DNA of 64,000 bases from Bacteroidales bacterium (GTDB taxonomy: Bacteria; Bacteroidota; Bacteroidia; Bacteroidales; Marinilabiliaceae), in assembly GCA_017960905.1 (NCBI GenBank), contig JAGCYH010000016.1, positions 1 through 64,000 on the forward strand, given 5' to 3'. The notes under the pieces were generated by a model that saw only the letters and a list, made by a program, of their open reading frames with translations, did no database searches and was not told the DNA's origin. Both the position numbers and the translations under genes were made by a program. Each line of letters begins with the position of its first letter. Position 1 is the first letter of the stretch. Below, one piece after another: positions 1 through 64,000 of the stretch.

Positions 1-520
1 CGGCTGCGAAGGCTACTTCTGCTACAAGAACGTAGTTCACCCATGCCAGGGCGATATCATTCCTACTGGTGACCGTCAGTCACGTAACTTCCCTATCATG
101 CGTTATGCTGAAGTACTTCTTATGTACGCTGAGGCTTGCGCTCAGACAGGTGATGCCGATGGTCTCCAATACCTCCAAGCAATTCAGAACCGTGCAGGTT
201 CGCAGACTGTAAGCACATCTCTTACACTCGACGCTGTTAAGAAAGAGAAGAGATTCGAGATGTTCATGGAAGGCTGCCGTTCGGCTGACTTGATCCGCTG
301 GGGTGATGTTGCTTCGCTCGAGAAACAAGACTACTATACTCCTTCGTTCGGTGCTAATGGCCTCAACGAGCATAGTACTATAAGTGTAGATTCTAAATAC
401 TACGTTAACTACTATGGTGCTGACAACCTCGGCTTCAAGAAGGGCAAACACGAGTTCCTGCCGTTCCCGAAAGACGAAATGGATGTTAACCCGAACCTCG
501 TACAAAACCCTGGTTTCTAA
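1..520 (+). CDS. SusD/RagB-type outer-membrane nutrient-binding lipoprotein, C-terminal part
   Basis: The frame is open from base 2 to a TAA at 518-520, so the gene starts left of the window. An internal ATG at 98 is not the start, because codons before it already read as SusD. The conserved C-terminal signature RQSRNFPIMRYAEVLLMYAE is visible near bases 74-133, and the typical ending with a phenylalanine-proline-rich stretch and NPNLVQNPGF closes the protein. SusD proteins sit on the outer face of the outer membrane and hand glycans or other ligands to a SusC TonB-dependent transporter, expected just upstream. The substrate cannot be read from this fragment. The lipoprotein gene that follows 39 bases later probably belongs to the same uptake locus. 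Confidence 0.93.
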   Translation, partial: GCEGYFCYKNVVHPCQGDIIPTGDRQSRNFPIMRYAEVLLMYAEACAQTGDADGLQYLQAIQNRAGSQTVSTSLTLDAVKKEKRFEMFMEGCRSADLIRWGDVASLEKQDYYTPSFGANGLNEHSTISVDSKYYVNYYGADNLGFKKGKHEFLPFPKDEMDVNPNLVQNPGF

Positions 521-559
521 TATAGGTAAGTTGTATAAACTAAATTGTTTTATAACATT

Positions 560-1876
560 ATGAAGAAGAAATTATTATTCGCCACTATGGTATCGGTGGC
601 AATGGCATTCGGATTCACTTCGTGTAGCGAGGATGAGGACGAAGAATTCAGCACAGATCAGTATACCATTTCGTTCGATGCGAACGGTGGTACCGGTGAT
701 ATAGCTCCTGTCGTTATCCGTGTGGGTGATTACCTCGCCCTCCCGACCGATGGTGTGTCTAAAGCTGGTAAAGACTTTGCAGGCTGGTCAAGAACTCCCA
801 ATGGCGACAAGGTTACATTCTTTGTTGTTCAACCTAAAAATGAAACTCTTTACGCATTGTGGACTGACCATGTTGAAACACTCAACCCTGATGTAAACCA
901 CTCTCTTGAAGTTGAAGCTACTGCTATGGTAGCTCAAGCTTGGGACAACCAGTTCTGGATTATGTCTGACACTAAATTCAAAGAAGGTGACAAATGGGAG
1001 TTCAGCATGTACGTTAAAGCTAAGAAAGAGGCTACAATTGGTACTCAGACTCACAAAGCTGCTGGTGAATACATTCACTGGGCAGGTGTAGGTTCGGTTC
1101 CTTTCACTACCGAATGGACCAAATTTGAGGCTACCGGCTCTTTCACTTCAGAGCAGAACGATGGCTACTCTATCGCATTCAACCTCAACGACTTTGCTGA
1201 AGCTAACGTTTACTATTTCGATGACATTAGCTTGAAAATCGGTGGCAAGGAAGTTGTTGTAAATGGCAACTTGGAGTCGCCTGACGGCAACGTAGCTGCT
1301 TTCAAAGCTAAAGAGAAAAACGCTACTGGCGCTGATGATTGGCCTGTCTCTGACGGTCGCTTGATCGAAGATGACTCTAAAGACATCGAGATGAAAGGCG
1401 AGGCTCCTGTAGCTGATCCTTCACACATGCTTTCGAGCGAGAAAGACAAAGTATTCGTTGTAGAGGCAACTGCTAAAGTAGCTGATCCATGGGATAACCA
1501 ATTCTGGATTGTTTCTGATGTTCCTTTCAAAGCCGGCGAATCTTACTACATCTCTATGGATGTTAAAGCTGCTGAGGAAGCTACTGTTGAAACTCAGACT
1601 CACGTTAACCCGAGTGAATACATTCACTATGTAGGTATCGGCAATGTTAAATTCACTACTGAATGGTCAACCTACACCTACAAAGGTACATTCTCTGCTG
1701 AGCAAGACGGTGGTTTGAGCTTCGCATTCAACCTCAACTCTTACGAGCCTGCCAACACATACTACTTCAAGAACATCGTATTGATTCTTGGTAATATGGA
1801 AGGTGGCGAGACTACTTTCAAATCGAAAGAGAAAGGTGGCTCAGAGATTGTAGATTCTCGTAACCCTGAAGAATAA
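560..1876 (+). CDS. Surface lipoprotein with an InlB-type repeat and two copies of a carbohydrate-binding-like module
   Basis: I place the start at ATG 560 (MKKKLLF), not at an upstream in-frame TTG (545), because it begins a clean lipoprotein signal ending in the lipobox FTSC. An acidic linker (SEDEDEE) follows, as in surface-exposed Bacteroidota lipoproteins. Residues about 34-102 resemble a Listeria-Bacteroides (InlB B) repeat: FDANGGTG, then GWSR and LYALW. Two homologous modules follow at about 117-225 and 300-410, each with a VEATA..VA..WDNQFWI start, a Y-I-H-x-x-G-x-G core and a YYF end. They resemble CBM4/9-like beta-sandwich binding domains. Position right after a SusD gene suggests the SusE/SusF-like role of an accessory surface glycan-binding protein. 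The ligand is unknown. Confidence 0.75.
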   Translation: MKKKLLFATMVSVAMAFGFTSCSEDEDEEFSTDQYTISFDANGGTGDIAPVVIRVGDYLALPTDGVSKAGKDFAGWSRTPNGDKVTFFVVQPKNETLYALWTDHVETLNPDVNHSLEVEATAMVAQAWDNQFWIMSDTKFKEGDKWEFSMYVKAKKEATIGTQTHKAAGEYIHWAGVGSVPFTTEWTKFEATGSFTSEQNDGYSIAFNLNDFAEANVYYFDDISLKIGGKEVVVNGNLESPDGNVAAFKAKEKNATGADDWPVSDGRLIEDDSKDIEMKGEAPVADPSHMLSSEKDKVFVVEATAKVADPWDNQFWIVSDVPFKAGESYYISMDVKAAEEATVETQTHVNPSEYIHYVGIGNVKFTTEWSTYTYKGTFSAEQDGGLSFAFNLNSYEPANTYYFKNIVLILGNMEGGETTFKSKEKGGSEIVDSRNPEE

Positions 1877-1908
1877 TAATAGCATATTATTTGCTTCAGA
1901 ATAAAATG

Positions 1909-1941
1909 GCCGCGCATCTTTCGATGCGCGGCTTTTTTTTT
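1909..1941 (+). terminator. Rho-independent terminator of the SusD/lipoprotein unit
   Basis: A 10-bp perfect stem, GCCGCGCATC with GATGCGCGGC, and a three-base loop are followed by a run of eight T. It lies 33 bases after the lipoprotein stop codon. Confidence 0.9.
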
Positions 1942-2010
1942 GCGCAAGCGTAAGAACGGCGCGACCAGGCCATTGCTGTTTCGAATGGCATTATATTTGA
2001 TGAAAAGATT

Positions 2011-2040
2011 TTTGCATTACAACATTGTTGCTTAATTTTG
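2011..2040 (+). promoter_or_regulatory. Bacteroidota-type promoter very close to the start codon at 2045
   Basis: TTTG at 2011-2014 (-33 element) and TAATTTTG at 2033-2040 (-7 element) are 18 bases apart. The ATG is only four bases beyond the -7 box, so transcription would begin at or next to the start codon. Confidence 0.7.
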
Positions 2041-2044
2041 CATT

Positions 2045-3259
2045 ATGACAAAGAACATAATAACACTCCTTATGCTGCTTTGTGCCAGCAGTTTGCTGGC
2101 ACAAGAGCAGCCGTTGCTCGACAAACTCGATGAGGCCACAGGACAGCTTCTCAGCGAGACGAACCGCAACAAGTACAGCTACAACTATCCGAAGTGGGCT
2201 TCTACAGCGAAAACGGCTATAAGCGAAACGGCCGAAACGGGTCTGAAAACGTACGTTTTCAGACATCTGAAACACGCCGAAATAGACAACACCGAAATAC
2301 TTTATTTCATAAAGCACTTCAGTAACCATCAGACATTCAACTGGATAGCATACGACAACCGCAACAAACGGACTTTTGTCTTTGAAGACGTAATAAATAT
2401 AGGTGAAACGCAAAAAGTAGTTCTTGAAAAGCTATCGGTGCGCGACCTCATAGGATTCACTCTTCGCGACGAGACAAGCGGTGCTACGATATTCACCGTG
2501 CCCGACATTGAGACACGGCTCAACTTCGAGATACTTGTAGATATAAAGTATTCTGACGAAGAGAAGAGCCTTGCGCAGAAAAAAGTAAAAGTGGCGCTGG
2601 CCGACTTCTTCTACACCGACGAGGCTATTGAGCAGGAAGCCAACGGTTTTCCGCGAATGCAAGTGGTTCAGAATGAGGCAAAAACAGTGCGCGTTGTAAC
2701 ATATATGACTTCGTACGCCGACTTCACAAGCAAATGCCACGGCTTCGTGTTGCACAAAAGCAGCAAAGACGGCCAGATAAAATGCGAATACCTCGACGAC
2801 TGCACAAACGACATAAAATCAGTAGAATACGCCAAGCTGAAAGCCGACAAATGGTATGGCGCTGTTTACAGCGCCATAATAGAGATACAGATAGGTAAAC
2901 AGCTGTATTACACGCTGTTGGGCTTCAAATCGAACGACGGACTCATCAAGACGCGCGTGATAGACATTCTGAGCTTCAAGAAAGACAAAAGCGTCTTTGG
3001 CGCACCGTATTTCCTGCACGAGAAAGCCACGTATCTGAGGCGCATTTTCCAATACTCGTCGGAAGCCAACATGCTTTTGCGCTACGATGCAGCGCAAAAG
3101 CAGATTGTGATGGACCATCTGTCGCCGTCGAACAGTATGTTCGCGGGCGAGTACAGATTCTACGGTCCCGACTTCAGCTACGACGCCTACGAGATTACCA
3201 AAGATGGCTGGACATTCAGGGAAGATATTGATTATAAGGATATTGAAAAAAAGAAATAA
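2045..3259 (+). CDS. Secreted protein of unknown function
   Basis: 404 residues. An N-terminal signal peptide is clear (hydrophobic LLMLLCASSLLA followed by QEQ, so cleavage near residue 19). I do not recognise the family. The body is a mix of charged and beta-rich stretches, with many Tyr and Lys and no obvious catalytic motif, transmembrane segment or repeat. It would sit in the periplasm or on the outer membrane. The gene ends 12 bases before pbpC on the same strand, so the two are probably co-transcribed, which hints at a cell-envelope role but does not prove it. Its promoter lies almost on the start codon, so the message may be leaderless. Confidence 0.7.
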   Translation: MTKNIITLLMLLCASSLLAQEQPLLDKLDEATGQLLSETNRNKYSYNYPKWASTAKTAISETAETGLKTYVFRHLKHAEIDNTEILYFIKHFSNHQTFNWIAYDNRNKRTFVFEDVINIGETQKVVLEKLSVRDLIGFTLRDETSGATIFTVPDIETRLNFEILVDIKYSDEEKSLAQKKVKVALADFFYTDEAIEQEANGFPRMQVVQNEAKTVRVVTYMTSYADFTSKCHGFVLHKSSKDGQIKCEYLDDCTNDIKSVEYAKLKADKWYGAVYSAIIEIQIGKQLYYTLLGFKSNDGLIKTRVIDILSFKKDKSVFGAPYFLHEKATYLRRIFQYSSEANMLLRYDAAQKQIVMDHLSPSNSMFAGEYRFYGPDFSYDAYEITKDGWTFREDIDYKDIEKKK

Positions 3260-3271
3260 AGCTATCGGACA

Positions 3272-5638
3272 ATGAGATTCAAGTGGGCAGTAAGGATAAC
3301 AATTTCATTTATAACACTTTACATTGGTGCTATACTGACTACACTTATACTCATGCCATCGCCTCTGTTCGACGCGCCATGCTCTACGATAATGTACTCC
3401 GCCGACGGCGAGCTGCTATGCGCACGCATAGCAGACGACGGCCAATGGCGTTTTCCCGAGTGTGATTCGCTGCCGCAAAAATACATCGACTGCATTGTGC
3501 AATACGAAGACAAACGATTCTGGGCACACCAAGGTATTGATATTATGTCGGTTATAAGGGCTGCGAAGCAAAACCTACAAGCCGGACACGTGGTGGAAGG
3601 CGGAAGTACGATAACGATGCAAGTGGCGCGAATAGCGCGCGGCAACCAGCCGCGCACGCTTTTTCAGAAATGCGTCGAACTACTTTGGGCTCAATGCATT
3701 GAGGCAAAATACAGCAAAGACGAGATACTGCGGCTGCATGCTTCGCATGCGCCGTTCGGTGGCAATGTGGTAGGCGCCGAGACTGCCGCCTGGCGCTACT
3801 TTGGCCGAGACTTGCACAACCTGTCGTGGGCAGAATACGCCACCCTGGCCGTACTGCCCAACTCGCCGTCGCTCATTCACCCCGGCCGCAACCGCGACGC
3901 ACTGATGCAAAAGCGCAACCATCTGCTGGATAAGCTCTGCGAAGGCGGATTCATTGACTCTACAGAACTCGAACTGTCGAAAGAAGAGCCGCTGCCCGAT
4001 GCGCCCCACCCTCTTCCGAACGATGCGCCGCATCTGCTCACACGCATAACAAACTCTGTATCAGGCAAAAGAACACAGACCACTATTAACAGCGATTTGC
4101 AGAGAAACGTACAACGCATAGCCAACAAATACGCAGAGCAATACAGCTCGAACTACATTAATAATATAGCAGTGCTGGTTGCAGAGAGCGAAAGCGGCAA
4201 CGTAGTGGCCTACGTTGGCAACACAACAGGCGCATTGAACGGCAACGGCAACCAAGTGGATATAATAACATCGCCACGCAGCACCGGCAGCGTGCTGAAG
4301 CCGTTTCTGTACGCCGCCATGCTCACCGACGGTCAGATACTTCCGAAGACGCTAATACCCGACGTGCCACTCAACATAAACGGCTTTACACCACAGAATT
4401 ACACAAAAAAATTCTATGGCAGCGTACCTGCCGATGTGGCCATTGAGCGCTCGCTCAATGTGCCGTTGGTTCGCATGCTGTCGATGTACAACACGGGACG
4501 GTTTATGTCGGTACTTAAAGAGCTGGGAATGACCACGTTGAAGTATTCAGAGGACCATTATGGCGCCTCGATAATACTCGGCGGTGCCGAAGGCACATTG
4601 TGGGACATGTGCGGCATGTACGCGTCGCTATCGCGTCAGCTGAACCATTACCGCCCATACGGCGGAAAATACAACCCGGCCGACATACATCCGCTAAGAT
4701 ACACCGAACAAACTGAGCAAAAGCCTATTACGCCAATAACCGACAGCCGTTTGCACGATAGTAATCTGCTAAGCGCGGCAAGCATTTGGTTCACTTTCGA
4801 AGCTATGTCGAACGTCAACCGGCCGGAGGAAGAGGCCGACTGGCAACAATTCCGTTCGATGAAGAAAATAGCGTGGAAGACAGGCACCAGTTTCGGCGGT
4901 CGCGACGCATGGGCACTAGGCACAACGCCGCAATACACCGTAGGTGTATGGATTGGCAATGCCAACGGCGAAGGTCGCAACGGCCTGACCGGCGTCGGCT
5001 TTGCCGCGCCGGTGATGTTCGAAACGTTTGCACTGCTTGCAGGCAACAGCTGGTTCGAGATGCCGCTCGACGACATGGACGAAGCCACAGTGTGCCACAA
5101 CAGCGGCCACTTGGCGTCGGACATCTGCACCGACATCGACAGCGTTTTCATACCGCACACCAACGCCACGAGCCGCACCTGTCCGTACCATCATCTTATC
5201 AACCTCAGCACCGACGGCAAATGGCGTGTCAACTCGTCGTGCGAGTCGGTGTACAACATGCGCACCGAATCGTGGTTTGTGCTTCCACCATCGCAAGAGT
5301 ATTACTACAAACAGTACAACATTCATTATAAGCCACTTCCGCCGTACCGAGCTGGCTGTGCCAGCTCGGGCAGCGACCAGATAGACATCATTTACCCCGA
5401 GCACAACACAACGATATTTCTGCCCAAAGACTTCGACGGCACGCGCGAGAGCGTGATTATGAAAGCGGCTCACTCCCGCGCCAATGCGACGCTCTACTGG
5501 CATGTCGACGACAATTACTTCGGCGCCACAAACGGCACTCACCAGATGCCGTGTTCGATAGAAGAAGGCGAACACCGACTGACTATTGTCGATGAAGCCG
5601 GCAACAGAAGATCAATTATGTTCACCATAAAAAGGTAG
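3272..5638 (+). CDS. pbpC: Penicillin-binding protein 1C (bifunctional glycosyltransferase/transpeptidase)
   Basis: 788 residues, the usual PBP1C size. A transmembrane anchor at about 8-28 is followed by a GT51 glycosyltransferase domain (about 45-225) with the catalytic motif EDKRFWAHQGID near residue 79 and EGGSTITMQ after it. The transpeptidase domain (about 255-560) has SVLK (active Ser at 340), SLN, and KTGTS at 536-540. The last hundred residues resemble the BiPBP_C domain that marks the 1C subtype. It polymerises and possibly cross-links peptidoglycan in the periplasm. In many genomes pbpC is next to an alpha-2-macroglobulin gene. Here the upstream neighbour is instead a secreted protein of unknown function. 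Confidence 0.95.
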   Translation: MRFKWAVRITISFITLYIGAILTTLILMPSPLFDAPCSTIMYSADGELLCARIADDGQWRFPECDSLPQKYIDCIVQYEDKRFWAHQGIDIMSVIRAAKQNLQAGHVVEGGSTITMQVARIARGNQPRTLFQKCVELLWAQCIEAKYSKDEILRLHASHAPFGGNVVGAETAAWRYFGRDLHNLSWAEYATLAVLPNSPSLIHPGRNRDALMQKRNHLLDKLCEGGFIDSTELELSKEEPLPDAPHPLPNDAPHLLTRITNSVSGKRTQTTINSDLQRNVQRIANKYAEQYSSNYINNIAVLVAESESGNVVAYVGNTTGALNGNGNQVDIITSPRSTGSVLKPFLYAAMLTDGQILPKTLIPDVPLNINGFTPQNYTKKFYGSVPADVAIERSLNVPLVRMLSMYNTGRFMSVLKELGMTTLKYSEDHYGASIILGGAEGTLWDMCGMYASLSRQLNHYRPYGGKYNPADIHPLRYTEQTEQKPITPITDSRLHDSNLLSAASIWFTFEAMSNVNRPEEEADWQQFRSMKKIAWKTGTSFGGRDAWALGTTPQYTVGVWIGNANGEGRNGLTGVGFAAPVMFETFALLAGNSWFEMPLDDMDEATVCHNSGHLASDICTDIDSVFIPHTNATSRTCPYHHLINLSTDGKWRVNSSCESVYNMRTESWFVLPPSQEYYYKQYNIHYKPLPPYRAGCASSGSDQIDIIYPEHNTTIFLPKDFDGTRESVIMKAAHSRANATLYWHVDDNYFGATNGTHQMPCSIEEGEHRLTIVDEAGNRRSIMFTIKR

Positions 5639-5746
5639 ACTCGCCTCGGTCTTTTTATTCTGATAAATAAAAAAACGCCATGAAAACATTGTAATTTCGG
5701 GCGAAACAATTATTTTTGGGAAATAATAAAAACAACGCAACAACAC

Positions 5747-6772
5747 ATGAAAGCACTCTTCATTGGTGGTACAGGGACAATCTCGATGGCCATCACAAAA
5801 GCATTGGCAGCCAACAGTAATTGGGAATTATACTTGCTCAATCGTGGCACGCGCACGGCGGAACTACCGCAAAACGTCAAAGTCATCAAAGCCGACATTA
5901 ACGACGAAAAATCTGTAAATGAGCAGATTAAGGACATGCAATTCGACACCGTTTGCGACTTCATCGGTTTCGAGCTGCCGCAAGTGGAACGCGATTTCCG
6001 CCTGTTCGGCGGAAAAACGCGTCAATACATGTACATCAGCTCGGCATCGGCGTATGCCAAGCCCGTACGCGACTATCGGATTACCGAAGGCACAAGCCTC
6101 GCCAACCCGCACTGGGAGTACTCACGCAACAAAATACGCTGCGAGCATTTCCTTATGGAGAAATACCGCAACGAGGGCTTCCCGGTTACCATTGTCCGCC
6201 CGAGCCACACCTACGACGAGCGCAACATACCGCTGAGCATTCAGGCCTCGATAGGCAGCTGGCCTGTCGTAAAACGCATGTTGGAAGGCAAACCCGTGCT
6301 CATTCACGGCGACGGCACCACGCTGTGGACCGTAACGCACAACTCTGATTTCGCAAAGGGATTCATAGGCCTCATGGGCAATCCGCGAGCCATTGGCGAA
6401 GCGTTCAACATAACATCCGACGAGTCGCTCACGTGGGACCAGATTTACAAAGCCGTAGCCGATGCCCTTGGCGTAGAGTTCAAGCCGTACCATGTATCAT
6501 CGGATTTCCTGTGCGAAGTGAACCCAGCGTACGAAGGCGAACTACTTGGCGATAAGACATATACGGTTGTCTTCGACAACCGTAAACTTAAAAACGTCGT
6601 TCCCGACTTTGTTTGCACCACACGTTTCGAACAGGGCGTAAGGAAAATCACAGAATACTATCTGACTCACAAAGAGAGCCAACGCGATGACAAAGAGTTC
6701 GATGCGTTCTGCGACAATGTGATAGAGACTTTGGAAAAGGCAAAAAAAAGCTCTAAAAAAGTAACGCTCTGA
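5747..6772 (+). CDS. NAD(P)-dependent epimerase/dehydratase family protein (extended SDR)
   Basis: 341 residues. The Rossmann glycine motif FIGGTGTI is at residues 5-12, followed by an acidic second strand end and a catalytic-region serine stretch YISSASAYAKP near residues 88-98. The SDR YxxxK is not typical: the usual Tyr region here reads WEYSRNKIRCE, which does supply Y-x-x-x-K. The layout resembles bacterial NAD-dependent epimerases of the isoflavone-reductase/CP41-like branch. The substrate is not identifiable. It stands alone, with an intergenic gap on the left and a terminator hairpin on the right. Confidence 0.8.
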   Translation: MKALFIGGTGTISMAITKALAANSNWELYLLNRGTRTAELPQNVKVIKADINDEKSVNEQIKDMQFDTVCDFIGFELPQVERDFRLFGGKTRQYMYISSASAYAKPVRDYRITEGTSLANPHWEYSRNKIRCEHFLMEKYRNEGFPVTIVRPSHTYDERNIPLSIQASIGSWPVVKRMLEGKPVLIHGDGTTLWTVTHNSDFAKGFIGLMGNPRAIGEAFNITSDESLTWDQIYKAVADALGVEFKPYHVSSDFLCEVNPAYEGELLGDKTYTVVFDNRKLKNVVPDFVCTTRFEQGVRKITEYYLTHKESQRDDKEFDAFCDNVIETLEKAKKSSKKVTL

Positions 6773-6792
6773 TTTTGAGCTGTTTATAAAAC

Positions 6793-6842
6793 AAATGGAT
6801 AATATTGTCCCTAACTTAGCTTGGGCAATATATCCATTTTTT
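6793..6842 (+). terminator. Terminator hairpin after the epimerase gene
   Basis: AAATGGATAATATTG (6793-6807) pairs with CAATATATCCATTT (6826-6839) with one bulged base, then a T run. It overlaps the 3' end of the convergent parE remnant, whose original stop codon lies in the loop. Confidence 0.65.
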
Positions 6843-7110
6843 CGTGTAAGATTCTTACTATCAACACACTACCATCTGAAGTTTTTTTGTAAAAAATCAG
6901 ATGTTTATGATAATGGTGGCAGAACAATCATTTTTTAATTTCTGAGTATTCTCTGTCTGTAATACATTTACTATCAACAATTTGTTCAACTTCAGCAATC
7001 AATCCGCCATAATACGAATCGGCTTGCGACTCCGACCATTTTTCAGCAGTATAATTCCAGATAGAATCCAAATCGGCAACTGCTTTGCGAGTAAAATGCC
7101 ATTTAGCCAT
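6811..7110 (-). pseudogene. parE: ParE/RelE-family toxin interrupted by an in-frame TGA
   Basis: The first 60 codons (from ATG at 7110) read as the N-terminal half of a ParE toxin: FTRKAVADLDSIWNYT, then REYSEIKK. Translation stops at TGA 6930-6928. The same frame then continues for 38 codons to TAG 6813-6811 and gives the missing C-terminal half: KHLIFYKK, then VRILHEKMDI, both hallmarks of the family. Counting the stop, the reading is 99 codons, the normal length. In related proteins a glycine usually follows the REYSEIKK-like stretch, so a single GGA to TGA change explains the break. The start overlaps the end of parD by 8 bases. As it stands only a 60-residue fragment would be made, probably non-toxic. 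Confidence 0.85.
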
Positions 7111-7348
7111 TGTGTCGTTTGGCTTTTAGTTCTTTCAAATGCTCTGCGGCATCAAAACTGGCGACAACACCACTCTCTTCGCCTTCACCAATCGCATTTT
7201 TCAAGCGTAGCAACCGGTTTTCTCTTTCTTCTAACAAACGCAAACCAGCGCGAATCACCTCACTTGCATTGTTGTATCTGCCACTTTGCACAGTAAGGCT
7301 CACAAAATTCTCAAAATAATCTCCTAAAGCAACCGAAGTAGTTTTCAT
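7103..7348 (-). CDS. parD: ParD-family ribbon-helix-helix antitoxin
   Basis: 81 residues. The N-terminal half ([13 protein letters not shown], then [18 protein letters not shown]) is a ParD/CopG-type ribbon-helix-helix DNA-binding domain. The charged C-terminal tail would wrap around ParE. It overlaps the toxin reading frame by 8 bases, the usual translational coupling of parDE. Two overlapping palindromes just upstream (7376-7411) are the obvious autoregulatory operator. The antitoxin is intact although its partner is broken. Confidence 0.9.
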
Positions 7349-7375
7349 ATAGATTGTTTTAAATACTGCGCAATA

Positions 7376-7411
7376 TTACCAAATATTGGTAACAAAACAA
7401 AATTTTGTTAC
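7376..7411 (-). promoter_or_regulatory. Candidate ParD operator: two overlapping palindromes
   Basis: TTACCAA-ATA-TTGGTAA (7376-7392) is a perfect 7-3-7 inverted repeat. GTAACAAAA-CAAAA-TTTTGTTAC (7389-7411) is a perfect 9-5-9 repeat sharing four bases with it. They lie 28-63 bases upstream of parD and also just past the stop of the large gene to the right, so the second could double as its terminator. Confidence 0.55.
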
Positions 7412-7419
7412 GGAAAAAT

Positions 7420-10400
7420 CTATTCATTCTTAGCAATCACAGCACGTCGTTCACGGCCGTTCATCTTGACGATGAACGGTTTTTGCGCACGCACGTGTTT
7501 GAAATACTTCGTCTGATTAACGAGTTGGAAATCTTTGATTTCGTTCCAATTGACAAAATCGGCAGGCGACTCGTCCTGTACCGAGAGATAGCCGATGTTC
7601 ATCGAAGTAACGTTGTGGAAGAAGTGCGAGCCGAGTGATGAGTCGAGCGGGAAATTAGGCAAGCTCATTTCCACAATTACCTTAGCCTTAGATATTTGCG
7701 ACCAGACGACGGGGATACCGATGAAGCGGTCGCGAGTGCCCCAGCGCCCCGGACCGATGAGAATGTAATCTTTGTCTTTTTCGAGCATCAGACTGTTGAG
7801 ATAATCAATCTCCTTGGCCATCTCCTGAGTAGCCATGCGGTCGAAGAGGTCAGGGTCGGCGTAAATGATGTCGGAAATTTCTTTCAGTTCGCCATTGCCA
7901 AGGCTCTGCTCTGTATAGAGCAGAGCATGGTCGATTTCAGCTTGTTCTATTTGTACCGAGCTGCCTTGCAGCTCGGTGATAATTGGCTTCATCTGAAGCA
8001 GATAGAACGATGGAAGGCCGTTTTCGGCATCGCAAAGGTCGACAGCCCACTCTATTTCTACGGGCGAGCCGAGCGCGTCCTTAGCCGTATTGGTAAGCAG
8101 CGAGATAAGGCTTGCAAGCGGGACGTAGTCGTACTTGAGCACATCGGCGAAGTTGACCACGCGCGGGCCATAAGCCGCCAAACCGGCTTCGATGGTGTCG
8201 TTCTGCGGGTTATACACTGAAGCACAGTGTTTTAGCGTTCCATGGTGTTCGGCTTCCATGATGTCGAGCGTCGCCAAAGGCGCATGCTCGCCATCGTGCA
8301 CATAATCAAGGTTTTCCTTCGACAAATCGACAGCCAAGAAATCAACCTGCGTGTTTTTCACGATATCGGTCGTCGACATGATGTCGATGTTGGGCCAGAC
8401 GGGCGAGAAACGGAACGCCTTGCTACCGCCAACAACGTAGTAGCCAAGGCCGAAGCCTGCTACAGCGAAGCCCTCTTCGGGCTTCATATATGCCACAGGA
8501 TAATAATTGTACGACTGCGCCGTACCACTTATATGCGGATAATAGTATTTGTCAAATTGCTCACCTACAAGTACTTGCAACACTACGGCCATCTTTTCCT
8601 CCTCAATGTTGTATCGAATAGTCTGGAAATAAGTCCGCGACGTTTCGGAGTAAATCGAGGCGTAAACCATCTTGATAGCAGTAGCAATCTGCTCAACGTT
8701 CTTCTCGACCGACGGATTATTGTTCGGCACCAAATAGGTGTCGAACACACCTGCAAATGGCTGATTTATAGAGTCTTCGGAAAGGCTCGACGAGCGCACT
8801 GCTATCGGTCGGCGTATCTGGCTGGCAAAACGGTAGAGGCGGTTCATCAGCTTTTCCGACAGCGGTTCGGCAGCGAAACGCTGCCGAAGCCGCATATAAT
8901 CGGTTTCGGTAGTTATGTACGAGTAGAGCCGTCCGCGCTTCATAAAGTCGGCAAACTCATCGGTGCCGATGATGGCCGTAATAGGCATGCGGACGTTGAT
9001 CGACGAGTCGAAACGACTCGTATCGATGTTCTGAATGAGCGTATTGATAAAAGCGAGGCCACGTCCCTTGCCGCCGAGCGAGCCCGACGCCATAGAGATG
9101 ACGTTCTTCTCGTCGGGGAAATCGACCTCGTCGTAGTCGAGAATCTTGCCACGGCGGCGGTTGTCGCGGTACTCCGACATGGTCTTGAGCATGTCGGCTC
9201 TAAATTTCTCTGGGTCAGCGTATTCGTCGAATTTTATGAGGTTCACTTTTCGCGCGAGCGGTATTTCGCCGCGCGACATGAGCCACGACGAGATGCGGTT
9301 GTCGCTGCAGTATTCGCCGAGCAGATTAGCCGGAATGTTGCGGAAAATGGTTTCGAACTCGCGGAAGCCTTTGGCTTGCGCGATAGGTTCGCCCGAATGG
9401 CTGCGGAAAATGAAGTCGCCGAAGCCCAGACGGCTCGTCAGGAACTCCATGAGGTCGGCCTGCAGAGAGTCGGAATCTTTGTTGAGGAAAGCGACACCAA
9501 GCTGGTCGGCGGCCTCTTTGTTGCGCTGGTCGGCCGACTGCAGCACGATGGGCAGCGTAGGCATCTTCTCGAGCATGTGACGCACAAGCGAGTAGCCAGC
9601 GAGCGGGTCGGACGTGCCGTTGCGCTCAAATTCGACATCGGAAATCACGCAGAGCAGAAAATCCTTGTATTTCTCGTAGAAATACATCGCGTCTTCGTAG
9701 TTGCGCGCATGCAGGATTTTCGGGCGCTGGCGCATCTTGCTTATCTTGTTTATTTCGTTTCTATCTTCCTCAACCAGAAGCTTTTGCACCTGATTGAACA
9801 CAATAGAGAAAAGCAGTCGCAGATATTTTGAATAGTACTCGGCCGAATCTTCGACGAGCAGAATGACCCTCACGAGGCCAATTTTAGTATCGTTTTCGAC
9901 ATTGGCGTTATCCTCAATAGATTTCACTATCGAGAAGAGAATCTGCGAGTTGCCGCCCCAAACGAACAGCTTGTCGATAGAGGGCGTCGTGGGGACAAGT
10001 TCTTCGAAATACTTAAGGTTATTCTTCTGATTCAGAAGTAGATAGACCGGCAAATCATTTTGCCGCTGTTTTATCTGCTCGCTAAGGTCGAGAGTGGCTT
10101 TCGTGTCGAGTCCGACCATGAGTATGGCAATGTCGAAACGCGTGCTCTCCATTAGCTCCAGAGCTTCGGAAGGCGACGACACGCCAGTGATACGCGGCAG
10201 CGAGAAGAGGCTGTACTGGTAAATTTCGCCCATGAACTGCTCGAAAAAGCTATCTTCGTTTTCCAAGATGAATGCGTCGTAGAGCGTAGCGACGAACAAG
10301 ATGTTTTTGATCTTGTACTTCATCATGTCGAGATAGACATATTTTTCGATAATCTGCTTATTGAAAAAGAGTTGCAGCGGCTGTTTGCCCGTGGTGAGAG

Positions 10401-11586
10401 TCTTGCGGAAATCCTCGCTGACGGCAGTGCTCGACTTGCGCGGATGATTATTGAGAATCTCGCGTCCCTTGTAGTTGTTGACATAGCCGCAAATAAGGCG
10501 CGCCAAAACGTTTATCAACTGCCGTTCCTCTTTGAGGAACGGACCTTCGAACTCTTTTGGAAACTCTTTGGTGTAAAACACTTGCAGTGAGCCTTTTCCG
10601 TCGTCGAGTGTTACAAAGTTGTCCTTCAGAACCCATTGGCTTTCGTTGAAATTGGAACTTACGAAAACCTTGTTCTCCAAGATAAGTCGTGCGCAGCACG
10701 CGTCGGCGTGCTGCCACGAGAATGGTATTGCATTGACTATCAGTTGCAAAGTCTCTTTCACTTCGAGACCTTTGCCAATAATATCCGATACGCGGTTTAT
10801 CGCCGTGAGCTCCTTCAGGCGCTCTGTAGTCTTGAAATTGAGGCGATTGTAGATATGCTTGGTCATCGAACCGGCAATCATGGTAGCGATGTTGACAAGC
10901 ATGGCGCGCTCGCTGTCGAGGAAGATGTCGTCGGCCATGTCGGCCACCTCGGGTGCGATGAAGGCCTCTATGCTGCCCCGACGACCGTCGGGCAGCGTAA
11001 AATTCTCACAGATAGAGTGTTGCGTCTCGGCAAAATCTTGTGAAACGAATATTTTGCCGCCGTAGTTCACGCGAATTTTAGTCTGTTCGGGATATTGCCA
11101 CGCATTGGGCAACACGTTGCATAACTCTTTGAGCGACTGCTCGATAGGTGCATTACTATCGAGCAGGCGCGACACTTGGAAAATACCGGTCTGCTCTTTC
11201 TGGTGTTCGTTTTGCTCGAACACCATGTGTTCGAGCCTGCGCTCCGACAGAATGCCCTTGATAAGCGTCAGGGCAATGCTCAGAGTGCCATCGAGCGAGC
11301 GTTTTTCGTAAATGAGGAAATCCGATTCGGCGAAGTAAAACTCAATGTTGACCTCCGAATCGTCTTTGAGGCGCACAATGCGTCGGCGGCAGTGCGGATA
11401 GACCGACACATCGGCGCTTCCGTACGCCTTACCGCGCCAGATGAAACGCACAGCCTCGCACGAGCAATAGATGGCCACTACCTTACATAGCTCATCTACA
11501 GTGCGTTGCAAATCGTAATATCTGTCGCCAATGACTACTATACTATCGTAAAAATCGACCGGAGAGTTAAATGTTGCCTGCGCCAT
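7420..11586 (-). CDS. Multi-domain sensor protein: GAF-like repeats, receiver-like domain and PPDK_N ATP-grasp domain
   Basis: 1388 residues. The N-terminal third has up to three related GAF-like modules (about 1-110, 135-245 and 265-375), each with a Pro-Phe/Tyr-Ser-Trp region and a Leu-x-x-Glu-Arg end. Near residue 574 a receiver-like segment begins (LLVEDSAEYY, then CVISDVEF, then VLQSADQRNK), with an acidic pair, a candidate phospho-acceptor Asp and a late Ser/Lys. From about 740 to 1195 it matches the ATP-binding half of PEP synthase/pyruvate phosphate dikinase: GGKGRGLAF near 835 and VRSSSLSED near 932. The phosphohistidine swivelling domain and the PEP/pyruvate barrel are absent. The tail carries a distinct domain (IGPGRWGTRDRF). 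Such genes are often labelled PEP synthase, but this one cannot run that reaction as known. A signalling or phosphotransfer role is inferred. A TATATTTG box lies shortly upstream. Confidence 0.75.
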   Translation of the reverse strand: MAQATFNSPVDFYDSIVVIGDRYYDLQRTVDELCKVVAIYCSCEAVRFIWRGKAYGSADVSVYPHCRRRIVRLKDDSEVNIEFYFAESDFLIYEKRSLDGTLSIALTLIKGILSERRLEHMVFEQNEHQKEQTGIFQVSRLLDSNAPIEQSLKELCNVLPNAWQYPEQTKIRVNYGGKIFVSQDFAETQHSICENFTLPDGRRGSIEAFIAPEVADMADDIFLDSERAMLVNIATMIAGSMTKHIYNRLNFKTTERLKELTAINRVSDIIGKGLEVKETLQLIVNAIPFSWQHADACCARLILENKVFVSSNFNESQWVLKDNFVTLDDGKGSLQVFYTKEFPKEFEGPFLKEERQLINVLARLICGYVNNYKGREILNNHPRKSSTAVSEDFRKTLTTGKQPLQLFFNKQIIEKYVYLDMMKYKIKNILFVATLYDAFILENEDSFFEQFMGEIYQYSLFSLPRITGVSSPSEALELMESTRFDIAILMVGLDTKATLDLSEQIKQRQNDLPVYLLLNQKNNLKYFEELVPTTPSIDKLFVWGGNSQILFSIVKSIEDNANVENDTKIGLVRVILLVEDSAEYYSKYLRLLFSIVFNQVQKLLVEEDRNEINKISKMRQRPKILHARNYEDAMYFYEKYKDFLLCVISDVEFERNGTSDPLAGYSLVRHMLEKMPTLPIVLQSADQRNKEAADQLGVAFLNKDSDSLQADLMEFLTSRLGFGDFIFRSHSGEPIAQAKGFREFETIFRNIPANLLGEYCSDNRISSWLMSRGEIPLARKVNLIKFDEYADPEKFRADMLKTMSEYRDNRRRGKILDYDEVDFPDEKNVISMASGSLGGKGRGLAFINTLIQNIDTSRFDSSINVRMPITAIIGTDEFADFMKRGRLYSYITTETDYMRLRQRFAAEPLSEKLMNRLYRFASQIRRPIAVRSSSLSEDSINQPFAGVFDTYLVPNNNPSVEKNVEQIATAIKMVYASIYSETSRTYFQTIRYNIEEEKMAVVLQVLVGEQFDKYYYPHISGTAQSYNYYPVAYMKPEEGFAVAGFGLGYYVVGGSKAFRFSPVWPNIDIMSTTDIVKNTQVDFLAVDLSKENLDYVHDGEHAPLATLDIMEAEHHGTLKHCASVYNPQNDTIEAGLAAYGPRVVNFADVLKYDYVPLASLISLLTNTAKDALGSPVEIEWAVDLCDAENGLPSFYLLQMKPIITELQGSSVQIEQAEIDHALLYTEQSLGNGELKEISDIIYADPDLFDRMATQEMAKEIDYLNSLMLEKDKDYILIGPGRWGTRDRFIGIPVVWSQISKAKVIVEMSLPNFPLDSSLGSHFFHNVTSMNIGYLSVQDESPADFVNWNEIKDFQLVNQTKYFKHVRAQKPFIVKMNGRERRAVIAKNE

Positions 11587-11678
11587 ATCTGTTCAATTCA
11601 ACGTAGCAAATATATAACATTGGATTTATATTTGTTTTGAATAGCCGGTAAATATTCGCTCCAAGAGGGCGAGATTTT

Positions 11679-12143
11679 TTACATGTCGTCGTCTATAAGG
11701 CGGTCAACCGCCTTATAGACAGCATTATAATCGAACCCTCGCGAAGCGCCAAAACGCAGCAGCGAAGCACGCAGTTTCTGTTTGTCGGCATTTTTTGTGA
11801 GCCGCAGTTTGTTGCGCAACGCACGCTCGAGCTGCTCGTCGAAAACGGCCGTGTCGAACTCGCGCAGAGCGGCGTCAACAATCTTACTGTCAATGCGTTT
11901 CAGCGAAAGCTGAAACCTTATTTTCATCGGTCCCCAGCCATTGAAACGCGCCTTGTCGCGGATATAATACTCGACGTATCGGCGCTCGGCAATGAAGCGC
12001 TCGGCAACGAGCTGTTTTTCAATACGTTGAGCCGCATCGGGCTCAACGCCGAGTTTCGACAGTTTATCGCGCAACTCCGACAGGCAGTGTTCGCTTTGCG
12101 AACACCAGTCGGCGCATCGTTGCATAGCTTCTAATTCTTTCAT
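11679..12143 (-). CDS. recX: RecX-family regulator of RecA
   Basis: 154 residues, a typical RecX length, built of repeated three-helix units. The signature is recognisable: L..LGV, VAERFIAERRYVEYYIRDKARFNGWGP-type segment (residues about 46-73) and KIRFQLSLKRID. RecX binds and inhibits RecA filaments in the cytoplasm. It is followed after 10 bases, in the minus direction, by the intergenic gap before the sensor gene, and preceded by yidD and rnpA on the same strand, so the three may share a transcript. Confidence 0.88.
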   Translation of the reverse strand: MKELEAMQRCADWCSQSEHCLSELRDKLSKLGVEPDAAQRIEKQLVAERFIAERRYVEYYIRDKARFNGWGPMKIRFQLSLKRIDSKIVDAALREFDTAVFDEQLERALRNKLRLTKNADKQKLRASLLRFGASRGFDYNAVYKAVDRLIDDDM

Positions 12144-12153
12144 AATAAACAGA

Positions 12154-12396
12154 TTAAGGGACCGGATCGTAACCGCTGCCGCCCCAAGGGTGGCAGCGCA
12201 TTATACGGCGCACGGCGAGGTACAAGCCCTTGAGCGGTCCGTGTTTGCGCAACGCCTCAATGGCATACTGCGAGCAAGTGGGCACAAAACGGCACGACGG
12301 CGACGTGAGCGGCGAGATGCAACGCTGGTAGAACCGTATGGGCAGAATAAGCAAACGGATAAAAAACGACCTTATGGCTCTGAAAAACGACTTCAT
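12154..12396 (-). CDS. yidD: Membrane protein insertion efficiency factor YidD
   Basis: 80 residues. Diagnostic sequence throughout: [27 protein letters not shown] and a [18 protein letters not shown] end. The family is a short membrane-associated protein assisting YidC-dependent insertion and is almost always next to rnpA. Its start overlaps the rnpA stop by four bases (ATGA), the classical arrangement. Confidence 0.96.
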
Positions 12397-12779
12397 GACG
12401 GCTGCTGGTTTTCCGATTCGGCGATGCGCGCGAGAGCCGCACGCACCGACTGCTGTATCTTGCCGAAACTCGGCAAGTTGGCATCAAGATAAACAAAAGC
12501 CATATCGAACTGCAGGCCGTTGAGCAACGACTTGTTGAGGCGGTACGCTTCGCGCACCAGACGTTTTATGCGGTTGCGTTTCACAGCCCGCTTGAAACGT
12601 TTTTTGGGTACACTCACCAGAATACGGCACACGCCGGCATCGGTCCGCTGCTTGCCGAAAACGACACGCAACGGATATTTGACGAACGACTGTCCTTGTG
12701 TAAATAGCTCATTTATAGCCACATCGCCACACAGGCGCTCGTTCTTCGACAATGTGTTACCGTTTTCTGATGTGCTCAT
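12393..12779 (-). CDS. rnpA: Ribonuclease P protein component
   Basis: 128 residues from ATG 12779 (MSTSENG). A longer reading begins with TTG at 12800 and is less likely. The RNase P protein signature is clear: [20 protein letters not shown] at about residues 68-87. It assists the RNA subunit in 5' maturation of tRNAs. The neighbour yidD is the conserved partner. In many bacteria rpmH lies just upstream, but here the upstream side is a 417-base intergenic region facing purB. Confidence 0.95.
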
Positions 12780-12920
12780 TTTTATTTTTTTGCGTTGCAA
12801 AAGTAAGCAAAAATATTTTTCCGAAACTCAAAGAATTGAATGTAATCTATAAACGACCTGATACTTATATCATAATTGCAGATTCTCAAAGAGGGCAAAT
12901 AGTATGAACTATTCTATAAA

Positions 12921-13010
12921 AAGAAAAGCAGTAAGAAGAACTCACTGCTCTTGTAAATAGCGACATTAATCGAATCCGCAGAATCGAGTGCCGATTACAT
13001 TGCAAATATA
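12921..13010 (-). ncRNA. Candidate small RNA of about 75 nt, upstream of rnpA
   Basis: On the minus strand a good -7 box, TATATTTG (13010-13003), is followed about 60 bases later by a short hairpin, AGCAGT (12949-12944) with ACTGCT (12932-12927), and a T-rich tail. The span between contains no usable open frame (the first ATG is followed by TAA). It could be an independent small RNA or the 5' leader of rnpA with an attenuator. The stem is short, so this is tentative. The rest of 12780-13196 holds the palindrome and the purB promoter listed separately. Confidence 0.35.
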
Positions 13011-13081
13011 CGACATTTTTTAATACACAGATACATACTCTTTTGTGTAATTTTATATATTTCATAAAACCACCTCATTAT

Positions 13082-13115
13082 CAACCGAATACACAACAAG
13101 TTGTGTATTCGGTTG
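13082..13115. repeat. Perfect 16-bp inverted repeat with a 2-base centre, upstream of purB
   Basis: CAACCGAATACACAAC (13082-13097), AA, then GTTGTGTATTCGGTTG (13100-13115). It lies upstream of the purB -7 box, so it would not be in the purB message. It could be an operator, a cruciform site or a terminator for leftward or rightward readthrough. A T-rich stretch follows on the plus strand. Confidence 0.7.
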
Positions 13116-13158
13116 TCTGATTTTCCATTTTTTCACACTGCCGAGGCGTATTATTTAT

Positions 13159-13166
13159 TAATTTTG
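13159..13166 (+). promoter_or_regulatory. -7 promoter element of purB
   Basis: TAATTTTG, 30 bases before the ATG at 13197. No convincing -33 TTTG at the right distance. Confidence 0.5.
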
Positions 13167-13196
13167 CACTTTGTTTTAGAAATAAAAATACAAATA

Positions 13197-14555
13197 ATGG
13201 AATTACAATCTCTTACAGCAATTTCGCCGGTCGACGGCCGTTACAGAAACAAAGTTGATGCCCTTGGCAACTATTTTTCGGAATACGCTCTGATAAAATA
13301 CAGAGTACGCATAGAAGTGGAATATTTCATCGCCTTGTGCGAGATTCCGCTTCCGCAACTCGCTGATATCAACCGCAATACGTTCGACCAGTTGCGCAAT
13401 TTGTATCGCAACTTCACAACAGCCGACGCGCAGCGCATCAAAGACATCGAATCGGTTACAAATCACGATGTTAAAGCTGTGGAGTATTTCCTCAAAGAAG
13501 AATTCGACAAGATTAACCTTCAGAAATACAAAGAGTTCATACACTTTGGCCTCACTTCGCAGGACATCAACAACACCTCTATACCGCTTTCGCTCAAAGA
13601 GGCTGTCGAAGAGGTTTTCCTGCCCGAAGCCGATGCGCTTGTGGCCGAGCTCAACCGCCTGGCGACCGAGTGGAAGGACATTCCGATGCTTGCCAAGACT
13701 CACGGACAGCCGGCATCGCCAACGCGTCTGGGCAAAGAGATAATGGTGTTTGTAAACCGTATGCGCGTGCAGCTTGCACAGTTGCGGGCACTTAAAGTGC
13801 CCGCGAAATTCGGCGGCGCCACGGGTAACTTCAACGCCCACCATGTGGCGTACCCCAAAAACGACTGGGTAGCGTTCGGCAACAACTTCGTAAACAACAC
13901 TTTAGGCCTCGAACGCGAGCAATACACCACTCAGATTTCGAACTACGACAATCTGAGCGCCGTGTTCGATGCGCTTAAGCGCATCAACGTAGTGATGATA
14001 GACCTCTGCCGCGACTTCTGGATGTACATCATGATGGAATATTTCAAGCAGAAAATCAAAAAAGGCGAAGTTGGTTCGAGCGCCATGCCGCACAAGGTGA
14101 ACCCTATCGACTACGAGAACGCCGAGGGCAACCTGGGCATAGCCAACGCCATACTCGAGCATCTGTCGGCCAAACTGCCCGTATCGCGCCTGCAACGCGA
14201 CCTCACCGACTCAACTGTGCTGCGCAACATAGGTGTGCCTATGGCTCACTCGATAATATCCATCAAGTCGATAATGAAAGGCTTGGGCAAAGTGCTGCTC
14301 AACGAAGCAGCCATAGCCCGCGACCTCGAAAACAACTGGGCCGTTGTGGCCGAAGGCATACAGACTATACTGCGCCGCGAAGGCTATCCGAACCCTTACG
14401 AGACGCTCAAGGAACTCACGCGCACCAACACCAAAATCACGCAGGAGTCGATTGCGGCGTTCATCGAAACGCTCAATGTATCCGACTCGGTGAAGACCGA
14501 ACTGCGAGCCATCACACCGCAGACTTACACAGGCATTTACAAAGTAAATGCCTAA
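13197..14555 (+). CDS. purB: Adenylosuccinate lyase
   Basis: 452 residues from ATG 13197 (MELQSLTAISPVDGRY). The longer frame upstream runs through promoter and palindrome sequence and is discarded. The fumarase/aspartase-superfamily signature SSAMPHKVNPIDYENAEGN is at about residues 291-309, and THGQPASPT near 165 carries a catalytic His. The enzyme cleaves SAICAR to AICAR and adenylosuccinate to AMP, each releasing fumarate, in purine synthesis. The nearest same-strand gene, an exporter, is 34 bases downstream. Start DGRYRNKV and the length fit the PurB form common in Bacteroidota and gamma-proteobacteria. Confidence 0.97.
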   Translation: MELQSLTAISPVDGRYRNKVDALGNYFSEYALIKYRVRIEVEYFIALCEIPLPQLADINRNTFDQLRNLYRNFTTADAQRIKDIESVTNHDVKAVEYFLKEEFDKINLQKYKEFIHFGLTSQDINNTSIPLSLKEAVEEVFLPEADALVAELNRLATEWKDIPMLAKTHGQPASPTRLGKEIMVFVNRMRVQLAQLRALKVPAKFGGATGNFNAHHVAYPKNDWVAFGNNFVNNTLGLEREQYTTQISNYDNLSAVFDALKRINVVMIDLCRDFWMYIMMEYFKQKIKKGEVGSSAMPHKVNPIDYENAEGNLGIANAILEHLSAKLPVSRLQRDLTDSTVLRNIGVPMAHSIISIKSIMKGLGKVLLNEAAIARDLENNWAVVAEGIQTILRREGYPNPYETLKELTRTNTKITQESIAAFIETLNVSDSVKTELRAITPQTYTGIYKVNA

Positions 14556-14589
14556 TAATAAAACCGTTACATTGATTTAAAGATTTCTT

Positions 14590-16413
14590 ATGAGGTATTT
14601 TTTTCAGGTAATAGGCCGTTACATTGGTCCGTATAAGGGTGCCGTAGCGCTGACGCTGTTTTTCAACATTCTATCGGCTCTCTTTTCGGTGCTATCAATG
14701 GCGTTGATGATTCCGGTACTCGAAATCATCTTCAACGAAAGCCAGGAAGTCTATCAGCTCGTGCCGTGGTCGGTCGACGGCGCCGCTATAAAAAACAACT
14801 TCTACTATTACATAACCGAAATACGCAACACCTACGGCCAGGGCTCTGCCCTGCTCTACTCAGGGCTCTTCATGGTGATAGGCACCGCGCTCAAATGCAG
14901 CACGGCCTATCTGGCGTCGTACACGAGCATCGGCCTGCGCAACAACATGGTGTTGGACATTAGAAATCAGATATTTGCAAAGATTCTATCGCTTCCAGTG
15001 GGTTTCTTCAGCAACGAGCGCAAAGGCGACATCATGCAACGCGCCACAGGCGACGTTGGCGAGGTGGAAGGTTCGGTCGTCTCGTCGATCGACATGTTCC
15101 TCAAAAACCCGATTCTCATTATCGTCTATCTTTGCTCAATGCTTGTGATGAGCCCGCAACTGACGCTGTTTGCGTTTCTGCTTTTGCCTGTCGCAGGCAC
15201 TGTAATAGGGCGCATCGGCAAGACGCTTAAGAAGCAATCGCGCGAAGGACAGGACAAGATGGGCGAACTACTCGGAATACTCGAAGAGACAATATCGGGC
15301 CTTCGCGTAGTGAAGGCCTTCAACGCCGAACAACGCACCGAAAAACTCTACTCGCGCGAGGCCGGCAAATACTGCCAGATAGCCAAACGCCTGTCGCGAC
15401 GCCGCGACCTGGCACACCCAGTGAGCGAACTGCTCGGCACCATTGTCGTAGTCATCGTGGTGTGGTTTGGCGGCTCGCTGATACTCAACGGCGAAGGAAC
15501 ACTCTCGGTGGCTGTTTTCCTTGCTTATCTGGGTATTTTTTATCAAATAATAAACCCTGCAAAAGCCTTCTCGTCAGCACTTTACAGCATTCAGAAAGGT
15601 ATGGCCGCGATGGAGCGCATCGACAAGATACTGCTTGCCGACGACAAGATATTTGAAAATTCTAACGGATTGGAAATCAAACGTTTGCAGACTGGTATCG
15701 AATACCGCAACGTAACATTCTCATACACAGGCGAAACCGACGTTCTGAAGAACGTCAGTCTGACAATACCGAAAGGCAAAATGGTTGCTCTGGTAGGCCA
15801 GAGCGGCAGTGGCAAATCGACCTTCGTCGATTTGCTGCCGCGATTCTGGGACATCAGCCAAGGCAGCATCCTCATCGACGGGCGCGACGTGAAAGAGTAC
15901 CGTTTGCACGACCTGCGCGGCCTTATGGGCAATGTGAACCAAGAGGCGCTGCTCTTCAACGACACCATTTACAACAACATAGCCTTCGGCGTCGATGTGG
16001 CTACGCAAGAGCAGGTTGAATTTGCCGCCAAGGTGGCAAATGCCCACGACTTCATCATGGCGTCGGAGAACGGTTATCAGACAATCATCGGCGACCGCGG
16101 CTCGAAGCTCTCTGGCGGCCAGCGCCAGAGACTTAGCATAGCACGCGCCGTACTGCGCAACCCCGACATCCTCATTCTCGACGAGGCCACGTCGGCTCTC
16201 GACACCGAGTCGGAACGCCTTGTGCAGGACGCACTCGAGAAACTCATGGCTAACCGCACCTCGCTCGTCATAGCGCACCGCCTTTCGACCATCAGAAACG
16301 CCGACCTTATCTGCGTGTTCCACGAAGGCGAAATAGTGGAAAAAGGCACGCACGACGAGCTGATGGCAAAAAACGGATATTACCGCAAACTGCACGATAT
16401 GCAAAATGTTTAA
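14590..16413 (+). CDS. ABC exporter, MsbA-like (fused membrane and ATPase domains)
   Basis: 607 residues. Six membrane segments lie in residues about 15-325 (type IV exporter fold). The ATPase domain has Walker A GQSGSGKST near 403, signature LSGGQRQRLSIARA near 507, Walker B ILILDEATSALD near 529 and the switch histidine in IAHRLST. It would work as a homodimer in the inner membrane. The sequence is close to the lipid A flippase MsbA group, but a peptide or drug substrate cannot be excluded. The stop codon is three bases before the dihydroorotase start, so the genes are likely co-transcribed. Confidence 0.9.
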   Translation: MRYFFQVIGRYIGPYKGAVALTLFFNILSALFSVLSMALMIPVLEIIFNESQEVYQLVPWSVDGAAIKNNFYYYITEIRNTYGQGSALLYSGLFMVIGTALKCSTAYLASYTSIGLRNNMVLDIRNQIFAKILSLPVGFFSNERKGDIMQRATGDVGEVEGSVVSSIDMFLKNPILIIVYLCSMLVMSPQLTLFAFLLLPVAGTVIGRIGKTLKKQSREGQDKMGELLGILEETISGLRVVKAFNAEQRTEKLYSREAGKYCQIAKRLSRRRDLAHPVSELLGTIVVVIVVWFGGSLILNGEGTLSVAVFLAYLGIFYQIINPAKAFSSALYSIQKGMAAMERIDKILLADDKIFENSNGLEIKRLQTGIEYRNVTFSYTGETDVLKNVSLTIPKGKMVALVGQSGSGKSTFVDLLPRFWDISQGSILIDGRDVKEYRLHDLRGLMGNVNQEALLFNDTIYNNIAFGVDVATQEQVEFAAKVANAHDFIMASENGYQTIIGDRGSKLSGGQRQRLSIARAVLRNPDILILDEATSALDTESERLVQDALEKLMANRTSLVIAHRLSTIRNADLICVFHEGEIVEKGTHDELMAKNGYYRKLHDMQNV

Positions 16414-16416
16414 GTC

Positions 16417-17739
16417 ATGCGACTGATTATCAAAGACATAGAAATCGTCAACGAGGGCACACGGCAAAAAGCGTCGGTGCTTGTCGACGGTGACATAATA
16501 GCCGAAATATCAGCCGATTGCGCCGGTTGGCAAGCCGACCGGACAATCGACGGAACGGGCAAGATACTCTTGCCCGGCGCCATCGACGACCAAGTACACT
16601 TCCGCGAACCCGGACTGACACAGAAAGCCGACATAGCATCGGAATCGGCCGCCGCCGTGGCCGGCGGCGTAACATCGTTTATGGACATGCCCAATACAAA
16701 GCCACAAACAACTACTATTGAGGCACTTAACGACAAATACGCCATTGCCGCTCAAAAATCGGTTGCAAACTATTCGTTCTACATAGGCGCCACGAACGAC
16801 AATATCGATGTGATAAAAAGCGTTGATTATAAGCATGTTTGCGGCATAAAACTCTTCATGGGCTCATCGACGGGCAATATGCTTGTCGACAACGAAGAGG
16901 CTCTCGAAAAACTCTTTGCCGCAGCGCCGGCAATAATCACAGCGCATTGCGAAGACGAAGCCACCATAAGAGCTAATATAGAGGCATTTAAGCAAAAATA
17001 CGGCAACAATGTCCCGTGGAATTGTCACGGGCTAATACGCTCAGCAGAAGCGTGTTACAAATCGTCGGCGAAAGCCGCCGCTTTGGCACGCCGGCATGGC
17101 ACCCGCCTGCACATACTGCACCTCTCGACAGCCGCCGAGCTCGACCTGCTCGACCGAGGCGCGGAGCGCCTCGTAACAGGCGAGGCCTGCGTGCATCACC
17201 TTTGGTTCACCGATGCCGACTACGAGACTAAAAAACAATACATTAAGTGGAATCCGGCCATCAAAACGCAAGCCGACCGCGATGCATTGCGTCGCGCTGT
17301 AGCCGACGGGACAATACCCGTTGTGGCAACCGACCACGCGCCGCATACCATCGAAGAGAAACAAGGCTCGTACTTTGGCGTGCCGTCGGGTGCGCCAATG
17401 GTGCAGCACTCGCTCATTGCAATGCTCGAGATGGCCGACCAAGGCCTGTGGAGCTACGAGACCGTCGCAGAACGCATGTGCCACGCTCCCGCACGACTTT
17501 TCGACATCAAGTCGCGTGGTTTCATCCGCAAAGGCTATAAAGCTGATATTGTGATAGTAGAGAAACGCAAATGGACCGTTGAGAAATCGAATATCCTGTA
17601 CAAATGCGGCTGGTCGCCATTGGAGGGCTGCACCTTCGGCAACGCCGTGTACATGACTCTCGTCAACGGACAAATTGCATACGAAAACGGCAACGTAAAC
17701 CACTCTGTCAGAGGCGAAAGATTAGAATTTGAACGATGA
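16417..17739 (+). CDS. pyrC: Dihydroorotase
   Basis: 440 residues, amidohydrolase fold. Recognisable features are VHFREPG near residues 59-65, the His of ITAHCED, LHILHLSTA, and the late catalytic Asp in VATDHAPHT. It interconverts carbamoyl aspartate and dihydroorotate in pyrimidine synthesis. Odd point: the metal motif normally read DxHxH is DDQVH here, so the first metal histidine is Gln. I recall the same DDQVHFREPG in other Bacteroidota sequences, so it is probably a lineage trait and not decay. The gene starts three bases after the exporter stop and its own stop overlaps the next start by four bases. Confidence 0.9.
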   Translation: MRLIIKDIEIVNEGTRQKASVLVDGDIIAEISADCAGWQADRTIDGTGKILLPGAIDDQVHFREPGLTQKADIASESAAAVAGGVTSFMDMPNTKPQTTTIEALNDKYAIAAQKSVANYSFYIGATNDNIDVIKSVDYKHVCGIKLFMGSSTGNMLVDNEEALEKLFAAAPAIITAHCEDEATIRANIEAFKQKYGNNVPWNCHGLIRSAEACYKSSAKAAALARRHGTRLHILHLSTAAELDLLDRGAERLVTGEACVHHLWFTDADYETKKQYIKWNPAIKTQADRDALRRAVADGTIPVVATDHAPHTIEEKQGSYFGVPSGAPMVQHSLIAMLEMADQGLWSYETVAERMCHAPARLFDIKSRGFIRKGYKADIVIVEKRKWTVEKSNILYKCGWSPLEGCTFGNAVYMTLVNGQIAYENGNVNHSVRGERLEFER

Positions 17740-18230
17740 AGAAAATAGTTTTTTTAATGGCAACATTGCTATTATCCGCTTGCGCGAATAATAACGAACC
17801 GACAACAGAGCCGGCAGCTACGCTGCCGGCGCAAAACGCTGACAATGGCGACGTTATAGTGGCCGACACTATACGCTACAACGTCAACGTGATACCCATT
17901 GAGGATTACGAAGTAGAGTCGCTTGCCCACTTGGAAAAACAGAAACTCGTCGACATGATTTTCGAGTCGATATACATGCATCAAGCTGATGTTCACGACT
18001 TTAGCACTGGAGAAAAACTCTCGATGGACGATGTAAAAACACGCGAGATAGAGGACCCGCGCTTCGCACGGGAATTGGTGTCGGCGCTGCAGTTTACCGA
18101 AAAATGGGCCTACAACACTACAACTCAGCACTTTACAAAAGACATAATTTCAGTTCACGTGGCATACGCCGTGTTTGACGACACCACCTTCGTGGCGCAC
18201 CGTGCCGGAATAGTGGTTACGATGCGTTAG
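17736..18230 (+). CDS. Small lipoprotein of unknown function
   Basis: 164 residues. The N-terminus MKKIVFLMATLLLSACANN is a lipoprotein signal with lipobox LSAC. A Thr/Ala/Pro-rich linker (about 22-40) is followed by a compact domain with EKWAYNTTTQHFTKDIISVH near residues 129-148. That stretch loosely recalls the GldN/PorN gliding and secretion proteins, which have a W-x-F/Y-D...I.G motif, but the match is too weak for a call. Start overlaps the dihydroorotase stop by four bases (ATGA), so it is translationally coupled to pyrC although no pathway link is apparent. Confidence 0.65.
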   Translation: MKKIVFLMATLLLSACANNNEPTTEPAATLPAQNADNGDVIVADTIRYNVNVIPIEDYEVESLAHLEKQKLVDMIFESIYMHQADVHDFSTGEKLSMDDVKTREIEDPRFARELVSALQFTEKWAYNTTTQHFTKDIISVHVAYAVFDDTTFVAHRAGIVVTMR

Positions 18231-18244
18231 TTTTTGCCCTTTCG

Positions 18245-18296
18245 TGAACTCCTCAAGCATCGTTCGAAAAATTGCACTTGCTTTTCTTGAATCTAC
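18245..18296 (+). repeat. Left copy of a diverged direct repeat flanking the beta-helix gene
   Basis: Shares the blocks TGAACTCxTCAAGC, TGCACTxGCTT and CTTGAATCTAC, in the same order and spacing, with 20082-20132. The two copies bracket the gene at 18412-19986. Confidence 0.6.
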
Positions 18297-18305
18297 TATA
18301 TAATA

Positions 18306-18337
18306 ATATGCGAAAGATTGCATAAAGTTTCGCATAT
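18306..18337 (+). other. Hairpin between the lipoprotein and beta-helix genes
   Basis: ATATGCGAAA (18306-18315) pairs perfectly with TTTCGCATAT (18328-18337), with a loop of 12. No T run follows, so it is not a clear terminator. A weak -7-like TAACTTTA lies at 18344-18351. Confidence 0.45.
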
Positions 18338-18411
18338 CCTTCGTAACTTTACGGCTGAATTCTGAAGAATTGTATAGATTGAATTATTAACATTTTCAAA
18401 TATTTAGACTT

Positions 18412-19986
18412 ATGAAAAGAAAACAAATACTGCTTCTGTTCACGCTGTTCATGACAGTGGCGACGGGCGCGCGGGCACAAGAAGCTACAACCATTGTAAC
18501 TCAAAGCAATTTCTACAACTACTTTGATCAATACGGTAACTTATTGGATGCAGTCACCTCCGATGAACTGATTTTCCAAGGCGAATTTGCTGATTTGGTT
18601 AGCTACATTATAATTGATAGAGCTTTAACCGTTACTGGTGATAATGCAGTATTAAATGATATGGGATTTATCATTGCTGGTGAGGGTGTAACATTAAAAA
18701 ATATGAAATTAGTTGCCAACGAAAATTTAGGTAATCTGATTGACATTGCTGGTGAAAATGCAGTTATTGAGAACGTGAACATTACTTACACTGTTGATGA
18801 AGCTGCTAGTGCAATCAATGTTTATCCTGGTGCTAATGGAGCTCAAATATTGAATAACACCATTTACTTTGTAAGTACTGTCGACGGATATGCAGCGGAT
18901 GAGGTAACTACTGCAATCTGTGTCAACTCTGGTGTCAGCATTTTTGATGATGATGAGGATCCTATCACGGGCCTTGTAATCGACGGCAACGAAATAACAG
19001 CAGTCATCCCTGCATTCCTGGCTGATATTTATGAACACGAAAATTACGTAATGGGAATAAGCGCGGTTAACGGTGTCAGAATTAACGGTGCTAAAGACTT
19101 CGAATTTACAAACAACACCCTGAATGTAACAACCAACTGGTTAGACAATCTCTATCCTACTTTCCAGGCAATGTATGTTGCAAGTTCAAGTGGTTTAATC
19201 GATAAAAACAAAATTTCAATGATTGACGAATTCACGCCTGCGGGTGAGGATGTTTACCTGTATGCTCTTGAACTTGTTTATGATAAAGACTTGACAATAT
19301 CTAATGATACCATCAACATATCCACCGCCGGCGGTAAAGCGGGAGCAGGTGCAGCTAGTGCTATATTAGCTATTACATCCGACTTCAGCGTTGCTAAAGA
19401 CAGCATTACCACAGTATCCAACGGTCCTAACACTGCAGTTTACTTTCCATCCAATATGGGTGCACCTTGTGATGCGGTTATTACAGACAACTTCATAAGT
19501 GTAACGGGTTTAGCGACTGCTAGTGAATTTGGTCTTGTTTCTGGTATTGAAATACAAACAGGTATAGTTGAGATTAAAGGAAACACAATCTACACTTATA
19601 ACACTAGTGAATACGCAGATGGCAACTACATTTTTGGTATCAGCTATGCTCAAGACGGAACAACTTCTGATGTTGAAATTACAGACAACACAGTCAAAAC
19701 TGAAGGTCGCTATGCAATATCATTCCGTAAAGTTGATGACGCAGTAATCACAGGGAACACCTTATATGCTCATGAATTGACTGGTGATGATGCTGTATAC
19801 ATTGCATCCGGAAGTGGAAATACAGTAGAAAATAACCTACCCGACAATCCAACCGGCATCAAGTATATCCGCACACAGAATACCGATGGCACGGAGTGCT
19901 ACTACGACCTGAACGGCCGCCGCATCGAGAAACCCACAACGAAAGGTATTTATATTCATAACGGTAGAAAAGAGTTATTTAAATGA
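18412..19986 (+). CDS. Secreted right-handed beta-helix protein
   Basis: 524 residues. A signal peptide (LLLFTLFMTVATGARAQE) precedes a long body of repeated short strands with recurring Asn-Asn-Thr and xGNxI turns (for example IDGNEIT, FTNNTLNV, IKGNTIYTY, ITDNTVKT, ITGNTLYAH). This is the pattern of parallel beta-helix (pectate-lyase-like or adhesin) folds. No lyase catalytic motif is evident. The C-terminus YYDLNGRRIEKPTTKGIYI matches the short tail seen on many secreted Bacteroidales proteins, thought to be a sorting or anchoring signal. Codon use is AT-richer than the flanking genes, and diverged direct repeats lie on both sides, which suggests separate ancestry. Confidence 0.75.
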   Translation: MKRKQILLLFTLFMTVATGARAQEATTIVTQSNFYNYFDQYGNLLDAVTSDELIFQGEFADLVSYIIIDRALTVTGDNAVLNDMGFIIAGEGVTLKNMKLVANENLGNLIDIAGENAVIENVNITYTVDEAASAINVYPGANGAQILNNTIYFVSTVDGYAADEVTTAICVNSGVSIFDDDEDPITGLVIDGNEITAVIPAFLADIYEHENYVMGISAVNGVRINGAKDFEFTNNTLNVTTNWLDNLYPTFQAMYVASSSGLIDKNKISMIDEFTPAGEDVYLYALELVYDKDLTISNDTINISTAGGKAGAGAASAILAITSDFSVAKDSITTVSNGPNTAVYFPSNMGAPCDAVITDNFISVTGLATASEFGLVSGIEIQTGIVEIKGNTIYTYNTSEYADGNYIFGISYAQDGTTSDVEITDNTVKTEGRYAISFRKVDDAVITGNTLYAHELTGDDAVYIASGSGNTVENNLPDNPTGIKYIRTQNTDGTECYYDLNGRRIEKPTTKGIYIHNGRKELFK

Positions 19987-19995
19987 GAATAAAAC

Positions 19996-20033
19996 TGAGC
20001 TCGCTCATGCTTTATCGAACATGAGCGAGCTCA
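19996..20033 (+). other. Long hairpin after the beta-helix gene
   Basis: TGAGCTCGCTCATG (19996-20009) pairs perfectly with CATGAGCGAGCTCA (20020-20033). No T run follows. It may protect the 3' end or act with the terminator 30 bases downstream. Confidence 0.6.
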
Positions 20034-20062
20034 ATATAAAACATCAAAGGAATTATTGAAAT

Positions 20063-20103
20063 AAAAAAGCTTGAAGCCTCATGAACTCTTCAAGCTTTTT
20101 TTT
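20063..20103 (+). terminator. Terminator after the beta-helix gene
   Basis: AAAAAAGCTTGAAG (20063-20076) pairs with CTTCAAGC plus the T run from 20088. The A run and T run make it usable from both strands. The right direct repeat begins inside it. Confidence 0.8.
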
Positions 20104-20132
20104 GTAAAACTGCACTAGCTTCTTGAATCTAC
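20082..20132 (+). repeat. Right copy of the diverged direct repeat flanking the beta-helix gene
   Basis: Counterpart of 18245-18296, with the same three conserved blocks. It overlaps the terminator's right arm. Confidence 0.6.
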
Positions 20133-20202
20133 GTTAAAATATTTTTTCCCCATATTATATTTTCAAACCGAAAAAAAACTATTTTTATAGCTTGAAAAAA
20201 TT

Positions 20203-20226
20203 TTTGTCGGCCGTTCGGCCGACAAA
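20203..20226. repeat. Perfect 11-bp inverted repeat with a 2-base centre before the CapA-like gene
   Basis: TTTGTCGGCCG, TT, CGGCCGACAAA, ending 15 bases before the ATG at 20242. In RNA it would fold into a stable hairpin just ahead of the start and could limit translation, or it may be a protein-binding site. Confidence 0.65.
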
Positions 20227-20241
20227 TATAACTATTTCATA

Positions 20242-21390
20242 ATGAGATATTTATATTTTATAATTTCGATAATAACACTCTGTTTTTGCTCACAGACGAT
20301 GGGCCAGGAAGATGCGCAGCAGGATGTTGAGCAGCCACAACTGCTCGAAGAACTGCATGAAGAGCCGCAACAACCCGACTACGTGAGCCTTTTGTTTGCT
20401 GGCGACATGATGCAGCACGACGCTCAGATAGAGGCCGCATACGACTCTATCACAGGCAGTTACGACTACACCGACTACTTCACATATCTTGCACCTATGT
20501 CGGCAGCCGCCGACATAGCCGTGTGCAACTTTGAGGTAACGCTTGGCGGAAAGCCATACAAAGGCTTTCCGACGTTCAGCGCCCCCGACGAATACTTAGA
20601 CGCCATCATTGATGCGGGCTTCGACGTGTTTCTGACAGCCAACAACCATTGCCTCGACAAAGGCAAAACCGGGTTGGAACGCACCATAAAACAGATGAGC
20701 GACAAAGGCGTGACGCAACTCGGCACCTACCTCGACGATGCCGACCGCGCCCAGCGCTACCCTGTAGTGCTCGAGTGCCGCGGCCTGAAAATCGGATTCC
20801 TCAATTACACCTACGGCACCAACGGTTTGAAAACCACAAAGCCCAACGTCGTCAATTACATTGACGAGGCGGCAATCGCCGCCGACGTGAAGAAGTGCCG
20901 CGAGATGGGCGCCGACTACATAATAGCCAACATGCACTGGGGCGAAGAGAACACCCACGTGCAGAACGCCGACCAGAAAAAATGGGCGAAAATGCTTGTA
21001 GCTAAGGGAGTTGACCACATAATAGGGCACCACCCGCACATGGTGCAGCCGGCCGAAATAATCACCGACGCCGACACGTGCAAGCACTTCGTCATCTACT
21101 CGATAGGCAACATGATTTCGAACATGCAGAAGCCCGATAATGCCGGCGGCATTATCGTAGGGCTTAACTTGCCCATAGTCAAGGACATGAAAGCCGAGCC
21201 CGATGTGTGGTACACACAGTTCCACGTGTCGTGGCCTTACGAGTCGGGGCTGAAGAACTACAACGCCTACACGCCGGCAGTGCCCGACTCGATACTGCCC
21301 GAAATAGAAATAGAGAAACGCAACGCCTTCTACAAATCGACGCGCGACGTGATGAGTAAAGGCGCATACATAGAAGAAATAATTCAATAA
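20242..21390 (+). CDS. CapA-family (PGA_cap) metallophosphoesterase-fold protein
   Basis: 382 residues. Signal peptide (FIISIITLCFCSQTMGQE), then the CapA/PgsA-type fold: LLFAGDMMQHDAQI near 50-63, a NFEV strand, FLTANNHCLDKG near 132-143 and HWGEE then HHPHMVQ. These residues form the metal-binding centre of calcineurin-like enzymes. Family members are often called poly-gamma-glutamate synthesis proteins, but most have no proven link to that polymer. It begins a probable operon with the nucleotidase-like gene 10 bases downstream, which suggests periplasmic phosphate-ester or envelope chemistry. Confidence 0.85.
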   Translation: MRYLYFIISIITLCFCSQTMGQEDAQQDVEQPQLLEELHEEPQQPDYVSLLFAGDMMQHDAQIEAAYDSITGSYDYTDYFTYLAPMSAAADIAVCNFEVTLGGKPYKGFPTFSAPDEYLDAIIDAGFDVFLTANNHCLDKGKTGLERTIKQMSDKGVTQLGTYLDDADRAQRYPVVLECRGLKIGFLNYTYGTNGLKTTKPNVVNYIDEAAIAADVKKCREMGADYIIANMHWGEENTHVQNADQKKWAKMLVAKGVDHIIGHHPHMVQPAEIITDADTCKHFVIYSIGNMISNMQKPDNAGGIIVGLNLPIVKDMKAEPDVWYTQFHVSWPYESGLKNYNAYTPAVPDSILPEIEIEKRNAFYKSTRDVMSKGAYIEEIIQ

Positions 21391-21400
21391 CACACTCGCT

Positions 21401-23110
21401 ATGAGACTTTTAAGAAACATATCACTACTATTTGCACTGACGCTTGCAACACAGTTGCAAGCGCAGACATGGCACGTATTGTACACAACCGACGTTCACG
21501 GGTCGATTTTTCCGTACAACTTCGTAACCGAAAAGCCGACAAACAACAGTCTGTCAAACATTTACAGCTACATTAAGTCGGTGCGCGACACAGCCGAGAA
21601 CGTCATTCTGCTCGACAACGGCGACAACCTTCAGGGCACGCCTGCCGTGTATTACTACAACTTTGTCGATACTGCTGCAACGCACATTGTACCAAGCGTT
21701 TACAACTTTATGAAATACGATGCGGTTGTCGTGGGCAACCACGACATAGAGACGACGCACGCTGTATACGACCGCGTTTTCGGGCAATACGAAATGCCTG
21801 TTCTGGCGGCGAATGCCGTCAGAACCAGCGATGGCGCGCCATACTTCACCTCGAGCATCATTTTGCAGCGCGGCGAACAGAAAATTGCCGTCATCGGACT
21901 TATAACACCTCACATACCGTACTGGTTGCCAGAAAGTTACTGGTCGGGCATGAGGTTCAACGACATGATAGAAAGTGCTCAGAAATGGGTTGGCATAGTA
22001 AAGGCCACAGAAAAGCCCGATGCCGTAATAGGCTTATTCCATGCAGGTTACGACTATACGTACGGCGGCCAGACCGCCGATACGTACCGCAACGAGAACG
22101 CTTCGCAACTCGTGGCTGAGCGCGTCGACGGCTTCGACGCGATACTCATCGGGCACGACCACAAGCTTTACAACAAAGTTGTAAAGAGCCCTTCGGGCAA
22201 AGACGTCTGCATACTCGATGCCGGCGTGGGCGCACGCAACATTGGCCATCTGACAATCAATTTCGGCGAAGACGGCACTGTGAAATGCTCTGCCGAAATA
22301 GTTCCGGCGGCCACACAACCGCAAAGTGAAGAATTCGACGACATGTTCGAAGAGCAATTCGATGATATAGAGCAATTTACAAAAGATGTTGTTTGCGTAA
22401 GCAAACAAGACATATACGCCTACGAGAGCCTGTTTGGCAATGCGGCCTTCACCGACATGGTACACGAGGCAATGCTTCGGCATACGGGCGCCGAAATAAG
22501 CATTTCGGCGCCGTTGCTCATCAACGCCACAATAGAAAAAGGCGACATCAGCATCGGCGAGATGTTCGGCGTGTACAAATACGAGAACTTGCTGAATGTC
22601 ATTGAGTTGACGGGTGAAGAGATAAAGAATTACCTCGAGTTCAGCTACGACTTGTGGGTTTCGAATCCCGACAGCACCGGCCATTTGCTCAAGATAGACA
22701 ACAAAAACCGATTGGTGAACAACTACTATAATTTCGACAGCGCCATGGGCATACGCTACACCGTAAATCCCTATAATTCAAAAGGATACCGAGTAGAGAT
22801 AGAGTCGATGGCCGACGGAACGCCGTTCGACCCGAAACGGAAATACACCGTAGCGATGAACAGCTACCGATGCAACGGTGGTGGCGGGCACTTGGAGAAA
22901 GGTGCGGGAATAGACCACGACAAACTTAAGGAGCGGATTGTAAAAACCTTCGACAGCGATTTGCGCAGCATAATCATTAAAGACTGGCAGGCCGCAAAAG
23001 AGATAGACCCGAAAGCCGGCAATAACTGGCATTTCGCACCAGAAGAAAAACTGAAACAGATAATTGAACAAGATAAGAAATTATTCGAACCAAAAACGTT
23101 AAAACAATGA
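21401..23110 (+). CDS. 5'-nucleotidase / 2',3'-cyclic phosphodiesterase family protein
   Basis: 569 residues with signal peptide (LLFALTLATQLQAQ). The metallophosphatase half carries TTDVHGSIFP near 29-38, LDNGDNLQGTP near 70-80, VGNHDIE near 111 and a GHDHK motif. The C-terminal UshA-type substrate domain includes NSYRCNGGGGH near 485-495. The family removes phosphate from nucleotides, cyclic nucleotides or related esters in the periplasm. Its stop overlaps the next start by four bases, so it is coupled to the thioredoxin-fold gene. Confidence 0.9.
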   Translation: MRLLRNISLLFALTLATQLQAQTWHVLYTTDVHGSIFPYNFVTEKPTNNSLSNIYSYIKSVRDTAENVILLDNGDNLQGTPAVYYYNFVDTAATHIVPSVYNFMKYDAVVVGNHDIETTHAVYDRVFGQYEMPVLAANAVRTSDGAPYFTSSIILQRGEQKIAVIGLITPHIPYWLPESYWSGMRFNDMIESAQKWVGIVKATEKPDAVIGLFHAGYDYTYGGQTADTYRNENASQLVAERVDGFDAILIGHDHKLYNKVVKSPSGKDVCILDAGVGARNIGHLTINFGEDGTVKCSAEIVPAATQPQSEEFDDMFEEQFDDIEQFTKDVVCVSKQDIYAYESLFGNAAFTDMVHEAMLRHTGAEISISAPLLINATIEKGDISIGEMFGVYKYENLLNVIELTGEEIKNYLEFSYDLWVSNPDSTGHLLKIDNKNRLVNNYYNFDSAMGIRYTVNPYNSKGYRVEIESMADGTPFDPKRKYTVAMNSYRCNGGGGHLEKGAGIDHDKLKERIVKTFDSDLRSIIIKDWQAAKEIDPKAGNNWHFAPEEKLKQIIEQDKKLFEPKTLKQ

Positions 23111-24015
23111 TAAAGAATATTTTAGCACTCGCACTCTTATTGCTCACGCCAATGGCGTTCGCACAACGGCAGGCACTGCCAGGCTCGCCTGCTCCCGACG
23201 CCGACCTCTTCGACACCGACGGAAACCTCCATCGCCTCTCCGACTACAAAGGCCGCACCGTGGTGGTGCTCTTCACGGGCGAAAAATCGTTCCCGCAAAC
23301 TTGGGCCGTATCCGACATGTGGCACTACTTCGCCGACAGCAAGGCCGACAGTGCCTACGCGCTGATTTCGATATCGAACAAAAACTACAAAAAATGGAAA
23401 ACTGACGTCGAGAAAGAAAAACTGCCTTGGCTTTGCCTCAACGACAAGAAAGAGCAAAGCGGCATTTTCGCCGACTATGCAATACAAACAATACCAAGCA
23501 TTTACATCATTTCGCCCGATGGCAAAATAGAGTATCGCTGCAAAGGCTTCGACGACAACTTCTTCTATAGCCAAGCCAAGCAGCGCGGCTTGGCACAGCC
23601 GCGCAGTTACGACTTCGGCGGCGGTCTGATAGTGAAAAACCCGGCCTGCGAAAAGAGCTCGTTCCTCGTGCGCGACCACATAAAGAAAATAACCATCACG
23701 CCGGAGAAAACCGTGATCGACTTTTTCATTTTCAGAAATGAGAAATTCGGCCGCAAAAAAGACCTCGACACGCAGGAGTTCTGTATCGAAACGCCCGACG
23801 GCAAGCGATACAAGCAGCTTAAGGCCGAAGTGGCGAAAGAGTCGGCCCACACGCCCGACGGCGCTTACTACTTCGCGATAACGTTCGAGCCCGTTCCGCA
23901 AGAGACTGAGCAATTCGACATACTCAGCGACGACAAAGGCTCGATGCAGAAGACATACACATCGGTGAAATTGAAATACGAAACGCAACTCGATGATAAT
24001 CAAATAAATAAATAA
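23107..24015 (+). CDS. Periplasmic thioredoxin-fold protein lacking the active-site cysteines
   Basis: 302 residues. A signal peptide (ALALLLLTPMAFAQ) is followed by an AhpC/TlpA-like domain at about 24-150: PGSPAPDADLFDTDG, then VVVLFTGEKSFPQTW, then TIPSIYIISPDGKIEY with the cis-Pro. In TlpA/ResA proteins the segment after the central strand holds W-C-x-x-C, but here it reads GEKSFPQTW, with no Cys. Disulfide chemistry is therefore unlikely. A second, unrecognised domain follows (about 165-300). Coupled to the upstream nucleotidase-like gene by a 4-base overlap and nine bases from the AsmA gene. Confidence 0.75.
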   Translation: MIKNILALALLLLTPMAFAQRQALPGSPAPDADLFDTDGNLHRLSDYKGRTVVVLFTGEKSFPQTWAVSDMWHYFADSKADSAYALISISNKNYKKWKTDVEKEKLPWLCLNDKKEQSGIFADYAIQTIPSIYIISPDGKIEYRCKGFDDNFFYSQAKQRGLAQPRSYDFGGGLIVKNPACEKSSFLVRDHIKKITITPEKTVIDFFIFRNEKFGRKKDLDTQEFCIETPDGKRYKQLKAEVAKESAHTPDGAYYFAITFEPVPQETEQFDILSDDKGSMQKTYTSVKLKYETQLDDNQINK

Positions 24016-24023
24016 TATCTAAA

Positions 24024-26657
24024 ATGAAAAAGTTTTTCAAATTCTTAGGCATCACCTTTGTGGTGATTATTGCACTTCTGATTGCAATACCGCTAATCTT
24101 CAGCGATGAAATTGAAGAATACGTGAAAAAAGAGATCAACGGCATGGTCGATGCGAAAGTCGACTACACCGACTTTTCGCTCTCAATTTTCAAGAGCTTC
24201 CCTGACGTACGAGCCGGTCTCGACGGTGTCTCGGTTGTGGGCAAAGGCCGCTTCGACGGCGACACACTCGCCTACATCGGTGCTTTCAGCGCCGATGTCG
24301 ATGTGATGAGCGTTATCAAAGGCGACTACAAAATCAACGCCATACTGCTCAACGACCTTATTTTCAATGGCATAGTGGCAGCCGACAGCGCAGTCAACTG
24401 GGACATAGTGATAGCCAACGACACCGTGCCGGTAGAGGAAGCGGCAGTGGACACTGCCGCTCAGCCGCTCAAACTGAATTTGAAAAAGGTATCGATCAAA
24501 AACGCAAACATCTCGTTTGTCGACTCGACGAGCAAGATGGCAGCCTACGTCAACAACCTCAACCTCGACTTGAAAGGCAAGATGTACGGCGACATGACCG
24601 ACCTGAAACTGAAACTCGACATCGAGGCCATCAATCTGCTGATGAACAACTTGAAGATGCTTCGCAACGCATCTGTCGATTTCGATGCCGACATAGAGGC
24701 CGACTTGGCCAACAACGAGTTCTCGTTCAAAGAGAACACGCTGAATTTCAGCGGTGTGCCTCTCGCCTTCAATGGTTCGGTGAAGCTCAACGAAGCCTCG
24801 ACACTGATAAAAATGTCGCTCGCGGCTAGCAAAACCGACTTCCGCACCATCTTGGCACTTGTGCCAAGCTACATAATGAAAGACGTTCCGGGCCTCAAAG
24901 CCGACGGTACGCTTGAGCTCTACGCCAAAGCCGACGGCGAATACATCGACATGGATCACATACCGAGCCTCGACGTAGCTTTCAAGATAAACAACGGCTC
25001 GATAAAATACCCCGACCTGCCTAAGTCGCTGCAAAACATCAACATAGACCTTACAGCAAAGAATCCGGGCGGCTCGGCCGACCAGACTGTCGTCGATATG
25101 AAGAAAATGCACTTCGAGCTTGGCGAGAATCCGTTCGACGTAACACTGAACCTCGTGAAACCGATGAGCAATCCGACATTCAAGACAACGGCAAACGGAA
25201 CCATCGACCTCAACTCGCTCAAAGAGGCTCTGCCGCTCGACAGCATGACTATCGGTGGTATTCTCAAAGCAAACCTGAGTGTGGCAACCGACATGCAATC
25301 GATTGAAAAAGAGAAATATGAGGACATTGAAGCCGACGGAACACTCGAGTTGAACAAATTCACCTTCGAAAGCAAAGACTTCACAAAGACCGTAGAAGTG
25401 CAGAACGCGAAACTCATCTTCTCGCCTAAATTCCTCGAGCTCAACCCGTTGGATGTAAAACTCGGCAAGAGCGACTTTGCCATTGCGGGCAAAGTAGAGC
25501 AGTACCTCTCGTACGTGCTCAACGACGGCACACTCAAAGGCAACGTGACGCTCAAATCCAACGTGATAGACTGCAACGAGCTTATGAATCTGACACCGTC
25601 GGACAGCTCACAGCCTGCAGCAGCCGCCGAAGAGGCGCCTGCCGAGTCGGGCGTGGTTGAGATACCGAAGAACATCGACTTCTCATTCTCGCCATCGATT
25701 AGCAATCTCTACTACGACCGTCTGACAGTGAACGACATAACCGGCAAAGTGGCTACGAAAGACGGTGTAGCGTCGCTCAACAATGTGAAAGTGAACATGT
25801 GCGACGGCTCTATATCGCTCAACGGCAAGTACAATCCGACAAATATTCAGAAACCGGCAATCGACATGCTCATCAACATGAGCAACGTGGATATCAACAA
25901 GTTGACCAATTCGTTCAGCACAATCGACAGCTTGCTGCCGATTGCGCAGAAAGCCCACGGCAAAGTGTCGATAGGCCTCGACATCGACTGCCTGCTCGAC
26001 GAAACGATGTCGCCTGTGATAAAGACCGTAAACGGCAACGGCACATTCAAATCGGACAACATACAGCTGAGCGAGTCGGACTTCCAGATGAAACTCTCGA
26101 AACTGCTCAACAACGACAAGTATGAGAATTTGTATTTGAAAGATTGTTCTTTCAAATACAAAATTGTCAATGGCGACATTGTAGTTGACCCATTCAACTT
26201 CAAGATGCTCAACAAGCAGACCACATTCTCGGGCAAGCAAGGCCTCGACCAGACAATGGACTACGTGATGAGCATTCCGGTAACGCGAGCTGAGGCAGTA
26301 AGCCTCATAGGCTCGAAACTGGGTTCGAAAATCAACACCGAAGGACCAGATATTCCGGTCGGAATATCAATTGGCGGCACGCTCACACAGCCGAAGCTCT
26401 CGCTCAACCTCGACGACGCCAAGAAGATGGTAGGCGAAACGGTGAAAGCAGCTGTTGAGGAGAAAGTGAACGAAGTGAAAGAAAAAGTACAGGAGAAAGT
26501 TGAAGAGAAAGTTGAAGAAGTGAAAGAGAAAGTAAAAGAAGAGGTGAAATCAAAAGTTGAGGATAAAATTTCGGACGAAATAAAGAACAACGAGCAGCTC
26601 AACGACGCCAAAGGCAAAGCCAAAGACGCGCTGAAAGGCTTGTTCAAGAAGAAATAG
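24024..26657 (+). CDS. AsmA-family envelope protein
   Basis: 877 residues. A single N-terminal transmembrane segment (about 7-27) is followed by a long beta-rich body with the AsmA N-terminal pattern (SIFKSFPDVRAGLDGVSV) and an AsmA-like C-terminal region (ISNLYYDRLTVNDITGKV, then FSFKYKIVNGDIVVDPF-like strands). Such proteins belong to the group of bridge-like envelope lipid carriers. The last 75 residues are a Lys/Glu/Val-rich coiled coil with repeated EKV and EVKEK units, unusual for the family. It closes the four-gene run that began at 20242. Confidence 0.85.
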   Translation: MKKFFKFLGITFVVIIALLIAIPLIFSDEIEEYVKKEINGMVDAKVDYTDFSLSIFKSFPDVRAGLDGVSVVGKGRFDGDTLAYIGAFSADVDVMSVIKGDYKINAILLNDLIFNGIVAADSAVNWDIVIANDTVPVEEAAVDTAAQPLKLNLKKVSIKNANISFVDSTSKMAAYVNNLNLDLKGKMYGDMTDLKLKLDIEAINLLMNNLKMLRNASVDFDADIEADLANNEFSFKENTLNFSGVPLAFNGSVKLNEASTLIKMSLAASKTDFRTILALVPSYIMKDVPGLKADGTLELYAKADGEYIDMDHIPSLDVAFKINNGSIKYPDLPKSLQNINIDLTAKNPGGSADQTVVDMKKMHFELGENPFDVTLNLVKPMSNPTFKTTANGTIDLNSLKEALPLDSMTIGGILKANLSVATDMQSIEKEKYEDIEADGTLELNKFTFESKDFTKTVEVQNAKLIFSPKFLELNPLDVKLGKSDFAIAGKVEQYLSYVLNDGTLKGNVTLKSNVIDCNELMNLTPSDSSQPAAAAEEAPAESGVVEIPKNIDFSFSPSISNLYYDRLTVNDITGKVATKDGVASLNNVKVNMCDGSISLNGKYNPTNIQKPAIDMLINMSNVDINKLTNSFSTIDSLLPIAQKAHGKVSIGLDIDCLLDETMSPVIKTVNGNGTFKSDNIQLSESDFQMKLSKLLNNDKYENLYLKDCSFKYKIVNGDIVVDPFNFKMLNKQTTFSGKQGLDQTMDYVMSIPVTRAEAVSLIGSKLGSKINTEGPDIPVGISIGGTLTQPKLSLNLDDAKKMVGETVKAAVEEKVNEVKEKVQEKVEEKVEEVKEKVKEEVKSKVEDKISDEIKNNEQLNDAKGKAKDALKGLFKKK

Positions 26658-26675
26658 AGACAACTGAGAAGTACT

Positions 26676-26714
26676 AATGGCGACAACTATTTATATAGTT
26701 GCCGCCATTTTTTT
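26676..26714 (+). terminator. Terminator of the CapA-to-AsmA unit
   Basis: AATGGCG plus CAACTA (26676-26689, one bulge) pairs with TAGTTG plus CGCCATT (26696-26709), then T7. Confidence 0.85.
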
Positions 26715-26748
26715 ATTAAAAAAAAAGACTTTTAAAAGAATTAATACG

Positions 26749-26756
26749 TATATTTG
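26749..26756 (+). promoter_or_regulatory. -7 promoter element of the SiaC-like pair
   Basis: TATATTTG, 24 bases before ATG 26781, just after the preceding terminator. Confidence 0.6.
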
Positions 26757-26780
26757 CATAATAATTTTTAGCAAAGGGAT

Positions 26781-27140
26781 ATGAATACACTCATACCAGG
26801 TTCAGACCGTACTCCAGCCATTTCGATGAAAGATGGCGTATTCTCAATAACCGGGCGCTCTTACATGGAGAATTCGGCGGAATTCTACGCTCCGATAAAA
26901 AAGCTTATTGAGGAATACCAAGGTCCGCTCAAAGTGGAGATAGGTCTTGACTTTTTCAACACGAGTAGTTCCAAATGTCTGATGGATCTGCTTTTTATCG
27001 TTGATAAAAAGTGTGTTACGGGCGGCGAATGCAAAATCAAATGGTCGTACAAGAGCGACGATGAGGACATGCGCGACGCTGCTGAAGAGTTCAAGGATTT
27101 GCTCAAACACGTCCCTGTAGAATTAGAAGAAATCGATTAA
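26781..27140 (+). CDS. SiaC-family (DUF1987) regulatory phosphoprotein, first copy
   Basis: 119 residues, full family length. Conserved features are TPAISMKDGVFSITGRSYME near 11-30, DFFNTSSSKC near 57-66 and a W.Y...DEDM stretch. In Pseudomonas the related SiaC is phosphorylated on a threonine, which as I recall lies in the NTSS motif, and its state controls a diguanylate cyclase. Here no kinase, phosphatase or cyclase gene is next to it. The neighbour is a second SiaC-like gene 12 bases downstream and, beyond it, a convergent chemoreceptor gene. Confidence 0.85.
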   Translation: MNTLIPGSDRTPAISMKDGVFSITGRSYMENSAEFYAPIKKLIEEYQGPLKVEIGLDFFNTSSSKCLMDLLFIVDKKCVTGGECKIKWSYKSDDEDMRDAAEEFKDLLKHVPVELEEID

Positions 27141-27152
27141 ATTATTACAAAT

Positions 27153-27512
27153 ATGGTCTTATCAGAACAATCGGAGAAATCGCCTGAAATAGTGCTCAAC
27201 GGCAATGAGTTGAGCATCATTGGCCGCTCGTTTATGAGCAACGCCTACGATTTTTACAAGAAAATTATCTCTTACATCTCTGATTTAGAGATAACTGACA
27301 TGAATGTAAACATCTGCATCGACTATTTCAACACCAGTAGTTCGAAGTGCATCTTGGAGCTTTTCCGCGTACTGGAGAAAAAAGGCGAAAAGGGTGCCAA
27401 GATAAAAATCACATGGGGTTTCTCGCCAAAATACTACGAGATGCTCGAAGCCGGCGAAGACTATCGCGACCTGCTGCACAACATTCAGTTTGAGATTGTC
27501 GAAGTGAATTGA
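27153..27512 (+). CDS. SiaC-family (DUF1987) regulatory phosphoprotein, second copy
   Basis: 119 residues. Clear paralogue of the upstream gene: ELSIIGRSFMSNAYDFY, then CIDYFNTSSSKCILEL near residues 50-65. The two copies keep the NTSSSK motif identical but differ widely elsewhere, so the duplication is old. They may form a heterodimer or answer to different kinases. Co-transcribed with the first copy (12-base gap) and ended by the hairpin at 27532. Confidence 0.85.
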   Translation: MVLSEQSEKSPEIVLNGNELSIIGRSFMSNAYDFYKKIISYISDLEITDMNVNICIDYFNTSSSKCILELFRVLEKKGEKGAKIKITWGFSPKYYEMLEAGEDYRDLLHNIQFEIVEVN

Positions 27513-27531
27513 TTTTTCACATACCTATATA

Positions 27532-27570
27532 AAAAACGCTGCCGCACCCAATGGTACGGCAGCGTTTTTA
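27532..27570. terminator. Bidirectional terminator between the SiaC-like pair and the chemoreceptor gene
   Basis: AAAAACGCTGCCG (27532-27544) pairs with CGGCAGCGTTTTT (27557-27569). Suitable for both convergent units. A second perfect hairpin, CCGTGCGGC-TAA-GCCGCACGG (27584-27604), without a T run, lies between it and the chemoreceptor stop. Confidence 0.85.
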
Positions 27571-27616
27571 GTTTGCAACGCGTCCGTGCGGCTAAGCCGC
27601 ACGGCATTTCTGCGCG

Positions 27617-29416
27617 TTAAATACCGTAGAACTCCGAGATGGCGTCCTGCAGAGCGTTCGACATATTTTTGAGTTTGTTGGTCTCGTAACTGATAGCATC
27701 GGCGCTGGCGGCGTTGCGCTGCGTAACGTCGTTGAGCTGGCGCATGGCGTCGTTGATCTGGTCGATGCTCATCACCTGTTCGTTCGACGCAAGCGAAATG
27801 CTCATGACAAGTTTCGCGGTGCGCTGTATTTCCGGCGTAATCTCGGCAATCATCTTCATCGCGTCGTTGGCCGTCTTGTATGTCTTGTTCGACGATTCGG
27901 AAATGCCGTTGGCAATTTCCTGAGTCTTGTTGGCGAGGTTGCGCACAGCGTTGGCCACCACAGCGAAGCCTTTGCCTTCGCTGCCTGCGCGTGCCGCCTC
28001 TACGTTGGCGTTGAGCGCCAGAATGTTGGTCTGCGTGGCTATGCTGTTGATAGCCGAAATCTTACGGATAATGTCGGCCACATATTCGTTGGCGCGTTCC
28101 GAAACCTCCTTACTCTGCATGATGGTTTCGGAAGTATGCGTGGCAATAAGACCTGTGTCGTGCGACTCGGCTGCGGCGTGGCGGATATTCTCTGAGATTT
28201 TCTCCATCGAAGCGGCAACTTCCTCAGCAGCAGTAGCTTGCTCGCTTGCACCTTCGGCAAGGCCTGCCGCGCCGTTTTTGAGGCTCTGGCAGCTTTCGTT
28301 GAGCGTTTGCGAGCTCTCTTTTATCTGCAGTACGATGCGACGCAAGTTGGCCACCATCCTGTTGAGCGATATTTGCAAGCGCCCGATTTCGTCGTTTACT
28401 CGCTCGCCGTCCTTAGCGCCCGTCTCAAACTCAACCGACAAGTCGCCGGCGGCCAAACCTTCGGTTTGGACGATACAGCTGTTGATAGGCAGGATAATTG
28501 CGCGCGAGAGCAGGAATATAGTCACGAGCGAAATTATGATGACCAAAATAGAAACGACAAGAGTAACATCGGTGAGCACAACGATGAACTTCGAGGTGCG
28601 GTCGCCTAAGGCCGAGATGAGGTCGAGGCCCACATCGGCGGCCGATTTAATTTCACAACTCAAATCACCGCCTATTTCGCGGTGCTTGAGCTCAGCTATT
28701 TTGCACTGTCGCATTGTTCCGAAGAACATATTCATAGTTTCGCAGGCAGTAGAATAATCGTCCTGAATCGACGCAGGCAAGCCTGCGTCGTCGGCAGCGA
28801 GCGAGAGTTCCTTTACTTGCTGAGCCAGCGACTCTATGTTGCGGAAAGCGCGGCCGTTAATCATAGAGCACAACTCACCATATAAATAATAGTATTTGCG
28901 AGTAGCGGTATACTCCACCGCGTCGGCTTCGGCCAGGCGGTTATGCGCCTGGCGCAAAGCGCTGAAACGCTCATCGGCGGCCTCCTGCATTTCGAAATAG
29001 TTTGAGGCGGCATCGTTGTATTGCCTGATGAGATTTCCAATATACTCAATGTCAATACCATTCTGCAAAAGCACGTCGCGGTCGTCTTGTGTCAGTTCGG
29101 CGAACTCGTTGTACTGTCGGAGCAAATGCCCTATATTATCTCTCGACTTGTTGGCGTAGAAGACGTCGAAACTGCGGTCGAAGAGATCCATATCGTATTC
29201 TATCTGATTCCAGAGCCTTTGCAGCTGCGAAGCGGCGTTGGCTGTAGGAATATATGAATTAGCAAGGCGATACTGGTCGCCTTTCTGCTTGAACAACAGG
29301 ATACACGTGATTATCCCTTGAATGACAATCAGACCAATGACAATACCGAAACCTATACCTAATTTCTGTCGGATAGACTTTCTCGAGAACCAATCGAATT
29401 TCATACTTTTATTCAT
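27617..29416 (-). CDS. Methyl-accepting chemotaxis protein (transmembrane chemoreceptor)
   Basis: 599 residues from ATG 29416 (MNKSMKF); ATG 29404 is an alternative, and a TTG at 29431 is less likely. Transmembrane helices at about 20-43 and 277-308 enclose a periplasmic helical region (four-helix-bundle type). A HAMP domain follows (about 305-360), then the signalling coiled coil whose tip reads TQTNILALNANVEAARAG near 455-475, continuing GKGFAVVANAVR. The tip contacts CheA/CheW in classical systems. No che or flagellar gene is in this window, and this order usually lacks flagella, so the output may be non-classical. It is divergent from a sugar-binding lipoprotein gene and convergent with two SiaC-like genes. 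Confidence 0.93.
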   Translation of the reverse strand: MNKSMKFDWFSRKSIRQKLGIGFGIVIGLIVIQGIITCILLFKQKGDQYRLANSYIPTANAASQLQRLWNQIEYDMDLFDRSFDVFYANKSRDNIGHLLRQYNEFAELTQDDRDVLLQNGIDIEYIGNLIRQYNDAASNYFEMQEAADERFSALRQAHNRLAEADAVEYTATRKYYYLYGELCSMINGRAFRNIESLAQQVKELSLAADDAGLPASIQDDYSTACETMNMFFGTMRQCKIAELKHREIGGDLSCEIKSAADVGLDLISALGDRTSKFIVVLTDVTLVVSILVIIISLVTIFLLSRAIILPINSCIVQTEGLAAGDLSVEFETGAKDGERVNDEIGRLQISLNRMVANLRRIVLQIKESSQTLNESCQSLKNGAAGLAEGASEQATAAEEVAASMEKISENIRHAAAESHDTGLIATHTSETIMQSKEVSERANEYVADIIRKISAINSIATQTNILALNANVEAARAGSEGKGFAVVANAVRNLANKTQEIANGISESSNKTYKTANDAMKMIAEITPEIQRTAKLVMSISLASNEQVMSIDQINDAMRQLNDVTQRNAASADAISYETNKLKNMSNALQDAISEFYGI

Positions 29417-29513
29417 TTTATCGAATGTCAAATCTCATAAAAATAGCTGACATCAGCAACGATTTTGTCGTTTTTTTTCAAAAAAAGGCGCTTTTTTTTT
29501 CATTTGCGGCCAG

Positions 29514-29572
29514 TTTTGGGTGCGGAAACGCCCTTTGGGGCGTTTTTCGCACCACAAAAAACGATTTTTTTT
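29514..29572 (+). terminator. Terminator-like hairpin in the divergent region ahead of the sugar-binding lipoprotein
   Basis: GGTGCG and AAACGCCC (29519-29533) pair with GGGCGTTT and CGCACC (29538-29553), extended by flanking T/A pairs, then a run of eight T (about 29564-29571). Both neighbouring genes start away from this region, so a plus-strand terminator here must act in a leader or end a small RNA. The rest of 29417-29635 is A/T homopolymer-rich with no gene seen. Confidence 0.6.
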
Positions 29573-29635
29573 GGTTGTCGGGCAACAACCGACAGATATT
29601 TTAATTATTTTTACACACGTTTAAAAGCAAAAACT

Positions 29636-30649
29636 ATGAACAGATTTTTTGTTTCTGCACTGGCAATGTTAACTGCGGCGCTGACATTAGTGTCGTGCTC
29701 AAGCGGCAAAAGCGACGAGAAAGAAGTTGCAGTGCTGATACCATCGGATATAACGCGATTTGTGAATATGGCGGAGGTCATGAAATCGAAATTGGCCTCG
29801 AAGGGCTATAAATGCCGCATTTACAATGCGAAAGGCAACGAGACGACACAGATGGCACAGGCCGACACCGCGATAATGCGCGGTGCGAAATGCATCTGCA
29901 TAAGTGCCGTCAACGGCAACACGGCCGCATCGATAGTACGCCTTTGCCACAACAACGACGTGCCCATTTTTGCCTACAACCGACTTGTAAACAACTGCGA
30001 CTTGGATTGCTTCGTGGCCGGCGACGTGGAGAAATTGGCAAAAATGATGTTTGAGACTGCCCACCAGAAAAAGCCACGCGGCAATTACTACATCATCTGC
30101 GGTGACCGCTTCGACCTCAACGGTGAGAAACTGAGGAAGAATCTCGACAAACTCATAGACCCGTTTGTGTCGATGGGCGACATCAACTTGATATACAGGA
30201 CATACGTAGAGAATTGGGACCCGAAAATGGCGGCACGTGAGATACGTCAGGCAATCAACTTGTCGGGCAAGAAGCCCGACGCCGTGCTGGCCGGCTACGA
30301 CGGCATGGCACGCGCCATATCTGACGAGTTGGAACAACTCTATGGTTCGGTCGATGGCATAGCTATTACCGGGCAAGATGCTGAATTAGAATCGATTAAA
30401 TACATACTCGACGACCGTCAGACAATGACAGCGTACCACCCGACCAACGAAGAGGCCGAGACATGCGTAAGCGTGGCCATCAGCCTTGCCGAAGGCAAGG
30501 CTGTCAAAGGACTGACAAGCACTACATTCAACGGCACCAACAATGTCCCGACAATAAATGTGTCGTCGATTCTGATTGACAAAGACAACATCGAGAGTCT
30601 GCTCGTGAACAAATACAAGGTATATAAGAAAAGCGAGATATACGATTGA
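29636..30649 (+). CDS. Periplasmic sugar-binding lipoprotein (XylF/RbsB-like)
   Basis: 337 residues from ATG 29636 (MNRFFVSALAML). A longer reading from 29465 runs through the hairpin and is discarded. A lipoprotein signal ends in LVSC (lipobox). The body is a type I periplasmic-binding fold: VAVLIPSDITRF, then CICISAVNGNTAASIV near 83-98 and IFAYNRLV, the region that contacts the sugar in D-xylose-binding protein. No ABC transporter genes are adjacent, so transport is unlikely to be its job here. The divergent neighbour is a chemoreceptor, so a role as a ligand-presenting sensor partner is a reasonable inference. Confidence 0.8.
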   Translation: MNRFFVSALAMLTAALTLVSCSSGKSDEKEVAVLIPSDITRFVNMAEVMKSKLASKGYKCRIYNAKGNETTQMAQADTAIMRGAKCICISAVNGNTAASIVRLCHNNDVPIFAYNRLVNNCDLDCFVAGDVEKLAKMMFETAHQKKPRGNYYIICGDRFDLNGEKLRKNLDKLIDPFVSMGDINLIYRTYVENWDPKMAAREIRQAINLSGKKPDAVLAGYDGMARAISDELEQLYGSVDGIAITGQDAELESIKYILDDRQTMTAYHPTNEEAETCVSVAISLAEGKAVKGLTSTTFNGTNNVPTINVSSILIDKDNIESLLVNKYKVYKKSEIYD

Positions 30650-30685
30650 TGGCCTCCCATCGTCGTACTCAGAGACAAAAAAAAG

Positions 30686-30722
30686 AAAGCCGTTACAAAC
30701 AATGTTTGTAACGGCTTTTTAT
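30686..30722. terminator. Bidirectional terminator between the sugar-binding lipoprotein and trpB2
   Basis: AAAGCCGTTACAAAC (30686-30700) pairs perfectly with GTTTGTAACGGCTTT (30704-30718), flanked by A and T runs, so it serves both convergent genes. Confidence 0.9.
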
Positions 30723-30738
30723 TTGACAATCAATAGTA

Positions 30739-32103
30739 TCAGATTATCTTTTCGAGTTTTGAAGTAGTCTTGTCGATCTCCTCCTGCGGCAATTCGAAGT
30801 TGGTGAGGTCGCCCGCCAGATACTGGTCGTAAGCGGTCATATCGATAAGGCCGTGCCCCGAAAGGTTGAAGAGGATAGTTTTCTGCTTGCCCTCCTCTTT
30901 GCACTTATTCGCTTCGCGAATAGTGGCCGCAATGGCGTGAGCCGACTCAGGTGCCGGAATGATGCCTTCGGCCTGTGCGAAGAGCTCGGCAGCCTTGAAC
31001 GATTCAAGCTGCGGGATATCGACGCCGTGCATATAATTGTCCTTAATGAGCTGGCTGACAATAGTTCCGGCGCCATGGTAACGCAAACCGCCGGCGTGAA
31101 TGTGAGCCGGTGCGAACTCATGACCGAGGGTGAACATAGGCAGCAGCGGTGTGTAGCCAACCTCGTCGCCGAAGTCGTACTGGAAGACGCCGCGGGTAAG
31201 TTTAGGGCAAGCCGATGGTTCGGCGGCGATGAACTCAGTCTTTTTGCCGTCGAGGATATTGTGGCGCATGAACGGGAACGAGAGACCGCCGAAGTTAGAA
31301 CCGCCGCCGAAGCAAGCGATGATAGTGTCGGGGTATTCGCCGGCCATTTCCATTTGCTTTTCGGCTTCGAGACCGATGACCGTCTGATGGAGCGACACGT
31401 GGTTGAGCACACTGCCGAGCACGTATTTGCAGTTTGGCGTGTTGAGCGCAAGCTCAACAGCCTCAGAGATGGCAGTACCCAGACTGCCCTGATAAGTAGG
31501 GTTGGCAGTGAGAATGTCCTTACCAGCGCGTGTGCCGAGACTAGGCGAGGCAACAACCTGAGCGCCAAACGTTTGCATAATCAGTCGGCGGTATGGCTTC
31601 TGGTTGTAGCTGACCTTAACCATGAACACCGCAAGTTCGAGGCCGAACACTTTGGCAGCGTACGAGAGAGCAGCGCCCCACTGGCCTGCGCCAGTTTCGG
31701 TAGTGATGTTGGTAACGCCCTCTTTTTTGCAATAATAGGCCTGAGCCAAAGCCGAGTTTAGCTTGTGTGAGCCGACAGGGCTCACACTTTCGTTCTTGAA
31801 ATAGATGTGAGCCGGAGTGTCGAGGGCTTTTTCGAGGCCATAGGCACGTACGAGCGGTGTCGAACGGTAGTTTTTGTACTGATTGCGAACCTCCTCGGGA
31901 ATGTCAATCCACTTGTCGGTAGAGTTGAGTTCCTGCTCGGCGCAAGCGCGGCAGAAGATAGGCGTCATCTCATCAACCGTAAGGGGCTTTTTTGTGCCCG
32001 GGTTGAGAATAGGCAGCGGCTTGTTTTTCATATCAGCCACAATGTTGTACCACTGAGTCGGTATTTCGCTCTCGGGTAGAATGAATCTTTTTTGTTTCTC
32101 CAT
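30739..32103 (-). CDS. trpB: Tryptophan synthase beta chain-like enzyme, TrpB2 type
   Basis: 454 residues, the long TrpB2 form. Diagnostic features: RSTPLVRAYGLEK, then VSPVGSHKLNSA with the PLP lysine near residue 115, TETGAGQWGAAL, and the glycine loop CFGGGSNFGGL. It joins indole and serine to give tryptophan. TrpB2 often acts without TrpA and may salvage indole. No trpA or other trp gene is adjacent. The gene is preceded by a complete tryptophan attenuator, which is strong evidence that its expression answers to tryptophan supply. Confidence 0.95.
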   Translation of the reverse strand: MEKQKRFILPESEIPTQWYNIVADMKNKPLPILNPGTKKPLTVDEMTPIFCRACAEQELNSTDKWIDIPEEVRNQYKNYRSTPLVRAYGLEKALDTPAHIYFKNESVSPVGSHKLNSALAQAYYCKKEGVTNITTETGAGQWGAALSYAAKVFGLELAVFMVKVSYNQKPYRRLIMQTFGAQVVASPSLGTRAGKDILTANPTYQGSLGTAISEAVELALNTPNCKYVLGSVLNHVSLHQTVIGLEAEKQMEMAGEYPDTIIACFGGGSNFGGLSFPFMRHNILDGKKTEFIAAEPSACPKLTRGVFQYDFGDEVGYTPLLPMFTLGHEFAPAHIHAGGLRYHGAGTIVSQLIKDNYMHGVDIPQLESFKAAELFAQAEGIIPAPESAHAIAATIREANKCKEEGKQKTILFNLSGHGLIDMTAYDQYLAGDLTNFELPQEEIDKTTSKLEKII

Positions 32104-32151
32104 AATAAGATACTTTATAATATATTAATAATCTATATTCCATTCGGTCAT

Positions 32152-32188
32152 AAAAAAACCGCAGGCCTCAAGGGACTGCGGTTTTTTT
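32152..32188 (-). promoter_or_regulatory. trp attenuator: terminator with competing antiterminator
   Basis: On the minus strand CCGCAG (32164-32159 and complement 32181-32176) forms a G/C stem with an 11-base loop between A7 and T7 runs, a terminator 49 bases before trpB2. The leader segment 32217-32206 can pair over 12 bp (two or three G-U) with 32169-32180, which contains the 5' arm of the terminator, so the two structures exclude each other. Confidence 0.85.
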
Positions 32189-32217
32189 GACAAACACAAA
32201 CAGAGCACAATCCCTTG

Positions 32218-32265
32218 TTACGAAAGGATTTGCCACCACCACCAATATTTGTTTGTATTTGTCAT
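32218..32265 (-). CDS. trp leader peptide with four consecutive tryptophans
   Basis: 15 residues, MTNTNKYWWWWQILS, from ATG 32265 to TAA 32220-32218. Four tandem TGG codons (32244-32233) are the tryptophan sensor. A ribosome stalled there leaves 32217-32206 free to form the antiterminator. A ribosome that reaches the stop codon, right next to that segment, covers it and lets the terminator form. The layout matches classical enterobacterial trp attenuation. A related leader class has been described in Bacteroidota as the Bacteroid-trp RNA. I infer this is a member. Confidence 0.88.
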   Translation of the reverse strand: MTNTNKYWWWWQILS

Positions 32266-32294
32266 AACATGAAACGCTTTCTATTTTTCAATTG

Positions 32295-32325
32295 CAAAGG
32301 AATAGATTAATTTTTAAAAAACAAA
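32295..32325 (-). promoter_or_regulatory. Promoter of the trp leader and trpB2
   Basis: Minus-strand TTTG (32325-32322) and TTCCTTTG (32302-32295) are 19 bases apart, a near-consensus Bacteroidota promoter. Transcription would start about 25 bases before the leader peptide. Confidence 0.7.
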
Positions 32326-32354
32326 CAGAAACGGATATTTTTTTTCGCAAGGAC

Positions 32355-32386
32355 AAAAAAAAATCCGCTGACATAATCAACGGATT
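32355..32386 (-). terminator. Terminator of the peptide transporter unit
   Basis: AATCCG and TGA (32362-32371) pair with TCA and CGGATT (32377-32386) with one mismatch. On the minus strand a run of nine T follows. It lies about 270 bases after the transporter stop and just before the trp promoter. The stretch 32387-32655 between is AT-rich and shows no gene, apart from a small hairpin near 32617-32636. Confidence 0.75.
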
Positions 32387-32655
32387 GGAATTCATTATAT
32401 ATAATTGTTTGGGAAGATTTAAGTGTGTGTATTCTTCGTTAATTTTTACAATGCAAAAATACACTGACATCTACCCTAACCCATTGAAAATAACAATCAA
32501 TTTATATAATTATCGGACTAAAATGAGGCTCAAAAAATTGTACAATTCGGTCATTTGTCAACAGTAAACTATTGATAATCAACACTAACATCGTTCTATT
32601 CAAATTATACAATTGGCTTTTCGCGATGCGAAAAAAAGACTTTTTTCCGACGGAA

Positions 32656-34263
32656 TTATTCCACTCCGTACATCATGCGTTTGAGCAGCGGACAGAGGGC
32701 GAGCAGAAGCACAGCAGCCACAGCAGCCATCACGGCGAACAGAAGGAAGAACGTGTCGAGCGCGTCGATAGTGACGCCACAAAAGACAGCCGGTTCAGAG
32801 TTGGGCGTTGGCAACAAAGTTGCCAACTTGCCCGCCAGAATGTTCGAAGCGGCATTGCTCATAAACCAAACGCCCATAAGCAGCGAAGCCAAATGCTTGG
32901 GCGACAACTTATTGACCATCGAGAGGCCAATCGGCGAGAGACTAAGCTCGCCGATGGTATGAATGAAGTACAGCGCCACAAGCCAGAACATGCTTACTTT
33001 GGCCGTAGTATCGACATTGTGAGTGCCCACGGCAATGACAACGTAGCCTATGGCGAGCAGAAACAGGCCAATGGCCTGTTTCACAGGTGATGCGGGCTCG
33101 AGGCGGCGCTTGGCCAGACGTTCCCACAGCAGCGCCATAATGGGCGCAAAGCAGACTACAACGATAGGGTTAATGGACTGGAACCAAGTGGTTTTGAACT
33201 CACAACCCAGCAAAGTGCGGTCGACCTGCTTGTCGGCAAAGATTGTGAGCGACGAGCCAGCCTGCTCGAAAGCGCTCCAGAAGAAGATGACAAACAGCGC
33301 TATGATATAAATGACGCCAATGCGGCATTTCTCGATACGCGAGAGGCTGCGGTCGGTGATGATGAAGAGCGGCAGTGCGATGGATATGGCATAGATGGCC
33401 GCCGAGGTGTAGTCGTTGAGGGCGAGAAGCGAGCCGCTGTCGGCGAAGAGGGTGTCGGACGCGAACAAGATGAAGAGTCCGACGGCGATGGCGATGCAGA
33501 ACACGACCCTGAGAGGCGAATTTTTCACACGGACTTTTTGCTCGGTTTTTGCCTCAGGCTGAGCAACTTTCTTATGCGGCAAGCCGATAGGCTTGCCGTC
33601 GAAAGTAACAAGATAGCGGTTTTTGAACAGTACAAAGACGGCCACCGAGAGCAGCATGGCGACGCCAGCCGAGAAAAAGCCCCACTTGAAGGGCGACAGG
33701 TCGTTCCAACTGCCCTCGCCCAGCGTGCCGCAGACAAAAGGCGCTATGAAGGCGCCGACATTTATGCCCATATAAAATATGGTATATGCCGAGTCTTTGC
33801 GATGGTCGGCAGGCGCGTATAGGTCGCCGACCATGGTGGATATGTTGGGTTTGAAGAAACCATTGCCAAGTATGAGCGCCACGAGGCCAGAGAGCAACAA
33901 CGCTGTAGCCAACGAGTTATCGACGCTTGCGTCGATAACACCGCCTTCGGCAAAAATGGACTGACGGACAAAGCAAGCACTTGCAAAGAGAAGGAACTGC
34001 CCGAGAGCCATAATAAGTCCGCCAACAACGATAGAACGGCGGTTGCCCCAATAACGGTCGGCGATGTAACCGCCCAAGAGCGGCGTGAGATAGACAAGAC
34101 CTGTGTAAGAGCCGTAGATTTGCGACGAGACCTTCTCGTCGAAAAAGGCGGCCACAAGGTAAAGCACAAACAAAGCGCGCATGCCATAATAGCTGAAGCG
34201 CTCGGCCATTTCGGTAACGAAAAGAAGATAGAGGCCTTTGGGGTGTTTGTTTATCATATTCAT
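32656..34263 (-). CDS. Proton-dependent oligopeptide transporter (POT/PTR2 family)
   Basis: 535 residues, a major-facilitator protein with 12 or more membrane segments. The family signature is clear: the N-terminal HPKGLYLLFVTEMAERFSYY with the ExxER motif near residues 18-22, and GGYIADRYWGNRRSIVVGG near 64-82. A later FFKPNISTMVGDLY matches the PTR2 signature 2. It takes up di- and tripeptides with protons across the inner membrane. The start could equally be the ATG six bases later. The gene next upstream on this strand encodes an unrelated membrane protein 27 bases away. Confidence 0.94.
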   Translation of the reverse strand: MNMINKHPKGLYLLFVTEMAERFSYYGMRALFVLYLVAAFFDEKVSSQIYGSYTGLVYLTPLLGGYIADRYWGNRRSIVVGGLIMALGQFLLFASACFVRQSIFAEGGVIDASVDNSLATALLLSGLVALILGNGFFKPNISTMVGDLYAPADHRKDSAYTIFYMGINVGAFIAPFVCGTLGEGSWNDLSPFKWGFFSAGVAMLLSVAVFVLFKNRYLVTFDGKPIGLPHKKVAQPEAKTEQKVRVKNSPLRVVFCIAIAVGLFILFASDTLFADSGSLLALNDYTSAAIYAISIALPLFIITDRSLSRIEKCRIGVIYIIALFVIFFWSAFEQAGSSLTIFADKQVDRTLLGCEFKTTWFQSINPIVVVCFAPIMALLWERLAKRRLEPASPVKQAIGLFLLAIGYVVIAVGTHNVDTTAKVSMFWLVALYFIHTIGELSLSPIGLSMVNKLSPKHLASLLMGVWFMSNAASNILAGKLATLLPTPNSEPAVFCGVTIDALDTFFLLFAVMAAVAAVLLLALCPLLKRMMYGVE

Positions 34264-34290
34264 TTTCAGCGTCTTTCGGAAAGATATGAG

Positions 34291-35346
34291 TTATTTTTGA
34301 TAATTATCATTTTCATTTTTCTGATAATTGTCGAACGGCTTAGGCTGTTGCGGTTCTTGCGGCTCTTGCGGTGGCTGCTGAGGCTGCAACGGCTGCTGAG
34401 GCTGCTGAGGCTGCTGAGGCTGCAATGGCTGTTGGGGTTGCTGCGGTTGTTGCGGCTGTTGGGGTTGTTGAGGCGGCTGCTGTGGTTGCTGATACTGTTG
34501 CTGCCTGTATTGCTGTTGCTGCCACATAAGTTGCTGTTGCTGTTGTTGTTGCCGCAGCTGTTGCTGCTGCAAGTCGACCATGCGCTGCTGCTCCTCGCGC
34601 TGGTACATATAGCGCGCCGAAGCCACTACCGTGGCTGGCGCGAAGACAACAGCCAGATACGGTCCGATGACCGGAAGCATAAGGAACAGAGTAAACGGAA
34701 GGCCGATGCCGATAATCATGCCACGGCTGCCGCGTGCGTAGCGGAAACTCTCACGGATACGCATATTGCGCGCCTCCATTGAGTAGTCGAACATCGACAG
34801 ACCAAAGAAATAGGCATTGACACCAATGGTGATAATAGGCACGATGAGGCCAATGAGCGGGAGAAAACCCACAAAAAACAAGGCTATCAGCAACAGCATT
34901 TGCCAGAAAATATTACGCAACGCGACAACGATGCCCCTCCAAATGCAGAACATGAAGCGCTTGAAGCCGCCATTTATAGTCCGACCGGTCTCGATAGTGT
35001 AAGTCTTCTCGGCTATTTTGCTGAAAAGCGGGCTCATGACAATAATAATAGTGTATCCGACGACGACCGAGAGCACCATGAGCGACAAGAGCCAGAGCAC
35101 CACGGTGGCCAGGAATTTGATAGCCGTCATCACCCATTCGGGCAGCGAAGGCGAATCGATCCAGTTCTTTATCATGTCGACGGCACAGCCTACGCCATAG
35201 CGCAGCAGCGTCATACCGCCGAGAAAGAGCACAAACATAAGCACGGCCACGACGACATAGACGTAAGCCATTTTGTTGCGGTTGATGTAGCCGAGCGAGG
35301 TCATCACCAACCCGAATCCGCTGAAAAGTGATTTGAAAAAGCCCAT
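34291..35346 (-). CDS. EI24-domain membrane protein with a Gln/Pro-rich cytoplasmic tail
   Basis: 351 residues. About five hydrophobic segments in residues 1-235 follow the EI24/CysZ-like layout (FKSLFSGFGLVMTSLGYI, then a central FVGFLPLIGLIVPIITIG). From about residue 250 to the end the protein becomes Gln/Pro-rich, first poly-Gln then QQP repeats, ending in a DNYQK-type duplicated tail. CysZ-like proteins were linked to sulfate entry, but here the function is open. The tail is unusual for the family and low in complexity, so its length may vary between strains. Confidence 0.7.
   Translation of the reverse strand: MGFFKSLFSGFGLVMTSLGYINRNKMAYVYVVVAVLMFVLFLGGMTLLRYGVGCAVDMIKNWIDSPSLPEWVMTAIKFLATVVLWLLSLMVLSVVVGYTIIIVMSPLFSKIAEKTYTIETGRTINGGFKRFMFCIWRGIVVALRNIFWQMLLLIALFFVGFLPLIGLIVPIITIGVNAYFFGLSMFDYSMEARNMRIRESFRYARGSRGMIIGIGLPFTLFLMLPVIGPYLAVVFAPATVVASARYMYQREEQQRMVDLQQQQLRQQQQQQQLMWQQQQYRQQQYQQPQQPPQQPQQPQQPQQPQQPLQPQQPQQPQQPLQPQQPPQEPQEPQQPKPFDNYQKNENDNYQK
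34335..34594 (-). repeat. Gln/Pro coding repeat inside the EI24-like gene
   Basis: Repeats of a nine-base unit reading Gln-Gln-Pro (plus strand GGCTGCTGA) with neighbouring CAG/CAA runs. In-frame unit gain or loss would change tail length without breaking the gene. Confidence 0.8.
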
Positions 35347-35376
35347 TTTCTCTATTTTTTATGCAAAGTAAACGCT

Positions 35377-36642
35377 TTAAAACGAATATTTAAACGCTAT
35401 GCTGAAATTTTCTTTAAACTGAAACTTCTTGCTTTCGTTGTCGAAGAACCTGAGTTCCGACAGCAAACGCGTTGTGAGATAGCGGTTTATCTGCATGTCG
35501 AAGATATTTTCCCAGTCGAAACGTTTCTGTCCGCCTTTCTTGAAATATTCGTAGAAGAGCTCGCCCTTGGTAGTGTAAGTGATATTTACAGCGAGTTTCT
35601 TTTTCCAGTTGACCGAGACGGAGAAACCGTTGACCGACATACGTTTTTTGTCGCCGGTGATAGAATACTGCGACTTATCAACCAGCGATGTGTCGGCCAC
35701 AATGGTGATGATAGAGGTATAGGGCGACAAGAGAAGGCTGAGGTCTTTTTTCTTGTAGTCCATACCGAAGATAAACTGAATGTAAGCGGGCGAGAAAAAG
35801 GCCGATTTAGGCCTTTCCTTCTCCTTGTCGTTTTTGGAATAATTGCGGAAGAGCTGCGTTTTGAAGGTGTTTTTGAACGAATAGAACCAGTTTTTGACGG
35901 CCTCGTAGCCATACTTCGACGAGAGATCGACAACATCGTCGCTCAGGCGAGTGCCAAGCACGCTTGTGTGCGTTACGCCGAGCTTGTGAATAATGTCGTT
36001 TTCCCACTGATGCTTGTCTTTTTTGTAACTGGCCTTGAAACGCAAGTCGCTCAGCAACGTTGTGGAGCTCTCACCACCTTTGACCCAGTTGCTCAAGAAG
36101 AGTTGCGAGAGCTGCACATTCTCCTCGCCCGTGATGGTCCACGGCGACTTAGGTTTTTCGGGCAGTTTGTGCATCTTCATATTGTTGCGGTAATAGCCGT
36201 CGGTTTCGAAATACTTGGCGAGTTCGGCGTTTTGTGCTTTCTCGCGCCCTTCGGGGCGGTTGTCGCTAAGCGGGCGCCACAGTTCGGGAATCATATCCCA
36301 GGTGAGGTTGACCTGCGACGGATTGGCCAGCACATAGTCGTGCTCGAGTTCGGCGAGTGTTTTCACGCCGACATTGAGCTGCTTGTAGTCGGTCGGCTTT
36401 GTCCGACCGACCGACATGACACTGCGAGTGGGAATATATTTGATTTCCATTTCGGGAGGCGGAATGAAAACAAGGTTGAACGACAGCGTATTAACCTCGA
36501 TGTTGCGCCTGAAGACGTTGGCGAGCGTGTCGGCGCCCAGCGACGGGAAGCCGTGCTGTGCGGCAGCTGCGCCACAAAACGACAAAGTGAGCGCGACTGA
36601 CAATACGAGACGCCGAGCGAAGGCTGTAATGCAATAGTTCAT
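35377..36642 (-). CDS. DUF3078-family outer-membrane-associated protein
   Basis: 421 residues. A signal peptide (LVLSVALTLSFCGAAAAQ) precedes a body that matches the Bacteroidota DUF3078 family: LSQLFLSNWVKGGESS near 180-195, KHQWENDIIHKLG, and an amphipathic strand-rich C-terminus ending in aromatic F (AFKYSF), typical of outer-membrane beta-barrels. Function is unknown. It lies 31 bases upstream of the EI24-like gene on the same strand. No close functional partner is apparent. Confidence 0.82.
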   Translation of the reverse strand: MNYCITAFARRLVLSVALTLSFCGAAAAQHGFPSLGADTLANVFRRNIEVNTLSFNLVFIPPPEMEIKYIPTRSVMSVGRTKPTDYKQLNVGVKTLAELEHDYVLANPSQVNLTWDMIPELWRPLSDNRPEGREKAQNAELAKYFETDGYYRNNMKMHKLPEKPKSPWTITGEENVQLSQLFLSNWVKGGESSTTLLSDLRFKASYKKDKHQWENDIIHKLGVTHTSVLGTRLSDDVVDLSSKYGYEAVKNWFYSFKNTFKTQLFRNYSKNDKEKERPKSAFFSPAYIQFIFGMDYKKKDLSLLLSPYTSIITIVADTSLVDKSQYSITGDKKRMSVNGFSVSVNWKKKLAVNITYTTKGELFYEYFKKGGQKRFDWENIFDMQINRYLTTRLLSELRFFDNESKKFQFKENFSIAFKYSF

Positions 36643-36696
36643 CTGCGGTTTTTTCTATTGGTTGCAAAAATAATGTCTATCTGTCGGTAAATTGCA

Positions 36697-36704
36697 TACC
36701 TTTG
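36697..36704 (+). promoter_or_regulatory. -7 promoter element of nspC
   Basis: TACCTTTG, placing the transcription start near 36710 and leaving a leader of about 75 bases that contains the palindrome at 36731-36758. Confidence 0.6.
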
Positions 36705-36730
36705 CCACAAAAATAAACCGAAGAGCGTGC

Positions 36731-36758
36731 TTTTTATTGTGCCAAGGCACAATAAAAA
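36731..36758 (+). repeat. Perfect 13-bp inverted repeat with a 2-base centre in the nspC leader
   Basis: TTTTTATTGTGCC, AA, GGCACAATAAAAA. In the mRNA it forms a hairpin about 28 bases before the nspC start. Confidence 0.7.
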
Positions 36759-36786
36759 AACGCGCCGGACAAATAACCATCTGGAA

Positions 36787-37929
36787 ATGATAGAGATAGA
36801 GAAAGTACCATCGCCGTGCTACGTGTTAGACGCCGACCTGCTGCGCGAGAACCTGCGTCTGATAGCCGACGTACGCCGGCGTTCGGGAGCCGAGATAATA
36901 CTGGCGTTCAAAGCCTTCGCCATGTGGTCGGCATTCCCCATAATACGCGAATACTTCGGCAAGTCGACGGCGAGCTCGCTTTGCGAGGCTCGCCTTGCCT
37001 ACGAAGAGCTCGGCAGTCTGGCCCACACCTATTCGCCGGCCTACACCGACCGCGAGTTCGACACCATAGCGGCGTGCAGCAGCCACATAACGTTTAATTC
37101 GCTGACGCAACTAGAGCATTTCGCACCTAAAGTGCTGCAATACGACGACCATAAGATATCAATAGGTCTGCGGGTGAACCCCGAGTACAGCGAGGTGGAG
37201 ACCGACCTCTACAACCCATGTGCGCCGGGCTCGCGCCTGGGCGTTGTTGCTTCGCAACTGCCGGCGAAACTGCCCGAATACGTTGAGGGACTGCACTTTC
37301 ACACGCTATGCGAGAGCGACTCGACCGACCTCGAAAAGACGCTTGCGGCTTTTGAAAGCCGCTTCGCGCAATGGATTCTGCAAGTGAAATGGGTGAACAT
37401 GGGCGGCGGTCATCTGATGACCCGCAAAGGCTACAATGTCGACCTGCTCGTAGACCTCATCAGCCGTTTCTGCGAGCGGTGGAAGGTGGATGTGATACTT
37501 GAGCCGGGCAGTGCATTCGCCTGGGACACAGGCGTATTGGTGGCCTCGGTGGTGGATATTGTTGAAAATGGCGGCATAAAGACCGCCATTCTCAACGTGT
37601 CGTTTGCCTGCCACATGCCCGACTGCCTCGAGATGCCCTACAAGCCACGCATACGCGGGGCTCACTTCGACCCCGTGGAAGGGCTGCCCACGTACCGCAT
37701 GGGCGGCAACAGCTGCCTGTCGGGCGACTACGTCGGCGACTGGTCGTTCGACCAGCCGCTGAAGATAGGTGACCGCATAGTGTTCGAAGACATGATACAC
37801 TACACAACGGTGAAAACCACGATGTTCAACGGTGTGAGCCACCCTTCGATGGCCATCTGGGATGCAAAGCACGGCTTGCGTGTGGTGAGAGAATTCGGCT
37901 ACGAGGACTATAAACGACGGATGAGTTAG
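36787..37929 (+). CDS. nspC: Carboxynorspermidine/carboxyspermidine decarboxylase
   Basis: 380 residues from ATG 36787 (MIEIEKVPSPCYV), the family's usual start. The longer frame upstream runs through the leader palindrome. It belongs to the alanine-racemase-fold PLP decarboxylases: the PLP lysine is in LAFKAFAMWS near residue 43, and the C-terminal half has GNSCLSGDYVGDW with the active-site Cys. It removes CO2 from carboxy(nor)spermidine to make (nor)spermidine, the route used by Bacteroidota in place of AdoMet decarboxylase. The partner dehydrogenase is not in this window. Confidence 0.95.
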   Translation: MIEIEKVPSPCYVLDADLLRENLRLIADVRRRSGAEIILAFKAFAMWSAFPIIREYFGKSTASSLCEARLAYEELGSLAHTYSPAYTDREFDTIAACSSHITFNSLTQLEHFAPKVLQYDDHKISIGLRVNPEYSEVETDLYNPCAPGSRLGVVASQLPAKLPEYVEGLHFHTLCESDSTDLEKTLAAFESRFAQWILQVKWVNMGGGHLMTRKGYNVDLLVDLISRFCERWKVDVILEPGSAFAWDTGVLVASVVDIVENGGIKTAILNVSFACHMPDCLEMPYKPRIRGAHFDPVEGLPTYRMGGNSCLSGDYVGDWSFDQPLKIGDRIVFEDMIHYTTVKTTMFNGVSHPSMAIWDAKHGLRVVREFGYEDYKRRMS

Positions 37930-37930
37930 A

Positions 37931-37956
37931 GGAAATTGAAAATTGAAAATTGAAGA
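37931..37956 (+). repeat. AT-rich 8-base tandem repeat after nspC
   Basis: GAAATTGAAAATTGAAAATTG: repeats of AAATTGA/AAAATTG. The same motif recurs at 42940-42980 and related heptads at 38662, 38820 and 39001. Confidence 0.6.
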
Positions 37957-37963
37957 AAAAAAG

Positions 37964-38004
37964 GCGGTGCAAAATGCTAAATTGTAGCATTTTGCACCGC
38001 TCTT
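37964..38004. terminator. Bidirectional terminator between nspC and the small convergent gene
   Basis: GCGGTGCAAAATGCTA (37964-37979) pairs perfectly with TAGCATTTTGCACCGC (37985-38000), with A and T runs outside. Confidence 0.9.
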
Positions 38005-38018
38005 TTAACAATAAAGTG

Positions 38019-38327
38019 TCATTCGACCGAGTTGTAGATGGAAGCAAAGACAAAGCACCGTAGTGTAGCGTATCGCTTTTGAGCTTTGAACTTTGCGGTC
38101 CATTCGTTGAGTTGCTCGGGGTCGGCGAGGATTTCGGCGACTCGAGCGTGCACTCGGTTGAACTTAGCGCGAACGGCCATTTGGCGTTCGCTACTGCCGC
38201 CATCGTAAGGGGCATAGATGCGAGTCAGAATAGTCTGACCAAAACGATTGGCATAGTAAGAGCTATCGCTCTTGCTGACTTTGCCACTGATGCCCTTTAC
38301 GGGCGATTCGAGTAAAATTTTAGCCAT
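38019..38327 (-). CDS. Small conserved protein of unknown function
   Basis: 102 residues from ATG 38327 (MAKILLESPVKGISGKVSK); an ATG six bases earlier is possible. The mix of a short N-terminal beta part (FGQTILTRIYAP) and a basic helical part (RAKFNRVHARVAEILADPEQ, then YATLRCFVFASIY) matches small proteins I recall in Bacteroidota genomes without assigned function. A good -7 box (TACCTTTG, minus strand 38380-38373) lies upstream. It marks the left border of the accessory region. Confidence 0.7.
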   Translation of the reverse strand: MAKILLESPVKGISGKVSKSDSSYYANRFGQTILTRIYAPYDGGSSERQMAVRAKFNRVHARVAEILADPEQLNEWTAKFKAQKRYATLRCFVFASIYNSVE

Positions 38328-38372
38328 GTGCATTAAATTTTAAATCAGAGGCGACATTGCCGCTGACAGATA

Positions 38373-38380
38373 CAAAGGTA
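38373..38380 (-). promoter_or_regulatory. -7 promoter element of the small unknown gene
   Basis: Minus-strand TACCTTTG, 46 bases before the ATG at 38327. Confidence 0.55.
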
Positions 38381-38448
38381 GGGTGCGTGGAAAGCAGGTG
38401 GCGGCTTGAGGAAGGATACGGCGCGATAAAGTTGGATTAAACACTTTA

Positions 38449-38555
38449 TGGTAGTTTCTGGTAGTTTCCGGCAGTTTTTGGTAGTTTCTGGTAGTTTTTG
38501 GCAGTTTCGGGAAGTTTTGTGGCGGTTTCAGGAAGTTTCTGGAAGTTTTCGGCGC
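38449..38555 (+). repeat. Tandem array of about ten 10-base units
   Basis: Variants of GGTAGTTTCT and GGCAGTTTTT follow each other for about 105 bases. A 60-codon open frame runs through it, but the unit is not a multiple of three and no gene is supported. The following bases to 38661 are G-rich with no feature seen. Confidence 0.75.
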
Positions 38556-38661
38556 GATGCTTCGCTTTGCGGCACGATAAGTGCCGTCGGGGACGGCGAG
38601 GGGCTTAGTCGGGGTTTAGACGGGGCTTAGAATATGCTATAGTTTTTCACAGAGGGAGGGG

Positions 38662-39100
38662 CAATGAACAATTAAAAATGAAAAATGATAAGGGCTGCAT
38701 GGAATGCAGCCGGAATGGACAGGCGGAGGGGAATACGCTGCACACAGGACGAGAAAGGCGATGAGAAGGAACGACATGGCGAGATGGCGAGATAAGGACA
38801 TAACGATGGGGGGGATTTACAATGAACAATTAACAATTAAAAATTAACAATTAAAAATGGGATATGAATATGGCTGCATGGAATGCAGCCGGAATGGACA
38901 GACCGCGGCGAATACGCCGCTCACGGGACGAGAGACGGCGGTGATGAGGAACGACATGACGAGATGGCGAGATAAGGACATAACGAGGGGGGGGGATTTA
39001 CAATGAACAACTAACAATTAAAAATGAGAAATAAGATTGGCTGCATAGAATGCAGCCGGAATGGACAGGCGGACATGATGAATGACAGGACGAAGGAGGC
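38662..39100 (+). repeat. Three tandem copies of a 158-181 bp non-coding unit
   Basis: Units begin at 38662, 38820 and 39001 with CAATGAACAA and AT-rich heptads, then a perfect hairpin GGCTGCAT-gga-ATGCAGCC (38693-38711, 38872-38890, 39039-39057), then CGGAATGGACAG. The first two share a long G/A-rich part ending in GCGAGATGGCGAGATAAGG and a G run. The third copy is cut short. Unit two is longer mainly through extra heptads. No open frame is conserved between copies. A terminator follows at 39154. Confidence 0.85.
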
Positions 39101-39153
39101 AAAAGAGAAGGATAGATATTAAATAATGTTAAAAAGAGTTCGTTGACAGAAAT

Positions 39154-39193
39154 AATTTCTGCTTTGCTATTGTAAAGCAGAAATTGTTTTTTT
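39154..39193 (+). terminator. Strong terminator closing the repeat array
   Basis: AATTTCTGCTTT (39154-39165) pairs perfectly with AAAGCAGAAATT (39174-39185), then G and T7. No annotated gene ends upstream on this strand, which implies that the repeat array itself is transcribed rightwards. Confidence 0.85.
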
Positions 39194-39200
39194 ATATTTG
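39193..39200 (+). promoter_or_regulatory. -7 promoter element of the XRE/PIN unit
   Basis: TATATTTG, starting on the last base of the terminator's T run, 83 bases before the XRE gene. Confidence 0.5.
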
Positions 39201-39282
39201 CCGGCAGTTGGACAGATTTTCGTTTTTGGCGGATTTGTCAAGCAAAAAAAACAGTATAATTACATGAGAAACAAACTAGAGG

Positions 39283-40395
39283 ATGAAAGAGATGAGTAAA
39301 ACAGAGCTGATAGGCAAGCGGATACAGCAGGCGCGGATAATGTGCAAGATGTCGCTTGACGACCTGTGTGAGGCACTGGGAAAGATAGTTACGAAGCAGT
39401 CGCTGAGCAACTACGAGAAGGGCGATACGGTGCAGCCGGAGCATGTGCTGATAGGCATGTCGCGAGTGCTGAAAGTATCGATGGATTTTTTCAGACGTCC
39501 GTTCACGTTCGACATAAACGAGGTGAAGATGGACTTCAGGAAGAAACAGAGCATAAGTGTAAAAGAAGAGGAGGCGTTGAAGATGAAGATACAAGACGAG
39601 GTGGAGAAATATTTGAGTGTGGAGCAGCTGCTTGACCAAAGAGGTCTGGCGGCGTCGGTACGAAAACCGTCGGACGAGGTATGCGACTCGGCAGGCGCAG
39701 TATCGTTCGCGCGCGAAGTGCGCGAATGGTTGAAGTTGGGCGAGAGTGCGATACCGAGTGTATTCACACTGATGGGACAAATGGGCATAAAGGTAATAAG
39801 CACCGGCGGTCCGGACGGATTCGACGGAGTGAGCGGTGTGATAAAAGGATGGGACTATGTGATAGTGCTGAACAAGAGGCTCGACGAGAATGTAGAACGT
39901 CGTCGGTTCACAGTGATGCACGAGCTGGGTCACCTACTGATGGGCGAAAAGATATCGGAGGCGCTGAAGCCCCGAGAGGTGGAAAAGCTATGCCACGCAT
40001 TTGCGAGTGAGATGCTTCTGCCGACAGCGGCACTGCGCAGGGAATTGGCCGACAAGCCGAGCTTGAGCTTGCCGGACTTAAAGGAGATACAAATGACGTA
40101 TGGCATATCGGCAGATGCGATAATGAAAAAGTTGGTTGACTTAGGCGCAATAACCGGCGACGCGTACAAGAGATACAACATAAAGAAAAACGTATCGGAG
40201 GAATTTAAGGAATATATGGAGGAGAGCTTATACGAAGAGCAGATACCGAACAAACTGCAGGAGATGACATACCAGGCAGTGATGATGGGACTGATGACAC
40301 CCGGCAAAGCGGCCGAGATACTCGGCAAAAGCGAAAAAAACGTCGTCGAAGACACAGAGAACACAATAAAACTAAGAAGATGGGAAATGAACTGA
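39283..40395 (+). CDS. XRE-family regulator fused to an ImmA/IrrE-type metallopeptidase domain
   Basis: 370 residues (an ATG at 39292 is an alternative start). Residues about 6-65 form a Cro/C1-type helix-turn-helix (IQQARIMCKMSLDDLCEALG, then SLSNYEKG). The second half is an M78/DUF955 peptidase domain with the zinc motif in VMHELGHLLMG (HELGH near 213-217) and the downstream CHAFASEMLLP. Such proteins act as repressors or protease switches in mobile elements and toxin-antitoxin pairs. The stop overlaps the next gene's start by 16 bases, so the two are translationally coupled and probably act together. Confidence 0.9.
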   Translation: MKEMSKTELIGKRIQQARIMCKMSLDDLCEALGKIVTKQSLSNYEKGDTVQPEHVLIGMSRVLKVSMDFFRRPFTFDINEVKMDFRKKQSISVKEEEALKMKIQDEVEKYLSVEQLLDQRGLAASVRKPSDEVCDSAGAVSFAREVREWLKLGESAIPSVFTLMGQMGIKVISTGGPDGFDGVSGVIKGWDYVIVLNKRLDENVERRRFTVMHELGHLLMGEKISEALKPREVEKLCHAFASEMLLPTAALRRELADKPSLSLPDLKEIQMTYGISADAIMKKLVDLGAITGDAYKRYNIKKNVSEEFKEYMEESLYEEQIPNKLQEMTYQAVMMGLMTPGKAAEILGKSEKNVVEDTENTIKLRRWEMN

Positions 40396-40775
40396 TAATA
40401 GGTGACTACACGACGCTCAAGCGAATGCTTGAGCCAGAGATGACAGACTGGTGTCGGGATAGCGACACGGCACTGACAATAACAAACCAGATGGCCGACA
40501 AAGCGAGAGAATACGGATTGTCGGCCACCGGCGTGAATATAAGGCAGATGAGCGACTATGCAAGTTTGGCCGACTATAGGGACAGACACGGCATAAGCTG
40601 GATAACAATGACCGATGCGGAAGCATCGGCATTGTACTACTCGAGCGAGAGCGGGTTGCCCATACTGACAGACAGGAAATGCATAAGTGGTATAGCCCGT
40701 CGGATTGGTCTGACGGTATATAACACAAATGAGATAGTGATTAACTATAAAAAACAGATGCCTATGACAGGATAA
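40380..40775 (+). CDS. PIN-like domain protein, candidate toxin partner of the XRE/ImmA protein
   Basis: 131 residues. The C-terminal half fits a PIN-type nuclease: TDAEASALYYSSESGLPILT near 87-106, followed by DRKCISGIARRIGLTVYNTN, the usual acidic, helix, strand and Asp-Arg/Asp-Lys pattern. The N-terminus IIGDYTTLKRM has the early Asp but is not a textbook match, so the call is tentative. The start lies 16 bases inside the upstream gene. XRE-peptidase genes paired with PIN-like (for example DUF4411) genes are a known predicted toxin-antitoxin layout. Confidence 0.6.
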   Translation: MGNELIIGDYTTLKRMLEPEMTDWCRDSDTALTITNQMADKAREYGLSATGVNIRQMSDYASLADYRDRHGISWITMTDAEASALYYSSESGLPILTDRKCISGIARRIGLTVYNTNEIVINYKKQMPMTG

Positions 40776-40789
40776 GAATAAAAGAGAGG

Positions 40790-40935
40790 CGAAAAAAAGC
40801 TCTGCGCCATCGGGAAATGGCACAGAGCCATCGGAAGGTCAAGCTTAAAAGCGCCGTTGGAAGACCTGAGCCTCATAGGGAACAAGCGCTGTACGCTACT
40901 GATCCTTCACCGGAAATGAGTGGCAAAGATATTTA
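40790..40935 (-). ncRNA. Candidate structured small RNA, minus strand
   Basis: The 320-base gap after the PIN-like gene has, on the minus strand, a terminator hairpin: GCTCTG(T)GCCAT (40828-40817) pairs with ATGGC(G)CAGAGC (40810-40799) and T7 follows. Upstream of it GAAGG-TC near 40901 can pair with GACCTTC near 40836, and AGCGC with GCGCT, giving a closed multi-part fold of about 110-140 nt. I do not recognise the class. The 5' end is not defined. 40936-41095 shows no further feature except the strong ribosome site of the next gene. Confidence 0.45.
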
Positions 40936-41095
40936 AAATATCATTTGCGCGAATCGGTAGCGAGGCAAAACGGCAGAAATTATTATAAAAAAAGTATAAT
41001 GACAACAAACATTTTTTTTGCCGATTCGCGAGACGAGAATAAGCATCGCACGGCTAAACAAGACAAGAATTCAAATAAAAAGGAAGGAGGCTACC

Positions 41096-41488
41096 ATGGG
41101 CGGACGAGGAGATTTTGACAAAGCAACTCGGTCGATACCGGTAGAGAACCGCAAATATAGAACAATAGAGGTGGTTGACGGTATAAAAGTGATAGAAGAC
41201 TACGAGACTGGCAATGGTAAAACGCCAGTAATGTCGAATACAGCTGATACAGTATATGCTGTGTATAGTGAATCAGCAGGACGCATTAAGCATGTATTCT
41301 ATTACAAAGACCATGTGTTGGTGTATGCCATAGACATAGAAGGCAGCAAATCGCATTCGCACAAAGTGTACATAAATAAGGACACCGGTGCGATAGGCAG
41401 GGAAACTCATAGTAAAAACAATACATTTGAGCTAACCAAAAAAGAGTGGAATCTTGTAAATAAATTAAGACAATGGAAAAAGAAATAA
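41096..41488 (+). CDS. Small MGGRG-type protein of unknown function
   Basis: 130 residues from ATG 41096, chosen because GGAAGGAGG sits five bases before it. That is a strong Shine-Dalgarno site, rare in this phylum, and suggests foreign origin. The N-terminus MGGRGDFDK and a C-terminal region with a strand-rich YYKDHVLVYAIDIEG, then SHSHK and LTKKEWNLVNKLRQW, resemble small proteins I recall from phages and mobile elements, some next to head-morphogenesis genes. A nuclease or toxin role is possible but unproven. The next gene overlaps its end by 16 bases. Confidence 0.6.
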   Translation: MGGRGDFDKATRSIPVENRKYRTIEVVDGIKVIEDYETGNGKTPVMSNTADTVYAVYSESAGRIKHVFYYKDHVLVYAIDIEGSKSHSHKVYINKDTGAIGRETHSKNNTFELTKKEWNLVNKLRQWKKK

Positions 41489-41883
41489 TTATGAATAATT
41501 GGATGGAGAACCATCCTATAATATACTCTGACGAATTGGGTTGGAGTGAGAGCGACAAGCGTGATGCCTTGTCGGACAAAGAGGAAGAGGTATTCAACTA
41601 TCACTGGAAGAATTACTATTCCATAATATTCTATTACATAGACGATGGCAACTTCTATGAGTTATTCATGGAATCGACTCCTCACAAGTTTTGGCGCATA
41701 CCGAAAAAAACAGATTGGGATGGCCAATACATAGGTCGTCAGATACCATGGGAGAACCACGAAGAAGGCGAAGTACTAATGGAATTCGACGACGACACCG
41801 ATTTGTGGCGGACATTGAAGGTATGCGGCAAACCGATAGGCGAAGTTTTGAAACGTTCAATAATAGCGGAGGTGGAGATATGA
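41473..41883 (+). CDS. Small acidic protein of unknown function
   Basis: 136 residues from ATG 41473; ATG 41491, just after the previous stop codon, is an equally good start. Rich in Asp, Glu, Trp and Tyr (DELGWSESDK, NYHWKNYYSIIFYYIDDGNF, EFDDDTDLW). Size, acidity and coupling to the upstream gene recall immunity proteins, but I recognise no family. Its stop overlaps the DUF4417 gene start by four bases (ATGA). Confidence 0.55.
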   Translation: MEKEIIMNNWMENHPIIYSDELGWSESDKRDALSDKEEEVFNYHWKNYYSIIFYYIDDGNFYELFMESTPHKFWRIPKKTDWDGQYIGRQIPWENHEEGEVLMEFDDDTDLWRTLKVCGKPIGEVLKRSIIAEVEI

Positions 41884-42650
41884 CACAAGCATTACAACAA
41901 ACACTGTTCACCGACGAAGAACTCGCCAGGATAACCATACCGTTTTCGGACAAAGTAAGCTCAAGTGACGAGTGGGAACGTCGCAAGGCACGAATAGGCA
42001 TAATGCGTGCCGACCTGACGAAATGGCTAAAGACAGACGAACGGGGATTCCCGACAATGGAGCCATACAGAGGGGTGCCCGATGCACTATTGATGAGATT
42101 CAATGATGCATTATCATCAAAAGAATACGATTATTGGGTACACTTTTTCGTTTACGATGAGTTTTTCGAGCAAATATGGCGCCCTGAATACACGACACGA
42201 GACATAAGTATATTATCAAAATTCAGAGGAGCTTTTTCGCCCGACTTCACACAATCGCCTGTCTTGTCGCCAGTACAAGAGCAATTTAATGTATACAGAA
42301 GCAGGGCGATAGGCCAGAGCATGCAAGGCGTGGGAATAAATACAATAGCCACAGTGGGCTGGTCGGTTCGCCGAAGTTTCGACTTTTGCTTTGCGGGCTT
42401 GTCGGAAGGCGGAACAGTAGCGATAAGCACAAACGGTGTTTTGCGTCGATTCATTTCGAACAGACTATTCAGGGAAGGCGTATTTGAACTGGAAAGGCAA
42501 CTGCATCCAGAGAACATAGTGATTTTTGGTCAACGAATAGAACTTCGCACAGAAGCCAAACAACTATGGTATGAGAATGAGCGCATCGCATATTTGCGAA
42601 GCAAAAGCAAGGATGGTAGTGGTAATAGTTCAAATAATCCATATAAATAG
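41880..42650 (+). CDS. DUF4417-family protein
   Basis: 256 residues from ATG 41880. A longer frame from 41691 overlaps the upstream gene completely and is discarded. The family pattern is visible: VYDEFFEQIWRPEYTT, then RGAFSPDFTQSP, then QFNVYRSRAIGQSMQGVGI near 133-151 and TVGWSVRRSFDFCFAGLSEGG. DUF4417 proteins are common in phages and mobile elements and have no assigned function. Coupled to the acidic gene by a 4-base overlap, so 41096-42650 behaves as one three-gene unit. Confidence 0.8.
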   Translation: MTQALQQTLFTDEELARITIPFSDKVSSSDEWERRKARIGIMRADLTKWLKTDERGFPTMEPYRGVPDALLMRFNDALSSKEYDYWVHFFVYDEFFEQIWRPEYTTRDISILSKFRGAFSPDFTQSPVLSPVQEQFNVYRSRAIGQSMQGVGINTIATVGWSVRRSFDFCFAGLSEGGTVAISTNGVLRRFISNRLFREGVFELERQLHPENIVIFGQRIELRTEAKQLWYENERIAYLRSKSKDGSGNSSNNPYK

Positions 42651-42696
42651 AGAACGTTCTGTAAGCTATGTATAACCAACTTAATACCATGTCTCT

Positions 42697-42939
42697 ATGA
42701 AAGATTCTATTGTTAAACAAGGTTCGAATGAGGAGCTGCCCATCAGAGCGATGCTGAAGAGTGAGCTTGCCAAGTATTTCGGGGCGTCGATGACATCGTT
42801 CAGAAGAGCTATAAAGCCATTCAAGAACAAACTGCGCAAGATGGGCGTAACCGACAACGCAAAATTGCTACCGCCTAAGGCGGTAGCATTTTTGTGCCAA
42901 CAACTGTGTATAAGTCTGTACAAAAATGAATTTGATTAA
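42697..42939 (+). CDS. DUF4248-like small protein
   Basis: 80 residues. The core LPIRAMLKSELAKYFGASMT, then FRRAIKPFKNKLRKMG and LLPPKAVAFLCQQL, matches the pattern of DUF4248 proteins of Bacteroidota (K-x-E-L-A-x-x-Y, a basic helix, then P-x-x-V). They are usually found near mobile or polysaccharide loci, and function is unknown; the short helical form suggests DNA binding. It lies 46 bases after the DUF4417 gene and ends the accessory region. Confidence 0.6.
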   Translation: MKDSIVKQGSNEELPIRAMLKSELAKYFGASMTSFRRAIKPFKNKLRKMGVTDNAKLLPPKAVAFLCQQLCISLYKNEFD

Positions 42940-42980
42940 CAATGAACAATTTACAATTGAGAATTGAAAATTGAAAATTG
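42940..42980 (+). repeat. AT-rich heptad repeats after the DUF4248-like gene
   Basis: CAATGAACAATTTACAATTG then GAATTGAAAATTGAAAATTG: the same CAATGAACAA opening as the 38.7-39.0 kb units and the same AAATTGA repeats as 37931. Confidence 0.65.
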
Positions 42981-43011
42981 GCGGTGGGTCGCGAACCTCC
43001 GAAAAAAATTC

Positions 43012-43019
43012 TATATTTG
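43012..43019 (+). promoter_or_regulatory. -7 promoter element of the Rid-like gene
   Basis: TATATTTG, 19 bases before ATG 43039, leaving a leader of about 13 bases. Confidence 0.6.
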
Positions 43020-43038
43020 CACTGCAATATTTTGACCA

Positions 43039-44172
43039 ATGCAATATACGACATACGAAAGAGGTAGTGTAACTGTCAGATACTCAACGTTTGGTGAAGG
43101 GCGCAGCACGCATGAGCTTCATGCTGTGGCGACGGTGGCCGATGCCAGTCGGACGTTTACGGAGCAGCTCGACAGTGTTGCCGAAGCGCTCACGGTATTC
43201 GGTTCGACGCCAGAAGCAAACGGCTATCGGCCTATTGTAGCGCGGCTTCTGCTAAGCGACGCCGCCAATCAGGCGGAGCAGGCCTTGGAACGGTTCAAAG
43301 ACATTTTTCCGCTTACCACCTACATACAACAGCCGCCCCTCAACGGCACCAAGATTGCCGTTGTGGCATACTACAGGACCAATGCCGAAGTGAAGCGAAC
43401 CGACAACCACACCATAGCCATAGAGAGCAACGGGTTGACGCACCTGTTGTCGGCGATGCTATGCGGGGCGGCACCCAGAACCTATACGGAGACTACCAAC
43501 CAACTTGACGCTCTTGAGCGTACGCTCAAGAGCCATGGCGGCAACATAGCCGACAACTGCGTGCGCACATGGTTTTTCGTTCAAAACATCGACGTCAATT
43601 ACAGCGAAGTGGTGCGCGCCCGCCGCGAATACTTCAACGAGCACGGACTTACCGAGGCCACACACTACATAGCCAGCACCGGCATTGGCGGGCGCCATGC
43701 CGACAGAGCCATAACATCGGTACTCGAAGCGTACTCTGTAGTGGGGCTCCGACGCGACCAAGTGAAATACCTGTACGCGAGCGACCACATGAACCGTACG
43801 AGCGACTACGGCGTAACCTTCGAACGTGGTACGGCGGTCGACTACGCCGACCGCCGGCACATATTCGTAAGCGGCACAGCCAGCATCGACAACAAAGGCC
43901 AAGTGGTATGCAAAAGAGACATTAAGGGCCAGATAGCCCGAATGATAGAGAATGTAACAGAGTTGCTGAACGAAGCCGGCGCCACGTTTGCCAACGTGGC
44001 GCACTGCATAGTGTACTTGCGCGACACAGCCGACTATCGCACTGTAAACGCGACACTTCGGCACACATTGGGCAACATACCATACGTGATAGTATTGGCG
44101 CCAGTATGCCGCCCCGAATGGCTGATAGAGATGGAATGCATGGCTTGTGTGAGTAAAGAGAGTAAAGTGTAG
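43039..44172 (+). CDS. Two-domain Rid/YjgF-like protein (chorismatase-related)
   Basis: 377 residues. The C-terminal half is a YjgF/Rid fold: RRHIFVSGTASIDNKGQVVC near 274-293, then an aromatic-poor helix and CIVYLRDTADY with the conserved Arg. The N-terminal half (about 1-200) is a second, diverged domain with CVRTWFFVQNIDVNY. The two-domain layout resembles the FkbO/Hyg5 chorismatase group and Bacteroidota proteins labelled translation-inhibitor-like. Catalytic role is uncertain. The last codons (KESKV) are formed by the TAAAGAG-type repeat that continues past the stop. Confidence 0.7.
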   Translation: MQYTTYERGSVTVRYSTFGEGRSTHELHAVATVADASRTFTEQLDSVAEALTVFGSTPEANGYRPIVARLLLSDAANQAEQALERFKDIFPLTTYIQQPPLNGTKIAVVAYYRTNAEVKRTDNHTIAIESNGLTHLLSAMLCGAAPRTYTETTNQLDALERTLKSHGGNIADNCVRTWFFVQNIDVNYSEVVRARREYFNEHGLTEATHYIASTGIGGRHADRAITSVLEAYSVVGLRRDQVKYLYASDHMNRTSDYGVTFERGTAVDYADRRHIFVSGTASIDNKGQVVCKRDIKGQIARMIENVTELLNEAGATFANVAHCIVYLRDTADYRTVNATLRHTLGNIPYVIVLAPVCRPEWLIEMECMACVSKESKV

Positions 44173-44216
44173 AGAGTAAAGAGTAAAGAGTAAAGTGTAT
44201 GGTGTAAAGAGAACAA
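44149..44216 (+). repeat. TAAAGAG-type heptad array over the end of the Rid-like gene
   Basis: Variants of GAGTAAA and GTAAAGT run from the last codons through the stop at 44172 to about 44216. A purer array of the same heptad lies at 45832-45873. Confidence 0.75.
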
Positions 44217-44255
44217 TGTGTATGCTAAGGTGTTGAAAATTAATAATATATCAAT

Positions 44256-44999
44256 ATGAATAAAACTTTATCGTCAAGTATTGTTTTGCTGTTTTTTCTG
44301 TTTTCCTTGTCTTCATATGCCGAATGTCATTTCGGTATTAAGGGCGGTTTAAATTTGTCTTATTTGAAAGTCAAAGGCGATCATGGTTATATGTGTGTTG
44401 ATGATGATTTTATTGTTTATGATATTAATTTGAATCCTGACAATAAAAATGGTTATTTCATAGGTCCTACTGTTATTTTCGGTATGCCTGTTAAATGTTT
44501 GTCTGTAGAAACTTCGTTATTGTTTAACAGAAAGGTTGTTGAATTAGACCCTAGAATCCAGTACGTTTCATCTAAAGATTTATTGGGATCATTCGGAGAT
44601 GATTTTGTTTATTTAGAATATGCAAATGAATCGCCCAAAGAAGATAATAAGTTGAAACAAAATTTGTTGTCAATTCCTATCAACGTGTTATTATCAAAAG
44701 AATTGTGTGATGTGTTTGGCATTTATTGCTCAGTTGGACATCAAATAGATTTCAATCTTGGTGAAAAAAAATGGAACGGGATTAAAGGTTTTGAATGGGA
44801 AAAAGTTGTGAGTAGTGTTAATGCAAGTGTCGGAGTAATTCTGGTAAAACATATTCAAATTGGTGCTACTTATAATCGGAGCCTCAGTAAAATTGCAGAT
44901 GTTAATGATGATATGAAGAATATGATTCCCGTGAATTTGGATAACGACATAAAAATCAAAACGAATACATTTATGTTTAGTGTCGCATATATGTTTTAA
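44256..44999 (+). CDS. Outer-membrane beta-barrel protein (PorT-like), AT-rich copy
   Basis: 247 residues. A signal peptide (LLFFLFSLSSYAE) precedes a barrel with the usual FGIKGGLNLSYLKVKG start, NGYFIGPTVIF, QNLLSIPINVLL and an aromatic end (FSVAYMF). It is a paralogue of the next gene over its full length: SLLFNRKVVE against SLLYNQKVVE, DFNLGEKKW against DFNLGGKKW. Base composition is far more AT-rich, with T/A-ending codons, than in that copy and other neighbours. Likely a small outer-membrane barrel of unknown cargo. Confidence 0.85.
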   Translation: MNKTLSSSIVLLFFLFSLSSYAECHFGIKGGLNLSYLKVKGDHGYMCVDDDFIVYDINLNPDNKNGYFIGPTVIFGMPVKCLSVETSLLFNRKVVELDPRIQYVSSKDLLGSFGDDFVYLEYANESPKEDNKLKQNLLSIPINVLLSKELCDVFGIYCSVGHQIDFNLGEKKWNGIKGFEWEKVVSSVNASVGVILVKHIQIGATYNRSLSKIADVNDDMKNMIPVNLDNDIKIKTNTFMFSVAYMF

Positions 45000-45095
45000 T
45001 AGAGAACATTTTTTTATTACAAACTATGCTATTTGGCAACAAAATTGTATAGTTTTGCGTTTGGAAATTAGACTATAAAACTAAAACTATAAAAA

Positions 45096-45815
45096 ATGAA
45101 ACATTTACTAACAATCTGCGCTGGTACATTGGCACTTATGCTTGCCATGCCAGCTAACGCTCAGACTCAGTTCGGTATCAAAGCCGGTCTGAACATCACG
45201 AGCATGAAGATAAAAGACCTGAAAAGCAAAAAACCTGATGGCGCTGCGTTCGTTCAGACAAACATCGACCCAGAGAACCGCTGCGGTTTCTTCATCGGCC
45301 CGACTGTCGATTTCAAATTGCCTATTGTAGGTCTGGGAATGGAGACCTCGCTGCTCTACAACCAGAAAGTGGTTGAAGTAGAGTCGACGGCTTCTGTTTC
45401 TACAAGTTTTACGTCGTCATCGTTATTCTCTATCTCGCAGAAGGAGAAAGTAAAGCAGAATTTGCTTTCGGTGCCCATCAACCTCAAAGCTTCGGTAGGT
45501 TTGGGTAGCGTGCTTGGCATCTACGGTGCTGTTGGTCCGCAATTCGACTTCAACCTTGGCGGCAAAAAATGGAAAGACCTTGAAGGACTGGGCATGGAGT
45601 GGAAAAACACTACAGCAAGCCTCAACCTCGGTTTCGGTGTGAAAGTTCTGAAACACATTCAGGCCGGTCTAACTTACAACATAGGCCTCAGCAAAACTGC
45701 TGAATATACCGACATCGACGCCGACGAGGCAACTAAAAAAGCATTCAAAGAGGTTTGGGGCAATGCTAATGCCAAGACCAACACTTGGATGATAAGCGCT
45801 TCGTATATGTTTTAA
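45096..45815 (+). CDS. Outer-membrane beta-barrel protein (PorT-like), GC-typical copy
   Basis: 239 residues. Signal peptide (LALMLAMPANAQ), then FGIKAGLNITSMKIKD, RCGFFIGPTVDFKLPIVG, NLLSVPINLKASVG, and an aromatic C-terminus (MISASYMF). Shares length and order of motifs with the upstream gene, so the two arose by duplication or one was acquired as a homologue. Codon use here matches well-expressed native genes. Function is unknown. A heptad repeat array and a terminator follow. Confidence 0.88.
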   Translation: MKHLLTICAGTLALMLAMPANAQTQFGIKAGLNITSMKIKDLKSKKPDGAAFVQTNIDPENRCGFFIGPTVDFKLPIVGLGMETSLLYNQKVVEVESTASVSTSFTSSSLFSISQKEKVKQNLLSVPINLKASVGLGSVLGIYGAVGPQFDFNLGGKKWKDLEGLGMEWKNTTASLNLGFGVKVLKHIQAGLTYNIGLSKTAEYTDIDADEATKKAFKEVWGNANAKTNTWMISASYMF

Positions 45816-45831
45816 GAGAGAGAGTAGTGTT

Positions 45832-45873
45832 TAAAGAGTAAAGAGTAAAGAGTAAAGAGTAAAGAGTAAAGAA
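45832..45873 (+). repeat. Heptad microsatellite, six TAAAGAG units
   Basis: Five perfect TAAAGAG units (45832-45866) and one TAAAGAA, starting 17 bases after the barrel gene stop. Confidence 0.95.
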
Positions 45874-45882
45874 TAATGTGTA

Positions 45883-45904
45883 AAGACGTACGGCCGTGCG
45901 TCTT
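45883..45904 (+). other. Imperfect palindrome between the repeat and the terminator
   Basis: AAGACG-T-ACGGCCGT-G-CGTCTT: nearly self-complementary 22 bases, upstream of the terminator. Confidence 0.5.
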
Positions 45905-45911
45905 ATAAAAT

Positions 45912-45950
45912 AAAAAAGAGCTTGCCGTTTGGCAAGCTCTTTTTTTTTTA
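45912..45950. terminator. Bidirectional terminator between the barrel genes and the SPOR gene
   Basis: AAAAAAGAGCTTGCC (45912-45926) pairs perfectly with GGCAAGCTCTTTTTT (45931-45945), with further T. Confidence 0.93.
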
Positions 45951-46355
45951 TTCTACGAATGTTTTCTTTTTAACGTCTTTGTCCTTCACTATGTAGCAGC
46001 CCGGGAACTGCCGGCGTAGCTTAGAGAGCAGCGGCATGGCCTCGCTACGGAAGCGGAAGTCGCCCACACGCACGCGCCACGACGGTGCGTTGTACGTGCC
46101 GTAGGTGTGCTCCGACGGATAGGCCTCGAGTACTTGGCGCTTGGCATTCTGGCTGTCGTTGCGGGCCGAAGCGCCCGAACCTGAATAGACCTGAATGCGG
46201 TAGCCATCGAGCGAAGTGGTGGCGTAGTTGAACTTGTTGCTGTAGGTAACAAGCGAGTCGAGCGCTGCGGTGTGGAACACCACGTGCGCCTTGTCTTGCG
46301 CTTGCGAAGCGAGCGCAACGAAGATAGTTGATATAAAAATAAGTGTCTTTTTCAT
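45948..46355 (-). CDS. SPOR-domain periplasmic protein
   Basis: 135 residues from ATG 46355 (MKKTLIF); a longer frame upstream overlaps the promoter. A signal peptide (FISTIFVALASQAQ) is followed by a single SPOR domain: GYRIQVYSGSG near 50-60, then WRVRVGDFRFRSEAMPLLSK and FPGCYIV. SPOR domains bind denuded glycan strands of septal peptidoglycan. A -7 box (TATCTTTG, minus 46381-46374) lies just before it and abuts the stop codon of the upstream usp gene. Confidence 0.88.
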   Translation of the reverse strand: MKKTLIFISTIFVALASQAQDKAHVVFHTAALDSLVTYSNKFNYATTSLDGYRIQVYSGSGASARNDSQNAKRQVLEAYPSEHTYGTYNAPSWRVRVGDFRFRSEAMPLLSKLRRQFPGCYIVKDKDVKKKTFVE

Positions 46356-46381
46356 CCTTTTCAAATTTTGCCGCAAAGATA

Positions 46382-47215
46382 TCAATCTTTTATGGGTATT
46401 GCAAGCACAGGGCATTTTGAATTGTTGACAATAGACGTGAGGAACGGACGGAAACGGTCGGCGATGAACGAGCCCGTGTTGGTAACGTCGATGGCCACCA
46501 TGTCGGCCTTGCTGTCGGCAATGGCTTCGATGAAGCTGCCGGCCACGTCTTTGCCCGAAATCATTATCGACTTCTCAACCTCGACATTGGCACGTTTGGT
46601 CAGGTATTTCTCCACCTGTCCGATGCTTACCGTGATGCGAGTGAGTATCGATTTGAAACTTGAGTTCTGAATGCCTATGACAGTTGCCTTGGCGCCGAAG
46701 AGTTTGGCCACACCGGCTACGATAGGGATCTTGTAGCGGCTGCTTTTCTTCAGTTCGACAGGAATGGCAATGCGCTGGAAATTCTCGTTGTACTGCATGT
46801 CGGGGCGTATGAGCAGCAGCGGGCATTCGATGTTGCAGATAAGTTTGTAGGCGTTACCGCCAATCCAGCTTTTGGTGATGCCCGATACGCCGTGCGAACC
46901 GGCCACGACGATGGTAGCATCGTCGTATTTGCACTGATTGATAAGCTCTTGCGTTACGTTGCCTTTGCGCAGCTTATAATCGAAAGTGCCACCGCCATAG
47001 TATTTCTGGGTATTCTCCTTAATAATACGCTCGAGCATCTGCTCAGGGTCGTGCTCCTCGCCTTCGACGCTCTCGAAACCCGATGCGTAATTGCCCGACG
47101 GGCAAACATGAACTATGCGCAAATTAGCTTTCAGCTTATTTGCAATCGCTATACCCGACTTCAGAGCGCACATGGCGGTCTCAGAGAAGTCGAGAGGAAC
47201 CATTACTAAACTCAT
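46382..47215 (-). CDS. Tandem-domain universal stress protein
   Basis: 277 residues with two UspA folds. The first (about 1-140) begins MVPLDFSETAMCAL and ends with the nucleotide motif VVAGSHGVSGITKSWIGG near 104-121, then CPLLLIRP. The second (about 145-277) starts FQRIAIPVELKKSS, keeps MVAIDVTNTGS and ends NSKCPVLAIP, but its nucleotide loop is degenerate. Tandem Usps act as cytoplasmic homodimers in stress or energy-limited states. Single gene, with no operon partner seen. Confidence 0.9.
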   Translation of the reverse strand: MSLVMVPLDFSETAMCALKSGIAIANKLKANLRIVHVCPSGNYASGFESVEGEEHDPEQMLERIIKENTQKYYGGGTFDYKLRKGNVTQELINQCKYDDATIVVAGSHGVSGITKSWIGGNAYKLICNIECPLLLIRPDMQYNENFQRIAIPVELKKSSRYKIPIVAGVAKLFGAKATVIGIQNSSFKSILTRITVSIGQVEKYLTKRANVEVEKSIMISGKDVAGSFIEAIADSKADMVAIDVTNTGSFIADRFRPFLTSIVNNSKCPVLAIPIKD

Positions 47216-47328
47216 ATACTGTATTTTAATATGTTATTTCTTATTTTATTTTTACAAAAATACAAAAGTTTTGACAAATACATCACATCGTTTGCAATTT
47301 TCTGACCTTCTTTTCTAAATTTATTGCA

Positions 47329-47336
47329 TAACTTTG
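47329..47336 (+). promoter_or_regulatory. -7 promoter element of miaB
   Basis: TAACTTTG, 47 bases before ATG 47384. Confidence 0.5.
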
Positions 47337-47383
47337 CGCCGTTTGTCAAATTTCAAAGATACAAACAAAGATAAACAAAAGCA

Positions 47384-48703
47384 ATGACTGATAAACTTTT
47401 ATTTATAGAAACATATGGTTGCCAAATGAATGTAGCTGACAGTGAGGTGGTTGCATCGATAATGAAAACCATAGGCTACACCACAACCGACACAATAACT
47501 GACGCCGACGCCGTGTTCATCAACACTTGCTCGATACGCGACAACGCCGAGCAGCGAGTGCTGGGCCGACTGGCGGATATTTGTGCGCTTAAGCGCACAA
47601 AAAAAATGATAATAGGCGTCATTGGCTGCATGGCCGAGCGCACCAAAGAGCAGCTCTTCGCCGCCGGTGCCGACCTCATCGCCGGCCCCGACTCGTACCT
47701 CGACCTGCCCAACCTAGTGGCACAGGCCGAATTGGGACAGAAAGCCATCAACATAAACCTCTCGACAACAGAGACTTACCGCGACATCATTCCGCAGCGC
47801 ATAGGGCCAAACCGTGTGAGCAGCTACATATCGATAATGCGAGGCTGCAACAACTTCTGCTCGTACTGCATTGTGCCCTACACACGCGGCCGCGAACGCA
47901 GCCGCGACGTAGAGAGCATTGTGACCGAAATAGCCGACGTGGAGCAGAAAGGCTACAAAGAGATTATTCTGCTCGGACAGAATGTCAACTCGTACAAATA
48001 CACTGATAATAAGAACAGTACGATAGCATTTCCCGACCTGCTCGAAATAGTTGCCGAGCGTTTTCCGGCCATGCGCATACGCTTCACCACCTCGCACCCG
48101 AAGGACATGACCGACGCCACGCTGGAGATGATAGCCAAGCACGCCAACCTTTGCCGTCACATACACCTGCCAATGCAGTCGGGCAGCTCTCGCATACTTG
48201 AGCTGATGAACCGCAAATACACGCGCGAATGGTATATGGAGCGCATCGAAGCGATACGCTCGATAATACCCGACTGCGGCATAACGACCGACGTCTTCTG
48301 CGGCTTCCACTCCGAAACCGAGGAAGACCATCAGGCAACGCTCTCGCTCATGGAGTGGGCCAAATTCGACTCGGCGTTCATGTTCCAATACTCCGAGAGG
48401 CCAGGCACATACGCCAGCAAGCACCTACCCGACGACATCGACGCGGCGACCAAAGGCCGCCGCCTCAAAGAGATTATCGACCTGCAGAACCGACTCTCGG
48501 CCGAGAGCAACCGACGCGACATAGGGAAACAATTCACTGTGCTCGCCGAAGGATTTTCGAAACGCTCGCGCAACGACCTTATGGGCCGCACCGAGCAAAA
48601 CAAAGCCGTAGTGTTCCCCGCTGAGGGCAACCGCGCTGGCGATTTCGTACGAGTGGAGATAATCGATTCGACACAAGCAACGTTAATTGGTAAACGCATA
48701 TAA
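47384..48703 (+). CDS. miaB: tRNA-2-methylthio-N6-dimethylallyladenosine synthase
   Basis: 439 residues, the MiaB length. The N-terminal MTTase domain has the three cluster cysteines in TYGCQMN, NTCSIRD and VIGCMAE. The radical-SAM motif is CNNFCSYC near residues 150-157 and a TRAM domain occupies the last 65 residues. It adds the methylthio group to i6A37 in tRNAs reading codons that begin with U. It stands between the divergent usp gene and an acyltransferase 52 bases downstream, each with its own promoter. Confidence 0.97.
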   Translation: MTDKLLFIETYGCQMNVADSEVVASIMKTIGYTTTDTITDADAVFINTCSIRDNAEQRVLGRLADICALKRTKKMIIGVIGCMAERTKEQLFAAGADLIAGPDSYLDLPNLVAQAELGQKAININLSTTETYRDIIPQRIGPNRVSSYISIMRGCNNFCSYCIVPYTRGRERSRDVESIVTEIADVEQKGYKEIILLGQNVNSYKYTDNKNSTIAFPDLLEIVAERFPAMRIRFTTSHPKDMTDATLEMIAKHANLCRHIHLPMQSGSSRILELMNRKYTREWYMERIEAIRSIIPDCGITTDVFCGFHSETEEDHQATLSLMEWAKFDSAFMFQYSERPGTYASKHLPDDIDAATKGRRLKEIIDLQNRLSAESNRRDIGKQFTVLAEGFSKRSRNDLMGRTEQNKAVVFPAEGNRAGDFVRVEIIDSTQATLIGKRI

Positions 48704-48714
48704 TTAAAAGTTTG

Positions 48715-48722
48715 TATATTTG
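48715..48722 (+). promoter_or_regulatory. -7 promoter element of the acyltransferase gene
   Basis: TATATTTG, 33 bases before ATG 48756. Confidence 0.55.
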
Positions 48723-48755
48723 CACCGTTTTTGCAAAAACAAATTACCATAAGTC

Positions 48756-49901
48756 ATGACTAACAACTCAGAATTTGACCAAATACGACCCTTCAACGAT
48801 GATGAGGTAAGTACTAAAATTGCTCAGTTGTGCGAAGTGCCATACTTCAGCCGCGTACTGACTTTTTTGTATCCGGGTCAACCGATTGAAGCCGTTATGG
48901 CTAAACTGAAGACTATCAGAACGATAGACCAATTTCAGAGCGAATTTGTCATTCCGTTTCTGACAAATCTGATAAAAAACACCACCGATGGTGTTACGGC
49001 AAGCGGGCTCGAAAACATCAGCGACAGCAAGAGCTATCTGTTCGTTTCGAACCACCGCGACATAATTCTCGACTCGGCGCTACTCAACTACAAGCTGCAC
49101 GAGCACGGGATAAACACAACAGAAATCGCCATAGGCGACAATCTGCTTATATATGAGTGGATTACCGACTTGGTGAAACTCAACAAGTCGTTCGTTGTAA
49201 AACGCAATCTGCCTGTACGGCAGATGATGGAGGCCTCAGCTACCCTATCGGCTTTCATTCGCAACGCCATTGTCAACTCGCACCAGAACATCTGGATAGC
49301 GCAGCGCGAAGGCCGCTCAAAAGACGGCGACGACCAGACGCAGACAAGCGTGCTGAAAATGTTCAATCTGAGCGGAAGCGAAGATACCATACAGAACTTC
49401 AAAGAGCTGAATATCACGCCAGTAAGCATCTCGTACGAGTTCGACCCGTGCGACTACCTCAAAGCGTACCAGTTCCAGCTGAAACGCGATGACCCCAACT
49501 ACCAGAAGTCGCAGCGCGAAGACCTGACGCACATGTCGACAGGCCTCAACGGGCGCAAGGGGCGCATTCACTTCTCGTTCGGACAGCCCATCGGCAGTGA
49601 GCTCAACGCACTCGAAGGCATGAACAAAAACGCTCAGATTCAGTCGCTTGCCGATTTAATCGACAAGCAGATACACCTCAATTATCATTTGTGGCCAGGC
49701 AACTACGTTGCCTTCGACACACTCAACAGCACTTCGCAGTTCGCCGACCGCTACACCGCCGACGAACGCGACATCTTCTTCGAATACGTCAATGAGCACA
49801 TCTCGCGCATCGAAGCACCCGACGAAGATTTCATAATGAAAATGATTCTGATGATGTACGCCAATCCGGTAACGAACAGAATCAAAGCCGAAAACAGCTG
49901 A
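48756..49901 (+). CDS. 1-acyl-glycerol-3-phosphate acyltransferase-family protein
   Basis: 381 residues. The acyltransferase block reads VSNHRDIILDSALL near 91-104, with the catalytic His, followed by a hydrophobic loop, FVVKRNLPV, and WIAQREGRSKDGDD near 176-189, the glycerol-phosphate-binding region. The spacing from His to Asp is five residues and not the usual four (HX4D), a feature I believe this Bacteroidota subfamily shares. It probably acylates lysophosphatidate or a related lipid at the membrane. The TonB receptor gene follows 20 bases later. Confidence 0.8.
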   Translation: MTNNSEFDQIRPFNDDEVSTKIAQLCEVPYFSRVLTFLYPGQPIEAVMAKLKTIRTIDQFQSEFVIPFLTNLIKNTTDGVTASGLENISDSKSYLFVSNHRDIILDSALLNYKLHEHGINTTEIAIGDNLLIYEWITDLVKLNKSFVVKRNLPVRQMMEASATLSAFIRNAIVNSHQNIWIAQREGRSKDGDDQTQTSVLKMFNLSGSEDTIQNFKELNITPVSISYEFDPCDYLKAYQFQLKRDDPNYQKSQREDLTHMSTGLNGRKGRIHFSFGQPIGSELNALEGMNKNAQIQSLADLIDKQIHLNYHLWPGNYVAFDTLNSTSQFADRYTADERDIFFEYVNEHISRIEAPDEDFIMKMILMMYANPVTNRIKAENS

Positions 49902-49921
49902 GACAGAAAATATTACGACCA

Positions 49922-52291
49922 TTGAACAGAATACTACTGACGATATTATCAGTTATTTTGTCGGCCACAAACATTTTGTCGCAGACGCATATAACAGGAA
50001 TTGTCACCGACAACGGCTCGCCCGTTGTCGGTGCGGCTGTTTTTATAGAGAACACGACGAACGGCTGCGCCACCGACGCCAACGGACACTTCGACATTGA
50101 ATACAAAGGACGCTTCCCGGTAAACATCGTTACGCAAATAATCGGTTTCGAAACCCTGACGACAGAGGTCGGCGCCGACAAAACCACCGACATAACTATC
50201 AGTCTGTCAGCCGAATCGCAGAATTTGGAAGGTGTTAACGTTGTGGGCGAGAAACGGAATACGGGCTTTGAGAAAATCGACACCGAAAGCGCGCAGAAGA
50301 TAACAGGCGTCTCGGGCGGAATAGAGAACATGCTCACCACTCAGATGGGCGTGAGCACCAACAGCGAGCTGAGCACGCAGTACCGCGTGCGCGGCGGCAA
50401 CTTCGACGAGAACATGATATATGTCAATGGCATAGAGATTTACCGTCCGTTCCTGATTCGCTCGGGCGAGCAGGAGGGATTGAGCTTCGTCAATCCCGAC
50501 ATGGTGGAGGCTCTGCAATTCTCGTCGGGCGGTTTCGACGCCTCGTATGGCGACCGCATGTCGTCGGTACTCGACGTAACTTACAAGAAACCAACCACTA
50601 ACGCAGGCAGCTTAAGAGCCAGTCTGCTGGGCGGCTCGGTGCACTTCGAAGGTGCAACGGCGAACAGCCGTTTCACCCATATAAGCGGAATACGCTATAA
50701 GACAAATAGATACGTATTCAAATCGCTCGACACGTCGGGCGATTACGACCCGACATTTCTCGACGCGCAAACCTTCATCACCTTAGCCGCCACCGACAAG
50801 CTAACTTTCGATGTATTAGGTTATTACGCAGGAAATAAATACAAATTCCGCCCCAAAGACCGCGAAACGTCGTTCGGCACCATCAACGATGCGCGGAAGC
50901 TGAAAATTTATTTTGAAGGAAAAGAAAACGACAATTACCAGACAGGCATCGCAGCCGCAACAGCCTCATACAGAATAAATAACGAAAACACAGTTCGTCT
51001 GACTGCGTCGATGTACCGAAGCAGCGAGCAGGAGAACTACGACATACTGGGCGAATACTGGCTTCAGCAAGCTGAAGCCGCATCGACGCTCGAAGCCTAC
51101 AACGAGAGCGAAGGCATAGGCGTGGGCGGATATATGCAACATGCTCGTAATGAGTTGTATGCGCGTGTGAACAACATAGCGGTCGGTGGTACCGACCGCA
51201 TAGGCCGCCACGCACTACGCTGGGAGATAAAGTACCAGACCGAGCGTTTCGACAACCACACCGACGAGTGGCAGTTCCGCGACTCGGCCGGCGTAACCAC
51301 ACGCACGCCTGGCAAGGTCATCGACTTCGACTATGCGGCTTACGGATTGAGCAAAACCCGCACAAACCGCACAAGCGTCTATCTGACAGACAATTACAGT
51401 TTCAGAAAAAATAACACCACCTTCACGTTCGACTACGGTTTGCGCGTTGCGCATCAGACGCGCAACGGCGAGACGCTCGTCAGTCCGCGAGCCGCAGTGC
51501 GCATCAACCGCGACAAAGTGGCCTACCGCCTTGCGGCAGGCATATACAACCAGTCGCCGTTCTTCCGCGAGATGCAGCGTGCCGACGGCACGATGAACGA
51601 GGAGGTAGGCGCGCAGAAATCGTGGCAAGTGGTGGGCGGTTTCGACTACTTTTTCGAAGCCGACTCGCGGCCGTTTAAATTCACCGCCGAGGCCTATTAC
51701 AAAGGGCTGAGCGACCTCAACCCGTACAACATCGACAACGTGAGGATACGCTACATGGGTGACAACTGCGCCAGCGGCTATGCCGCTGGCCTCGATGTAA
51801 AAATCAACGGCGAGCTCGTCGAAGGCATCGAGTCGTGGGCGTGCCTGTCGGTAATGCGCACCGAGGAGGACGTCGACTACGACGGCGCGGGAAACATTCC
51901 GCGCCCGTCGGATCAGCGCGTGTCGTTCTCGACATTCCTGCAGGACTATCTGCCCAACAACCGTTCGGTGGGCGCGAGCCTGAGCATGTTCCTCTCGACG
52001 GGTCTGCCCTTCGGACCGCCCAACTGCGAACGCCGCCAAGCCACCAACCGCATGCCGGGCTACAAACGCATCGACCTCGGACTGTACAAGGATTTTGCGA
52101 AAGCAAAAGACGGCACGTGTAAAATGCGAGGTATCAAGTCGTTGCAGATAGGTGTCGATGTATTCAACCTCTTCGATTTCAGCAACACGATATCGTATTT
52201 TTGGGTGAAAGGCACAGGCGACAAGCAGTATGCAGTGCCCAATTATCTGACATCGCGGCGGATAAACATCAAATTCTCGCTCGAATTCTGA
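49922..52291 (+). CDS. TonB-dependent receptor with an N-terminal carboxypeptidase-regulatory-like domain
   Basis: 789 residues. The only start that gives the signal peptide (NRILLTILSVILSATNILS) is TTG at 49922; no in-frame ATG lies between it and the previous gene. Residues about 24-105 form a CarboxypepD_reg-like domain (ITGIVTDNGSPVVGAAVFIE), then a plug (RVRGGNFDENMIYVNGIEIY near 156-175) and a 22-strand barrel ending in KFSLEF. It imports a ligand across the outer membrane with TonB energy. No SusD partner follows, so it is more like a siderophore or small-ligand receptor than a SusC. Confidence 0.92.
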   Translation: MNRILLTILSVILSATNILSQTHITGIVTDNGSPVVGAAVFIENTTNGCATDANGHFDIEYKGRFPVNIVTQIIGFETLTTEVGADKTTDITISLSAESQNLEGVNVVGEKRNTGFEKIDTESAQKITGVSGGIENMLTTQMGVSTNSELSTQYRVRGGNFDENMIYVNGIEIYRPFLIRSGEQEGLSFVNPDMVEALQFSSGGFDASYGDRMSSVLDVTYKKPTTNAGSLRASLLGGSVHFEGATANSRFTHISGIRYKTNRYVFKSLDTSGDYDPTFLDAQTFITLAATDKLTFDVLGYYAGNKYKFRPKDRETSFGTINDARKLKIYFEGKENDNYQTGIAAATASYRINNENTVRLTASMYRSSEQENYDILGEYWLQQAEAASTLEAYNESEGIGVGGYMQHARNELYARVNNIAVGGTDRIGRHALRWEIKYQTERFDNHTDEWQFRDSAGVTTRTPGKVIDFDYAAYGLSKTRTNRTSVYLTDNYSFRKNNTTFTFDYGLRVAHQTRNGETLVSPRAAVRINRDKVAYRLAAGIYNQSPFFREMQRADGTMNEEVGAQKSWQVVGGFDYFFEADSRPFKFTAEAYYKGLSDLNPYNIDNVRIRYMGDNCASGYAAGLDVKINGELVEGIESWACLSVMRTEEDVDYDGAGNIPRPSDQRVSFSTFLQDYLPNNRSVGASLSMFLSTGLPFGPPNCERRQATNRMPGYKRIDLGLYKDFAKAKDGTCKMRGIKSLQIGVDVFNLFDFSNTISYFWVKGTGDKQYAVPNYLTSRRINIKFSLEF

Positions 52292-52387
52292 CAAATGGAA
52301 CACACGCACAGACCGCATAAACACTACGATGAGAGATTTTTTTTTACGGAAAAACAAAAAAAACATTAAAAAAATACTCACTGACGG

Positions 52388-52417
52388 TTTGCAATAACAA
52401 ATAACACCGTATCTTTG
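52388..52417 (+). promoter_or_regulatory. Promoter of the ppiD-like gene
   Basis: TTTG (52388-52391) and TATCTTTG (52410-52417), 18 bases apart, near consensus. Confidence 0.7.
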
Positions 52418-52463
52418 CACTCTGATTTCAAGGAAATAAAAATTAATAAAAATAACATAAAAA

Positions 52464-54515
52464 ATGGCAGCAATACAGTCACTTAGAAACAATGCCAGAT
52501 GGTTTATGACGGCTATTGTTTTTATAGCTTTGTTTGCGTTCGTCGTAAATGCCGACGATCTGCGCAACTGGTTCAATACGAATAGCAACGTAGTTGGAAA
52601 AATTAACGGAGAAAAAGTAAAAATTGATGAGTATCAACGCCGCATCAACGAGGTGGAAGACTTCACAAAACTGCAACAAGGCATGATGTCGATACCCGAA
52701 GCTCAGCAGATACAATTGCGCGAGCAGATTTGGCAACAAATGGTACAAGAGAAAGTGATGGGCGACATCTACGAAGAGATAGGCGTAGTGGTAACCCCCA
52801 ACGAGGTATACGACATGGTAACCGGCAACCACATTTCGCCGATGGTACGATCGTTCTTCACAAATCAGGAGACAGGTGTTTACGACCGCGCAATGGCCGA
52901 TAACTTCCTTCGCAACAAAAACGGCGACCCGCAAGCATCATTCTACTGGAATTTCATTGAGAAAAACCTCATTATCAATCGTTTGAATGAGAAATACCTC
53001 TCACTCTTCCAGAAAAGCATCATCTACACCGACGCACAGCTGAAGGTTGAGAAACAGAAACGCAGCTCTAACGTCGACATGTCGTACGTAGCTGTTAGAT
53101 ACACTTCGGTACCCGACAGCACGATAACCATCACCGACAAAGAGATAAAGAGTAAATACGACAAGAGCAAAGAGCTCTACAAAGTAAGCGAAAGCCGTGA
53201 TATAGAGTACGTTTCGTTCCCGATAAAGCCGACTGATGAAGACCGCGACGAGACAATGAAACTCGTTGAGAGCCTGAAAGCCGACTTCGAGAGCGAAGAG
53301 ACCGACGCTTACCGCTTCGCACAGATGAACTCGGAGAACCCGACAGGCGAAGTGTATATGACAGAGTCGCAACTCGAGCCCGAGATTGCGAACTTCGTAA
53401 AAAGCGCTAAAGAAGGCGAAGTTTATGGTCCGTATCGCGATGGCGATTCGTACAAACTGAGCCGCCTGGTAAAAATAGCACAGCGCCCCGACTCAGTAAA
53501 AGCAAGCCACATACTTATAACCGAAAGCCGCGAACTGGCCGACAGCATCTTCGACGTTGCCAAGAAAGGCGGCAACTTTGCAGACTTGGCCCGCAAATAC
53601 AGTGTCGACAACGGCTCGGCTATCAACGGCGGCGACCTCGATTGGTTCCAAGACGGACGTATGGTACCTACTTTCAACGAAGCTTGCTTCACAGGCAAGA
53701 AAGGCGACATTGTAGAGGTTGAATCGGAATATGGCATTCACATCATCAAAATCACCGATGTGGGCAAACCTTCTACAAAATACAGCGTCGCTACAATTGA
53801 CAAATCGATACAATTCAGCCAGAAAACTTATCAGAAAGTTTACGGCGACGCCAACGAGTTCATCTCGAGCATAAAGACCAACGACCAGTTCAACAGCATG
53901 ATCGACAGCTTGAACCTCGTTAAACGTTACGCTCAGAACATACGTCCGACAGCACACAGCATCAACTCGATAGCTTCGGCACGCGACATTGTAAAATGGG
54001 CTTACGAAGCAGAGCTGAACGAAATTTCTGACATTTTCGACTGCGGCGACGAATTCGTGATAGCAACTCTGGTTAAGAAACAGGATAAAGGCTACGCCGA
54101 CCTGAAAGAGGTTAGCGCATCGATTACACGTGAGATACGCAACGAAAAGAAAGTGAGCATCATAGCCGACAAATTCAACGGCAAATCGCTTGCTGAGATA
54201 GCAGAAGCCAACAACGCCAACGTTGACAGCGCATCGAACGTCAACTTCTACACCAACACCATTGCTGGCGCCGGCGTAGAGCCGTCGCTCGTAGGCCGCG
54301 CAGTGGCAGCCGAACAAGGCAAAGTGATTGGCGCTGTAGAAGGCCACAACGCTGTTTACTTCTTCGAAGTGAACAACAAAACCGAAAACAGCAGCATCGA
54401 CGACGAGCAAATCAAAATGTCGTACGAGCAACAGCTCAGCAACCTTGGCTACTCAGTGGTTTCGAACATCTTAGAGAACGCCGACATAGAAGACAACCGT
54501 ATAAGATTCTATTAA
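52464..54515 (+). CDS. ppiD: PpiD-like membrane-anchored periplasmic chaperone / peptidyl-prolyl isomerase
   Basis: 683 residues. One transmembrane helix at about 13-31 anchors a large periplasmic part. A SurA_N-like region (about 37-180: GKINGEKVKIDEYQRRINE) precedes a parvulin domain at about 346-433 (VKASHILI, then GGDLDWFQDGRMVPTFNEA and EYGIHIIKI). This is the PpiD layout: an inner-membrane chaperone that meets proteins leaving the Sec translocon. The first helix is followed by ADDLRNWF instead of a cleavable site, which supports an anchor. It is well separated from its neighbours. Confidence 0.92.
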   Translation: MAAIQSLRNNARWFMTAIVFIALFAFVVNADDLRNWFNTNSNVVGKINGEKVKIDEYQRRINEVEDFTKLQQGMMSIPEAQQIQLREQIWQQMVQEKVMGDIYEEIGVVVTPNEVYDMVTGNHISPMVRSFFTNQETGVYDRAMADNFLRNKNGDPQASFYWNFIEKNLIINRLNEKYLSLFQKSIIYTDAQLKVEKQKRSSNVDMSYVAVRYTSVPDSTITITDKEIKSKYDKSKELYKVSESRDIEYVSFPIKPTDEDRDETMKLVESLKADFESEETDAYRFAQMNSENPTGEVYMTESQLEPEIANFVKSAKEGEVYGPYRDGDSYKLSRLVKIAQRPDSVKASHILITESRELADSIFDVAKKGGNFADLARKYSVDNGSAINGGDLDWFQDGRMVPTFNEACFTGKKGDIVEVESEYGIHIIKITDVGKPSTKYSVATIDKSIQFSQKTYQKVYGDANEFISSIKTNDQFNSMIDSLNLVKRYAQNIRPTAHSINSIASARDIVKWAYEAELNEISDIFDCGDEFVIATLVKKQDKGYADLKEVSASITREIRNEKKVSIIADKFNGKSLAEIAEANNANVDSASNVNFYTNTIAGAGVEPSLVGRAVAAEQGKVIGAVEGHNAVYFFEVNNKTENSSIDDEQIKMSYEQQLSNLGYSVVSNILENADIEDNRIRFY

Positions 54516-54533
54516 TAGATTATTGAAAAATGC

Positions 54534-54563
54534 GACAAAGGCTGCCTTGCGGCGGCCTTTGTC
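54534..54563 (+). terminator. Terminator hairpin after the ppiD-like gene
   Basis: GACAAAGGCTGCC (54534-54546) pairs with GGCGGCCTTTGTC (54551-54563) with one G-U. The T run that follows is weak (ATTTATT). Confidence 0.65.
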
Positions 54564-54583
54564 ATTTATTCGACATACACACA

Positions 54584-57500
54584 ATGGGGGCAGGGACAAT
54601 AACTGACATCATAAACCAATACAGTAACGACAAACGCATCAGACAAGTGCGCGACTTCCTCAGCTCCGACCGCAGCAACCTTACTATCAACGGATTGCCG
54701 GCTTCGGCCAAGTCGGTGGTGATAGCGTCGTGCCGCGCTAAGCAGAATGTCGTTGTTTGTGCCGAACGCGACGATGCCCCCTACATCTACTTCGACCTCA
54801 CTAAAATCATTGGCGAAGACAATGTCTTCTTCATGCCGTCGTCGTTCAAGCGGATAGCCAGCGCCGACAACTTCGACCAGCAGAACATACAGCTTCGCAC
54901 CGAGGCGCTCAGCAAACTCATGGGCGGCGAGGCGGTTACTGTGGTTACCTATGCCGAGGCGATGAGCGAAATGGTGATGCCGGCACAGACTTTCAACGAT
55001 CATAAATTCACTGTCGCCGTAGGCGACAGACTGTCGATATCGTTTCTCAACGACATTTTCGGCGAATACGGATTCGAGCGTGTCGACTTTGTGTTCCAAC
55101 CCGGACAGTACTCTGTCAGGGGCAGCATCGTCGATGTTTTCTCGTTCGCCAGCGACAACCCCTTCCGCATCGACTTCTTCGGCGACGAGGTGGATTCGAT
55201 ACGCACATTCGAACTGGAGAGCCAGCTCTCCATCGACAATCTGGATAAAATAGACATCATTCCCGACATGGAGCGGGAGTCGGGCAACGTCCAGCTTCTG
55301 CCATTAACAGCCACATTGTCAGACGATTGCGCTGTTTGGTTCGTTGATAAAATGCTCACTAGCCAGCTTCTCGACAAGTTCTACGACAACGTACACGAAT
55401 CGGTCGAAGACGACAAGAGAGTGATGAAAACGAACTTCTGCACAAGTGCAGAATGGCTTAAAGAACTGAAAAACAAACAGATAAACATAACAACCGAAAA
55501 GACTGATGCCGAAACCATAGATTTCGGCATCGTTCCGCAACCGCTTTTCAAAAAGAACTTCGACTTGCTCGAAGACGACATATACTTCAAGCTGTCAGGC
55601 GGTTATCAGATTTTCATCCTGTCGGACAACAGCCGCCAGCTCGACCGACTGAGCGAAATACTTACCAAGCGCAAGCGCAAACTGAGATATTCAGAGATAA
55701 AGGCAACGCTTCACGAGGGCTTTGTCGATAACATCGCTTTGCGATGTTATTACACTGACCATCAGATATTTGAGCGATTCCACAAATACTCGTTGCGCAA
55801 CGAGAAGATGCGCTGCGCCCAGCAGGCTATCACACTGCGCGAGCTGAGTCTGCTCAACGTGGGCGACTACGTCGTCCACGTCGACCACGGCATAGGCATC
55901 TTCGGCGGCCTCGTAACCACCGAAGCCAACGGGCGCACATTCGAAGCTATCCGCCTGACATTCAAGGACAACGACACGCTGCTCGTCAACATACAGTCGC
56001 TCCACCGCATAAGCAAATACCGTGGCAAGGAAGGCACGCCGCCCAAGATAAACAAACTGGGCACCGCAGCTTGGTCGAAGCTGAAAGAACGCACCAAGAA
56101 ACACGTAAAGGACATAGCCCGCGAACTTATTGCTCTTTACGCAAAGCGTAAAGAGGAGAAAGGATTCGCCTTCTCGCCCGACTCATTCATGCAAAGCGAG
56201 CTCGAGGCCTCGTTCCTCTACGAAGACACGCCCGACCAATACAAGGCATCGCAAGCCATCAAATCCGACATGGAGCGCGACGAGCCGATGGACCGCCTCA
56301 TCTGCGGCGATGTTGGCTTCGGCAAGACCGAGCTGGCCATCAGAGCCGCCTTCAAAGCTGTGTGCGACAACAAACAAGTGGCCGTACTCGTGCCCACCAC
56401 CATTCTCGCCTTCCAGCATTACAACACTTTCTGCGAACGTTTGAAGAACCTGCCTTGCAGGGTAGAATATATCAGCCGCCTGCGCAAACCGTCGGAGGTA
56501 AGGGCAATACTCAAAGACCTCGAAGCCGGCAACGTAAATATAATCATAGGCACTCACCGCGTCATTGGTAAAGACGTAAAATTCAAAGACTTAGGTCTGC
56601 TCGTCATCGACGAGGAGCAACGTTTCGGCGTAGGTGTGAAAGAGAAACTTCGCGAGATGAAAGTCAACGTCGACACGCTCACTCTATCGGCTACGCCGAT
56701 ACCGCGCACGCTGCAATTCTCGCTCATGGGCGCACGCGACCTGAGCGTGCTCAACACACCGCCGCTCAACCGCCAACCTATTGTTACAGAGCTGCATACA
56801 TTCAGCGAAGACGCAATGCGCAACGCCATAAACTACGAGATAGAACGCGGCGGACAGGTATTCATAATCAACAACCGCATACCGCACCTCTACGACCTGC
56901 AAGCGGTCGTAGGGCGCATATTGCCCAATGTGCGCACCGTAGTCGCGCACGGACAGATGGAAGGCGTGAAACTCGAAAGCATAATGCTCGACTTCATGAA
57001 CGGCGAATACGACGTACTGCTCGCCACAACCATCATCGAGTCGGGCCTCGACATACCCAACGCCAACACAATAATAATCAACAACGCCCACCTGCTCGGA
57101 TTGAGCGAGCTGCATCAGTTGCGCGGCCGAGTAGGCCGCAGCAACAAACGCGCATTCTGCTATCTCTTCGCTCCGCCACTGAGCACTCTCACTCAAGAGG
57201 CGCGCCGCCGACTGCAAATCATCGAAGAGTACTCCGACCTCGGAAGCGGGTTCAACATCGCCATGCAAGACCTCGACATACGCGGCACAGGCGACGTGCT
57301 CGGCGCCGAACAGAGCGGTTTCATATCCGACATCGGATATGAAACGTATCAGAAAATACTCTCGGAAGCACTCGTCGAACTCAAACAAAACGAGTACAAA
57401 GAACTCTTCGAAAACGAAAACGCAAATGCCGCCGAGCAGAAAACGCCCGACGACGGATATATGTTTGTAAGTGATACTCAGATAGATACCGACGAGGAAA

Positions 57501-57922
57501 TAGTATTCCCCGAAAGCTACATAAGCAGCATTTCAGAGCGCATGAGACTCTACAAAGAGCTCGACAACATACAGAACGAGAGCGACATAGAGACCTTCCG
57601 CACGAACCTCATCGACCGTTTTGGTCCCATACCCGACACAAGCGAGCAACTGCTCTTCGTTGTGAAAATCAGGCTCAACGCTCAGCAACTCGGCATAGAA
57701 CGCCTCGTACTCAAAGACAAGACACTGCTGCTCTACTTCGTATCCGATCAGGAATCACCGTTCTACAAATCGCCAGTGTTCACCGCAGTAATCAATTGGT
57801 TACAAGGCAATTCGCGCCGTGCACAGCTCAAAGAAGCCAAAGGCAAACTCTACCTCTCGGTGAAAAACATCCGCTCAATGAGCGAAGTCTACACTCTGCT
57901 CAAAGAGATGCACGACCGCTAA
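54584..57922 (+). CDS. mfd: Transcription-repair coupling factor
   Basis: 1112 residues from ATG 54584 (MGAGTITDI); the frame extends upstream through the terminator hairpin, so the earlier ATG at 54530 is rejected. Domains in order: UvrB-homology region, CarD-like RNA polymerase interaction domain starting near 427 (GDYVVHVDHGIGIFGG), translocase motor with Walker A GDVGFGKTELA near 576 and DEEQRFGV near 676, QLRGRVGRS, and the TRCF C-terminal domain. It removes stalled RNA polymerase and recruits UvrA. The start begins after the preceding terminator, so it has its own transcript. Confidence 0.97.
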   Translation: MGAGTITDIINQYSNDKRIRQVRDFLSSDRSNLTINGLPASAKSVVIASCRAKQNVVVCAERDDAPYIYFDLTKIIGEDNVFFMPSSFKRIASADNFDQQNIQLRTEALSKLMGGEAVTVVTYAEAMSEMVMPAQTFNDHKFTVAVGDRLSISFLNDIFGEYGFERVDFVFQPGQYSVRGSIVDVFSFASDNPFRIDFFGDEVDSIRTFELESQLSIDNLDKIDIIPDMERESGNVQLLPLTATLSDDCAVWFVDKMLTSQLLDKFYDNVHESVEDDKRVMKTNFCTSAEWLKELKNKQINITTEKTDAETIDFGIVPQPLFKKNFDLLEDDIYFKLSGGYQIFILSDNSRQLDRLSEILTKRKRKLRYSEIKATLHEGFVDNIALRCYYTDHQIFERFHKYSLRNEKMRCAQQAITLRELSLLNVGDYVVHVDHGIGIFGGLVTTEANGRTFEAIRLTFKDNDTLLVNIQSLHRISKYRGKEGTPPKINKLGTAAWSKLKERTKKHVKDIARELIALYAKRKEEKGFAFSPDSFMQSELEASFLYEDTPDQYKASQAIKSDMERDEPMDRLICGDVGFGKTELAIRAAFKAVCDNKQVAVLVPTTILAFQHYNTFCERLKNLPCRVEYISRLRKPSEVRAILKDLEAGNVNIIIGTHRVIGKDVKFKDLGLLVIDEEQRFGVGVKEKLREMKVNVDTLTLSATPIPRTLQFSLMGARDLSVLNTPPLNRQPIVTELHTFSEDAMRNAINYEIERGGQVFIINNRIPHLYDLQAVVGRILPNVRTVVAHGQMEGVKLESIMLDFMNGEYDVLLATTIIESGLDIPNANTIIINNAHLLGLSELHQLRGRVGRSNKRAFCYLFAPPLSTLTQEARRRLQIIEEYSDLGSGFNIAMQDLDIRGTGDVLGAEQSGFISDIGYETYQKILSEALVELKQNEYKELFENENANAAEQKTPDDGYMFVSDTQIDTDEEIVFPESYISSISERMRLYKELDNIQNESDIETFRTNLIDRFGPIPDTSEQLLFVVKIRLNAQQLGIERLVLKDKTLLLYFVSDQESPFYKSPVFTAVINWLQGNSRRAQLKEAKGKLYLSVKNIRSMSEVYTLLKEMHDR

Positions 57923-57973
57923 AGCTGAGAGATTCGGTTTCGTCATAAAATATTGTTTTACAATTTTTTTTTC

Positions 57974-57981
57974 TATTTTTG
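57974..57981 (+). promoter_or_regulatory. -7 promoter element of the NSS transporter gene
   Basis: TATTTTTG, 27 bases before ATG 58009. Confidence 0.5.
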
Positions 57982-58008
57982 TAACTGTTTTTCCAGCGCG
58001 CAAAAACG

Positions 58009-59328
58009 ATGAAACAGCAAGACAAATTCAGCAGCAAACTTGGTGCGATAGCAGTAGCGGCGGGCTCGGCCGTAGGCCTTGGCAATATATGGCGTTTCCC
58101 CTACATACTGGGCGAAAACGGCGGCGCCGCCTTCCTACTTATATATATATTGTTCACCATCATCATCGCGCTGCCTGTTCTCATCAGCGAATTCTCCATT
58201 GGGCGTATGGCCGGCCTGTCGGCCACGGCCGCATTCAAGAAACTCGCACCTGGCAAAAAGTGGTACTTCATAGGACTGTCGGGCGTGCTGTGCGCCTTTG
58301 TAATAATATCGTTCTACAACGTAGTGGCCGGTTGGACTCTCTACTATACATATCTGGCCATCGTCGGCGACTTGCAATCGCTTAATGAGCAAGAAGTTAC
58401 GCAGCTATACCAGCAAACCTCGTCCGACACTACCACCTGCATCTTCTGGATGGTACTCATTGTAGGCGCCATCGCCTACATAGTAGCCCGCGGCGTGCAA
58501 GACGGCATCGAGAAATACAGCAAAGTGCTCATGCCGCTGCTATTCCTGCTTATGATAGTGCTGTGCGTCAGGTCGGTAACACTCGACAACGCGTCAGAAG
58601 GACTCGCCTTTCTGCTCAACCCCGACTTCTCGAAACTTACACCCACAGCCATCTTCGCCGCACTCGGCCAGGCATTTTTCTCGCTCAGCATCGGCATGGG
58701 AGTAATGATAACCTACGGTTCGTACATCAACAAAGCGCAGAACATACAGCGAAGCGCCATGTCGATAGTAGTCATCGACTTCATAGTGGCACTGCTCGCC
58801 GGAATAATGATTTTCCCATGCGCCTTCTCGTTCGGCATAAGCCCCGACAGCGGCCCTGGTCTCGTTTTCGTCACTCTGCCAAACATATTCAACAAAATGA
58901 CAGCCGGACACATCATGTCCATAGCCTTCTTCCTCTTGCTGGCCATAGCGGCGCTCACTTCATCCATATCGCTCTTCGAGGTGCTCGTCTCGTTCGCCAA
59001 GGCACAATACGGCATCGGCCGCCGCAAGGCGACGATAATAGCATCTGTACTTACAGTTTGCGTAGGCATCATCTGCGCTGTCTCGCCTACCGTTTTCTCG
59101 CTCTTCGACAATGTATCAGCAAATATCCTGCTTCCCTTGGGAGCATTCTTCATAGTGCTCTTCATCCCTATCGTCCTTGGCCGCAAACGCTTGCGCAAAG
59201 AGCTCGAGGCCAATGGCGACAAATGCAAAACTTTCAGCTTACTGTATTTTCTAATTAAATTCATCGTCCCATTAGCCATCTTCTCATTGTTCCTCTATTG
59301 CATTGTGAATTGGCTGTTTGTCAATTAA
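58009..59328 (+). CDS. Sodium-dependent transporter, NSS family
   Basis: 439 residues with about 11 membrane segments. The family hallmark in helix 1 is present: FSSKLGAIAVAAGSAVGLGN, then IWRFPY near 27-32. Helix 6 region has FFSLSIGMGVMITYGSYI, the unwound substrate site. NSS (SNF) proteins couple sodium to uptake of amino acids or amines. The 11-helix bacterial type is likely. The substrate is not readable. The next gene follows at 59333 only 4 bases past the stop. Confidence 0.92.
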   Translation: MKQQDKFSSKLGAIAVAAGSAVGLGNIWRFPYILGENGGAAFLLIYILFTIIIALPVLISEFSIGRMAGLSATAAFKKLAPGKKWYFIGLSGVLCAFVIISFYNVVAGWTLYYTYLAIVGDLQSLNEQEVTQLYQQTSSDTTTCIFWMVLIVGAIAYIVARGVQDGIEKYSKVLMPLLFLLMIVLCVRSVTLDNASEGLAFLLNPDFSKLTPTAIFAALGQAFFSLSIGMGVMITYGSYINKAQNIQRSAMSIVVIDFIVALLAGIMIFPCAFSFGISPDSGPGLVFVTLPNIFNKMTAGHIMSIAFFLLLAIAALTSSISLFEVLVSFAKAQYGIGRRKATIIASVLTVCVGIICAVSPTVFSLFDNVSANILLPLGAFFIVLFIPIVLGRKRLRKELEANGDKCKTFSLLYFLIKFIVPLAIFSLFLYCIVNWLFVN

Positions 59329-59332
59329 TTAT

Positions 59333-60463
59333 ATGCTGCGCGACTACCTCAACCTAACCAAACGAGAATTATACGGATACGTCGGACTGCTTCTGATAAT
59401 CGTCAGTGTCACAGCCGTTTTCAAAGCCACTCGGCACCTCTTTCCCAACAAAGAGGAGATAATAATCGAAATACCGCCCGATGCTGCCTACGTCGACGAC
59501 ATAGGCCGCCTCGACACGCTTCACATAAACACGGCGACAAAAAGCCAGATGATTTCGTTCGGCTTCCGCCGAAACGAATATCTGGCCATTCTCTCAGCCC
59601 GACAAGCCGGCTACGTGTTCAGCTGTATCGACGACATCACCACCATGCGCTCACTCGACTCCGCCCGCATGGCCGCTTTTGGTCCGAGGATTCTCTTCGA
59701 CACCATCCCCGCCCGAAAGAGCTACCCGCAACGCGACTACAGCCGCAACAACTACTCGTACGACAACTATAAAACCGGCAAAAACAACTACAGCAAGAAA
59801 GACTACAGCAAAAACGACTACCACAAATACGACAAAAAAGTATCTAACGACCTGATACTCTACAAAATAACCGAATCAACCATCGACAGTCTCGGGCTCA
59901 GTCGAGTCCTTTGGGACTCGATACAAAAGTATCAGGACCAATATTTCCTCAAAGGCAAAATATCGGTCGACGAGCTGGCCAGTGCCACACCGGTCAGCAT
60001 CGGCGAACTGATGGCGCCACACCTCGGCACGCCCAAGCAACGCGACGTCAAGATAAAAGTAAAGGCCACCAAAACCATCGACATCAACACCGCTACCGAG
60101 CAGGAGTTGTCGGAACTATCGTGGATATCGGAATGGACGGCCAAGCGCATCGTTGAACGCCGCGACAAGCTTGGCGGATTTGTCAGCACTCGCCAGCTCA
60201 CCGAGATATACGGCATCGACTCGCTCCGCTACACCAAGATAGCAGCCAGCCTCACCCTCGACCCTGCCAAAGTAAAGAAGATAAAAATCAACAGCTGGAC
60301 CGAAAGCCAGCTCGCCAACCACCCTTACATAGGCAAAGAACTGGCACGGTTCATCTACAAATACCGCTCTAAACACAATATTCAGTCGATTCAGGACATT
60401 CGCGACAACACAGCTATCGACGTAGATTACACATACTTAGAGCATTACATATCGTTCGAATAA
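59333..60463 (+). CDS. Membrane-anchored helix-hairpin-helix (ComEA-like) protein
   Basis: 376 residues from ATG 59333; an in-frame TTG at 59318 inside the previous gene is less likely. One transmembrane helix (about 14-34) is followed by helix-hairpin-helix units: HINTATKSQMISF near 65 and IDINTATEQELSEL near 247, continuing with LGGFVSTRQLTEIYGI. Between them lies a Tyr/Lys/Asn/Asp-rich linker (about 131-171). ComEA proteins bind double-stranded DNA in natural uptake. Linker and two HHH groups are typical of the Bacteroidota version. Confidence 0.82.
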   Translation: MLRDYLNLTKRELYGYVGLLLIIVSVTAVFKATRHLFPNKEEIIIEIPPDAAYVDDIGRLDTLHINTATKSQMISFGFRRNEYLAILSARQAGYVFSCIDDITTMRSLDSARMAAFGPRILFDTIPARKSYPQRDYSRNNYSYDNYKTGKNNYSKKDYSKNDYHKYDKKVSNDLILYKITESTIDSLGLSRVLWDSIQKYQDQYFLKGKISVDELASATPVSIGELMAPHLGTPKQRDVKIKVKATKTIDINTATEQELSELSWISEWTAKRIVERRDKLGGFVSTRQLTEIYGIDSLRYTKIAASLTLDPAKVKKIKINSWTESQLANHPYIGKELARFIYKYRSKHNIQSIQDIRDNTAIDVDYTYLEHYISFE

Positions 60464-60487
60464 CAAAAAAATATTTTTGCCAAACAA

Positions 60488-60519
60488 TTTGTTTAAGTCA
60501 AAAATCTTCACTTACTTTG
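60488..60519 (+). promoter_or_regulatory. Promoter of rpsU
   Basis: TTTG (60488-60491), 20 bases, then TTACTTTG (60512-60519). Start codon at 60570. Confidence 0.6.
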
Positions 60520-60569
60520 CACCCACAAAAAAATAAAGGAAACTAATTTCGAAATTAAAAAATAAAAAA

Positions 60570-60761
60570 ATGATTGTAGTACCAATTAAAGAAGGCGAAA
60601 ACATAGAAAGAGCCTTGAAAAAATTTAAAAGAAAGTTTGAGAAGACTGGCGTTATGCGCGAGTTGCGCGACCGTCAGGCTTACACTAAACAATCAATCGT
60701 ACGTCGCGACAAAATGGCTAAAGCCATTTATGTGCAGCAGATGCACCGCGATATGGAGTAA
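60570..60761 (+). CDS. rpsU: 30S ribosomal protein S21
   Basis: 63 residues. MIVVPIKEGENIERALKKFK opens the protein and a basic KRKFEKTGVMRELRDRQAY follows, the S21 pattern. The protein sits near the anti-Shine-Dalgarno end of 16S rRNA. In Bacteroidota S21 is part of a complex with S18 and S6 that hides this site. The gene order rpsU then xer, hpf and tuf is typical for this order. A terminator follows after 51 bases. Confidence 0.96.
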   Translation: MIVVPIKEGENIERALKKFKRKFEKTGVMRELRDRQAYTKQSIVRRDKMAKAIYVQQMHRDME

Positions 60762-60812
60762 GAAAAAAATCGGACAAATACGCGTTAGTCCGATAAAACT
60801 CATTATCTTTGA

Positions 60813-60840
60813 GGATGCGTTTTGAAACGCATCCTTTTTT
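60813..60840 (+). terminator. Terminator of rpsU, touching the xer start codon
   Basis: GGATGCGTTT-TG-AAACGCATCC (60813-60834) followed by T7 that ends one base before ATG 60842. A -7 box for the next gene (TATCTTTG, 60804-60811) precedes the hairpin, so that transcript would begin inside it. Confidence 0.88.
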
Positions 60841-60841
60841 T

Positions 60842-61741
60842 ATGGATTATATCGACGACTACATAAAATACATGCAGTACGAGCGTCGCTGCGCCCAGCT
60901 CACCATCGTTGCCTACTCCAACGACCTGAGGCTCTTCGCCACGTACATGCACGACACCGGCAACGACGACCCGCTGCGCATACGCGCGCGGCACATACGC
61001 CGATGGATAATGCACCTGCTCGCCCACAAAATGCAGCCACGCAGTGTCAACCGCAAAGTGGCGGCCGTCAGAAGCTTCTACAAATACCTCTGCCGTGAGC
61101 AGAAGATGCAGGCCAACCCGTGCGCCGTCATCGACAGCGTGAAGACGCCCAAAAAGCTGCCCGTCTTCCTGCGCCCGCCCGAGCTCGACCTCATGCTCGA
61201 CGACTGCGACTACCCCGACACCTACGAAGGAGTGCGCGACCAGACCATAATCGAACTTTTTTACCAAACAGGAATGCGTCTGTCGGAACTTGTCAATCTC
61301 ACTGATAATCAGGTAGATTTTGCCAACGCCACAATATCGGTCATCGGAAAAAGATCAAAAGAGAGAATAATTCCCATCTCAAAATTTTTGCAATCCGTTT
61401 TAAATTCGTATCTTGAACGGCGAAATTCTGAGTTCGGGACTTTATATAAAAGTCGCTTTTTTTTAACAAAAAAAGGCGACCAAATATATCCCAAGCTCGT
61501 ATATAGAGTAGTACACAAACACATTGAGGCAGTATCTACCATCACCAAAAAGAGTCCGCACGTGCTGAGGCACACCTTTGCAACGGCGCTACTCAACAAC
61601 GGAGCCGACCTGATGGCGATAAAGGAGTTACTGGGGCACTCAAGTTTAGCGGCCACTCAAGTATACGTGCACAGCGATTTCGAACAACTAAACAAAGTGT
61701 ATAAACAAGCCCACCCAAGGGCAGAATTAATGGAGGATTAG
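60842..61741 (+). CDS. Tyrosine recombinase, XerC/XerD family
   Basis: 299 residues from ATG 60842 (MDYIDDYIKY), directly after the terminator's T run; an earlier ATG at 60809 lies inside the hairpin and is rejected. Core-binding domain about 1-90, then the catalytic domain with Arg in TGMRLSELVNL near 147, Lys in GKRSKERIIP, and HVLRHTFATALL, then LGHSSLAATQVYVH with the nucleophilic Tyr near 283. It resolves chromosome dimers at dif. The length and this gene neighbourhood fit the housekeeping Xer. hpf begins four bases after the stop. Confidence 0.93.
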   Translation: MDYIDDYIKYMQYERRCAQLTIVAYSNDLRLFATYMHDTGNDDPLRIRARHIRRWIMHLLAHKMQPRSVNRKVAAVRSFYKYLCREQKMQANPCAVIDSVKTPKKLPVFLRPPELDLMLDDCDYPDTYEGVRDQTIIELFYQTGMRLSELVNLTDNQVDFANATISVIGKRSKERIIPISKFLQSVLNSYLERRNSEFGTLYKSRFFLTKKGDQIYPKLVYRVVHKHIEAVSTITKKSPHVLRHTFATALLNNGADLMAIKELLGHSSLAATQVYVHSDFEQLNKVYKQAHPRAELMED

Positions 61742-61744
61742 GTT

Positions 61745-62035
61745 ATGAACGTAACAATTCAATCGTTGCACTTCGATGCAACAACGCAACTCAAAGATTT
61801 CGCCAACCAAAAGGTTGGCAAACTCGACCGTTTCTTCGACGGCATCATCTCCGCCGAAGTGGTCTTCAGCCTCGACAAAGCAGGCAACACAGAAAACAAA
61901 GTAACAAAGATTTCTTTGTCGGTGCCAGGTGACGTGCTCGTCGCCGAACGGCAATGCAAAACCTTCGAAGAGGGCGTCGACCTCAGCTGCGACGCGCTGA
62001 AACGCCAGCTCGAAAAACACAAAGAAAAAAAGTAG
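61745..62035 (+). CDS. hpf: Ribosome hibernation promoting factor (HPF/RaiA family)
   Basis: 96 residues, the short form. Begins MNVTIQSLHFDATTQL and has the strand-helix pattern of HPF (KLDRFFDGIISAEVVFSLDK, then ISLSVPGDVLVAE, then a helix with CDALKRQLEKHK). It binds the decoding centre of idle ribosomes, in stationary phase. It overlaps no gene but starts four bases after xer and is surely in the same transcript. A terminator follows. Confidence 0.93.
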   Translation: MNVTIQSLHFDATTQLKDFANQKVGKLDRFFDGIISAEVVFSLDKAGNTENKVTKISLSVPGDVLVAERQCKTFEEGVDLSCDALKRQLEKHKEKK

Positions 62036-62066
62036 TTTCACTGTAAAAGCTTAAATATCAATTACT

Positions 62067-62100
62067 AATAAGGCGCACCAGACGGTGCGCCTTATTTTTA
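62067..62100 (+). terminator. Terminator of the xer-hpf unit
   Basis: AATAAGGCGCACC (62067-62079) pairs perfectly with GGTGCGCCTTATT (62084-62096), then TTTTA. Confidence 0.9.
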
Positions 62101-62175
62101 CCTATATATATAAAGGTATAGCCACAAAGAAAAACAATTCTTAATAATATTTTGCAGAAAAAAAATCAAACACCT

Positions 62176-62205
62176 ATTGTATTATTAGAAAAATTTGTAC
62201 CTTTG
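62176..62205 (+). promoter_or_regulatory. Promoter of tuf
   Basis: ATTG (62176-62179) and TACCTTTG (62198-62205), 18 bases apart. Confidence 0.6.
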
Positions 62206-62215
62206 CAACCGGAAA

Positions 62216-62251
62216 TTTTATGGGGTGAATTATGCAATTCGCCCAATAAAA
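62216..62251 (+). promoter_or_regulatory. Hairpin at the start of the tuf leader
   Basis: TTTTAT and GGGTGAATT (62216-62231) pair with AATTCGCCC and ATAAAA (62236-62251), one mismatch and one G-U, loop ATGC. It forms the 5' end of the tuf message, about 63 bases before the start codon. A stabilising or regulatory structure is likely. Confidence 0.55.
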
Positions 62252-62314
62252 TGAACAAATAAAAAAAAGAATTGATTAAATATTTTAATATCTAATTGTC
62301 TAATAATTCGAATT

Positions 62315-63502
62315 ATGGCTAAAGAAACATTTCAAAGAACCAAGCCACACGTGAACATTGGTACCATTGGACACGTTGACCACGGTAAAACAACTCTTAC
62401 CGCAGCTATCACTACTGTATTATCTAAAAAAGGTCTTGCAGAGCAAAAAGCATTCGACTCGATCGATAATGCACCTGAGGAAAAGGAACGCGGTATCACA
62501 ATCAACACCGCACACGTAGAGTACGAGACAGAGAAACGTCACTATGCACACGTTGACTGCCCGGGCCACGCCGACTATGTGAAGAACATGGTAACTGGTG
62601 CCGCTCAGATGGACGGTGCTATCCTCGTTTGCGCCGCAACTGACGGTCCTATGCCTCAGACACGCGAGCACATCCTTCTCGCACGCCAGGTAAACGTTCC
62701 ACGTATCGTTGTTTTCATGAACAAAGTTGATATGGTTGACGACCCTGAGCTCCTCGACCTCGTTGAAATGGACCTCCGCGAGCTCCTCTCATTCTACGAA
62801 TTCGACGGCGACAACACTCCTATCATCCGCGGTTCGGCACTCGGCGCACTCAACGGCGAGCCACAGTGGGAAGAGAAAGTAATGGAACTCATGGACGCAG
62901 TTGACGAATGGATTCCGCTTCCTCCGCGTGATTTGGACAAACCTTTCCTTATGCCTGTAGAAGACGTATTCACTATCACTGGTCGTGGTACTGTTGCTAC
63001 TGGTCGTATCGAATCGGGCCGCGTACACGTAGGCGACGAGCTCCAGATCGTAGGTGTAACAGAAGAGAGCCTCAAGACTACCTGTACAGGTGTTGAGATG
63101 TTCCGCAAGATTCTTGACGAAGGCGAAGCAGGCGATAACGTAGGTCTTCTCCTCCGCGGTATTGAGAAATCGGACATCAAACGTGGTATGGTTATCTGCA
63201 AACCTAACTCTATCACACCTCACAAGAAATTCAAAGCTTCAATCTACGTATTGAAGAAAGAGGAAGGTGGCCGCCACACTCCATTCGGCAACAACTACCG
63301 TCCGCAATTCTACATCCGTACATTGGACATCACTGGTGAAATCACTCTCACCAACGGCGGTGAAATGGTTATGCCGGGCGATAACGTTGAAATCAACGTT
63401 GAACTCATCCACCCAGCAGCATTGAACGTAGGCTTGCGCTTCGCTATCCGCGAAGGTGGTCGTACAGTAGGTGCAGGCCAGGTAACTGAAATTCTGGATT
63501 AA
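62315..63502 (+). CDS. tuf: Elongation factor Tu
   Basis: 395 residues. The GTPase motifs are complete: GHVDHGKTT near 19-27, RGITINTAH in switch I, DCPGHADY near 81-88 and NKVD near 136. The ending ([12 protein letters not shown]) is normal. Delivers aminoacyl-tRNA to the ribosome. Codon choice is strongly biased, as expected for this abundance. It opens the tuf - tRNA-Trp - secE - nusG block, which continues to ribosomal protein genes in this phylum. Confidence 0.99.
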
Positions 63503-63514
63503 TACCAACAATAA

Positions 63515-63550
63515 TTATATCTCTGAAGAGGAAACTCTTCAGAGATATAA
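63515..63550 (+). other. 16-bp perfect hairpin between tuf and tRNA-Trp
   Basis: TTATATCTCTGAAGAG (63515-63530), GAAA loop, CTCTTCAGAGATATAA (63535-63550), three bases before the tRNA. There is no T run, so it looks like an RNase III or other processing site, or a stabiliser of the tuf 3' end, more than a terminator. Confidence 0.7.
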
Positions 63551-63553
63551 TAT

Positions 63554-63629
63554 ACGGGTGTAGCTCAGTTGGTAGAGCACTGGTCTCCAAAACCAGGTGT
63601 CGGGCGTTCGAGTCGCTCCTCCCGTGCCA
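63554..63629 (+). tRNA. trnW: tRNA-Trp (anticodon CCA), CCA encoded
   Basis: 76 bases including the encoded CCA. D stem GCTC/GAGC, anticodon stem CTGGT/ACCAG with loop CTCCAAA, T stem GGGCG/CGCTC with loop TTCGAGT. The acceptor stem ACGGGTG/CTCCCGT has one T-T mismatch at pair 6:67 and the T stem one G-T. All else is canonical. Its position between tuf and secE is the standard one in Bacteroidales. Confidence 0.95.
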
Positions 63630-63655
63630 AACAACAAGGTAAATACCTTTTGAAT

Positions 63656-63853
63656 ATGAAGAAAATAGTAGATTACTTCAAAGACGTTTATAACGAGTTA
63701 GTAAACAAGACCTCATGGCCAACATGGCGTGACTTGAGCAACAGCGCGATAGTAGTGATGATTGCATCGGTAATCATAGCGTGCATGGTCTTCGTCATGG
63801 ACTTTACATTTGAGCATGTGCTCAAGCTTGTGTACGGTGTGATGTATCATTAA
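63656..63853 (+). CDS. secE: Preprotein translocase subunit SecE
   Basis: 65 residues from ATG 63656 (MKKIVDYFKD); the longer frame upstream includes the tRNA. The short SecE form has VYNELVNKTSWPTWRDLSN, the amphipathic cytoplasmic helix, and one transmembrane segment (about 31-50). Clamps the SecY channel. nusG follows after 11 bases. Confidence 0.95.
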   Translation: MKKIVDYFKDVYNELVNKTSWPTWRDLSNSAIVVMIASVIIACMVFVMDFTFEHVLKLVYGVMYH

Positions 63854-63864
63854 CGGGTGTAGCG

Positions 63865-64000
63865 ATGGCAGCGATTGAGAAGAAATGGTACGTTCTGCGT
63901 GCCATAGGCGGAAAAGAGAAGAAGGCCAAAGAGAGCTTGGACAACGAGATAGCACGCTTGGGGCTTACCGACTTGGTAGGCAACTCCGTCGTGCCCGTCG
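63865..64000 (+). CDS. nusG: Transcription termination/antitermination protein NusG, N-terminal part
   Basis: Open from ATG 63865 to the window end, 45 codons. Starts AAIEKKWYVLRAIGGKEKKA, the NGN-domain pattern, and follows secE, the invariant order. NusG binds RNA polymerase and couples it to Rho or the ribosome. The rest of the gene lies outside. Confidence 0.95.
   Translation, partial: MAAIEKKWYVLRAIGGKEKKAKESLDNEIARLGLTDLVGNSVVPV

Follow-up and report, generated by a model that had tools for sequence, protein, structure and literature searches.

A candidate tryptophan attenuator upstream of a stand-alone trpB2 gene and its counterparts across the Bacteroidales

A 64,000-nt stretch of DNA from a Bacteroidales bacterium (hereafter "the window") carries, upstream of a stand-alone trpB2 gene, what is very probably a classical ribosome-mediated transcription attenuator that would sense charged tRNA-Trp and control the salvage of indole. 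TrpB2, a tryptophan synthase beta chain, functions independently of TrpA; arguments about its physiological role have so far drawn on enzymology and on where the gene occurs. That a Trp-codon switch recurs before lone trpB2 genes provides genetic evidence that, to the cell, TrpB2 is an enzyme of tryptophan supply.

Anatomy and predicted switching of the trpB2 leader

Sequence inspection places all elements of the attenuator on the minus strand, 5' of trpB2. An earlier description of this region (the initial annotation) had listed a promoter, a 15-residue leader with four Trp codons, and a terminator with A7 and T7 flanks. All are present on that strand, as follows (window positions):

30739-32103, minus strand: trpB2, encoding a TrpB-like PLP enzyme of 454 aa (NCBIfam NF009057 and TIGR01415)
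32322-32325, minus strand: putative −33 promoter element, TTTG (sequence)
32295-32302, minus strand: putative −7 promoter element, TTCCTTTG (sequence; TAnnTTTG-like motifs also lie 5' of the leaders of relatives)
32218-32265, minus strand: leader peptide ORF, MTNTNKYWWWWQILS followed by a stop (sequence; Trp-rich short ORFs occupy the same place in relatives)
32233-32244, minus strand: four tandem Trp codons, TGGTGGTGGTGG, putatively regulatory (sequence; W.?W motif conserved in relatives)
32206-32217, minus strand: antiterminator 5' strand, CAAGGGATTGTG (12 bp with 32169-32180; duplex beats shuffles)
32169-32180, minus strand: antiterminator 3' strand, CGCAGTCCCTTG (takes up part of the loop and most of the 5' arm of the terminator)
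32152-32188, minus strand: intrinsic terminator, A7-CCGCAG-(TCCCTTGAGGC)-CTGCGG-T7 (sequence; stem covariation in 11 leaders)

Three features by which a Trp attenuator is recognized were found here. First, there is a short predicted ORF with a run of Trp codons, as judged from the sequence and from the W.?W leaders of relatives; it starts with ATG at 32265, encodes 15 residues, and has a TAA stop ending at 32218. Second, an intrinsic terminator (32188-32152), with covariation in its stem, lies 5' of the structural gene. Third, masked folding and duplex shuffles point to an antiterminator that excludes the terminator, can be reached by a ribosome that has arrived at the stop codon, and is left free by one stalled at the Trp codons. 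The putative promoter fits the Bacteroidetes type, with 19 nt between TTTG (32325-32322) and TTCCTTTG (32302-32295); the −33 and −7 elements are assigned by the general Bacteroidetes promoter consensus.

The antiterminator duplex (32217-32206 with 32169-32180) has 12 bp, two of them G-U pairs, exactly as the initial annotation had drawn it. The annotation was also right that the leader stop codon touches the antiterminator, the 5' strand of which begins at the very next base. The duplex energy of −20.1 kcal/mol was not equalled in any of 1,000 dinucleotide shuffles made from the 5' segment (p = 0.001). Because the antiterminator 3' strand overlaps the terminator, the two folds are mutually exclusive.

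The distance from the leader to trpB2 bears on whether control might instead be translational, i.e., whether the leader acts mainly through coupling, reinitiation, or masking of the trpB2 start rather than through termination. Leader ORFs positioned 11–14 bp from a gene start are over-represented in Bacteroidetes (PMC4833913), which favors such a mechanism. Here, however, 114 nt separate the leader stop from the start of trpB2, with the terminator and its T7 tract in the gap, and we consider translation-level control very unlikely.

A second terminator-like hairpin, ATCCGTTGA...TCAGCGGAT with a T-run, was seen by eye at 32360-32392 on the minus strand, where it separates the trpB2 promoter from an oligopeptide transporter gene (32656-34263); it probably terminates the transporter transcript. 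The segment 34291-35346 encodes a predicted membrane protein with a long, repetitive, Q/P-rich tail (QQPQQPQQPLQPQQPQ).

Switching was modeled by folding only the RNA 3' of an assumed ribosome footprint, which was taken to extend 12 nt beyond the A-site codon's first base, a size drawn from general knowledge of the ribosome. A ribosome placed on the last Trp codon gave a terminator probability of 0.06, with the 12-bp antiterminator dominant; one placed at the stop codon gave a terminator probability of 0.94. We infer a response to tryptophan in the following direction. When tryptophan is plentiful, the leading ribosome would pass the four Trp codons and reach the stop codon, covering most of the antiterminator strand at 32206-32217; the terminator would then fold, and the transcript would end near 32152. 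When tryptophan is scarce, the ribosome would stall on the UGG run, at least 15 nt upstream of the stop codon, leaving the antiterminator strand free to pair with the terminator 5' arm and loop. With the terminator blocked, RNA polymerase would read on into trpB2, and TrpB2 could then convert free or cross-fed indole, together with serine or O-phosphoserine, to tryptophan. Anatomy, ribosome-masked folding, and conservation (see below) all support, at the level of sequence, the attenuation logic that the initial annotation had proposed.

Conservation among relatives and across the order

We looked for leaders in 94 trpB2 upstream regions from nearer relatives (80 named loci plus members of the genus), using a fixed rule that called for a W.?W leader and a terminator. 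The rule was positive for 16 of the 94, compared to 1 of 4,700 shuffles and none of the 94 reverse complements. Four further leaders (L033, L046, L073, and L096) were recognized by eye, that of L073 with a single Trp codon. The carriers are rumen Salinivirgaceae and Paludibacteraceae MAGs (TrpB2 82–91% identical), Paludibacter, with WRW leaders, and Prevotella-like MAGs. No leader was found in the upstream regions examined of the close relatives L030 and L031 or of any same-genus ortholog (75–79% identity). The leaderless same-genus orthologs, along with a second trpB2 copy in the window genome, had suggested that attenuated trpB2 is a one-off; wider sampling refuted this. On a tree of TrpB2, leader presence is more clustered than with shuffled labels and requires at least nine changes, seven of them forced by starred branches (with L046 scored as leaderless).

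Both the Trp codons and the competing pairings, on whose conservation in relatives the initial annotation had staked its reading, are retained. The leader peptides themselves vary widely (e.g., MVNNLNSKQWWWRQSEIKVED, MNNLISYNRWWWLS, and MNHYPSNSRRWWRWS), while the Trp codons, the position of the stop codon, the antiterminator, and the terminator are kept; the arrangement is conserved functionally rather than by sequence. In 11 leaders, 96% of the cells in the terminator stem are paired and 15 cells are altered on both sides; four of nine pairs covary, with a covariation score attained by none of 500 shuffles. Whereas the window has AAGGG/CCCTT as its antiterminator core, several relatives have GGAGG-type strands matched by CCTCC in the loop, and these differences are compensatory; in alignment A1, most of the antiterminator covariation comes from the row of the window itself. 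Antiterminator strength in 18 leaders exceeded that of shuffles with a combined p of 1.7e-12, a value that ignores relatedness.

Masked folding of the relatives, with terminators placed by hand, gave a more varied picture. One relative, L032, behaved as the window did, with terminator probabilities of 0.06 (Trp codon) and 0.87 (stop codon), and it is only in these two that equilibrium folding alone yields a switch. For most other relatives, the full-length equilibrium prefers the terminator in both ribosome states, and the states differ only while the 3' arm of the terminator is still unmade. Switching in those leaders would therefore have to be kinetic.

The freedom of the peptide sequence also weighs against a TnaC-like arrest, in which the nascent peptide senses free tryptophan and ribosome arrest, not tRNA charging, sets the switch. 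A short Trp-bearing leader before an indole- or tryptophan-related gene would suit this mechanism, for which TnaC is a precedent in the literature. TnaC-type sensing depends on specific peptide residues, whereas the leaders of relatives are almost free to vary, keeping only their Trp-codon runs and spacing; in addition, a terminator and antiterminator placed at the stop codon is the layout of trpL. Arrest by the nascent peptide is thus highly improbable, and tRNA-Trp charging is the preferred signal.

For an order-wide survey, a covariance model (R1) was built from 11 trpB2 leaders and searched in 393 genomes. Its best 30 matches, without exception, are leaders with Trp codons that lie upstream of trp genes: five before trpB2, the remainder before a lone trpB1 or trpE. 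More than half of the following 40 matches are also Trp leaders, upstream of trpB1, trpE, trpC (L195), trpD (L218), and trpB2 (L225). The trpC gene of L195 (genome G412) and the trpD gene of L218 both have Trp-codon leaders and terminators upstream. These matches suggest that a split trp pathway may have several attenuators in some genomes.

A census of 131 trpB2 upstream regions from the same genomes was then scored with a fixed rule. A leader and terminator were found in 42 of the 131 but in no reverse complement and in none of 2,620 shuffled sequences; adding two located through R1 gives 44 of 131, with the second copy in the window genome left out. The initial annotation had singled out the lone TrpB2 as an unusual target: the gene does stand alone, but it is not unusual, given these 44 similar cases. 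Using identity to the window protein as a stand-in for phylogeny, leaders occur in 35 of 64 genes at 50–69% identity, 4 of 59 at 70–79%, and 4 of 8 at ≥80%. The 70–79% class corresponds to the part of the tree with the relatives of gut Bacteroides. Antiterminator strength in 36 order-wide leaders gave a combined p of 2.6e-9, ignoring relatedness; by this crude duplex test, the antiterminator alone was non-significant in 24 of the 36.

Within the window genome (3.11 Mb), a pattern search found 41 TGGTGGTGG sites, but at only three places is a short ORF with such a site in frame followed, within 130 nt, by a terminator: 5' of a lone trpB1, of trpEGDCFA, and of trpB2. Thus, one genome has three Trp attenuators. 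Those before the lone trpB1 and trpEGDCFA (C43:59085-59210 and C43:62882-63005; loci L024, L023, and L025) resemble each other, with leaders MQTYILNSNWWWRLRKHNS and MQTLVLNNNWWWRLRKHNS and identical terminator hairpins. The statement of the initial annotation that control falls on a lone trpB2 and not on a trp operon is correct for trpB2 itself, but the genome also has attenuated trpE and trpB1 genes, to which trpB2 is an addition. That the trpB2 hairpin is a mere terminator of upstream transcription beside a coincidental ORF with four Trp codons, as the frequency of hairpins with T-runs between genes might allow, is even less probable than the alternatives above, since the upstream transporter gene already has its own terminator-like hairpin before the promoter (seen by eye), the combination occurs at only three places in the genome, and the census separates real upstream regions from shuffles.

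Given these distributions, we prefer to regard the leader as an old trait with losses; repeated gain is the less preferred alternative. A broader reading, which we regard as evenly poised between right and wrong, is that Trp attenuation of stand-alone trpB2 is old and widespread in the order, having mostly been lost in lineages related to gut Bacteroides; that it belongs to a large family of leaders (before trpE, lone trpB1, trpB2, trpC, and trpD) mostly missed by the Bacteroid-trp model; and that indole uptake would be a Trp-regulated salvage route, also in species lacking trpA.

TrpB2 and the salvage of indole

The window protein scores above the curated cut-offs of TIGR01415 (596.6 versus 518.85) and NF009057 (688.6 versus 366). 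It has the SHK motif, with K114, when aligned to solved TrpB chains of the same type, the closest being 6hul_B, 4qys_B, and 6hte_B. The gene is monocistronic: its downstream neighbor (29465-30649, a sugar-binding protein homolog) is on the opposite strand. The possibility of a module that travels with its neighbors was rejected, as the genes flanking trpB2 in the window are not within 3 kb of any homologous locus; the gene next to trpB2 homologs is usually convergent or unrelated.

By analogy with characterized homologs, trpB2 probably makes tryptophan from scavenged indole. The trpB2 gene of B. thetaiotaomicron (BT_RS23500) aided an E. coli trpA mutant only if wild-type E. coli cross-fed it, a benefit that the authors explained by the use of indole (PMC11535334). 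The window genome also has trpA, trpC, trpB1, and trpE, and TrpB2 is therefore an addition there. A second trpB2 copy in this genome (L022, C9:4774-6129) is 63% identical and has no Trp leader. Genes of another family (f19) share 91% identity with the window TrpB2, versus 75–79% or 51–53% for same-genus copies, which suggests that trpB2 may have been inherited patchily or transferred horizontally.

In 22 of the 44 cases of attenuated trpB2, trpA was undetected in the genome, so indole from neighbors would be the likely substrate in those cases. Attenuated trpB2 was considered as a marker of trpA-less genomes and rejected, the difference (22/44 versus 29/87) not being significant (p = 0.09). 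Attenuated trpB2 occurs without trpC and without an over-cut-off match to trpA in Paludibacter sp. 221, the record of which carries no MAG label, and in four MAGs, which may be incomplete. Regulated cross-feeding of indole in the rumen and gut becomes directly testable, and the survey indicates a leader family that is without annotation in current RNA databases.

Comparison with known tryptophan leaders

The initial annotation had pointed to the Bacteroid-trp RNA class (RF01692), described in PMC2864571 and PMC6414381. The window attenuator was not matched by this model at the gathering cut-off (49 bits) or at relaxed settings, and none of the trpB2 leaders scanned attained the cut-off. By this defining score test, the trpB2 attenuator is outside RF01692. 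Elsewhere in the window genome, the trpB1 and trpEGDCFA leaders score 46.9 and 48.7, just below 49, and R1 detects the trpB1 and trpE leaders at 34 bits. From these sub-threshold scores and R1 matches, the trpB2 attenuator is best described, in function, as a putative member of a broader Bacteroidetes Trp-leader group that RF01692 captures in part, and it probably shares descent with that group. With Bacteroid-trp RNAs it shares its occurrence in Bacteroidetes, a leader peptide with Trp codons, a terminator, and an alternative pairing close to the stop codon; unlike them, it is unmatched by the model and has a lone trpB2 as its target. Furthermore, the trpB2 antiterminator takes the loop and the 5' arm of the terminator, whereas the Bacteroid-trp copies in the window genome, inspected by eye, appear to use the loop and the 3' arm.

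The likeness to E. coli trpL (RF00513) lies in the tandem Trp codons, the stop codon adjoining the antiterminator strand, and the mutual exclusion of antiterminator and terminator. The differences are that the trpB2 leader has four Trp codons and trpL two, that the target is a monocistronic salvage gene, and that a separate 1:2 pause hairpin was not identified. RF00513 (cut-off, 41 bits) gave no match in the window up to E = 10, and the leaders of relatives scored 25–27 bits at best.

Actinobacterial trp attenuators, including that of Corynebacterium diphtheriae trpB2A, also place a leader peptide and terminator before a second trpB copy; however, trpB2A is itself a biosynthetic operon with trpA among its genes (PMC1262725), whereas the window trpB2 is a lone gene of the TIGR01415 type. 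Nothing in the open literature searched describes a lone trpB2 under attenuation. The kind of system is classical; what appears to be new is its absence from Rfam, its target, and the frequency with which it recurs across the order.
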